Shown: piece after piece, positions 1-33,097 of the stretch
Layout of the letters: each line of letters starts with the position of its first letter
How positions within the stretch are numbered: the stretch's first letter is position 1
From: a virus
Reading direction: 5' to 3' (one strand)
Length of the DNA: 33,097 bases
Virus record (IMG/VR): IMGVR_UViG_3300010354_000318
Coordinates: 1 to 33,097 of that record
Notes under the pieces: model-generated
Seen by the model: the letters and a program-made list of their open reading frames with translations, nothing else
The model's database searches: none
Told to the model about the DNA's origin: nothing
Translations under genes and position numbers: made by a program

Positions 1-348
1 AATGCAGAGGGGGAGAGATGCTATCGAAGACTTATTGGTTATCGCGATAGCCTTACATATCAGTTTACTCTCGATTTGGATAGGCTTTTGGAACACTTTG
101 ATAGTAATTTCATTGTAATTAATGGTCAACATCCACCTTTACTAATTAAGCACCTCAGAAATGAAATCCAACTAGAGACTATGGTTATTCTTGACAGTCT
201 CATTAGTTACACTAAACATTGGAACAAAAAGATTGAAGATCCTGTTGTTTGGCCTCGGGTATCGTTGAAAATCAAGAAGTTCAAACCGTTTTTTTCATTT
301 GATCAAGATAAACTTAAAAAGTTGGTCGTTGACAAATTTTCTTCATAG
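1..348 (+). CDS. 59: gp59-like loader of gp41 helicase (C-terminal part, 5' truncated)
   Basis: The reading frame is open from the first base, so this is the last ~115 residues of a protein whose start lies outside the window. The stretch ETMVILDSLISYTKH, followed by DPVVWPRVSLKIKKFKPF, aligns by eye with the C-terminal domain of T4 gp59 (ETFILLDSFLNI, then LVWNNYSIKLKAY). In T4, gp59 (about 217 aa) loads the gp41 replicative helicase onto gp32-coated single-stranded DNA at forks and recombination intermediates. Its position directly before gene 32 matches the T4 59-32 order and supports the call. The end is basic (KLKKLVVDKF), as expected for a DNA-binding domain. An internal TTG at 76 could be taken as a start, but the homology-like sequence continues upstream of it. 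Confident at family level; the N-terminal domain cannot be judged. Confidence 0.85.
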   Translation, partial: NAEGERCYRRLIGYRDSLTYQFTLDLDRLLEHFDSNFIVINGQHPPLLIKHLRNEIQLETMVILDSLISYTKHWNKKIEDPVVWPRVSLKIKKFKPFFSFDQDKLKKLVVDKFSS

Positions 349-354
349 GAGTAA

Positions 355-362
355 TATAAATA
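355..362 (+). promoter_or_regulatory. T4-type late promoter TATAAATA before gene 32
   Basis: TATAAATA is an exact match to the T4 late promoter -10 element recognised by the gp55 sigma factor, and the following bases (CTCC) also resemble T4 late promoters. With the T4 geometry (-13 to -6), transcription would start near 368, about 59 bases before the gp32 ATG. It lies in the 78-base gp59-gp32 gap, not in coding sequence, which makes a chance match less likely than elsewhere in this AT-rich genome. The element also sits in the loop of a short inverted repeat, GGAGTA (348-353) with TACTCC (361-366). Confidence 0.65.
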
Positions 363-365
363 CTC

Positions 366-382
366 CATTCGGTATGCGAATG
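366..382 (+). promoter_or_regulatory. Hairpin upstream of gene 32, candidate translational operator
   Basis: CATTCG (366-371) and CGAATG (377-382) form a perfect six-pair stem with a five-base loop, GTATG. It ends 44 bases before the gp32 ATG at 427, and the sequence between (383-416) is almost entirely A/T and looks unstructured. In T4, gp32 represses its own mRNA by nucleating on a 5' pseudoknot about 40-67 bases upstream of the start and then coating an unstructured A/U-rich leader. The geometry here is similar. Loop bases GTAT could pair with ATAC at 404-407 or 413-416 to make a weak pseudoknot. The structure is seen directly; the function is inference. Confidence 0.4.
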
Positions 383-426
383 TGGATAAACTTAATATAA
401 CTTATACATTTTATACGAGGAAATAT

Positions 427-1326
427 ATGGCTACTAGCTTTCAAGCATTACGTAAGAATTCTGCTTCTGCACTCAATAAGCTCACCGAAGAGCTAACAAA
501 ACTAAACTCAAATGCTCCCCAAGAAGATGAACGATTCTGGAAACCTTCAGTAGATAAGGCTGGTAATGGTTTTGCAGTGATTCGTTTCCTTCCCGCTCCA
601 GCTGGAGAGGATGTTCCGTTTGTTCGTATTTGGGATCATGCTTTCAAGGGTCCTGGTGGTTGGTATATTGAAAGATCACTAACTACTCTTGGTGAAGCAG
701 ATCCGGTTTCAGAATATAATATGGAACTTTGGAATACTGGTCTTGAGTCTAACAAGAAGATTGTACGCGAACAGAAGCGTCGTCTATCTTTTGTTAGCAA
801 CATCTATGTTGTTAAGGATTCTGCCAATCCAGAAAATGAAGGTAAGGTATTTCTTTACCGTTATGGAAAGAAGATTTTTGATAAGTTGAATGCTTCGATG
901 AATCCAGAGTTCGAAGATGAAAAGCCTTTGAACCCATTTGATCTTTGGCAAGGTGCAAATTTTAAGCTGAAGATCCGCAAAGTTGAAGGTTATCAGAATT
1001 ATGATAAGTCTGAGTTTGATTCACCGTCTGCGTTGCTAGATGATGATTCTGCTCTTGAAAGCGTTTGGAACCAAGAGCATCCTCTTCAACCTTTCCTAGC
1101 ACGTTCGGAGTTCAAAACATATGATCAACTCAAAGCACGTTTCTATAAAGTGCTTGGTCTTGATGGGTCAGCTCCTAAGCCTTCGACTACAGCGGATGAT
1201 CAAGAAGTTGCAGCTCCAAGTCACAAAGCTCGTGCTGCTGCTACTGTGGCTGCATTGGCTGCTGCCTCTACTGTTGGGGATGATGATGATTCTATCAACT
1301 ACTTTCAGAATCTCGCAAACGAGTAA
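427..1326 (+). CDS. 32: gp32 single-stranded DNA-binding protein
   Basis: This 299-aa protein is the T4-type replication, recombination and repair ssDNA-binding protein. The ATG at 427 follows GAGG (417-420) with six bases between; an upstream in-frame GTG at 382 would lie inside the leader hairpin and is not preferred. Residues 8-14 (LRKNSAS) resemble the basic/Ser LAST motif that drives cooperative binding. The OB-fold core shows VIRFLPAP, GGWYIE and NEGKVFLYRYGKKIFDK, very close to T4 NEGKVFKYRFGKKIWDK. The C-terminus is Ala-rich and then acidic (DDDDSINYF), the tail that contacts replication partners. The protein contains no cysteine at all, so the T4 zinc site (His plus three Cys) is absent; the corresponding segment reads GGWYIERSLTTLGEADP. 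The gene is visibly less AT-rich than the tail genes. It has its own late promoter and a possible operator upstream. Confidence 0.97.
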   Translation: MATSFQALRKNSASALNKLTEELTKLNSNAPQEDERFWKPSVDKAGNGFAVIRFLPAPAGEDVPFVRIWDHAFKGPGGWYIERSLTTLGEADPVSEYNMELWNTGLESNKKIVREQKRRLSFVSNIYVVKDSANPENEGKVFLYRYGKKIFDKLNASMNPEFEDEKPLNPFDLWQGANFKLKIRKVEGYQNYDKSEFDSPSALLDDDSALESVWNQEHPLQPFLARSEFKTYDQLKARFYKVLGLDGSAPKPSTTADDQEVAAPSHKARAAATVAALAAASTVGDDDDSINYFQNLANE

Positions 1327-3168
1327 TTAAGTTATCGGTCTTGCAATAGTTGTGGAGCTCCCTTGTGGAGCTCCAACTTTTACAGCTGTAGAACTAGAAT
1401 TGTTAACATTCATAACAACTTGAGTGTTTTGTTGTTTCTTGGCAGCATTTACTTCAGCGCTTGAAGTTGATGTTGATTGTCCTGTTATTGGTGCACTTGC
1501 AACTATAGTTCCAGAAGAGCCAGTGTCCGTGTACATGGTAGAATATTTGTCAACTTTAGCAAGTATTTCTGCTCCAATACCTTTGGACAAATCTAATCCT
1601 GCTCCACCAATCACTTGTGTTACAGCTCTATTAGCTTCTGCTTGAGACTTAAAATCCATTCGGCCCTTCAGTCCTTGCTTGACAAACAAAGCAGATATTT
1701 TGGCAGCAATAATAGGATCGTTTGCCATTTCAGGATTCTTAACAAGATCTACGCCTATTTGTTTGCCATAAAATGCGTAGTTCTTTTTTCCTGTAATTTG
1801 AATGAATCCTCTTCCTCTATATTTGTATCCATCTCCAGGTTCATCATTTCCCATCAGCTTACCTACTGGAGACTTAGAACCGTACACTAACTCCGCTAAT
1901 CCTTGTGGATTATTGGTGTATTGCTTTAGATCTTGATCAGATAACCTTGCTACTCTTACAGCAGTAGGAAATACTTTTTTTATACGTTCTACTGAGCTGT
2001 AATTAAGATTTTCATCTTTTGGTTTGAAACCAGATTCTTTTTCTATATTTGCCAATAATGCAGTTCTGACAAATGGATTAGTTATACCTACGTCTTCAAA
2101 AGCTTTTTGAACTATACCCAACATTCCCTGTTTACCAGTAGGTTCTGTTGCTGTAGGAGGTGGTTTAGAAACAGATTCTGCTGGAGGAGCTATATATTGA
2201 GCCTTAGGAATTGGTTTAGCTTCTTCTTTAAAAGGTTCAGCTCGGGCTTGTTGTGTCTGAGGTTGCGCTCGAGTAGGAGCAGGTTCTGAAGTGGCAGGAG
2301 TGGGACTTACAGCTTTAGGCTTTGGTTGTTCCTTTTTTAAATCTTCTACTGTAGGTTCTTTACCTTCCTCTTTAGCTTGCTTTGCTGCTTCTCTATATTC
2401 TATTTTCTTTTCAAAATCTTCTCTTCTTTGCTGTTGTTCTGCAATTTTTGTTTCTTTTTGCTCTTTTAAAGACTGTTTATTATTTTCTAGACTTTTTTCA
2501 AAGTTTTTAATTGTATCACCTTTGAGCCAATCAGGAAGATTTTTCACTCCTTTGATTGCTAGATCAACAAAGAATATTTTTATATCATCAAACAAATTTA
2601 CTAGCGGATCAGCTATAATAAACTTAAAAATATCTTTGAGATCGTCAAATGTTTGCATAAGTTCATTTTTCGCTGATTCAAATGCTTCTGTAATAAAATC
2701 TCTAAAGGCAGATCCTTCTTGAAAAAAATTTACTATTTCTTCACCTATTGATCCCAACATACTCGACAAAATACCAATAGGATCTTTGAAGAAATCAATA
2801 ACTTTGTCTATTATGGAAACACCATAAAGCAAAGCTCCATACAAAGAAGTCATTAATAATAAGTTATTTGATTTCTTCGTTGGTCTTTCTTTTCCTTGTG
2901 TGTCTACAGCTACTGCTTGTTGTTCTTGTATAATTGGTTCAGGAGCAGCATCATTAGTATCATAGACGACATATTGTTTAACTTCTTCTAATGAAGTAAC
3001 TGACGCACCCAGCTTACCAGCAATGTTATAGAGATTGTCAGAAATTTGTGAAAACAAAACAAAATTTTTGTTTTGTAGTTCTAAGGCTTCTTCTTGTTTT
3101 TTAACAAGAAAATTAGAAATGATTCCAAGATTGGAAAATAGTTTTGTTAATTCTTCTGTCTTATTCAT
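1327..3168 (-). CDS. Tail protein with GH19 (chitinase/endolysin-like) peptidoglycan hydrolase domain
   Basis: This 613-aa protein has four parts. Residues 1-70 are an N-terminal module with DNLYNIAGKLGASVTSLEEV. Residues ~101-230 are hydrophobic and amphipathic helices starting with LLLMTSLYGALLYGVSII. Residues ~230-345 are a charged then Pro/Ala/Glu-rich linker. Residues ~346-545 are a GH19 domain. GH19 hallmarks are KESGF with ENLNYS (likely catalytic Glu378 and Glu386), YRGRGFIQITGKKNY and the following NPE and DP. GH19 phage enzymes cut the glycan strand. The C-terminus ends with NVNNSSST. The start overlaps the previous gene's stop (ATGA), so translation is probably coupled. The stop abuts the gp32 stop with no gap. 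Tail membership is inferred from the operon (gp54-gp26-gp51 upstream), the shared ends with the M15 protein and the lack of a lysozyme domain in gp5. A role as part of the tape measure is possible. A free lysis endolysin is less likely because of the long N-terminal region. Confidence 0.8.
   Translation of the reverse strand: MNKTEELTKLFSNLGIISNFLVKKQEEALELQNKNFVLFSQISDNLYNIAGKLGASVTSLEEVKQYVVYDTNDAAPEPIIQEQQAVAVDTQGKERPTKKSNNLLLMTSLYGALLYGVSIIDKVIDFFKDPIGILSSMLGSIGEEIVNFFQEGSAFRDFITEAFESAKNELMQTFDDLKDIFKFIIADPLVNLFDDIKIFFVDLAIKGVKNLPDWLKGDTIKNFEKSLENNKQSLKEQKETKIAEQQQRREDFEKKIEYREAAKQAKEEGKEPTVEDLKKEQPKPKAVSPTPATSEPAPTRAQPQTQQARAEPFKEEAKPIPKAQYIAPPAESVSKPPPTATEPTGKQGMLGIVQKAFEDVGITNPFVRTALLANIEKESGFKPKDENLNYSSVERIKKVFPTAVRVARLSDQDLKQYTNNPQGLAELVYGSKSPVGKLMGNDEPGDGYKYRGRGFIQITGKKNYAFYGKQIGVDLVKNPEMANDPIIAAKISALFVKQGLKGRMDFKSQAEANRAVTQVIGGAGLDLSKGIGAEILAKVDKYSTMYTDTGSSGTIVASAPITGQSTSTSSAEVNAAKKQQNTQVVMNVNNSSSTAVKVGAPQGSSTTIARPIT
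1353..1381 (+). terminator. Rho-independent terminator for gene 32
   Basis: TGGAGCTCC (1353-1361) and GGAGCTCCA (1367-1375) form a nine-pair GC-rich stem with a five-base loop, followed by AC and TTTT (1378-1381). It lies 27 bases past the gp32 stop and so would end rightward transcription. The same bases encode the last residues of the antisense GH19 tail protein (GAPQGSS). In the leftward direction no T-run follows the stem, so it should act on one strand only. The T-tract is short, which limits confidence. Confidence 0.55.
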
Positions 3169-5045
3169 GCGTAACTATAAGAATAATTATCTAACGATCC
3201 TCTGTTTGCTACTGGCGAAGGAATTTTAAATCTAGGTTTTTGATCAGAAGATGATATATTTGATGAACTGTTATCTATGTTAGAAATAGTAGGATTATTT
3301 TGCTGATTGTAACCTGCTTCCACATTCATAGAAGCAGCAACTATCCCTTCACCTATGTTAGGGGATTGTGATGCAGGAGCTACGTAACCACCAGAAGAAG
3401 ACAGTGACTGAGATCCAGAAACACCAGAAGCAATACTAGAAGCAGCTGCTGATGGTTTAGTAATATTTTCTGCAGAAACGTTTGCCAGAGATGGAGTTTT
3501 TGTTTCACCTTCAGCAGGTACTGCTTGTTTGAGTTCACTTTCATTAATAGGTTTACCATCTGAAGGCAAGGTAGCTTTACCCTCATTTGAAACAAGAACT
3601 GCTTGGCCAGGATTTACTGGATTGTCTGGAGTAGACTTTTTAACTTCTGTAGGTTCCACATGCCATGTTTCGGCAGATATTGGTCTATGGAAACCGTACT
3701 TGTCAAATAATCCCATCGCAATAGCTTTATTAGCGTCACCTGAGTTCATATCAAAAGCTAAACCTACTTCATGTTTACTTTTGCCGGGTTTTGCAGCTCT
3801 TGGAGAACCATATTTTTTAAATAATTCTTCCTGTTCTTTAGGATCTCTAAATCCAGAGTTTATTTGAATTTTTTGACCAGTAGCATTAAAATATTCATAA
3901 GCAACTGCTGCAAGTCTTTTCTTAACAGCCTGATCTAAATCATCGAGATTGATACTAGAATCTTTGACATTAACATATTTTTTTAAATCAACATCTAAAG
4001 CAGATTCCGTTTTTCCTGAAACTGGTTCTGTATCTCTAGCTTTAGGCAGTTCCTGATCAGGAACTGCCATAGGTGGATTAATTGATCCTCTTCCTGCACC
4101 TGCTGTACTTGTTCCTGGTGGGATTGGGGTAGGCTCTTCTTTTTTAGATTGTGTTGTAGGAGCTGATTTATAACCTGATACTGAATCAACAAGTTTAGTT
4201 TTTATTTCTTTTACTTTATCTAAACCAAAATCAGGCACAGCGTTTATTAAAGCTATTATACCATCAATGAATTTGTCTTTGACTGTTGAAAGAAAATTTA
4301 CAACTGGATTAACAATATATTCACCAAACAAATCTTTAGCTTGACCAAATTTTTCAGATATGAAATCCTTAGCTGTTTGAAAAATATTGTTTACAGACGC
4401 TCTGAATTCTTTGTCTGTAAAGTATTTGTATATGCCAAATCCAATTGTTCCTATTACAGCAACTGCTAGTCCTATTGGATTAGTAAATAATGTCAACCCT
4501 CTTAGTAAAAAACCTCCAGCTTTTTTTAGAAAGGACATCCCACCAGAAAACACAGTTTTAATAATATTACCAAAAGGTAATTTAAATCCTTTTTTCAAAG
4601 AATCCATCATACTGGTTTCTTTTTTAGTATCTTTTGGTTTTTGATCATCAGCAGGAAGTGCTTGTCTAACTTCCATAGATGCTTCTTCAGAAGCTGCTTG
4701 TTGTTTCTGTCTATCTGTTTGCTGTTGAACAGCCTGTTGTTTTAGAGATTCCTCTACTTCTTTAATTGAAGTAAGCTGAGCTCCAATTGTAGCTGCTATG
4801 TTGTAAATATTGTCTGCCATTTGTGTGACAACAATATTAGTCTTTTTTAATATCTCTACTTGTTCGGTTTGTTTTTGTGAGACTTTCTCAAAAGTTTTTA
4901 CTATAAAAATAGTATCAACAGAAGATTTAGCTTCTTTAGTAACTTCTTCTTTACTTTTATCTTCTTTATTTCCAAAAAACACTGAAGCCATGTCACTTAA
5001 TGACATGGTTTGTTTGTTGTTATCTTTTTTAGATTTCTTAGCCAA
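3165..5045 (-). CDS. Tail protein with Peptidase_M15 (VanY/endolysin-like) domain
   Basis: The 626-aa protein follows the same plan as its downstream neighbour. The N-terminal module contains DNIYNIAATIGAQLTSIKEV (~79-98). A hydrophobic segment spans ~183-208 (TLFTNPIGLAVAVIGTIGFG) and amphipathic helices ~210-290. A Pro/Ser-rich linker comes next, then an M15 peptidase domain at ~350-470. M15 evidence is INSGFRDPKEQEELF, SKHEVGLAFDMN and ETWHVEP, giving zinc ligands His425, Asp432 and His462. Such enzymes cut peptidoglycan stem peptides. The ~155-residue tail is low-complexity and ends with IDNSSSN. The frame starts with TTG at 5045, directly after the gp51 stop, and gives MAKKSKKDNN; ATGs at residues 14 and 19 are alternatives, and none has a strong ribosome site. 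Following gp26/gp51, this is where lambda-like phages place the tape measure, so it may be a tape-measure-type protein carrying a hydrolase. Domain call firm, structural role inferred. Confidence 0.8.
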   Translation of the reverse strand: MAKKSKKDNNKQTMSLSDMASVFFGNKEDKSKEEVTKEAKSSVDTIFIVKTFEKVSQKQTEQVEILKKTNIVVTQMADNIYNIAATIGAQLTSIKEVEESLKQQAVQQQTDRQKQQAASEEASMEVRQALPADDQKPKDTKKETSMMDSLKKGFKLPFGNIIKTVFSGGMSFLKKAGGFLLRGLTLFTNPIGLAVAVIGTIGFGIYKYFTDKEFRASVNNIFQTAKDFISEKFGQAKDLFGEYIVNPVVNFLSTVKDKFIDGIIALINAVPDFGLDKVKEIKTKLVDSVSGYKSAPTTQSKKEEPTPIPPGTSTAGAGRGSINPPMAVPDQELPKARDTEPVSGKTESALDVDLKKYVNVKDSSINLDDLDQAVKKRLAAVAYEYFNATGQKIQINSGFRDPKEQEELFKKYGSPRAAKPGKSKHEVGLAFDMNSGDANKAIAMGLFDKYGFHRPISAETWHVEPTEVKKSTPDNPVNPGQAVLVSNEGKATLPSDGKPINESELKQAVPAEGETKTPSLANVSAENITKPSAAASSIASGVSGSQSLSSSGGYVAPASQSPNIGEGIVAASMNVEAGYNQQNNPTISNIDNSSSNISSSDQKPRFKIPSPVANRGSLDNYSYSYA

Positions 5046-5228
5046 TTAATTTCTACTTCGTAGTCTTTCTTGTTCTTTTTCTAAGTAATCCTTTAACATA
5101 TCAACATAGATGTCTCTTTCAAAAGGATATAAATTTTCAATTTCCTGTATTGAATATTTATGATGCTGAACCATACCAAATATTAACGTGAAATAATTGG
5201 ATAAACTGTTATGGCTCAGCCCAATTGA
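5046..5228 (-). CDS. 51: gp51-like hub chaperone frame, probably translated by -1 frameshift from gp26
   Basis: From the slippery run to the stop, this frame encodes 60 residues: SIGLSHNSLSNYFTLIFG, then MVQHHKYSIQEIENLYPFER, then a helix ending KDYLEKEQERLRSRN. The phrase HHKYSIQEIENLYPFERDIY is typical, as I recall, of the small gp51/tail-assembly-chaperone domain of marine T4-like phages. The only ATG (5172-5174) leaves 42 residues, cuts into the hydrophobic helix and has no ribosome site before it. The frame is -1 relative to gp26 and overlaps its end, and a T-TTT-TTT heptamer sits exactly where a -1 slip would join them. The predicted fusion is 292 aa. In T4, gp26 and gp51 help assemble the baseplate hub; in lambda, the G/GT pair made by -1 frameshifting plays the matching chaperone role. 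Separate low-level translation from an internal start remains possible. Confidence 0.65.
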   Translation of the reverse strand, partial: SIGLSHNSLSNYFTLIFGMVQHHKYSIQEIENLYPFERDIYVDMLKDYLEKEQERLRSRN

Positions 5229-5923
5229 AAAAAATCGTTTAGACTTTGAAGAATAATTTTTCTTTGATTTCCTAAACTATTGGTATAAACAATTTCATGC
5301 TTAAGTTTAGGCATTGTGTTGAAAAATTCTTGAACTTTATTGAAGGAGCTCACATCCATACTAAGAATAAATTCGTCAATTTCTTCTCTTGAATAATTAG
5401 ATACTTCAATAACTTGGGAGTCATGGACTATAGTATCTAAACAATTTCTTAAAATTTCAAAAACTAAATCAGTCTCATTTTCAATCTTCTCGAGACTGTT
5501 AATCATATTCATTTTAGGATATTTTAAATTTAATATAGTATTCTGAGAAACATTAATAGTTTTTTGATGATCTTTGTTGTATTCTATTTCTATACCATCT
5601 AAATCAACTTCAAATTCATATATTTTTTCATCTTCAAGATCCTTATATCTCAGATTTACTATATTATTTACAGACTTAGATCTTAACTTAATGAAAAAAT
5701 ATTCTATGTCGAACGTTGTTAAATCATCTATATCAATTTGATCTAAAGAACAATTTTGCAAAACTTGTTTAACTGCATAAATTATTTCTTTTGGATCTTC
5801 ACTAGATTGTGCAATCAGTAGTATTTTTTCTTCTTTTACTAGAAAAGGTCGATATCTAATTTTTTGTTTAGTACTAGGTATTTCAAGCTCAAATGTAGGA
5901 TGAGATAATTTAGGTAGTGCCAT
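5216..5923 (-). CDS. 26: gp26-like baseplate hub assembly protein (zero-frame product)
   Basis: The 235-aa protein starts MALPKLSHPTFELEIPST and continues RYRPFLVKEEKILLIAQSSE, a pattern characteristic of the T4 gp26 baseplate family in marine T4-like phages (T4 gp26 is about 208 aa). It is mostly acidic, with mixed alpha/beta predicted character and no membrane segment. GGAG lies five bases before the ATG. In T4, gp26 is needed to build the central hub and is thought to act as a tail-assembly chaperone equivalent to lambda gpG. The last codons (NDFFQLG) contain the slippery T-run, so a fraction of ribosomes may continue into gp51. The gene follows gp54 by 11 bases and precedes the M15 and GH19 tail proteins in one leftward operon. 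Identification by pattern and synteny is good; the precise role here is inferred. Confidence 0.85.
   Translation of the reverse strand: MALPKLSHPTFELEIPSTKQKIRYRPFLVKEEKILLIAQSSEDPKEIIYAVKQVLQNCSLDQIDIDDLTTFDIEYFFIKLRSKSVNNIVNLRYKDLEDEKIYEFEVDLDGIEIEYNKDHQKTINVSQNTILNLKYPKMNMINSLEKIENETDLVFEILRNCLDTIVHDSQVIEVSNYSREEIDEFILSMDVSSFNKVQEFFNTMPKLKHEIVYTNSLGNQRKIILQSLNDFFQLG
5228..5234 (-). promoter_or_regulatory. Slippery heptamer T-TTT-TTT for programmed -1 frameshift
   Basis: Read on the minus strand in the gp26 frame, the codons are GAT TTT TTT CAA, so the seven T bases form a perfect X-XXY-YYZ heptamer. A -1 slip leads directly into the gp51 frame. AATTGG (5221-5226) can pair with CCAATT about 20 bases downstream, enclosing a small ATAA/TTAT hairpin. 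That is a possible stimulating structure, although it starts unusually close to the slip site. The gp26 stop TGA is only five codons after the slip begins. A homopolymer indel in the sequence is the main alternative explanation. Confidence 0.6.
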
Positions 5924-5934
5924 GATAACTCCAG

Positions 5935-6759
5935 TTAAAAGCCAAATCCTCCTATAATGGTTTTGGCATTATTAATCACATTCAAAACATCACCAACCCC
6001 TCTTGGTTTTCTGAGTGATGCTAAAGTTTGCAAAGCCGTTCCAGCTTTGACAATTTGTTGTAACCCTGAAAGAGGTTTAGTTTGGCCAGATACAGGTTCT
6101 TTACTATCTGAACTAATTAACACGTGTTGGAAATATGTGAAAGTCATATTCAATCTCATTATTTGATCATTATCACTCCAACTCAAAGATGTATCTGACA
6201 AACCTATTGGAATTGCATCAACTATTTGAGAAGTTAATACTCCATTACCTGCCTCATCAAAAGTTGATATACCAATCTGAGATTTATAATTATCTTTGTA
6301 TTCCACTTCAAATGCTCCCAAACCATTTGAGCTTGAAGAGTTACCATTTATGTATTGATCGCTAGAAACAATTCTATTCATCCATTTATAAAAATATTTG
6401 TATATGTTTCCAGTACCATCTACTAGAAAGGAAATCGTTATGTCATTGAAAATTGGAGCGTAAGGTTTTTTTTCTATCGGACCATACCCATATCTTCTAG
6501 TTTCTGAAGTAGCAAAATTTAGACCTGGAATATTAATTGAGTCAGCATACAGATGAATCACTGAATCTATTCTATCACCTGTCATTATTAAAGGTGGTCT
6601 AAGAGTAACTTCAAATAAATTAGTTCTAGCAAAAGATCTGCTTCTAAATTCAGAAAGAAAATTTCCATACCTACCTGTCGCTTGAGAAGTAGAAGATGGT
6701 TTAAGAGCCGAATATAAAGCTAGCCCTGTTAAAGCAGTATTTAAAAACTTAGCAGCCAT
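5935..6759 (-). CDS. 54: gp54-like baseplate tail-tube initiator
   Basis: This 274-aa protein has the layout of the gp19/gp48/gp54 tail-tube family. A short N-terminal extension is followed by RTNLFEVTLRPP, SINIPGLNF, YGYGPIEKKPYAPIFNDITI and FLVDGTGNIYKYFYKW, the usual beta-strand order and central helix of a tube monomer. The later segment IPIGLSDTSLSWSDNDQIMR matches the second tube-forming strand set. In T4, gp54 sits on gp48 and nucleates polymerisation of the gp19 tube. The start codon shares one base with the upstream gene's stop (TAATG), so translation is probably coupled. The unusual point is strand: gp54 is on the minus strand while gp48, its partner, is on the plus strand. It could instead be another member of the tube family, but the gp26 neighbourhood favours gp54. 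Confidence 0.75.
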   Translation of the reverse strand: MAAKFLNTALTGLALYSALKPSSTSQATGRYGNFLSEFRSRSFARTNLFEVTLRPPLIMTGDRIDSVIHLYADSINIPGLNFATSETRRYGYGPIEKKPYAPIFNDITISFLVDGTGNIYKYFYKWMNRIVSSDQYINGNSSSSNGLGAFEVEYKDNYKSQIGISTFDEAGNGVLTSQIVDAIPIGLSDTSLSWSDNDQIMRLNMTFTYFQHVLISSDSKEPVSGQTKPLSGLQQIVKAGTALQTLASLRKPRGVGDVLNVINNAKTIIGGFGF

Positions 6760-7352
6760 TAAACGCCAATCTTTTTTCTAGAATCTTTCCAAACTTGAGC
6801 TTTAGTAGCACCGACAAACCTTTCAAGAGGTAAAAACAAAGCTGTTTCCCATTGATTTGGGTCTACGTATAAAAACCTAGACTGAACTTGAATATTTAGG
6901 TAGCGCTTGACACAAGGTTCAAAATATCTAAATCTAGCTGCACTGTTCAAAATGTTATATGAAATTCTAAGTCTTGTTGTTTGATCTTTTTTATCATTAT
7001 TAATAGTATCATACAAAGCATCCATAAGTTTAGCTCTAAGCATGTATGGAAGATAATGCATATTAATACCATAAAATCCATCTTGAACTTTTCTGAATGG
7101 AAAAATCAATGGAAATCTATCAAAGTATAGAAGAGTATCTTTAGTTTTAGCATCATACATAAACAAGAACATCTGACCTATGAAAACTGTACTCATTAAG
7201 TCATTTCTAGATTTTTGAATAACAGTTCTAGGTTCAACTCTTCTTACATTTGTTGTTTGAGTAGAAAACCAGTTTCTAGCTGTTTCCATTTTAGCTGTTT
7301 CCATTCCTCTTGAGACAGCTTGGTTAAACATATCAACAAAATAATTAGGCAT
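6759..7352 (-). CDS. Conserved-looking phage protein of unknown function between gp4 and gp54
   Basis: I do not assign a family to this 197-aa protein with confidence. It has a helical basic N-terminus (residues 1-50), then a compact globular region with MSTVFIGQMFLFMYDAKTKD, YFDRFPLIFPF and GINMHYLPYMLRAKLMDALY. The end is basic (WKDSRKKIGV). The aromatic and charged composition, with no signal peptide or membrane segment, suggests a soluble virion or assembly protein. Its start overlaps the gp4 reading frame by eight bases and its stop overlaps the gp54 start, so it is translated with both. In T4, gene 4 lies next to gene 2 (DNA end protector), so a gp2-type role is one possibility from position alone. 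A hub subunit such as gp28 is another. Neither is supported by a motif I can name. That it is a real gene is nearly certain. Confidence 0.75.
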   Translation of the reverse strand: MPNYFVDMFNQAVSRGMETAKMETARNWFSTQTTNVRRVEPRTVIQKSRNDLMSTVFIGQMFLFMYDAKTKDTLLYFDRFPLIFPFRKVQDGFYGINMHYLPYMLRAKLMDALYDTINNDKKDQTTRLRISYNILNSAARFRYFEPCVKRYLNIQVQSRFLYVDPNQWETALFLPLERFVGATKAQVWKDSRKKIGV

Positions 7353-7788
7353 AGGTTATTCCAAGCTCATTTTCTGTCATTATAACGAATTTCCATTTTC
7401 TTTCTTCGCAGAATTGTTGAGCTGCTTTCCATTTAGCACTGTTTATACCCCAAGTATACACTTCATTAACATACCTTTTAGTAGTCTTTTTTTGAATTTT
7501 TGGAGGAGTTGTTTGAGACTTGGGTTTAACTTCTATCATTACTGTTTCAATTTGGCCTTGTGAATTTCTTTTCTTTACTAAAAAATCAGGAAAATATCTG
7601 TGAATTTTATTGTCAATAGGTGACCTGTAAGGTATACAAATTTCCTCACTAGCCCATTTTATTACATCAGGATGGTCATCTAAGTACTTCATCAATTTAG
7701 CTTCCCAACTGCTGCGATAAATAATATTTGTTGGATCCCCATTATATTTGGAAGGATTCCTTGGTTTAAAGTATCCCTTATAGCTCAT
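7345..7788 (-). CDS. 4: gp4-like head completion protein with PD-(D/E)XK nuclease-type motif
   Basis: The 147-aa protein begins MSYKGYFKPRNPSKYNGDPT and continues NIIYRSSWEAKLMKYLD, closely resembling T4 gp4 (gp50), which is required to complete filled heads before tail joining. The fold-level pattern is that of TnsA/PD-(D/E)XK nucleases: Glu29 in RSSWE, Asp68 in YFPDFLV and Glu86-Val-Lys88 in MIEVKPK. All candidate catalytic residues are present, so the protein could cleave or trim packaged DNA ends; that is inference. It is the first gene of the leftward operon. The ATG has no clear ribosome site, and a late-promoter-like CATAAATA at 7795-7802 would place the transcript start directly at the ATG. 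Its length is close to that of the T4 protein (about 150 aa). Confidence 0.9.
   Translation of the reverse strand: MSYKGYFKPRNPSKYNGDPTNIIYRSSWEAKLMKYLDDHPDVIKWASEEICIPYRSPIDNKIHRYFPDFLVKKRNSQGQIETVMIEVKPKSQTTPPKIQKKTTKRYVNEVYTWGINSAKWKAAQQFCEERKWKFVIMTENELGITYA
7716..7723 (+). promoter_or_regulatory. Candidate late promoter for the gp48 baseplate operon
   Basis: GATAAATA fits the NATAAATA late-promoter pattern of T4-like marine phages and would start transcription near 7729, giving gp48 a leader of about 71 bases with AGGA before the ATG at 7800. It lies inside the antisense gp4 coding region, over codons for the IIYR stretch. The pattern also arises by chance in AT-rich coding sequence. 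It is listed because the first gene of the rightward operon otherwise has no visible promoter in the 11-base gap. Confidence 0.35.
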
Positions 7789-7794
7789 AGGAAA

Positions 7795-7802
7795 TATTTA
7801 TG
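7795..7802 (-). promoter_or_regulatory. Candidate late promoter for the leftward gp4-to-GH19 operon
   Basis: On the minus strand the sequence reads CATAAATATTTCCT followed by the gp4 ATG. With T4 late-promoter spacing the transcript would start at about 7789, one base before the start codon, giving an effectively leaderless gp4 mRNA. The element overlaps the gp48 start codon on the other strand. It is the only late-type element in the 11-base gap between the divergent operons. Confidence 0.4.
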
Positions 7803-8861
7803 GCGTACTTCTCTAAAGCTGCAGCTGCTGTAGCAGGTTTCTCTGCAGGTGTAGCATTAGCTGATAAAATAGGTGGAATAGTTTCACAAACGACACAAGC
7901 ATTCAATAAAGTAAAGTTTGGAGATGTTTCAGGAGCTGCTTCTGCTGCTGGTTTGAAACCTATTACTAAATTTAAGCCTAACGATTTTCCTACAAATCCA
8001 AGTAAATTTGCTACAGATGCTACTAAATCAGCTTTATCTCAACCAGATAAATTCACAGTTATCACATATCCAGAAGATATTGGAAAATACTTTATAAAAT
8101 TGTCTTTTTTATCATACAAGAAAGCAGAACCACTTTCTATAGCTGAAGACAATCCTACTCTTGTAGTTGTTTTACCTATACCCACTAATCTAAATGATAA
8201 TTTTTCTGTAAGTTATAACGATGCTAAACTTGGTCCAGTTATGGGTGCTTTAGTGGAAACAGGAAGAAATATTCTAGAAGGTAAGCAAGACTTAGCTTCT
8301 AAAGAAACTGCGAAAACAATAATGGGGGCAGCAGCTGTAGGGGTTAGAGGTGAAGTTGGGAGGCTAGGAGGTGAGACGCTTTTAGCAAATATTGATAAAG
8401 TAACTGGTGCTGTGCCTAATCCTCACTTAGCTGCTATTTTTCAAGATATAGGATTGAGAGAGCATTCATTTTCATTTAGATTTTCACCAAAAAATTCTAA
8501 AGAAAGTCAAGTACTGAAAACTCTTATTTTTAATATTAAAAAGAGAATTTTACCAGGTACAGCTGGAGGAGACAGCAAAACAGGTCCTTTGTTTACATTT
8601 CCAGACGTAGTTGATATAACTTTTGGTCCTAGTGAGGATATTCCTTATATGTTTGAAAGATGTGTTGTAACTTCATTTGCTGTGAATTATTCCCCAAATG
8701 GTACACCTTCATTTTTCAAAGATGGAAGTCCGACAGATATAGAAATGAACATTTCATTTAAAGAAATTAGAGTTATCACGAGAGATAACCTTACAAAACA
8801 ACAACAATCAGATTTTCTTAATACACAAAAGCAGTATAGTCAAACTTTTAATGCGATTTAA
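7800..8861 (+). CDS. 48: gp48-like baseplate tail-tube cap
   Basis: The 353-aa protein has an Ala/Gly-rich N-terminus (AYFSKAAAAVAGFSAGVALA) and then FTVITYPEDIGKYFIKLSF, the strongly conserved opening of gp48 in T4-like phages. The middle and C-terminal parts carry tube-fold strands: NLNDNFSVSYNDAKLGPVMG, REHSFSFRFSPKNSKES, and TDIEMNISFKEIRVITRDNL near the end. In T4, gp48 caps the baseplate hub and, with gp54, starts the tail tube; the length is close to T4 gp48 (364 aa). A ribosome site AGGA lies seven bases before the ATG. It opens the rightward baseplate operon, divergent from gp4 with an 11-base gap. Residues ~160-200 are richer in Gly/Ala and may be a flexible loop. Confidence 0.92.
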   Translation: MAYFSKAAAAVAGFSAGVALADKIGGIVSQTTQAFNKVKFGDVSGAASAAGLKPITKFKPNDFPTNPSKFATDATKSALSQPDKFTVITYPEDIGKYFIKLSFLSYKKAEPLSIAEDNPTLVVVLPIPTNLNDNFSVSYNDAKLGPVMGALVETGRNILEGKQDLASKETAKTIMGAAAVGVRGEVGRLGGETLLANIDKVTGAVPNPHLAAIFQDIGLREHSFSFRFSPKNSKESQVLKTLIFNIKKRILPGTAGGDSKTGPLFTFPDVVDITFGPSEDIPYMFERCVVTSFAVNYSPNGTPSFFKDGSPTDIEMNISFKEIRVITRDNLTKQQQSDFLNTQKQYSQTFNAI

Positions 8862-8863
8862 CC

Positions 8864-9694
8864 ATGCCAGGATATTTTAATTTTTTTCCTACAACAAGTT
8901 ATGCTAATAACATTGTTACTAATGTTATAGCAAAGGTTAAATTTAATCAAAGTGTTCAAGAAAACTTAGCTATATTCTATCCTTATACGATCATTCAAGG
9001 TGAAAGAGCTGATCAAATAGCAGCAAGAGTTTATGATGATCCTACGTTAGATTGGATAATTTATTTGTCTAATGACATCACAGATCCTTATTATGACTGG
9101 CCTTTAACTCAGGAACAATTTAATCAATATATCATATCAAAGTATGGCTCTATATCAAAAGCTGAAGAGATAGCTTTTTACAGAAACAATTATGCTTCTG
9201 ATGATACTTTGTTATCTCCTTCAAGTTATAATTCTCTTTCAACATCTATAAAGAAATATTACAGTCCTATTATTGGTTTCAATAATCAAGTTGTGTCATA
9301 TCAAAGAAAGTCTCTGGATACAGTTGTAGATACAAATGTAATAGTTTCCCTTTCAGTATCTTCAAATAGTGGATTTATTGTAGGAGAAAAAATAACTCAA
9401 AACTCTAATAGTGGATACATCACATATGTTGGGACTAATAATTTAATTATTAATAAAGTTACAGGAAGTTTTTCAAATAGTAACATAACGGGATTCACAA
9501 CAAATTCAACTGCTTCTGTTACAAGTTCAACTACACTGAATCAATCTATTCCTTTATCAGAGGTTTCTTTTTATTCCCCTGTTACATACTTAACGTACGA
9601 AGAAGAAGTAAACGAATCAAAATATAACATAAGAATACTAGATCGTTCGTACATCGGCAAAGTACAAAAAGACATGAGAGAATTGTTTAGATGA
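8864..9694 (+). CDS. 53: gp53-like baseplate wedge protein with an inserted beta module
   Basis: The first ~100 of 276 residues show the gp53/LysM-like pattern: PYTIIQGERADQIAARVYDD, then PTLDWIIYLSNDITDPYYDW, then LTQEQFNQYIISKYG. T4 gp53 (196 aa) joins the wedges into the baseplate dome. The C-terminus (TYLTYEEEVNESKYNIRILD) also fits the family. Between them, residues ~157-225 form an extra Ser/Thr/Asn-rich module (GFIVGEKITQ, then LIINKVTGSFSNSNITG). Similar modules recur in the gp7-like, gp8 and DUF4815-type proteins of this window and account for most of the extra length over T4 gp53. The gene starts two bases after the gp48 stop without a clear ribosome site, and its stop overlaps the next start (ATGA), so the operon is tightly coupled. 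Confidence 0.92.
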   Translation: MPGYFNFFPTTSYANNIVTNVIAKVKFNQSVQENLAIFYPYTIIQGERADQIAARVYDDPTLDWIIYLSNDITDPYYDWPLTQEQFNQYIISKYGSISKAEEIAFYRNNYASDDTLLSPSSYNSLSTSIKKYYSPIIGFNNQVVSYQRKSLDTVVDTNVIVSLSVSSNSGFIVGEKITQNSNSGYITYVGTNNLIINKVTGSFSNSNITGFTTNSTASVTSSTTLNQSIPLSEVSFYSPVTYLTYEEEVNESKYNIRILDRSYIGKVQKDMRELFR

Positions 9695-10932
9695 AATCGT
9701 ATGAGACTGGCGATGTAACAATTCTTGAACTATTATTAAAAAATAAAAACACCCAAGCAGAAATTAATCCTGCTGATCAAGTTGTTTTCATAGACATATA
9801 CGAAGACTTTAATTCACCTTCAATATATGCTGAAATAACCTTTGATGACAAAATCGGTCTTTTGAGAGACTTTCCTTTAATAGGTGAAGAAGAATTTGAA
9901 ATTACTTTTCAAACTCCTGGTTTAGATTATCCTACAACATATAAATTAAACACATTTGCAGTCAGTGAAGTTCAACAAAATATGAATGGAAAAGGTTATT
10001 CCTATATTCTTAAATGTGTTTCTAAAGAACAACTTACTCAAAGTAATATTAATATTTTACAAAGCTATAACGAAACTATTGATTCAATAGTAAACAATAT
10101 TTTTAGTAGGTATTTACAAACAGATAAAATATTGGATATTGATCCTTGCAAAGGCACAGAAACGATAGTATTTCCAAAATTAAGTCCTTTTGCAGCTATT
10201 GATATGGTTAGAAAGAGAGCTGTAAATCCAAAGTATATTTCTTCATCATATGTGTTTTTTGAAAATCAAGAAGGATTTAAATTTAAATCTATCGAACAGA
10301 TGATGGAAGATGGTAAAGCAAAGATAGGAACAAAAAAGTTTTATTATTACTCAACAACTCAATTAAGTAAAGAAACAGAAGCTCTAAGTTTTAGAAGTAT
10401 TATCGAATATGAAAATATTGGAAGAACAGATCTAACTGACATCATTCAAGATGGTGGTATTAAAAATAGAGTTAAAGTTTTCGATATCTTTACAAAATCC
10501 CAAAAAGATACTGAATTTGATTTATCTAAAAAGTTTCAATCACTAGTTAATATTGATAATAAAAATTCCCTTAACATAACAGATAGTGCTATACAACAAT
10601 TTGCTAATAAACCAACATTTAATTTCTTTATTCCAAAAGATTCAAATAGAAATGAAAATTTTCTTGAAGATATGATGGGTGCCAAGCAATCGTTTCTCAA
10701 ATTATTTAATTCTAATTATGTAAGAGTTTATATTCCTGGTGATTCTTCATTAAAGGCAGGTGATGTGGTAGAGCTTAATTTGCCTGAAGCTTCTGGCACT
10801 ACCGAAGTAAAATCTGATGATGATATGGTTGGAGGAAATTACATAGTTTCAAGACTGAGACATAACATTACAACTACAGGCAAAGCAAAGCATTACATTT
10901 CAATGGATTGTAACAAGGTTGGTTTAAGATGA
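9691..10932 (+). CDS. 27: gp27-like baseplate hub protein
   Basis: The 413-aa protein directly precedes gp5 and has the domain feel of the gp27/Mu gp44/VgrG N-terminal hub family. It opens with a beta-rich domain (DQVVFIDIYEDFNSPSIYAE, ITFDDKIGLLRDFPLIGEEE). A segment with KGYSYILKCVSKEQL follows, then a helical insert with NETIDSIVNNIFSRYL, and a second barrel ending with PGDSSLKAGDVVELNLPEA. T4 gp27 (391 aa) forms a trimer that connects the tube to the gp5 needle, so the length and the gp5 neighbour both fit. Both ends overlap adjacent genes (ATGA before, four bases after). Direct residue similarity to T4 gp27 is not obvious by eye, so the call rests on domain pattern and synteny. An equivalent gp44-type hub protein would have the same role. 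Confidence 0.75.
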   Translation: MKSYETGDVTILELLLKNKNTQAEINPADQVVFIDIYEDFNSPSIYAEITFDDKIGLLRDFPLIGEEEFEITFQTPGLDYPTTYKLNTFAVSEVQQNMNGKGYSYILKCVSKEQLTQSNINILQSYNETIDSIVNNIFSRYLQTDKILDIDPCKGTETIVFPKLSPFAAIDMVRKRAVNPKYISSSYVFFENQEGFKFKSIEQMMEDGKAKIGTKKFYYYSTTQLSKETEALSFRSIIEYENIGRTDLTDIIQDGGIKNRVKVFDIFTKSQKDTEFDLSKKFQSLVNIDNKNSLNITDSAIQQFANKPTFNFFIPKDSNRNENFLEDMMGAKQSFLKLFNSNYVRVYIPGDSSLKAGDVVELNLPEASGTTEVKSDDDMVGGNYIVSRLRHNITTTGKAKHYISMDCNKVGLR

Positions 10933-11780
10933 AACAAATAGGAATTGAAGGTTTCTTTTGGTGGTTTGGTGTCGTTGAGGACAGAAAAGATCCCGAAAAA
11001 CTCGGACGAGTTAAAGTAAGAATATACAATTTTCATGGAGATAAGACAGATACCCCTACTAATGATCTTCAATGGGCTTTTATTATAATGCAGCCAACAA
11101 GCGCCAGTAATCAAAAAGTAGGATTATCTCCGACAGGTTTAATGGAAGGATCCACTGTATTTGGTTTTTTTGCTGATGGTCAAAATGGTCAAATGCCAAT
11201 GGTTTTAGGATCTTTGCCAGGAATTCCTGATAAAGATGTTTCTAAACATGATGTTACACCATTAGCTAGAGAAAATAACTCAATAAATAAATCATTAATT
11301 GGTCCTGAACCTTCTAGTTCTTATGGAAGTTTATATCCTTTTAATAGAGTTTATCAGTCTGAGAGTGGTCATGTTATTGAAATCGATGATACACCAAACA
11401 AAGAAAGAATACACATCTATCACAAAACTGGAACTTATACAGAAATAAATTATGACGGTAGAAAAGTATCAAAGATAGTTGACGATAATATTGAAGTTAT
11501 TCTTAAAAACGACATATTATATGTTCAAGGTAATTCAAATACTGAGATTAAGGGTAGCGTTCAAGTAGTTGTTGATGGTAATGTTAATGTAAGAGTAAAG
11601 GGTAATTATTCATTACAGGTTGATGGTGACTTAAAAATAAATGGAAAAACAATTAATTTAAACAATGGAAGTAAAGGTGCTGCTAGAATAGATGATACAG
11701 CAGACACTGGTGATTCTGGTAATCCTCCAGGAACAAATAGAATCGAATCAGGATCATCTACAGTGTTTATAGGCGACTAA
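10929..11780 (+). CDS. 5: gp5-like baseplate hub and needle protein lacking the lysozyme domain
   Basis: Residues 1-~100 are the gp5/VgrG OB-fold domain (FFWWFGVVEDRKDPEKLGRV, STVFGFFADGQNGQMPMVLG). Residues ~140-180 carry ESGHVIEIDDTPNKERIHIY, as in VgrG and gp5 C-terminal regions. From 199 to 238 there are five exact octads of the form (V/I)xGxxxxx, starting VQGNSNTE, IKGSVQVV, VDGNVNVR, VKGNYSLQ and VDGDLKIN. This is the repeat that builds the T4 gp5 triple-stranded beta-helix needle. The 283-aa protein is about half the T4 length (575 aa) because the lysozyme domain between the OB-fold and the needle is missing and the needle is short. It would form the membrane-piercing tip with the gp27-like trimer. 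Wall digestion is probably left to the M15 and GH19 proteins. A short Gly/Asp-rich tail ends the protein. Confidence 0.93.
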   Translation: MKQIGIEGFFWWFGVVEDRKDPEKLGRVKVRIYNFHGDKTDTPTNDLQWAFIIMQPTSASNQKVGLSPTGLMEGSTVFGFFADGQNGQMPMVLGSLPGIPDKDVSKHDVTPLARENNSINKSLIGPEPSSSYGSLYPFNRVYQSESGHVIEIDDTPNKERIHIYHKTGTYTEINYDGRKVSKIVDDNIEVILKNDILYVQGNSNTEIKGSVQVVVDGNVNVRVKGNYSLQVDGDLKINGKTINLNNGSKGAARIDDTADTGDSGNPPGTNRIESGSSTVFIGD

Positions 11781-11781
11781 T

Positions 11782-12210
11782 ATGGCTTTAGTAGTAAGAA
11801 CAATAAAATCAACTCCTAGGTTTGTAAAGCCAGTATTATATTCAGACGTATATACAAATTTTGACGTTGAATTCGTAAAAAAAGACTTATTATCACTAGA
11901 AAACGAAGAATCAGTAAAAACGTCAATAAAAAACATTTTATTGACTAATCGTGGAGAAAGATTTTTTAATCCAACCTTTGGTAGTGATATTAGAAGTATG
12001 TTGTTTGAGAACTACACGCAAGCTACTGAACAAATAATCAGGGATTTAATTAAAACTGCAATTAAAAATTTTGAACCTAGAGCTGACATATTAGATGTTA
12101 AGGTTTTTGGTAATCCTGATAGTAACAGTATGTCAGTTACAATTATTTTTAGCATAATAAATAAATCAGAACCTGTAACATTAGAACTTACTTTAAATAG
12201 GGTCAGATAA
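11782..12210 (+). CDS. 25: gp25-like baseplate wedge protein
   Basis: The 142-aa protein is a clear member of the gp25/lysozyme-like wedge family shared by contractile tails, R-pyocins and type VI secretion (TssE). The core shows SVKTSIKNILLTNRGERFFN, then PTFGSDIRSMLFEN and FEPRADILDV, with the diagnostic EPR motif at residues 98-100. gp25 connects gp6 in the wedge core to the first sheath layer and triggers sheath assembly. Despite the old name it is not known to be a lysozyme. Length agrees with T4 gp25 (132 aa). It begins one base after the gp5 stop and shares a base with the gp6 start (TAATG), indicating coupled translation. The N-terminal ~35 residues are a short extension. Confidence 0.96.
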   Translation: MALVVRTIKSTPRFVKPVLYSDVYTNFDVEFVKKDLLSLENEESVKTSIKNILLTNRGERFFNPTFGSDIRSMLFENYTQATEQIIRDLIKTAIKNFEPRADILDVKVFGNPDSNSMSVTIIFSIINKSEPVTLELTLNRVR

Positions 12211-13997
12211 TGGCAAACACCAGTATTGATCTGGTTGGATTAGATTTCAACTCAATCAAAACTAATTTAAAAACCTATCTTAAAAATAACACAGCTTTCA
12301 AAGATGTGGATTTTGACGGATCAAACATTAGCGTTTTAATTGATCTTCTATCATACAATACCTATTTAAATTCATTTTATACTAATATGGTAGCAAGTGA
12401 AATGTTTATTGATACTGCTTCTTTAAGAGACAGTGTCGTTTCTCATGCTAAAGCTCTCAATTATACTCCAAGATCTTTTGTTTCTGCAAGTGCAAATGTA
12501 ACTATTACAATATCTCCAACCTCCAGTACAAATAGTGTAGTAATTCCAAAAGGAACTTCATTCACTTCAAGAGTTGGTTCAAATACGTTTACATTTACAA
12601 CCAATGAAAATTTAGTTCTGAGCAATCCAAATAATAATGTATTTACTTCAAATATCATTTTGTACGAAGGTAATTATGTAACTGATTCATTTGTCATGAA
12701 TTATAGTAACACATCTCAACGATTTGTGATGTCTAATCCTACAATAGATACAAGTAGTTTGTCTGTTACTGTAATAGAAGATAATGGTGATAATAGTATA
12801 TCTTATACTAAATCTTCTAGTTTAGTGGGAATGACTTCAGTTTCAAATAATTATTTTGTTGAAGCTGCAGAAAATCAACAATATGAAATTAGGTTTGGTG
12901 ATAATGTATTTGGAAGAAAACCAAAAGATGGATCTGTAATAGTAACTGAATATAGAATCAGTAGTGGTGAGTTACCAAATGGTGCTTCATCATTTACTAA
13001 TGATGGAAGTATCGATGGTCATTCTAATGTTTCATTATCAACGTTGTCAAATGCATCCGGAGGTGCTGTTAATGAAACTATTGAATCAATAAGATATAAT
13101 GCACCTAGAGCTTTTCAAACACAAAATAGAGCTGTAACAGCTTCGGACTATGAAACTATTTTGAAGTCAAATTTTTCTGATATTCAAACTATTTCAGCTT
13201 ATGGTGGTGAAAGTTTAGTTCCACCTCAGTTTGGTAAAGTTTTTATTTCTGTTGATGTCGTTAATGCTGATGGTACCCCTGAAAATAGAATAGATGCTTT
13301 CTCAAATTTTATAAAGGATAAAACACCACTTTCTATCGATGTAGTGTTTGTAAATCCTGATTTTTTATATGCTGAAATTGTTAGTGATGTGAAATACAAT
13401 GTTAATATAACTTCAAAACTTGAAAATGACATAAAGACCCTCGTACTTTCAAAAATTAGTTCTTACAATCTTAACAATCTTAATGGATTTAAAAAGACAT
13501 TATTTTACAGTAAATTAATTAAAGAAATAGACTCTGCAGATTCAAGCATTGTAAGTAATAACACTAACATAAGAGCTATTAAGAAAATTACTCCCGTATT
13601 AAACAAAATTCAAAGTTATGAAATAGAATTTGGATTTCCTTTGATAAGAGAAACTGGAATAGACTTAAGAATTGAAGAAACACACTATGGTCATACCATC
13701 AGAACATCAGCGTTTACCTTTAATGGGTTCAGAAGTATAATCGTTGATGATACCACTGGGAAGCTCTTTATAGCAAAACTATCATCTAATTTAATTGATC
13801 TTGAAAGACAAATTGGTACAATCGATTATGAAAATGGAATCTTAATAGTTGAAAACCTTAATGTTTCTGCATTTGAGGGATCATCTATAAAATTTTTTGC
13901 CGTGCCTTTGGATAAAGATTTTTCTAGTACAAAGAATGTTATCCTATCAATAGCTGATGAAGACATTAGTGTGAAAATTACTCCTGTTAAGATATGA
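12210..13997 (+). CDS. 6: gp6-like baseplate wedge protein (baseplate J family)
   Basis: The 595-aa protein matches T4 gp6 (660 aa). The N-terminus has LVGLDFNSIKTNLKTYLKNN, DGSNISVLIDLLSYNTYLN and SLRDSVVSHAKALNYTPRS, the conserved opening of gp6/GpJ proteins. The central part carries YEIRFGDNVFGRKPKDGSVI and then NAPRAFQTQNRAVTASDYET, the signature of the family. The C-terminal third holds the dimerisation region and beta strands that contact gp7/gp25. In T4, gp6 dimers form the inner ring that holds the six wedges together. The stop overlaps the next start (ATGA). Nothing appears broken. It is the strongest anchor for calling this operon a T4-type baseplate. Confidence 0.95.
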   Translation: MANTSIDLVGLDFNSIKTNLKTYLKNNTAFKDVDFDGSNISVLIDLLSYNTYLNSFYTNMVASEMFIDTASLRDSVVSHAKALNYTPRSFVSASANVTITISPTSSTNSVVIPKGTSFTSRVGSNTFTFTTNENLVLSNPNNNVFTSNIILYEGNYVTDSFVMNYSNTSQRFVMSNPTIDTSSLSVTVIEDNGDNSISYTKSSSLVGMTSVSNNYFVEAAENQQYEIRFGDNVFGRKPKDGSVIVTEYRISSGELPNGASSFTNDGSIDGHSNVSLSTLSNASGGAVNETIESIRYNAPRAFQTQNRAVTASDYETILKSNFSDIQTISAYGGESLVPPQFGKVFISVDVVNADGTPENRIDAFSNFIKDKTPLSIDVVFVNPDFLYAEIVSDVKYNVNITSKLENDIKTLVLSKISSYNLNNLNGFKKTLFYSKLIKEIDSADSSIVSNNTNIRAIKKITPVLNKIQSYEIEFGFPLIRETGIDLRIEETHYGHTIRTSAFTFNGFRSIIVDDTTGKLFIAKLSSNLIDLERQIGTIDYENGILIVENLNVSAFEGSSIKFFAVPLDKDFSSTKNVILSIADEDISVKITPVKI

Positions 13998-16900
13998 AAG
14001 AAATACAGGATTTAATTCATCCGTTAGTACAATCTCATTTTCCTGAATTTTATCAGGAAGAAGGACCTTTATTCGTTGAGTTTGTAAAAGCATATTACAA
14101 ATGGTTAGAATCAACTAACCAACAATTGTACTATTCAAGAAACCTTTTAGAATATAGAGATATAGATAAAACTATAGAAAGTTTCATTGTTCATTTTAAA
14201 GAAACTTTTCTTAAAGATCTTCCTCTTGTAAACGAAAGCAACGAAAGATTACTTGTAAAGCAAGCTCTTAACATCTATCATAATAAAGGTGACGAGCAAG
14301 GAATTAGAATAGCTCTTAGAGCTTTATACAATCAAGATTCTTCAGTATATCTACCTGGAGATGATTTGTTTAAGCTATCTGATGGTAAATGGGTTAAACC
14401 TATTTACTTAGAAGTTTCAATCTCGCCTAGAAATGTTAGTTTTGTTAATAAAGAGATAGTTGGTTCTACATCTGGTGCAAAAGCATTTTGTGAAGAAGTA
14501 GTAAGAAAAAGAATAAATGGAAAATATTTTGATATTTTATATCTTTCTAATTTAAGAGGTGATTTTAATTTTAAAGAAAAGGTAGTAGAAGTTTCTAATA
14601 CAAGTATTATTGACGCTCCTACTATTATTGGATCTTTAAATGAACTATCAGTAGTAAATGGAGGTCAAAACTTTGCTGTCGGTGATCAGTTTAACGTAGT
14701 CTCTATTAATGGAAAGAATGCTAAAGCTATTGTAACTAGCATTAACAATGAAACTGGTAGAGTAACATTTCAAATTGTAGATGGTGGTTGGGGGTATTCA
14801 AATACAGCAACAGTTTATATTTCAGATAAAGTTATTAAATTTAACAACTTGACTAATTCAAATTCATCAATTACAGAATTTGAAAGATTTGAAACTGTTA
14901 CTCAAAATTTAATGAGAGTTGGTTTTACTAGTGCGGTAAATTCAAGTTTTTTCACACCTAATACAGTAATATTTGCTCAAGGTAATTCTTCTGTCTCAAA
15001 CGCTACAGCTGGAATAGTTTCTGTTACATTGGTTTCTAATACTGAGGGAACTATAAGAGTTTCTAATATCACAGGTAATATTGCTGCTACTAACACCACT
15101 ATTAAAGCTAGTTTAGTAGATTTAGTTTTTGATACATCATCAAATATTTCATTGTTTGCAAACGGTTCTTCAATAGAATCAATTAATTCAACATCTAGTG
15201 CTAATGCATTCGTTATTACTTCTACAAGTACTAACTCTACTCACGGATCGCTTCTAATTAGACCTGTTTCTGGCAACGTTGCAGCTGTTAACACTAGTTT
15301 TAGGCTTATAGGTAACAATGCTACAATAGGAACTGTAAATACATATGTTGCTAATTTGTTTTACACAGCTACTGTAGCAAACAACGCTGATATTACTGCT
15401 AATGGTATATTAATAGGTCAAAATTCCACTCATATAGGACTTGACAGCGTTTTAAATACTTTTTATCCAAACACAATTCATTCTTATGTTATTGGATTAA
15501 GTTCTAATAGCTATGCAAATATAGATTTTGTAAGTAGTGGTTCTGGCGCTAATTTTTCTATTGGTAGTTTAGACAATGAAGAAACTGTACTTTTGAATCC
15601 AGATTTACTTTCATCTAATAATACTGGAAATGTTCCTTTTTTAAGTATAAATTTAGATTTAAGTCCTGATAATGCTAATGCTTCTGGTGGTTATGGCTTT
15701 GTTAAGTTTCCAGGAGCGGATGTCAATACAACTTTACTCGATGCGTTGAGATTTACTAATTTCACTATAGGTGAAATTTCTACGTTGAAGTCGATCAATC
15801 CAGGTTCAAGTTATAACATAAATCCTTTTGTTCTAGTATATGAACCAGATGTTGCTGGATATCAAAGAAAGGATTTCATTTTCAATATAAGCAGTGTAAA
15901 TAAAAGCTTTTCAGTTGGTGAAAGAATAGAACAGTCTTCTAATCAATCAGCTGTAATTTTGACTGTTAATACATTTTCAGGTACAGCTGCTAATGGGTCT
16001 TCAACTACTAACTTTGAAATTGGTGAATTTGTATATCAAAGTAATGGAACTGCAAACATTGCTTCGGGTTTTGTTTATTCAACAGCATTATCAGGAGGTG
16101 CAGGTGATGTTAAACTAAGAGATGTTATTGGATTATTTGAAACTACTCCTACAAATGGATACTTGTTAAACACATTGACAACAGGAGCAACAGCTAATAT
16201 ATCTGCTACTAACACTTCAACTACCATATCAACAACTTCTTATGGTGAGATAAAATCAGGTTCCAATACAAGTGTTCTCAAAGTAAAAAGAACCAGTTTT
16301 GGATCTTCTTTTGGGGTTGGGAATACAATAATAGGTATTATTTCTGGAGCTAATGCTGTAATAGATGTGATTACAGAAGATGTTAACAGTCTCGCAATTG
16401 GTGAAAATGCTGATATAACAGCAAATGTTCAAATTGCTAATGCTGTTGTGTCAGGATTAAATATAATAGATTCTGGTTATGGTTATCTTGATGGAGAAAA
16501 TGTAACATTAGAGAAAGATGGATCAATTTATATTGTGACAGCTCAAACTAACCTAATAAAACAAGGAATAGGTGAGGGATATTATAGAAATAGTGGTGGA
16601 TTTATTTCAGATGATAAAAAACTTCTTGATAGTAATTATTATCAAGAATATAGTTATGAAGTGAGATCTAAAGTACCATTCTCAAAATATTCTCAAATCT
16701 TGAACAAATTGGTTCATGTTGCTGGAACAAGAATGTTTGGCAAAGTAATTATTGATTCATTTGCAAATAGTCAAATAACCTCTAAAAATACTTCTACTAG
16801 ATTTGTGAATTTAGATACTTTAAATGGATTGATCGGATCGTCTTTTACTAATTCTGAATTTGTAGTGTTTTCAAATAGCAGTTCAAATACAACTATATCA

Positions 16901-17815
16901 TATGTAACACCTAATAATATTTCATTGGGAATATCTAACACTTCAAATGTAGTAGTGATTGAAGTGCCTGATAGCAATAATCAATTTGTAGTGGGTAGAT
17001 CTGTTTACATGCCAAATGCAAACAGTTATGTTGCAAGTGGTAATGTAGTTGCTAAGGATTCAAACAATACAGCAAATGTTACTGTACTTTACGTAACCAA
17101 TGTTTCAGGAACATTCACTTCATCAAACACATTATCAGGTCATATTTCTTCTAATACTTCAAACACCACAACTACTGGAACAACACTTTCTCATGCAGTT
17201 AATGTTTTTGGATATGGAAATGTTCATTCTCCTACTATTTCAATCATTACTGTGCCTGTCTCTAATACATTAACTTCTACTTTGACTGGTACTGTGAGTA
17301 TAGCAAGCAATTCTGTAAATGTTGTAGGTACAAGTACATCCTTCACAACTAATTTTTCAAATAATGGATGGATACAATTTACAAGTGGAGCTACTACTGA
17401 TTTAAAACAGATAAAAACAGTTACAAACACAACACATATGATTTTGAGATCGTATCCTTCTATATCAAATACAGTCGCCACATTCAAAAAATCTATTCCT
17501 TTTGTTAGTAACACAACAGTTAGACTATCTGATTTTTCATCAAATGTTGCTAGTGGTAATGTGTACTCTATTGAATCAAACTCAACATTCTACTCTTTCT
17601 ACTTAAACAACGTTTTCGGCACATTTAAAAATGCGAATACTGTAGAAGGATACATTAACTCAACTACTACTAACACTTACTCATTATCAACAGCAATAAA
17701 TACTATTGTTGTTGCAAACACAGAGAATGATATTCCAATAAACTCTACTATTACTGGTTTATCATCTAATGCTTCTGCTAATGTTACATATGTTACAGTT
17801 CGGTACGAAAAATAA
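13994..17815 (+). CDS. Very long gp7-like baseplate wedge initiator / virion structural protein
   Basis: The 1273-aa protein lies where gp7 belongs, between gp6 and gp8. Residues 1-~150 are a conserved head domain (SHFPEFYQEEGPLFVEFVKA, YYKWLESTNQQ, IYHNKGDEQGIRIALRALY, VYLPGDDLFKLSDGKW) that I recall from structural proteins of marine T4-like phages. The rest is extremely rich in Ser, Thr, Asn and Val and is built from small beta modules: GxGY-type units (IVDGGWGYSNTATVYIS), 'VGE...Q' units (FSVGERIEQSSNQ) and a VGTSTSFTTNF unit near the end. Residues ~850-940 return to a globular region (GEGYYRNSGGFISDDKKLL, SYEVRSKVPFSKYSQIL). T4 gp7 (1032 aa) starts wedge assembly and reaches outward. Homology to T4 gp7 itself is not shown by any motif I can name, so the symbol is left blank. 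Confidence 0.75.
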   Translation: MKEIQDLIHPLVQSHFPEFYQEEGPLFVEFVKAYYKWLESTNQQLYYSRNLLEYRDIDKTIESFIVHFKETFLKDLPLVNESNERLLVKQALNIYHNKGDEQGIRIALRALYNQDSSVYLPGDDLFKLSDGKWVKPIYLEVSISPRNVSFVNKEIVGSTSGAKAFCEEVVRKRINGKYFDILYLSNLRGDFNFKEKVVEVSNTSIIDAPTIIGSLNELSVVNGGQNFAVGDQFNVVSINGKNAKAIVTSINNETGRVTFQIVDGGWGYSNTATVYISDKVIKFNNLTNSNSSITEFERFETVTQNLMRVGFTSAVNSSFFTPNTVIFAQGNSSVSNATAGIVSVTLVSNTEGTIRVSNITGNIAATNTTIKASLVDLVFDTSSNISLFANGSSIESINSTSSANAFVITSTSTNSTHGSLLIRPVSGNVAAVNTSFRLIGNNATIGTVNTYVANLFYTATVANNADITANGILIGQNSTHIGLDSVLNTFYPNTIHSYVIGLSSNSYANIDFVSSGSGANFSIGSLDNEETVLLNPDLLSSNNTGNVPFLSINLDLSPDNANASGGYGFVKFPGADVNTTLLDALRFTNFTIGEISTLKSINPGSSYNINPFVLVYEPDVAGYQRKDFIFNISSVNKSFSVGERIEQSSNQSAVILTVNTFSGTAANGSSTTNFEIGEFVYQSNGTANIASGFVYSTALSGGAGDVKLRDVIGLFETTPTNGYLLNTLTTGATANISATNTSTTISTTSYGEIKSGSNTSVLKVKRTSFGSSFGVGNTIIGIISGANAVIDVITEDVNSLAIGENADITANVQIANAVVSGLNIIDSGYGYLDGENVTLEKDGSIYIVTAQTNLIKQGIGEGYYRNSGGFISDDKKLLDSNYYQEYSYEVRSKVPFSKYSQILNKLVHVAGTRMFGKVIIDSFANSQITSKNTSTRFVNLDTLNGLIGSSFTNSEFVVFSNSSSNTTISYVTPNNISLGISNTSNVVVIEVPDSNNQFVVGRSVYMPNANSYVASGNVVAKDSNNTANVTVLYVTNVSGTFTSSNTLSGHISSNTSNTTTTGTTLSHAVNVFGYGNVHSPTISIITVPVSNTLTSTLTGTVSIASNSVNVVGTSTSFTTNFSNNGWIQFTSGATTDLKQIKTVTNTTHMILRSYPSISNTVATFKKSIPFVSNTTVRLSDFSSNVASGNVYSIESNSTFYSFYLNNVFGTFKNANTVEGYINSTTTNTYSLSTAINTIVVANTENDIPINSTITGLSSNASANVTYVTVRYEK

Positions 17816-19578
17816 TGGCTGAAAAAACACTACTGACTAATTACTTTAACTTACATAACGCCAAACAGTTTAGAGAATCTATCTCTGAAACTGCTAACAG
17901 CATTTATTATGTGTTTGCTGGAAAATCAACTCCTTATTTGTCAGGTGATGATTCTATACCTACAATTGAAAATACAAACTTCAATGTAAACATTGATCCT
18001 TATAAACAAATAGTGTTTGGAAAAAAAGTATCCAACACTGATGTTAAAATTATGGTTCCAAGATACAATTGGGTTTCAAACACTGTTTATACCCCATACA
18101 GAAGTAATTCAAATTTAGATACAAGTAATTTTTATGCTGTTGTAAATTCTGTATCTAATTATTATGTTTTTAAAGTGTTAGATAACAATAATGGATCCCC
18201 ATCAACTATCAAACCAGATTTCAATGAAACTGGTGCAGATGACGAATTTTACAGCACTTCAGATGGATATGTTTGGAAGTACATGTATACTATTGATAGA
18301 TCTACTTTTGAAAAATTTTCAACTGAAGATTACATTCCTGTAGTTCCAAATGCTAATGTAACAGGTAATGCTGTTTCTGGATCTATCGATGTCATTTTAG
18401 TAACTTTTGCTGGTTCTAGCTACAACACATACCTTTCTAACACTTTTGTATCAACAGATATTACTGTAGGTGGTAATAATCTAGTTTATAATATTGCAAA
18501 TAATGCTAGTAGTGATAATGATTTTTACAATGGAAGTTTTATATACATCAAAGACGGTACCGGTTTAGGTCAAATAAGAAAAATTTTAAATTACAATGTG
18601 TCTGGATTAACAAAAACAATCACTCTTGATAGTTCCTTCACAACAACACCAGATATAACTTCTGTTTATGAAATTACACCTTCTGTGAGTATAATTGGTG
18701 ACGGTACTGGTGCTAAAGCCAGAGCCATAGTAAACACATCAGCATCAAATACAATATCTAAAATTGAGATAGTAGAGAGAGGAAGTGGATATACCTTTGC
18801 AACCGCAACAGTTGTTGGAAATACTAGTGGTATTTCTAACTCTGCCACATTATCAGTAGTTCTTGGTCCCAAAAAAGGACATGGAAGTGATCCAGAATAT
18901 GAGCTTGGAGGTAAGTATCTGGGAATCAGTGTGACATTTTCAAATAATGAATCAGGAACTATACCTACACAGAATGATTTTAGAACTATAGGATTATTAA
19001 AAGATCCATATTTTTCCAACGTTGTATTAACTATAGCTACATCAACAGGTATTTTTAGTGATAATGAAACAATAGTTCAATCTAATTCTAACGCTACTGG
19101 TGTAATAGTTGATACTTCAACATCAACTATTACAGTTACAAATGTAACAGGCATTTTTATTAATGATAATATAGTTACTGGTTCTACTTCTGGAGCTACT
19201 GCTAACGTTGTTAGTTTCACTATCAACGGAGAAACTAAAAACTTTAACACGTTTGATAATAGGTACAAGTATACTTTTACTTCAGTTTCTGGAACATTCC
19301 AAGAAGATGAGCAAGTTTATCAATTAGACACAGCAACTGCAAATGCTTACTTTCATTCAAACACATCATCTAACTTATATCTTGTAAACAAACAGGGTAC
19401 TTTAAACATTTCAAATACTATAACTGGAGTGAATTCTTCAGCAGTAGCCACACTGAATGCTTCATGGCCTCCAGACATAGTGGAAGGAAGTGGAGAGGTG
19501 TTATACATAGAAAACATAGATCCAACTGACAGGGATGAAAATCAGTCAGAAACTATAAAAATAATCTTGAAGTTTTAA
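17815..19578 (+). CDS. 8: gp8-like baseplate wedge protein, enlarged
   Basis: The N-terminal ~180 residues match gp8 of marine T4-like phages: FNLHNAKQFRESISETANSI, FAGKSTPYLSGDDSIPT, then IVFGKKVSNTDVKIMVPRYN and YTPYRSNSNLDTSNFYAVVN, then FYSTSDGYVWKYMYTIDRST. T4 gp8 is 334 aa and forms dimers in the wedge that hold gp10 and gp7. Here the protein has 587 residues. The C-terminal half adds a GSGY unit (IEIVERGSGYTFATATVV) followed by GPKKGHGSDPEYELGGKYLG. Two 'F..(N/D)E.(I/V)(V/Y)Q' modules come next, containing NETIVQSNSN and DEQVYQLDTA, before the acidic closing segment (SGEVLYIENIDPTDRDENQS). The start shares a base with the upstream stop (TAATG). Family call firm; the extra modules may be contacts to the next fibre layer. 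Confidence 0.92.
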   Translation: MAEKTLLTNYFNLHNAKQFRESISETANSIYYVFAGKSTPYLSGDDSIPTIENTNFNVNIDPYKQIVFGKKVSNTDVKIMVPRYNWVSNTVYTPYRSNSNLDTSNFYAVVNSVSNYYVFKVLDNNNGSPSTIKPDFNETGADDEFYSTSDGYVWKYMYTIDRSTFEKFSTEDYIPVVPNANVTGNAVSGSIDVILVTFAGSSYNTYLSNTFVSTDITVGGNNLVYNIANNASSDNDFYNGSFIYIKDGTGLGQIRKILNYNVSGLTKTITLDSSFTTTPDITSVYEITPSVSIIGDGTGAKARAIVNTSASNTISKIEIVERGSGYTFATATVVGNTSGISNSATLSVVLGPKKGHGSDPEYELGGKYLGISVTFSNNESGTIPTQNDFRTIGLLKDPYFSNVVLTIATSTGIFSDNETIVQSNSNATGVIVDTSTSTITVTNVTGIFINDNIVTGSTSGATANVVSFTINGETKNFNTFDNRYKYTFTSVSGTFQEDEQVYQLDTATANAYFHSNTSSNLYLVNKQGTLNISNTITGVNSSAVATLNASWPPDIVEGSGEVLYIENIDPTDRDENQSETIKIILKF

Positions 19579-19587
19579 GAGGATTAC

Positions 19588-22500
19588 ATGGCCTTAGAGA
19601 CCAATCTTAACGCAACTCCATACTGGGATGATTTCAACGAGCAGAAAGATTTCTATAGAATTCTTTTCAGGCCAGGTGTTTCTGTTCAGACAAGAGAACT
19701 TAATCAACTTCAAACAATTCTTCAAAAACAAATAGAACGATTTGGAGATCATGTTTTTAAAAGTGGAACTATTATAAGTGGTTGTAATTTCATCTACAAT
19801 CCTCTTGCTCCTTACGTAAAAATTAAAGATCTTCAAGAAGATGGTCAACCAGTCAATATATCTTCGTACGTCGGTCTTTATATAAAAAATTCTGCTAATC
19901 TTCAAGCTAAAATTTTAAATTTTGAAACAGGATTTGAATCACAAAATCCTGACCTAAACACTTTATATGTTAGTTATATTAATTCAGGAAATACTTTTAA
20001 TCTCACTTCTTTTTCTAACAACGATTTACTAGATGTTTTTAACAAAAACGAACAACTCTATAGTGTATCAGTTGTAAATGGTGGTACAGGGTTTTCCAAT
20101 TCAGACACTCTCCATTTTGTTTCTGCTCTTGATGTTAGGGTAAGTAGTGGTACATTCACTAACGGTGAAATTATTACACAAGCAACAACTGGTGCAAGAC
20201 TTCAGGTTATTGGGATAGCCAACGGCATTAATTCTAATAATAAGATACTTTCTGTAAAGCCTATAAATGCTGAACAATTATCTAACACATCAGCAAATTC
20301 TACATCATGGACAATGTCTTCTGGATATAATATAACTGGAAACACTTCCAGCGCAGTAGCTAATGTTACGTTCTTTGTTGGTGGAAACGCAAATGGTGTA
20401 ATATCCACAGATTCGTTAGGAGTTGTACAAACAATCACACTTTCTTCTGGAGGATCAGGATATACCACAGTTCCTTCAGTTGTAATCAAACCTGCATCGG
20501 CTTCTGCAGGAGTATCTTCTTTAGATCTGACTGCTGTTAAAAATTACGCTCAGATAAGAGTTGCTAACAATTCATTTACTTCACCAGTTGGATTTGGCTA
20601 TACATTTTCTGTAACTGAAGGTATAATTTATCAGAAAGGTATATTTTCTAGAGTATTACCTCAAACAACACTAGTTTCAAAATACTCTTCTACACCTTCA
20701 AATGTGTCTGTTGGATTCACTTCTAATGAATCGATTGTAAAATACACAACAGATTCATCTTTATATGATAATGCTGCTAATACTTACAACGAAACTGCTC
20801 CTGGAGCAGATAGACTAAGAATTAGACCTATACTTTACGTTGTTAATACCGATGTTGGAGCTGCCAACTCAGAATTCCTTCCATTAGTTGAGTTTGTTGA
20901 TGGATTACCATCAAAAGAAAATAGAAATACTGTTTATAATGAAATAGCAAAAGAATATGAGAGAAGAACTTTTGAAACTGCTGGTGATTTTGTAATTGAT
21001 TCTTTTAGAGCTTCTACTAAAGAAATTGTCTCTAATACGACCCATTTTAATGTTGTTATTGATCCTGGTAAGGCTTATATCAGAGGCAAGAGAATTGAAA
21101 CTCTTACTAATATTCCTACGCCTATACAAAAAGGTAATACTGTATTCACCAAATCAAATCAAACAATAACTGCTAATTATGGAAATTATGTAAAGGTAAA
21201 GAATCTAGCAGGATTTTTTGATTTTAAATCAGGTGCTACAATTACACTTTACGATACAGCTAAAAGTTTACTAAGTGGAGTTACAGTAGGTAGTTCAGCA
21301 ACTATAACTCCTGCTGGTAATGCGATTGGCACTGCAAGAATGAGATCTCTCGTATATGAATCAGGTATAAAAGGAACACCAGAAGCTATTTATAGATTAT
21401 ACTTGTTTGATGTAACAATGAATGCTGGAAAATCATTCAGAGATGTCAGAGCTTTGTATTACGATGGATCATACGATGGAATTTGTGATGCTGTAACAGA
21501 AATTGATGGTACTTCAAGTAATACTGTAACATTCTTGTATGATACAGAATCACCAGATATTATATTCAGGACTGGAGTTTCTGCTGCAAAGTCTATTTCT
21601 GATATCACGTATACATATAGAACATCTACTCAAGATCTTACTTTAAATGCTAATGGAACTATTGAAATAACAGCTCCTGTTAGTTATCAATTTCCTTATT
21701 CAGGATCACTTTCATTATCATCTATACAGAAGCAAGATTTCATTATAGCTCCAGTTTCTAATGTTTCTGTTTCAAATGCAGCCGGATCAGTGTCAGGAGG
21801 AACAACTCTAAATTATTTGGTTGGTACTTCAACTAGTTTTACTACTGATTTTAGAGTTGGTGATTATGTAAGAGTTTTAGAAACAGGTGGAAGTAGTACC
21901 ATTGATGTTAGAAGAGTAGAAAACATTGTAAATTCTACTTACATGATTCTAAATGCCAATCTATCATTCACCGATACAAATGCTAATGTAGCTCTGTTTT
22001 TCCCTGCTTATTATCCTATTGATTTAGAAAGAACTGGCAGAACTATAACAACTTCTGCAAATTCTTCTGTTGTTACCATTGATATTGCTAATTCTAGTTT
22101 AGCTGGTACAGCTAACGTGGTAGCAATGTATAATATTCGAATACCTTCTGCTACTCAAATTAACAAAGACTTAAACAGAGATCTTTATGTTAAAATCTAT
22201 ACTGGAAACAATGATACAGTATCCGCAAGTGGAAATAACACTTCTGGACCTTGGAGTTTAGGTATTCCAGATGTATTCAGATTGAAAGCTGTCTATTATG
22301 GAAATACAGCAGCTAATACAGATGTTACAAAATATTTTTACGTCAATTCATATGATGATGGGGATAAAGTAAAAAATGCAGAGCTCCGTTTGATAAAGGG
22401 TGCTAATTTAGCTATATCAAACACACAATGGCTTTTAGCTCAATTTGATGCTTTTGATGTCAATTCATCTGAGGGATTTATTACAATCAATTCATATAAT

Positions 22501-24381
22501 GATTTAATTAATGATTCAACTGGTTACAGCAACAACACTTATATTAACACACTAGAAGTTCCTGAATTACTAACTTCAGATGGTAGATATTATGATGTAA
22601 GAGATTGTTTTGATTTTAGACCTTTTACAACAAATACAGCTTCATATTCTACAAGTGTTGCTTCAGCAACAGTAAATCCATCCGCTACAGTAACAATCAA
22701 TACTGATGAAAAATATTTTCCTGTACCTGATTCAGAAATTACATTTGATATTGATTTTTATGTTCCAAGAATAGATTCTGTTTCTATTAATAGAAACAAT
22801 GACTTGTTAGTTTCTATTGGAACACCAGATGTTACTAATTTAAAGGCACCGAATAAACCAGCCGATTCTTTGCTAGTAACAAACTTATTCATTCCTCCAT
22901 ATCCTTCTTTACCTTATAGTTTTTCTAATACTACTTTTAGTATTAATAATAAAAGGGTAGGTAATGATTCTTCTATAGTTAATGTTAGAGAAGACAAATA
23001 TAAAGTTAAAACTATCTCTAGTACTTCAGAAAGAAGATCGTCACCTAGAGCTTATACTATGTCAAGTATAAGCAAACTTGAGCAAAGAATTGTTGCTATT
23101 GAAAAAGAAATATTACTTTCAAAATTAGAAAGATCAATAATTGACAAAACTATTCCAAGTTCTAATGATCCAGCTAAGGATAGATTTAAAAATGGATTTT
23201 TAGTAGATAGTTTCAATGATTATAATGTTGTAGATCTTAAAAATGTAGAAAATTCATGTTTTATTGATACAGAAAAAGGTGAACTTCAACCACTTAAATT
23301 TAACTACAATTTAGAAAGTATTTTCGATAGATCACACTCAAATACAAGTGTTGCTATTACTGAAGATAATCAGTTGATGCTTCCTTACACAGAAGTAACA
23401 TTAATCAAACAACTCAACGCTTCTAAACCAAAAACAGTCACATATCAATCAGTAAGTAGTGTTCCTGAAGTCACTGTTGTCACAGAGCCTTCTAGTGGTG
23501 GAGGTTATGCAAGACCTCAAATAAATGGACCAAGTGAAATTTATGAAAATGATTTGTGGCAGGTTGTTGTTACTAATGCACAACCTGGAGAATCTATAAC
23601 TGTTGTAGGATCAGGACTAGCAGCAGCTGTGAATAGAGTTTTCTATGCTGATGCAGCTGGTACATGGAGAGAGGTTGATACTTGGGTATATGGAATAGGA
23701 ACATTCGGATACACTTTAACTTTTGGAACGTCTGGAGCTGTTTTAACATATTCTGTTAACGTGAAAAGCAAACAAGATCTTCCTAAAAAGGATACAGATG
23801 TTGATGGAGGAGGTGGAGGTGGATCTTCCTCATCAAATGATGGAGATGGATCCGGAAAAACATTTGTTCTTGATACATCTGTTGTGACAGCATGTACTGT
23901 TACTGTTACTTCTAATGTAACTACAGCAACCAATGTAATAGATTTTGTAGAACTTGGATCAGCAAGTTTACTATCTACCACTGTTACAGGACCAATAGGA
24001 GTATTTTCTTTGATTGGAGCTTTAGGATCAGTTACTGTATCATCAATAACTGTTGGAGGTTTTGGTCCTGGTGGTACTGGAGCTACATCAGGAGATAATT
24101 TTGTTGATGCAGCTTCCAGCCAAGGAAATGATACAGGTGTAAGTGGTGTAGATTCAACTAGTGAAACTGGTGATGGAAATATAGGTATGAATGGAGACGG
24201 TACAGCTGTTGGTGAGTCAGTACTGATTGATGGTGAAGTAATTACTAACTCTGGAGATTTAGGTGGTTATGGTGGAGGAAATGATGGAGGAAGTGGTGGG
24301 GGAGGTGGTGAAATTGGTAGTGATGATGTATTCGGAGGAGATGATGAAGGTGAGTGGGAAAGTTATTATATAACAGCTTAA
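19588..24381 (+). CDS. DUF4815-type baseplate/fibre structural protein with Gly-rich and acidic C-terminus
   Basis: The 1597-aa protein begins with TPYWDDFNEQKDFYRILFRP and GVSVQTRELNQLQTILQKQI, the hallmark opening of DUF4815-family virion proteins in marine T4-like phages. A good ribosome site (AAGAGGA) precedes the ATG. The first ~500 residues continue the family pattern (KEYERRTFETAGDFVIDSFR, VIDPGKAYIRGKRIET). A VGTSTSFTTDF module lies at ~740-810, and a probable coiled coil at ~1155-1200 (SISKLEQRIVAIEKEILLSK). From ~1300 a different texture begins: an Ig-like segment (INGPSEIYENDLWQVVVTNA), a six-glycine linker at ~1407, a Val/Thr-rich domain and an acidic Gly/Asp-rich end. The role is probably like T4 gp10, linking wedge to fibre, but that is inferred from position after gp8. 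The usual C-terminal region of this family appears to have been split into the next two genes. Confidence 0.8.
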   Translation: MALETNLNATPYWDDFNEQKDFYRILFRPGVSVQTRELNQLQTILQKQIERFGDHVFKSGTIISGCNFIYNPLAPYVKIKDLQEDGQPVNISSYVGLYIKNSANLQAKILNFETGFESQNPDLNTLYVSYINSGNTFNLTSFSNNDLLDVFNKNEQLYSVSVVNGGTGFSNSDTLHFVSALDVRVSSGTFTNGEIITQATTGARLQVIGIANGINSNNKILSVKPINAEQLSNTSANSTSWTMSSGYNITGNTSSAVANVTFFVGGNANGVISTDSLGVVQTITLSSGGSGYTTVPSVVIKPASASAGVSSLDLTAVKNYAQIRVANNSFTSPVGFGYTFSVTEGIIYQKGIFSRVLPQTTLVSKYSSTPSNVSVGFTSNESIVKYTTDSSLYDNAANTYNETAPGADRLRIRPILYVVNTDVGAANSEFLPLVEFVDGLPSKENRNTVYNEIAKEYERRTFETAGDFVIDSFRASTKEIVSNTTHFNVVIDPGKAYIRGKRIETLTNIPTPIQKGNTVFTKSNQTITANYGNYVKVKNLAGFFDFKSGATITLYDTAKSLLSGVTVGSSATITPAGNAIGTARMRSLVYESGIKGTPEAIYRLYLFDVTMNAGKSFRDVRALYYDGSYDGICDAVTEIDGTSSNTVTFLYDTESPDIIFRTGVSAAKSISDITYTYRTSTQDLTLNANGTIEITAPVSYQFPYSGSLSLSSIQKQDFIIAPVSNVSVSNAAGSVSGGTTLNYLVGTSTSFTTDFRVGDYVRVLETGGSSTIDVRRVENIVNSTYMILNANLSFTDTNANVALFFPAYYPIDLERTGRTITTSANSSVVTIDIANSSLAGTANVVAMYNIRIPSATQINKDLNRDLYVKIYTGNNDTVSASGNNTSGPWSLGIPDVFRLKAVYYGNTAANTDVTKYFYVNSYDDGDKVKNAELRLIKGANLAISNTQWLLAQFDAFDVNSSEGFITINSYNDLINDSTGYSNNTYINTLEVPELLTSDGRYYDVRDCFDFRPFTTNTASYSTSVASATVNPSATVTINTDEKYFPVPDSEITFDIDFYVPRIDSVSINRNNDLLVSIGTPDVTNLKAPNKPADSLLVTNLFIPPYPSLPYSFSNTTFSINNKRVGNDSSIVNVREDKYKVKTISSTSERRSSPRAYTMSSISKLEQRIVAIEKEILLSKLERSIIDKTIPSSNDPAKDRFKNGFLVDSFNDYNVVDLKNVENSCFIDTEKGELQPLKFNYNLESIFDRSHSNTSVAITEDNQLMLPYTEVTLIKQLNASKPKTVTYQSVSSVPEVTVVTEPSSGGGYARPQINGPSEIYENDLWQVVVTNAQPGESITVVGSGLAAAVNRVFYADAAGTWREVDTWVYGIGTFGYTLTFGTSGAVLTYSVNVKSKQDLPKKDTDVDGGGGGGSSSSNDGDGSGKTFVLDTSVVTACTVTVTSNVTTATNVIDFVELGSASLLSTTVTGPIGVFSLIGALGSVTVSSITVGGFGPGGTGATSGDNFVDAASSQGNDTGVSGVDSTSETGDGNIGMNGDGTAVGESVLIDGEVITNSGDLGGYGGGNDGGSGGGGGEIGSDDVFGGDDEGEWESYYITA

Positions 24382-24387
24382 TTAAAC

Positions 24388-24395
24388 AATAAATA
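24388..24395 (+). promoter_or_regulatory. Candidate late promoter before the 115-aa gene
   Basis: AATAAATA lies in the 19-base gap between the DUF4815-type gene and the next ATG. T4 late spacing would put the transcript start at 24401, exactly the A of the ATG, and no ribosome site is visible before that ATG. This is the same arrangement as at gp4. It is non-coding sequence, which favours a real signal, but the motif is simple and the genome is AT-rich. Confidence 0.4.
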
Positions 24396-24400
24396 ATTCA

Positions 24401-24748
24401 ATGAAAACAAGAATTTTTAAAGAACGAGATTTAACTTTTGAAGTGTTTGGTCTTAGACCACTTTCAAGGTATTATCTTTATGTAAATAGATCTCAATATG
24501 CTTCTAGAACTAAACAGTTTGGAAAAAAACTTGGAGATCCTTTAGTCACTGATGAAGACGGAAAAATAAAAATAGTTTTTTATATGGATTCTTTTATACC
24601 TTCTGATACACCCAAAGCAATGTCAGCCAAAGCAAATTATTTAAAAGCTACACCATTGGAATTGGTTTTGACTGAATTAAATCAAACAACATTAGTTCAA
24701 AATTTTGAAAATTCATCAGTTTCTTATGCAAAAACTACGCTCTTCTAA
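24401..24748 (+). CDS. Small fibre-module protein, likely a detached DUF4815-type domain
   Basis: The 115-aa protein has a single compact domain: FEVFGLRPLSRYYLYVNRS, DPLVTDEDGKIKIVFYMDS, FIPSDTP and a Thr/Asn-rich end. The 'GLRP..RYY' opening followed by 'PLVTDEDGKI..VFY' closely resembles the hinge-like domain that, as I recall, lies inside the long DUF4815 proteins of cyanophages, just before their 'TSIDLFF' domain. Here it stands as its own gene between the DUF4815-type gene and the 855-aa gene that carries the TSIDLYF segment. No ribosome site precedes the ATG. The reading frame differs from both neighbours, so it is a true separate gene and not a broken end. It would be expected to assemble with those two proteins in the virion. 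Confidence 0.7.
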   Translation: MKTRIFKERDLTFEVFGLRPLSRYYLYVNRSQYASRTKQFGKKLGDPLVTDEDGKIKIVFYMDSFIPSDTPKAMSAKANYLKATPLELVLTELNQTTLVQNFENSSVSYAKTTLF

Positions 24749-24759
24749 TCAGGGTTGAT

Positions 24760-27327
24760 ATGCCATTTTTTACTAAAGCCCAATCATTCTTTTTAGATCC
24801 TGAAATATTTCAAAATGCAAGTACAGTTTTTGTTACTAGTATTGATCTTTATTTTAAATATAAACCAGTTTTAGGACAAGGTTCATCTGGTAAATATGCT
24901 CCTGGTGTATCTATGAGTATATGTCCTATGAAAGAAGGCAAGCCCGTTGTAGATTTAGCAAGTTCACTAGGTATAGCTAGAAATGAATATGGAACTATTG
25001 CAACTACAACCGATGCTTCTTACTCAACTAATTTTAAATTTAGGTATCCAATTCCACTACAAACTGGAAATGAATACGCATTTTTAATTGGTTTTGATGA
25101 TCCTGAGTTTCAATTATGGACTAATAGATCTGGAGAGGAAGATATTTCATCTGGCCAAACAGCTAAAAACTCTTCAGGTAAAACAGATGGAAATCTTTTT
25201 GATATTACAAATGGAAATGTAATAACTCCTTTAATTGATACTGATTTAAAATTTGCAATCAAATTTGCCAAATTTACTTCTACTTCTAAATCATTTAGAG
25301 TAGTTAACGAAGCATACGAATTTATTAAAATCTCATCCGGATCTCTGAATGGATCTTTTATTGGTGGCGAATATGTTTATCAACAGCAAGCGAACGCAAC
25401 GGGAACAGTAACTGTTTCATCTGGAAGTGCTAATGTAACAGGCTCAGGAACTGACTTTGGTAATACGACTTCTTCATCCTTCACAGACAAGATATCAAAC
25501 AACGATTTAATTTTGGTAGCAAACAGTTCTTCATCTCAAATAAGAAGAGTCAATGTTGTCACTAATACAACGTTTTTAAATACAACTAGTACTTTTGCTA
25601 CTAGTATGAGTGGTGTAAACATAAGAACATTTGAAAAAGGATATCTATCAGTAAACACTACAAGTTATATTGTTACTGGAACTAATACAGCTTTCGATAG
25701 TGTTCTTTCTATTGGTGATCATATAGTCTTAACAGATGGAACAGATGGTAATACTGTTGTTAGACAAGTTACCTACGTTACAAATTCATCAAATATAACT
25801 GTTGATGTTATTCCTCCATTCTCTAATGACTCAGTAGGGTATTTTAAATCAGTAGTAGGTAAAGTAGATAAGTTTACCAATTATAAAGATATGCTCGTTC
25901 TTTATGAATCATCGGCTAACAGTACACTATATTTTACAAATAATAGAATTCTTAAAGGCATAGATTCAACTGCTAATGCTGTTAGTTATTCATTAATAGA
26001 TGTATCACTAGCTAAGTATACACCAAGATATAGAGTGATTACTCCAGCAGGTACAAGGTTTAACCAATATATTAATATTGCTAATTCTTCTTATGCAACA
26101 ACTGCTGGTAAAAATAAACAAGTTTTTAATAATGTTTCTAACTTAATTGATAACTATGCTGCTGTTATAGCTTCAAGATCCAAAGAAGTAACAAATCCTT
26201 CTAACTTATTTGCAAATTCTAAAAGTTTACAAGCAAATTTAGAATTTATTACAGAAAACGATTACACTTCACCTTTTGTATTAGAAAAGAACTTAGATTT
26301 TAATACGGAAGAATTTTTAATTAATAATGACACATCTAGTGAAACATATGGTAACAATAGATTTGCTACAGCGACGTTCAATTCAAACACTGATGTAGCA
26401 AGTACTAATAATTTCATTACTATATCTTCTAACCAGTTTGTAAACAATGATGTTTTAAGATATATTGTCAGTCCAGGAAATACTGTTGTTACAGGTTTAA
26501 CAAACAATCAAAGTTATTTTGTAGTATCAGCTAATTCTACTGGTGTTAAGTTAGCAAGTACTTTAAGTGGAGTTGAAATTGATATTACAGCTACAGGTAC
26601 TAGCGAAACTGGTCATACTTTAAAAAGAGATGGGATTGCTTTTTCAAAATATGTTTCTAAACAAGTAATTTTAGACGTTGACCAAATAGCAGAAGACTTA
26701 ATTGTTTACATGACAGCATTTAAACCAAGCTCAACTGATATTGAAGTTTATGCTAAATTAATCAGTGAAGATGATGGTGAGTCATTCAACACAAAAAATT
26801 GGTCCAAATTAACTCTTGATGTTCCTACTGGATCAAAAGTTGTGAGTCTTGACTCTAATCCAAATGATTTTGTTGAACTCAAATATGTACTCCCTTCGTC
26901 TCACCCAGGTACGGAAGTAACTTCTGGAACGTTTCAAACAACTCTTTCTTCAGTAGTAGTTACTGGAAGTTATTCTACTGTGAATACTGATATAATAGCT
27001 GGAGATTTGGTAAAAGTTTATAATCCTACTTTTCCTGAAACATTTTTTATAGATACAGTAACTTCTTCAAATACAACTACATTTTCAGTGTCTAAAGCAG
27101 TTTCTAATAGTAGTTTGGTAAGTTTAGGATTAAAGGTTGATAAAATAACAGACAAAAATTCGGCTTTCTTGAATAATCAGAATTTTAATATTGTTAGATA
27201 CTTTAATAGATCAATGGCAAAATATGATGGATTCAAAACGTTTGCTATAAAGATAGTATTAAAGTCTGATAATTATTTTCTAGTTCCTAGAGTTGCTGAA
27301 TATAGAGCAATTGCAGTGTCAGCATAA
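24760..27327 (+). CDS. Virion structural protein, probable C-terminal partner of the DUF4815-type protein
   Basis: The 855-aa protein opens with KAQSFFLDPEIFQNASTVFV and TSIDLYFKYKPVLG, then FRYPIPLQTGNEYAFLIGFD. In cyanophage DUF4815-type proteins this block normally follows the GLRP hinge within one chain. Residues ~200-370 contain two VxGTxTxF modules (NVTGSGTDFGNTT; YIVTGTNTAFDSVL), each followed by 'RxV..VTN(T/S)' turns. The C-terminal third has KYVSKQVILDVDQIAEDLIV, YMTAFKPSSTDIEVYAKLIS and an ending with KTFAIKIVLKSD, also typical of that family. A possible ribosome site (CAGGG) precedes the ATG. Its stop overlaps the next start (TAATG). It is probably a baseplate-periphery or fibre-attachment protein; no enzyme motif is visible. 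Confidence 0.72.
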   Translation: MPFFTKAQSFFLDPEIFQNASTVFVTSIDLYFKYKPVLGQGSSGKYAPGVSMSICPMKEGKPVVDLASSLGIARNEYGTIATTTDASYSTNFKFRYPIPLQTGNEYAFLIGFDDPEFQLWTNRSGEEDISSGQTAKNSSGKTDGNLFDITNGNVITPLIDTDLKFAIKFAKFTSTSKSFRVVNEAYEFIKISSGSLNGSFIGGEYVYQQQANATGTVTVSSGSANVTGSGTDFGNTTSSSFTDKISNNDLILVANSSSSQIRRVNVVTNTTFLNTTSTFATSMSGVNIRTFEKGYLSVNTTSYIVTGTNTAFDSVLSIGDHIVLTDGTDGNTVVRQVTYVTNSSNITVDVIPPFSNDSVGYFKSVVGKVDKFTNYKDMLVLYESSANSTLYFTNNRILKGIDSTANAVSYSLIDVSLAKYTPRYRVITPAGTRFNQYINIANSSYATTAGKNKQVFNNVSNLIDNYAAVIASRSKEVTNPSNLFANSKSLQANLEFITENDYTSPFVLEKNLDFNTEEFLINNDTSSETYGNNRFATATFNSNTDVASTNNFITISSNQFVNNDVLRYIVSPGNTVVTGLTNNQSYFVVSANSTGVKLASTLSGVEIDITATGTSETGHTLKRDGIAFSKYVSKQVILDVDQIAEDLIVYMTAFKPSSTDIEVYAKLISEDDGESFNTKNWSKLTLDVPTGSKVVSLDSNPNDFVELKYVLPSSHPGTEVTSGTFQTTLSSVVVTGSYSTVNTDIIAGDLVKVYNPTFPETFFIDTVTSSNTTTFSVSKAVSNSSLVSLGLKVDKITDKNSAFLNNQNFNIVRYFNRSMAKYDGFKTFAIKIVLKSDNYFLVPRVAEYRAIAVSA

Positions 27328-27530
27328 TGGACAGTAAAAAACTTAAAAGAGACAATCATTCTAGAGCTGTATTGAACACAGATACAGCATCTTTTAAACA
27401 ATATAGATATGATGTAATGAAATCTAGAAATATGGATAATACTTTGAAGGATGTAGAAAACTTAAAAAACGATGTAAATGAAATTAAAGAGATGTTAAGA
27501 CTTTTGTTAAACGGAAACAAGAATGGCTAA
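27327..27530 (+). CDS. Small coiled-coil protein of unknown function
   Basis: The 67-aa protein is basic at the N-terminus (MDSKKLKRDNHSRAVLNTDT) and then forms a likely coiled coil (LKDVENLKNDVNEIKEMLRL, with hydrophobic residues at heptad spacing). Its start overlaps the stop of the 855-aa gene (TAATG), and its end overlaps the next fibre gene by eight bases, so it is embedded in the fibre operon and is very likely real. I recall similar small proteins with the 'AVLNTD..SFKQY' phrase near fibre genes of marine T4-like phages, but no function. A trimeric or dimeric connector or assembly chaperone for the adjacent fibre proteins is a reasonable guess only. Confidence 0.7.
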   Translation: MDSKKLKRDNHSRAVLNTDTASFKQYRYDVMKSRNMDNTLKDVENLKNDVNEIKEMLRLLLNGNKNG

Positions 27531-28875
27531 AAGTATTGCCAATGTTGTAACAGCTACAGATACGTTTGCTTCATGGATTACCAAAACAAATCAGTTAGCT
27601 GATGCATTCACTAACTATGCTGTAACTGTTGAAAGTAACACTACAGGAGCAACTGTTACTGGAAATGGATCTATTACTGGAACATTTGCTGCTAATACGT
27701 TAGCTATCAGTACTGCTCTTAGAGGTGGAACTGTTTCTACTTCTGCCAATCTTTCAATTACTTCAAATGTGACGTTTCAAGGTGCAGTACTAGCTGCAAC
27801 ATCAAATTTAAATATAACCGTTGCAAATGCCTCAATCAATTCTACTATTTTATATGTTGTTGGTGGTTTAGCTAATATTACATCTAATATATCCGTTGTA
27901 ACTACCAACACTTCAATTAATTCTACAAATACAACTCTATCTGGTGGTACATTAACAGTAACTTCTAATAGTTATTTAAATCATGCTAACCTTACTATAA
28001 ACTCAGCTTCTGTAACTGTTCAAGGTGGGTTATCAACAGTTTCTTCTAATATTGTTGTTTCTGGTGCTACTGTTAATATTAGTTCTAATTTAAATGTAAC
28101 AGGATCTGTTCATTCTATTGGTGGTAATTCTAGTTTTGATAGTGGTGTATTATTTGTTGATTCTGTTAATAATAGAATAGGTGTAAACAACACAACACCT
28201 GATGCTTCTTACACAGTTACTGGTACTGCTAATGTTTCTGGAAATGTAGTTATTGGTGGATCATTAACAGTTACAGGAAACATAACTACATCAAACACAT
28301 TGAATATTACTGGTAATGCTACGTTCAGTAATGTTATTACAGTTACAGGTAATGCTACTTTTAGTAACGTGATAACAGTCAGTGGAATAGCAACGTTAGG
28401 TTCTTCAAACGTTTCAGGATTATCCAATCTAAATTCTGCTAATATCGGAGCATTGGTTGTTACTACGAGTGCTTCAATACAATCATCACTTGTGGTAGCT
28501 AACACAACCAGTTTACAAGGAAATGTTACAGTAAGTAATGATTATGTTATAGTTGTTACTTCCAATACTAATGTTGGCGCAAATACAACTGGTGCTCAGA
28601 CAATATTTTCATTTCCAAAAGCTACATATTCTTCTGCTAAACTAACAGCACAAGTAAAAACAGTAGATAATTCTAATACTCAAATACAAGAGATAGTTTT
28701 GGCACATGATAATTCTGGAAATGCTTTCCTGACTGTGTATGGAACTATCTCTGCTCCAATTTCTGCTAATCTTGGAGTTTTTACTACATCTATAAATAAT
28801 GCTAACGTGGAATTGTATTTCCAACAAAACACAGCAAACTCTAGAATCAAAGTGATTGCTCACTTAATTGTATAG
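27523..28875 (+). CDS. Beta-repeat tail fibre / virion structural protein
   Basis: The 450-aa protein is built largely of short beta repeats rich in Asn, Thr, Ser and Val, with many 'NITSN' and 'NVTGN' phrases, as in trimeric fibre shafts. A 12-residue unit (GNATFSNVITVT) is duplicated in tandem around residues 264-287. Residues ~200-245 contain GGNSSFDSGVLFVDSVNNRI, which the next gene repeats almost exactly. The C-terminal ~95 residues form a different domain (TIFSFPKATYSSAKLTAQVK, EIVLAHDNSGNAFLTVYGTI) of a type I recall at the ends of structural proteins in marine myoviruses. It starts eight bases inside the preceding coiled-coil gene. A receptor-binding or shaft role is likely; which fibre it belongs to is unknown. 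Confidence 0.75.
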   Translation: MAKSIANVVTATDTFASWITKTNQLADAFTNYAVTVESNTTGATVTGNGSITGTFAANTLAISTALRGGTVSTSANLSITSNVTFQGAVLAATSNLNITVANASINSTILYVVGGLANITSNISVVTTNTSINSTNTTLSGGTLTVTSNSYLNHANLTINSASVTVQGGLSTVSSNIVVSGATVNISSNLNVTGSVHSIGGNSSFDSGVLFVDSVNNRIGVNNTTPDASYTVTGTANVSGNVVIGGSLTVTGNITTSNTLNITGNATFSNVITVTGNATFSNVITVSGIATLGSSNVSGLSNLNSANIGALVVTTSASIQSSLVVANTTSLQGNVTVSNDYVIVVTSNTNVGANTTGAQTIFSFPKATYSSAKLTAQVKTVDNSNTQIQEIVLAHDNSGNAFLTVYGTISAPISANLGVFTTSINNANVELYFQQNTANSRIKVIAHLIV

Positions 28876-28882
28876 GTAGCAG

Positions 28883-30241
28883 ATGGCTAACACAGTATTT
28901 AAGATAGAACACGGCTTAGATGTTAAAAATAATGCCAACATTGCTGGAAATCTTTCTGTAGCTGGAAATCTTAATGTATCTGGAAACTTGGTCTCTAGTG
29001 GAACAGCTGCTGGTGACTTTATTCCTATTGATAGTACTTACAGTTTAGGTAATACTACTAACAGATGGAATTTATTATCAAATACTGTAAGTGTGCAAGG
29101 TAGCACAACAGTAAATGGGTTTTCTGTTTCAGGTAATTCAATATTCTCTGCTAATATAGCTCCAAACGCTAATAACATTGCTTTAGGTAATACTTCCAGA
29201 AGATGGGATGCATATTCCAATAATTTAAATGCCTTATCTATAAATGTTTTAGGTAGTGCAACAGTTAATGGAACATTTACTGTAAACACAGGATTAAATG
29301 ATTCGATAGTTGTTTCAGGAAATTCAACTCATTCAAATATAACAGTTAGTGTAAATGTAGCCAATTTTGGTGGAAATAGTAATTTTGATGGTGGTGTGCT
29401 ATTTGTTGATGCTACGAATAATAGAGTAGGTATAAACAATACTTCTCCTGGATCCCCACTAACCATTAGTGGAAATTTAGCATTGATTTCTGGAACTCTT
29501 CTTGTTGGATCACAAGCTATTATCAATAGTTCTGGAAATTGGGTAGGTCCTTCATCTGGTGTTCAAGGTGTTCAAGGCGCACAGGGTGTTCAGGGAAATC
29601 AAGGTAACCAGGGTATTCAAGGAGCACAAGGTGTTCAAGGTGCTCAAGGAAGGCAAGGATCCATTGGTGCTCAAGGAGCTCAAGGTTTCCAAGGCGTTCA
29701 AGGAGCTCAGGGTGTACAAGGAACTATAGGAGCTCAAGGATTCCAAGGTGTCGTAGGAGCTCAAGGTTCTCAAGGGGCTCAAGGTGTACAGGGTGCTTCT
29801 AATGCTGGAACTATAACAGAAAACACTTCAGATAATACATACTACCCAACTTTTGCAACTTCAAATACAGGAAGTTTTACACCAAATATTACATCTACTA
29901 AATTAAATTTTAATCCATATTCTGGCGTTTTGAGTGCAACAACTTTCAATTCATTATCAGATATAACTTATAAACAGAATATAAATTTAATAGATGATCC
30001 TTTAGGTAAGTTAATGAGGATAGATGGTATAGAATTTGAATGGTTTGATAATCATGAAAAATCTGCTGGTGTTATTGCTCAGCAAATAGAGAAAGTTCTA
30101 CCTCATTTAGTCCAAAAAGGAAAAAATTTAGGCGTAAACTATGATGGTTTGACAGCTTATTTGATTGAAGCAATCAAACAATTGAATTGTAGACTAAACA
30201 ATTTAGAACAAAATAGTTCCAAAAACAATCCACATAAATAA
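28883..30241 (+). CDS. Tail fibre with collagen-like shaft and Peptidase_S74 intramolecular chaperone
   Basis: The 452-aa protein has four parts. Residues 1-~150 are beta-repeat with NTTNRWNLL and NTSRRWDAY ('NLG...RW' units). Residues ~165-210 hold GGNSNFDGGVLFVDATNNRV, shared with the previous gene. Residues 226-306 are 27 consecutive Gly-X-Y triplets. After a ~50-residue connector there is a C-terminal S74 chaperone (359-452) with SDITYKQNI, GVIAQQIEKVLPHLV and LTAYLIEAIKQLNCRLNNLE. In the family, the chaperone trimerises the fibre and cuts itself off at a Ser-Asp bond using a Ser/Lys pair; here Ser359-Asp360 and Lys364 fit. The usual Arg of the SDxRxK pattern is replaced by Thr362, so cleavage is uncertain. 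The mature fibre would end in the collagen shaft plus connector. Confidence 0.9.
   Translation: MANTVFKIEHGLDVKNNANIAGNLSVAGNLNVSGNLVSSGTAAGDFIPIDSTYSLGNTTNRWNLLSNTVSVQGSTTVNGFSVSGNSIFSANIAPNANNIALGNTSRRWDAYSNNLNALSINVLGSATVNGTFTVNTGLNDSIVVSGNSTHSNITVSVNVANFGGNSNFDGGVLFVDATNNRVGINNTSPGSPLTISGNLALISGTLLVGSQAIINSSGNWVGPSSGVQGVQGAQGVQGNQGNQGIQGAQGVQGAQGRQGSIGAQGAQGFQGVQGAQGVQGTIGAQGFQGVVGAQGSQGAQGVQGASNAGTITENTSDNTYYPTFATSNTGSFTPNITSTKLNFNPYSGVLSATTFNSLSDITYKQNINLIDDPLGKLMRIDGIEFEWFDNHEKSAGVIAQQIEKVLPHLVQKGKNLGVNYDGLTAYLIEAIKQLNCRLNNLEQNSSKNNPHK
29558..29800 (+). repeat. Collagen-like Gly-X-Y repeat block, 27 triplets
   Basis: Twenty-seven uninterrupted Gly-X-Y codon triplets form a nine-base periodic DNA repeat inside the S74 fibre gene. 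Gln fills the Y position in almost every triplet and proline is absent. Three of the four non-Gln triplets (GSI, GTI, GVV) are each followed by GAQ; the fourth, GAS, ends the block. Confidence 0.95.
30233..30240 (+). promoter_or_regulatory. Candidate late promoter before the 110-aa structural gene
   Basis: CATAAATA covers the last codons and stop of the S74 fibre gene. T4 late spacing gives a start at 30246 and a 14-base leader holding a good ribosome site, AGGAGA (30248-30253), six bases before the ATG at 30260. The promoter, short leader and strong ribosome site together make this one of the more convincing late promoters in the window. Confidence 0.5.
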
Positions 30242-30259
30242 AGCCATAGGAGATTTCTT

Positions 30260-30592
30260 ATGGCAATAAAAGCAAATTTGACAGTAGATCAAGGTACTAC
30301 TTTCACAACAACATTAAATCTTACAGATTCAGATGATATTCCAATCAATTTGGATAATTACAGCTATTCAGCTCAATTAAGAAAACATTACACTTCTTCT
30401 AATTCAACTTCTTTTACTGTTTCAGGGGGAGGAAACACAGGAATTTTGACCTTGGCACTTTCTGCAAATGCTACTTCAAATTTGACTTTTGGCAGGTATG
30501 TTTACGATGTTGAAATAACAGAAACTTCTAGTGGAGCAGTAACTAGAGTAGTAGAGGGTATAGTAACAGTAACACCTAACGTAACCAGATAA
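30260..30592 (+). CDS. Small beta-sandwich structural protein
   Basis: The 110-aa protein reads as a single immunoglobulin-like or BppU-type beta domain: NLTVDQGTTFTTTLNLTDSD, DIPINLDNYSYSAQLRKHY and RYVYDVEITETSSGAVTRVV. The 'DQGTTFTTTLNLTDSDG.P.(N/D)L..Y....Q(L/M)RK' pattern is common to small proteins found beside fibre genes in marine T4-like phages and to N-terminal domains of baseplate upper proteins in other phages. That suggests an adaptor that attaches a fibre to the baseplate. It has a strong ribosome site (AGGAGA) and its own candidate late promoter. Its stop shares a base with the start of the collagen fibre gene (TAATG), linking the two. No enzymatic motif is visible, and the adaptor role is inference. 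Confidence 0.75.
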   Translation: MAIKANLTVDQGTTFTTTLNLTDSDDIPINLDNYSYSAQLRKHYTSSNSTSFTVSGGGNTGILTLALSANATSNLTFGRYVYDVEITETSSGAVTRVVEGIVTVTPNVTR

Positions 30593-32745
30593 TGACAACT
30601 ATAAAGTTAAAAACTATTGGGGGAGTGTTATCCTCAACTGGTTCTGAAATAACTGTACCATTACAGGGCAGTCAGGGTGTTCAAGGACCTCAAGGTTCAC
30701 AGGGTGTTCAAGGATCTCAAGGAACACAGGGAGTACAAGGCTCACAAGGAATACAAGGTGCTCAGGGTGTACAGGGTATACAAGGTGTACAAGGACATCA
30801 AGGTATTCAAGGACATCAAGGTATTCAAGGTGATCAGGGGTATCAAGGTGTTCAGGGATTTCAGGGAACACAGGGGTCACAAGGCGTTCAAGGTAACCAA
30901 GGTGTTCAAGGAGCTCAGGGGGTGCAGGGTTCGCAGGGTGTCCAGGGAGCACAAGGAAGACAAGGATTTCAAGGGGTTCAAGGAGCTCAGGGGGTACAGG
31001 GTTCGCAGGGTGTCCAGGGAGCACAAGGAAGACAAGGATTCCAAGGGGTTCAAGGTGTTCAGGGACATCAAGGCGTACAAGGAGCACAAGGAGTACAAGG
31101 AGCACAGGGTGTTCAGGGTGTACTAGGAGCTCAAGGATATCAAGGTATCCAAGGAGCTCAAGGTTTTCAAGGGGATGTGGGTGCTCAGGGTACATTAGGA
31201 GCACAAGGATACCAAGGTGTTCAGGGAGCTCAAGGTAAGATAGGAACTTTTAGTGGTGCTGCTTTTGAATATTCTTTTGATACATCGTCATTTACAAACG
31301 CAGATCCTGGAAATGGAATATTAAAATTTAGCAATTCCAATATTGCTGATGCTTCTAATCTTTATATTGATTTTTTAGATTCAGAATCACCTGCTGCAAA
31401 TGTCTATAATTTTCTTCAAACTATAGATGATTCTACTTCTGCAATAAAGGGTACTTTTTCTATCACTGAAATAGCAAATGACGCACATTTCGCTAATTTT
31501 TCTATAATAGGTTCACATACAGAACAAACTGATTATTTTAGTGTTCCAGTTGCTTTCTTAAATGGTAGTAATAATTGGGCCAATGGAACTTCTATTGTTA
31601 TATCTTTTGCAAGAACAGGTGATAAAGGTGATACAGGTGCACAAGGTGTGCAAGGCCACCAAGGTATTCAAGGAGCCCAAGGAGTTCAAGGAGCACAGGG
31701 TGTTCAAGGACAATTAGGAGCTCAAGGAAACCAAGGGGTTCAAGGAGCTCAAGGTGTTCAGGGAGCACAGGGTGTTCAGGGACAACTAGGATCTCAAGGA
31801 TATCAGGGTGTTCAAGGTGATCAGGGATATCAAGGTGTTCAAGGAGCACAGGGTGTTCAAGGACAATTAGGAGCTCAAGGAAACCAAGGAGTTCAAGGAG
31901 CTCAAGGTGTCCAAGGATTATTGGGTGCTCAGGGATATCAAGGTGTTCAAGGTTTTCAAGGTGTTCAGGGTGCTCAAGGGGTACAGGGTTCACAGGGTGT
32001 TCAGGGAGCACAAGGAAGGCAAGGATTTCAAGGTGTTCAAGGAGCTCAAGGTGTTCAGGGTCAACTAGGAGCTCAAGGTAACCAGGGTGTTCAAGGAGCT
32101 CAAGGTGTTCAGGGAGCACAGGGGGTTCAAGGATCACAAGGTGCTATTTCAACTTGGACTAAAATTACTACCACTCATACAGCAACAACTTTTCAAAGAA
32201 TTATAGCTGATTCCTCTGGTGGTTCTTTTACAATTTATCTTCCACTATCTCCTTCTTCTGGACATTCTGTTGAAATAACTGATGGTAATGATTGGGAAAC
32301 TAACAATGTTACTGTAGATAGAAACAGTTCTACTATTGAAGGGCAAAATGAAAATCTCATACTGAATGTAAAAGGTATTTCAGTTGAGATGGTATATGAT
32401 GGTACAACTTGGCAAGTAGTAGCGACATTGGGTAAACAAGGCGTTCAAGGAGCACAGGGTGTCCAAGGACATCAAGGTGTCCAGGGACATCAAGGAACCC
32501 AAGGATATCAAGGTGTTCAAGGTCATCAAGGTGTACAGGGTGAACAAGGTTATCAAGGAGTCCAAGGAGCTCAGGGTGTTCAGGGAGCACAAGGAGTACA
32601 AGGGCACCAAGGGGTTCAGGGTGAACAAGGTGTTCAGGGAGCACAGGGTGTTCAAGGTGTCTTAGGAGCTCAAGGTTTCCAAGGAGTCCAAGGAGCAGCT
32701 GGTTCAATGAACGATGCTATAGTGTTTGCAATTGCACTTGGATAG
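30592..32745 (+). CDS. Long collagen-like fibre protein with three Gly-X-Gln shafts and two knob domains
   Basis: The 717-aa protein has a short N-terminal anchor (residues 1-25), then three uninterrupted Gly-X-Y shafts: 64 triplets (30667-31242), 59 (31618-32148) and 30 (32431-32700). Two small globular domains separate them. The first (FSGAAFEYSFDTSSF, NFLQTIDDSTSAIKGTFSI) is mixed beta. The second (SGGSFTIYLPLSPSSGHSVE, then VTVDRNSSTIEG and VEMVYDGTTWQVVATLG) looks like a trimeric beta knob of the kind capping phage fibres. The final segment is only GSMNDAIVFAIALG. Gln occupies nearly every Y position and proline occurs once in all 153 triplets. An elongated trimeric fibre or whisker is the likely structure. 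Unlike the S74 fibre, it carries no chaperone of its own. Translation is coupled to the 110-aa gene. Confidence 0.9.
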   Translation: MTTIKLKTIGGVLSSTGSEITVPLQGSQGVQGPQGSQGVQGSQGTQGVQGSQGIQGAQGVQGIQGVQGHQGIQGHQGIQGDQGYQGVQGFQGTQGSQGVQGNQGVQGAQGVQGSQGVQGAQGRQGFQGVQGAQGVQGSQGVQGAQGRQGFQGVQGVQGHQGVQGAQGVQGAQGVQGVLGAQGYQGIQGAQGFQGDVGAQGTLGAQGYQGVQGAQGKIGTFSGAAFEYSFDTSSFTNADPGNGILKFSNSNIADASNLYIDFLDSESPAANVYNFLQTIDDSTSAIKGTFSITEIANDAHFANFSIIGSHTEQTDYFSVPVAFLNGSNNWANGTSIVISFARTGDKGDTGAQGVQGHQGIQGAQGVQGAQGVQGQLGAQGNQGVQGAQGVQGAQGVQGQLGSQGYQGVQGDQGYQGVQGAQGVQGQLGAQGNQGVQGAQGVQGLLGAQGYQGVQGFQGVQGAQGVQGSQGVQGAQGRQGFQGVQGAQGVQGQLGAQGNQGVQGAQGVQGAQGVQGSQGAISTWTKITTTHTATTFQRIIADSSGGSFTIYLPLSPSSGHSVEITDGNDWETNNVTVDRNSSTIEGQNENLILNVKGISVEMVYDGTTWQVVATLGKQGVQGAQGVQGHQGVQGHQGTQGYQGVQGHQGVQGEQGYQGVQGAQGVQGAQGVQGHQGVQGEQGVQGAQGVQGVLGAQGFQGVQGAAGSMNDAIVFAIALG
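30667..31242 (+). repeat. Collagen-like Gly-X-Y repeat block, 64 triplets
   Basis: This is the longest of the shafts, nine-base periodic with no break in Gly spacing. The core alternates GVQ with GAQ, GSQ, GHQ and others. It contains the only proline of the whole fibre's triplets (GPQ, third triplet) and an exact tandem duplication of eight triplets at 30910-31053. Confidence 0.95.
30910..31053 (+). repeat. 72-base tandem duplication within the collagen shaft
   Basis: Bases 30910-30981 and 30982-31053 are two adjacent copies of a 72-base unit encoding GAQGVQGSQGVQGAQGRQ plus GFQGVQ. The copies are almost identical at DNA level, including rare choices such as TTCGCAGGG, with only a few third-position differences. 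Such near-identity points to recent unequal recombination or slippage that lengthened the shaft by 24 residues. Confidence 0.9.
31618..32148 (+). repeat. Collagen-like Gly-X-Y repeat block, 59 triplets
   Basis: This is the second shaft of the 717-aa fibre. It opens with the two classic bacterial collagen triplets GDK and GDT and then changes to Gly-X-Gln. It contains most of the non-Gln triplets (GQL four times, GLL once), each followed by GAQ or GSQ, and ends with GAI before the second knob domain. Confidence 0.95.
32431..32700 (+). repeat. Collagen-like Gly-X-Y repeat block, 30 triplets
   Basis: This is the third shaft, after the second knob domain. It is richer in His and Glu at X (GHQ, GEQ) than the others, has one non-Gln triplet (GVL followed by GAQ) in its interior, and ends with GAA just before the short C-terminus. 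Confidence 0.95.
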
Positions 32746-32748
32746 CCA

Positions 32749-32756
32749 ACTAAATA
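32749..32756 (+). promoter_or_regulatory. Weak candidate late promoter before the last gene
   Basis: ACTAAATA lies in the 37-base gap after the collagen fibre gene and differs from TATAAATA at its first two positions. A start near 32762 would give the next gene a leader of about 21 bases. The gap is AT-rich throughout, so the match is weak. Confidence 0.25.
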
Positions 32757-32782
32757 TAAAAGTTATATAACAAGAATAAGAT

Positions 32783-33097
32783 ATGGCAAGCGTATTCAAA
32801 AATTATGTAAAAAATAGTATAGGTACTACTGCTAATACAGTGTTTACTGGTCCTAGTGGAGCTCAGACTACAGTTATTGGAATTAGTATTTCTAACATTT
32901 ACACTCAACCGGTTGATGTTGATTTTTTCATCAGCATTGGGGGTTCTAATACTTACATAGTTAAAAACGCAACAATTCCCAAAGGTGGAGCATTAATTCC
33001 TGTTGGTGGTGATCAAAAATTAGTCGTTGAGGACGGTGATATACTTTATGTTGTTTCTAACACAGCTTCATCCGTAGATGTAGTAGTTTCTACTTTA
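32783..33097 (+). CDS. Small virion structural protein, 3' truncated by the window end
   Basis: The frame opens at an ATG (MASVFKNYVKNSIGTTANTV) and remains open to the last base, giving 105 residues with no stop. The visible part is a beta-rich domain (FTGPSGAQTTVIGISISNIY, VDVDFFISIGGSNTYIVKNA, ATIPKGGALIPVGGDQKLVV), like small structural proteins found in the fibre region of marine T4-like phages. These often form part of larger trimeric assemblies; no function is known to me. The ribosome site is weak (AATAAG). It sits 37 bases after the collagen fibre gene on the same strand, so it probably belongs to the same late structural group. Total length cannot be judged. Confidence 0.65.
   Translation, partial: MASVFKNYVKNSIGTTANTVFTGPSGAQTTVIGISISNIYTQPVDVDFFISIGGSNTYIVKNATIPKGGALIPVGGDQKLVVEDGDILYVVSNTASSVDVVVSTL

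Follow-up and report, generated by a model that had tools for sequence, protein, structure and literature searches.

How is the gp51-like domain expressed in a T4-like virus whose genome seems to offer that domain no start of its own? This question is raised by a locus in a 33,097-nucleotide stretch of DNA (hereafter, the window; IMG/VR record IMGVR_UViG_3300010354_000318) from an uncultivated T4-like virus of bacteria. All parts of the locus are on the minus strand (Table 1). A preliminary description, made from the sequence of the window, had proposed that a programmed −1 frameshift joins gp26 and gp51. As detailed below, comparative analysis supports this proposal through conservation of the slippery heptamer, the presence of the gp51 domain in the −1 phase, and the lack of a gp51 start equipped with a Shine-Dalgarno (SD) site.

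Organization of the gp26-gp51 locus

In profile searches, the gp26-like product matched phrog_150, "baseplate hub" (4.5e-59), and Pfam T4_baseplate/PF12322 (5e-53). The window record, which is a fragment, contains only one gp26-like gene. Its 3' end reads ...AAC GAT TTT TTT CAA TTG GGC TGA; the heptamer seen by the preliminary description in GAT TTT TTT CAA is read directly at 5234-5228, and the short gene thus has, close to its 3' end, a frame-0 sequence of the X_XXY_YYZ form. The −1 frame remains open beyond the gp26 stop for exactly 60 codons, the length given earlier, and encodes a conserved C-terminal domain that matches phrog_634, "baseplate hub assembly catalyst" (2.8e-23). Joining 232 residues of gp26 to these 60 gives the 292-aa fusion that had been predicted. 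The phrog_150 profile itself runs on into the gp51 domain, its positions 245-277 giving a weak match to the −1 product (E 0.014). Both domains of the window are homologous to the T4 gp26 and gp51 families (phrog_150, PF12322 and phrog_634), and the T4 proteins match the same phrog models.

Table 1. Features of the gp26-gp51 locus, in coordinates of the window
Feature	Position	Strand	Remarks
gp26-like gene, short tail assembly chaperone (TAC-N)	5216..5923	minus	235 aa; ATG start and SD-like site
Slippery heptamer T_TTT_TTT	5228..5234	minus	GAT TTT TTT in frame 0; codon position shared by 149/149 sites
Spacer between heptamer and stem, 7 nt	5221..5227	minus	
Stem, 5' arm (GCUGAGCCA)	5212..5220	minus	Reaches 5210 in the window; covariation, fold z −4.27
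gp26 frame-0 stop TGA	5216..5218	minus	Shortly past the heptamer
Stem, 3' arm (UGGUUCAGC)	5165..5173	minus	Reaches 5175 in the window; contains the −1 frame ATG 5174-5172
−1 extension, gp51-like domain (TAC-C)	5046..5228	minus	60 codons (5228-5049) and stop TAA (5048-5046)
Predicted fusion, junction-spanning peptide			...FFRISMFYNNLENYYR
Candidate tape measure gene	3165..5045	minus	626 aa; begins at a TTG that directly adjoins the gp51 stop; weak matches to tape-measure families (best 5.7e-11) and an M15 (VanY) peptidase domain

The locus is flanked upstream by a tail tube-family gene (5935-6759; 9.8e-35) and downstream by the candidate tape measure gene. No clear SD sequence was found at the TTG start of the latter. 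Only frameshifted ribosomes would terminate at that start, which raises the possibility that frameshifting and translation of this gene are coupled. The tape-measure candidate adjoins a gene (1327-3168, minus strand) for a protein of 613 aa that carries a glycoside hydrolase 19 (chitinase/lysozyme-like) domain. Elsewhere in the window (19588-27327, plus strand), two large proteins (1597 and 855 aa) each match a different part of phrog_358, a 2056-position family of unknown function; they are separated by a 115-aa open reading frame that has no family match, and may represent a split gene.

The AlphaFold2 model of gp26 is of high confidence (pLDDT 89.5) and agrees well with predictions for other T4-like gp26 proteins. 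A Foldseek search of the PDB with this model returned no significant match, and no related PDB sequence was found either; the highest probability among the matches listed, 0.47, was that of the HK97 tail assembly chaperone gp13 (2ob9), which was not significant (E = 1.8).

Conservation of the slippery site

To the window were added eight named phages (Mosig, S-SM2, S-WAM1, S-PRM1, Sf-CH1b, DLP_6, Melnitz-1, and S-PM2), 80 IMG/VR contigs found with gp26, and 60 new loci found independently with the gp51 domain, for a total of 149 sites. The last belong to a second set of 80 loci, obtained by searching with the gp51 domain alone (a narrow gp51 alignment), of which 60 were absent from the first set. 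The sequence T TTT TTY was present at the same Phe-Phe codon pair, and in register, at all 149 sites. In the first set it was found at the same codon in 89/89 sequences (48 T_TTT_TTT and 41 T_TTT_TTC), and the second, independent set had it in register at 80/80 loci. In both sets, the gp51 domain always comes next in the −1 phase, and a frame-0 stop follows within about 2-10 codons. A heptamer at the same codon, for which the preliminary description had proposed to look in relatives, was thus encountered without exception among cyanophage-like T4 relatives, and it holds in most of the distant ones.

Codon usage around the site is unusual. In the 89 sequences, the codon leading into the heptamer specifies D, S, T, N, A, or G but ends in T every time, and TTT invariably serves as the first Phe codon. 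Phe-Phe pairs at other places in these genes provide an internal control: they are mostly TTC TTT (49/93), and a T precedes only 13 of the 93. Elsewhere in gp26, 20,510 codon positions yielded just two in-frame T_TTT_TTY heptamers. Since it is found at the same codon and in the same register in 149/149 sites, the conservation of the heptamer is beyond chance. One of the two other occurrences, a T_TTT_TTC near position 5699 (minus strand; about codon 75), lies in the gp26 gene of the window itself; the −1 frame that follows it ends almost immediately.

Candidate stimulatory elements

When −1 programmed ribosomal frameshifting is stimulated, a downstream structure is expected some 5-9 nt after the heptamer. 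The window contains one: a 9-bp stem, pairing 5220-5212 with 5173-5165, which begins 7 nt past the heptamer and covaries in the window's group. An 86-nt segment around the site has a folding energy of −21.3 kcal/mol, and none of the shuffled sequences equals it. The stem was identified from single folds and then tested by pair counting; RNAalifold, run over all sequences, gave no consensus structure because the loop varies. In 47 T7-type sequences, 89.8% of cells were paired, versus 23-38% when the stem was slid, and double-change cells numbered 22, against 5.4 in the shuffled sets; in several of the sequences, for example, U-A stands in for A-U. Pairing reached 89.3% of cells in another 51 T7 sequences, compared to a shuffle mean of 87.6 and a maximum of 88.9; this out-of-sample excess over column shuffles is slight, since the arms are nearly invariant and are also coding. 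The stem found no support in 39 T6C-type sequences, where 53.6% pairing was within the range of shuffles.

Most relatives outside the window's group have no stem and instead carry an SD-like element upstream of the heptamer, while one clade has both. The element (GAG GGN or GAA GGN) ends 7-9 nt ahead of the heptamer in T6C-type sequences, is found in most T6C relatives, and has a duplex energy of −7.0 kcal/mol, versus −5.0 in synonymous controls (sd 0.2). It is absent from the window, where the best upstream duplex is +0.3 kcal/mol. Across all sequences, the SD-like and stem types are anticorrelated (Fisher p 5e-5), but the states track clades, and independent-pair tests gave no information. 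We therefore make no claim of functional compensation. The E. coli dnaX frameshift site combines a slippery heptamer, an upstream SD-like element, and a downstream stem, as does the clade with both elements; dnaX is an unrelated gene, and its heptamer is A-rich.

Distant relatives and phage T4

Among distant phages, T_TTT_TTY is also found in VH7D, vB_VmeM-32, AsFcp_4, LPCS28, Moby, and phiM12, where the gp26 stop and a gp51-like −1 frame come after it; in RL2RES and phiM9 the heptamer is T_TTT_TTG. A TGATG stop-start overlap is additionally present in Moby, RL2RES, and phiM9. Relatives with an independent, SD-equipped gp51 start and no heptamer were not encountered among close relatives; the heptamer is missing only from two distant Vibrio phages, K476 and D493. 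They have a TAATG stop-start overlap instead, which is possibly an alternative route to expression of the gp51 domain.

In T4 and the window, the domains are homologous and the arrangement differs. T4 gene 26 ends in GAG TTC TTT GAG TTA CTA TAA; the Phe-Phe pair is kept, as TTC TTT, and there is no heptamer. Gene 51 is a separate gene, divergently oriented from gene 26, and its product matches phrog_150 over positions 3-248 and phrog_634 over 147-246. By these profile matches, T4 gp51 is a gp26-like domain plus a gp51 domain, i.e., the long form encoded as a gene of its own, and the short and long forms of T4 come from two genes. Duplication of the T4 pair from a frameshifting ancestor was considered using a tree that included T4 and distant phages, and was set aside: gp26 and gp51 form long branches in that tree, and its topology is untrustworthy.

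Other routes to the gp51 domain

A fusion could also be made by RNA polymerase, were it to slip on the T run and insert a base, with the long product then translated from altered mRNA. Homopolymer slippage is known in bacteria, and the window has a run of seven Ts and a few relatives have eight. Many sites, however, have only six Ts followed by C (41/89 in the first set, 9/80 in the second), which is short for the polymerase, while the codon phase, the stem at ribosome spacing, and the SD-like elements are conserved. Transcriptional slippage thus fits the T6C sites poorly and is conceivable for T7 and T8 runs; overall we consider it very unlikely.

Even less probable is that gp51 is a separate small protein, made from an internal start or by termination-reinitiation at ATG 5174 or at a non-standard CTG (5219) that overlaps the gp26 stop. 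Many annotators call gp51 as its own gene, and TAATG or TGATG overlaps do occur in a few distant relatives. Yet the window has a single ATG (5174-5172) in the −1 frame upstream of the conserved domain core; it has no SD-like site, which was sought there, and as residue 19 it falls within the first helix predicted for the domain (residues 9-23), so that a start at this codon would cut the first conserved helix short. The preliminary description had it that the helix begins before the sole ATG and that this ATG lacks a ribosome site, and was right on both counts. In the first set, an ATG, GTG, or TTG with an SD-like sequence upstream of the gp51 core was found at only 5/89 loci, versus 65/89 for the start of gp26 itself, and 15/89 loci have no ATG at all in the −1 frame ahead of the core. 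A separate gp51 would also leave the invariant heptamer unexplained, and the long form of T4 is a physical fusion of both domains. Named phage records treat the domain unevenly: it is left unannotated in seven and has doubtful starts in others, and none of the annotated phage records examined has a joined (frameshifted) CDS for gp51 at the site.

Finally, a single extra T would fuse the two frames of the window, but a T lost in assembly or by homopolymer sequencing error from a true in-frame fusion, an error the preliminary description had considered, cannot account for the site and has a negligible probability, because every one of the 149 sites has the same −1 register, whether the run is T6C, T7, or T8, and finished phage genomes are included.

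Discussion

The gp26-gp51 locus of the window very probably uses programmed −1 ribosomal frameshifting to make, besides the tail assembly chaperone gp26 (TAC-N), a longer and less abundant version of it, TAC-NC, in the manner of lambda G/GT. From the heptamer, the open −1 frame, the domain homologies, the in-register conservation among close relatives, the covarying stem, and the absence of an SD-equipped start, all of which are observed, we infer the slippage, the ribosome as its place, its rate, and its role in assembly. Most ribosomes would read gp26 to its own stop and produce TAC-N. A minority would slip back by one base on the heptamer, with the P- and A-site Phe tRNAs re-pairing on TTT TTT, bypass the gp26 stop, and append the 60-residue gp51 domain to give TAC-NC. 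In this phage the downstream hairpin is the likely stimulator; in many relatives an SD-like element would act in its place or alongside it. If the two forms work like lambda gpG/gpGT, TAC-N would coat the tape measure and TAC-NC would recruit tail tube subunits. A chaperone role is suggested because lambda gpG/gpGT act in this way (PMC5009743) and T4 gp26 and gp51 are hub-assembly chaperones (PMC3004832).

The two systems share gene order and logic: in lambda, and by prediction in the window, a short chaperone gene has a −1 slip near its end that yields a longer form, and the tape measure gene (a candidate in the window) comes next. They show no evident sequence similarity, and lambda has its own heptamer in place of the T run. 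The abstract of the 2022 study by Vladimirov, Gautam, and Davidson reportedly states that frameshifting is conserved in several T4-like groups and that T4 uses genes 26 and 51.

Atkins et al. (2016, PMC5009743) describe the G-T frameshift as conserved across the long-tailed phages, "except T4". Passages in later papers that cite Vladimirov, Gautam, and Davidson (2022, Virology 566:9) speak of separate short and long chaperone genes in T4-like phages (PMC10885494) and of poly-T −1 frameshift signals in their TAC-N genes (PMC12846349). As far as these passages describe it, that system involves the same gp26/gp51 family genes and a poly-T −1 signal at the end of TAC-N, and the window is an uncultivated member. 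The TAC of Pseudomonas phage Adele, from another phage family, also has a conserved −1 frameshift at the end of TAC-N, at a different T-rich motif, GTTTTT (PMC12846349). The suggestion that a frameshift link would tie the T4-like and lambda systems together therefore stands as to the link and not as to priority: going by the cited accounts, both T4-like chaperone frameshifting and the two-gene solution of T4 were published in 2022, and we therefore count this locus as a further case of a known type. The anatomy of the stimulators appears to be new detail; a limited literature search, which included papers citing the 2022 study, turned up no earlier description of either the stem or the clade-specific SD-like element.

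We moderately favor a view in which one slippery codon pair is kept while the stimulator differs by clade, being a stem in the window's uncultivated clade, an SD-like element in cyanophages, or both. The same ratio of short to long forms may then be set by interchangeable RNA signals, all of which are dispensed with where T4 has two genes.

Frameshifting would explain the seeming lack of a gp51 start in marine T4-like phage genomes and provides a rule for annotating gp51: T TTT TTY, then −1. It supports a two-length chaperone scheme common to lambda and T4-like tails, to which T4 is the exception, and the clade-specific stimulators offer a natural series for asking what sets the short-to-long ratio.
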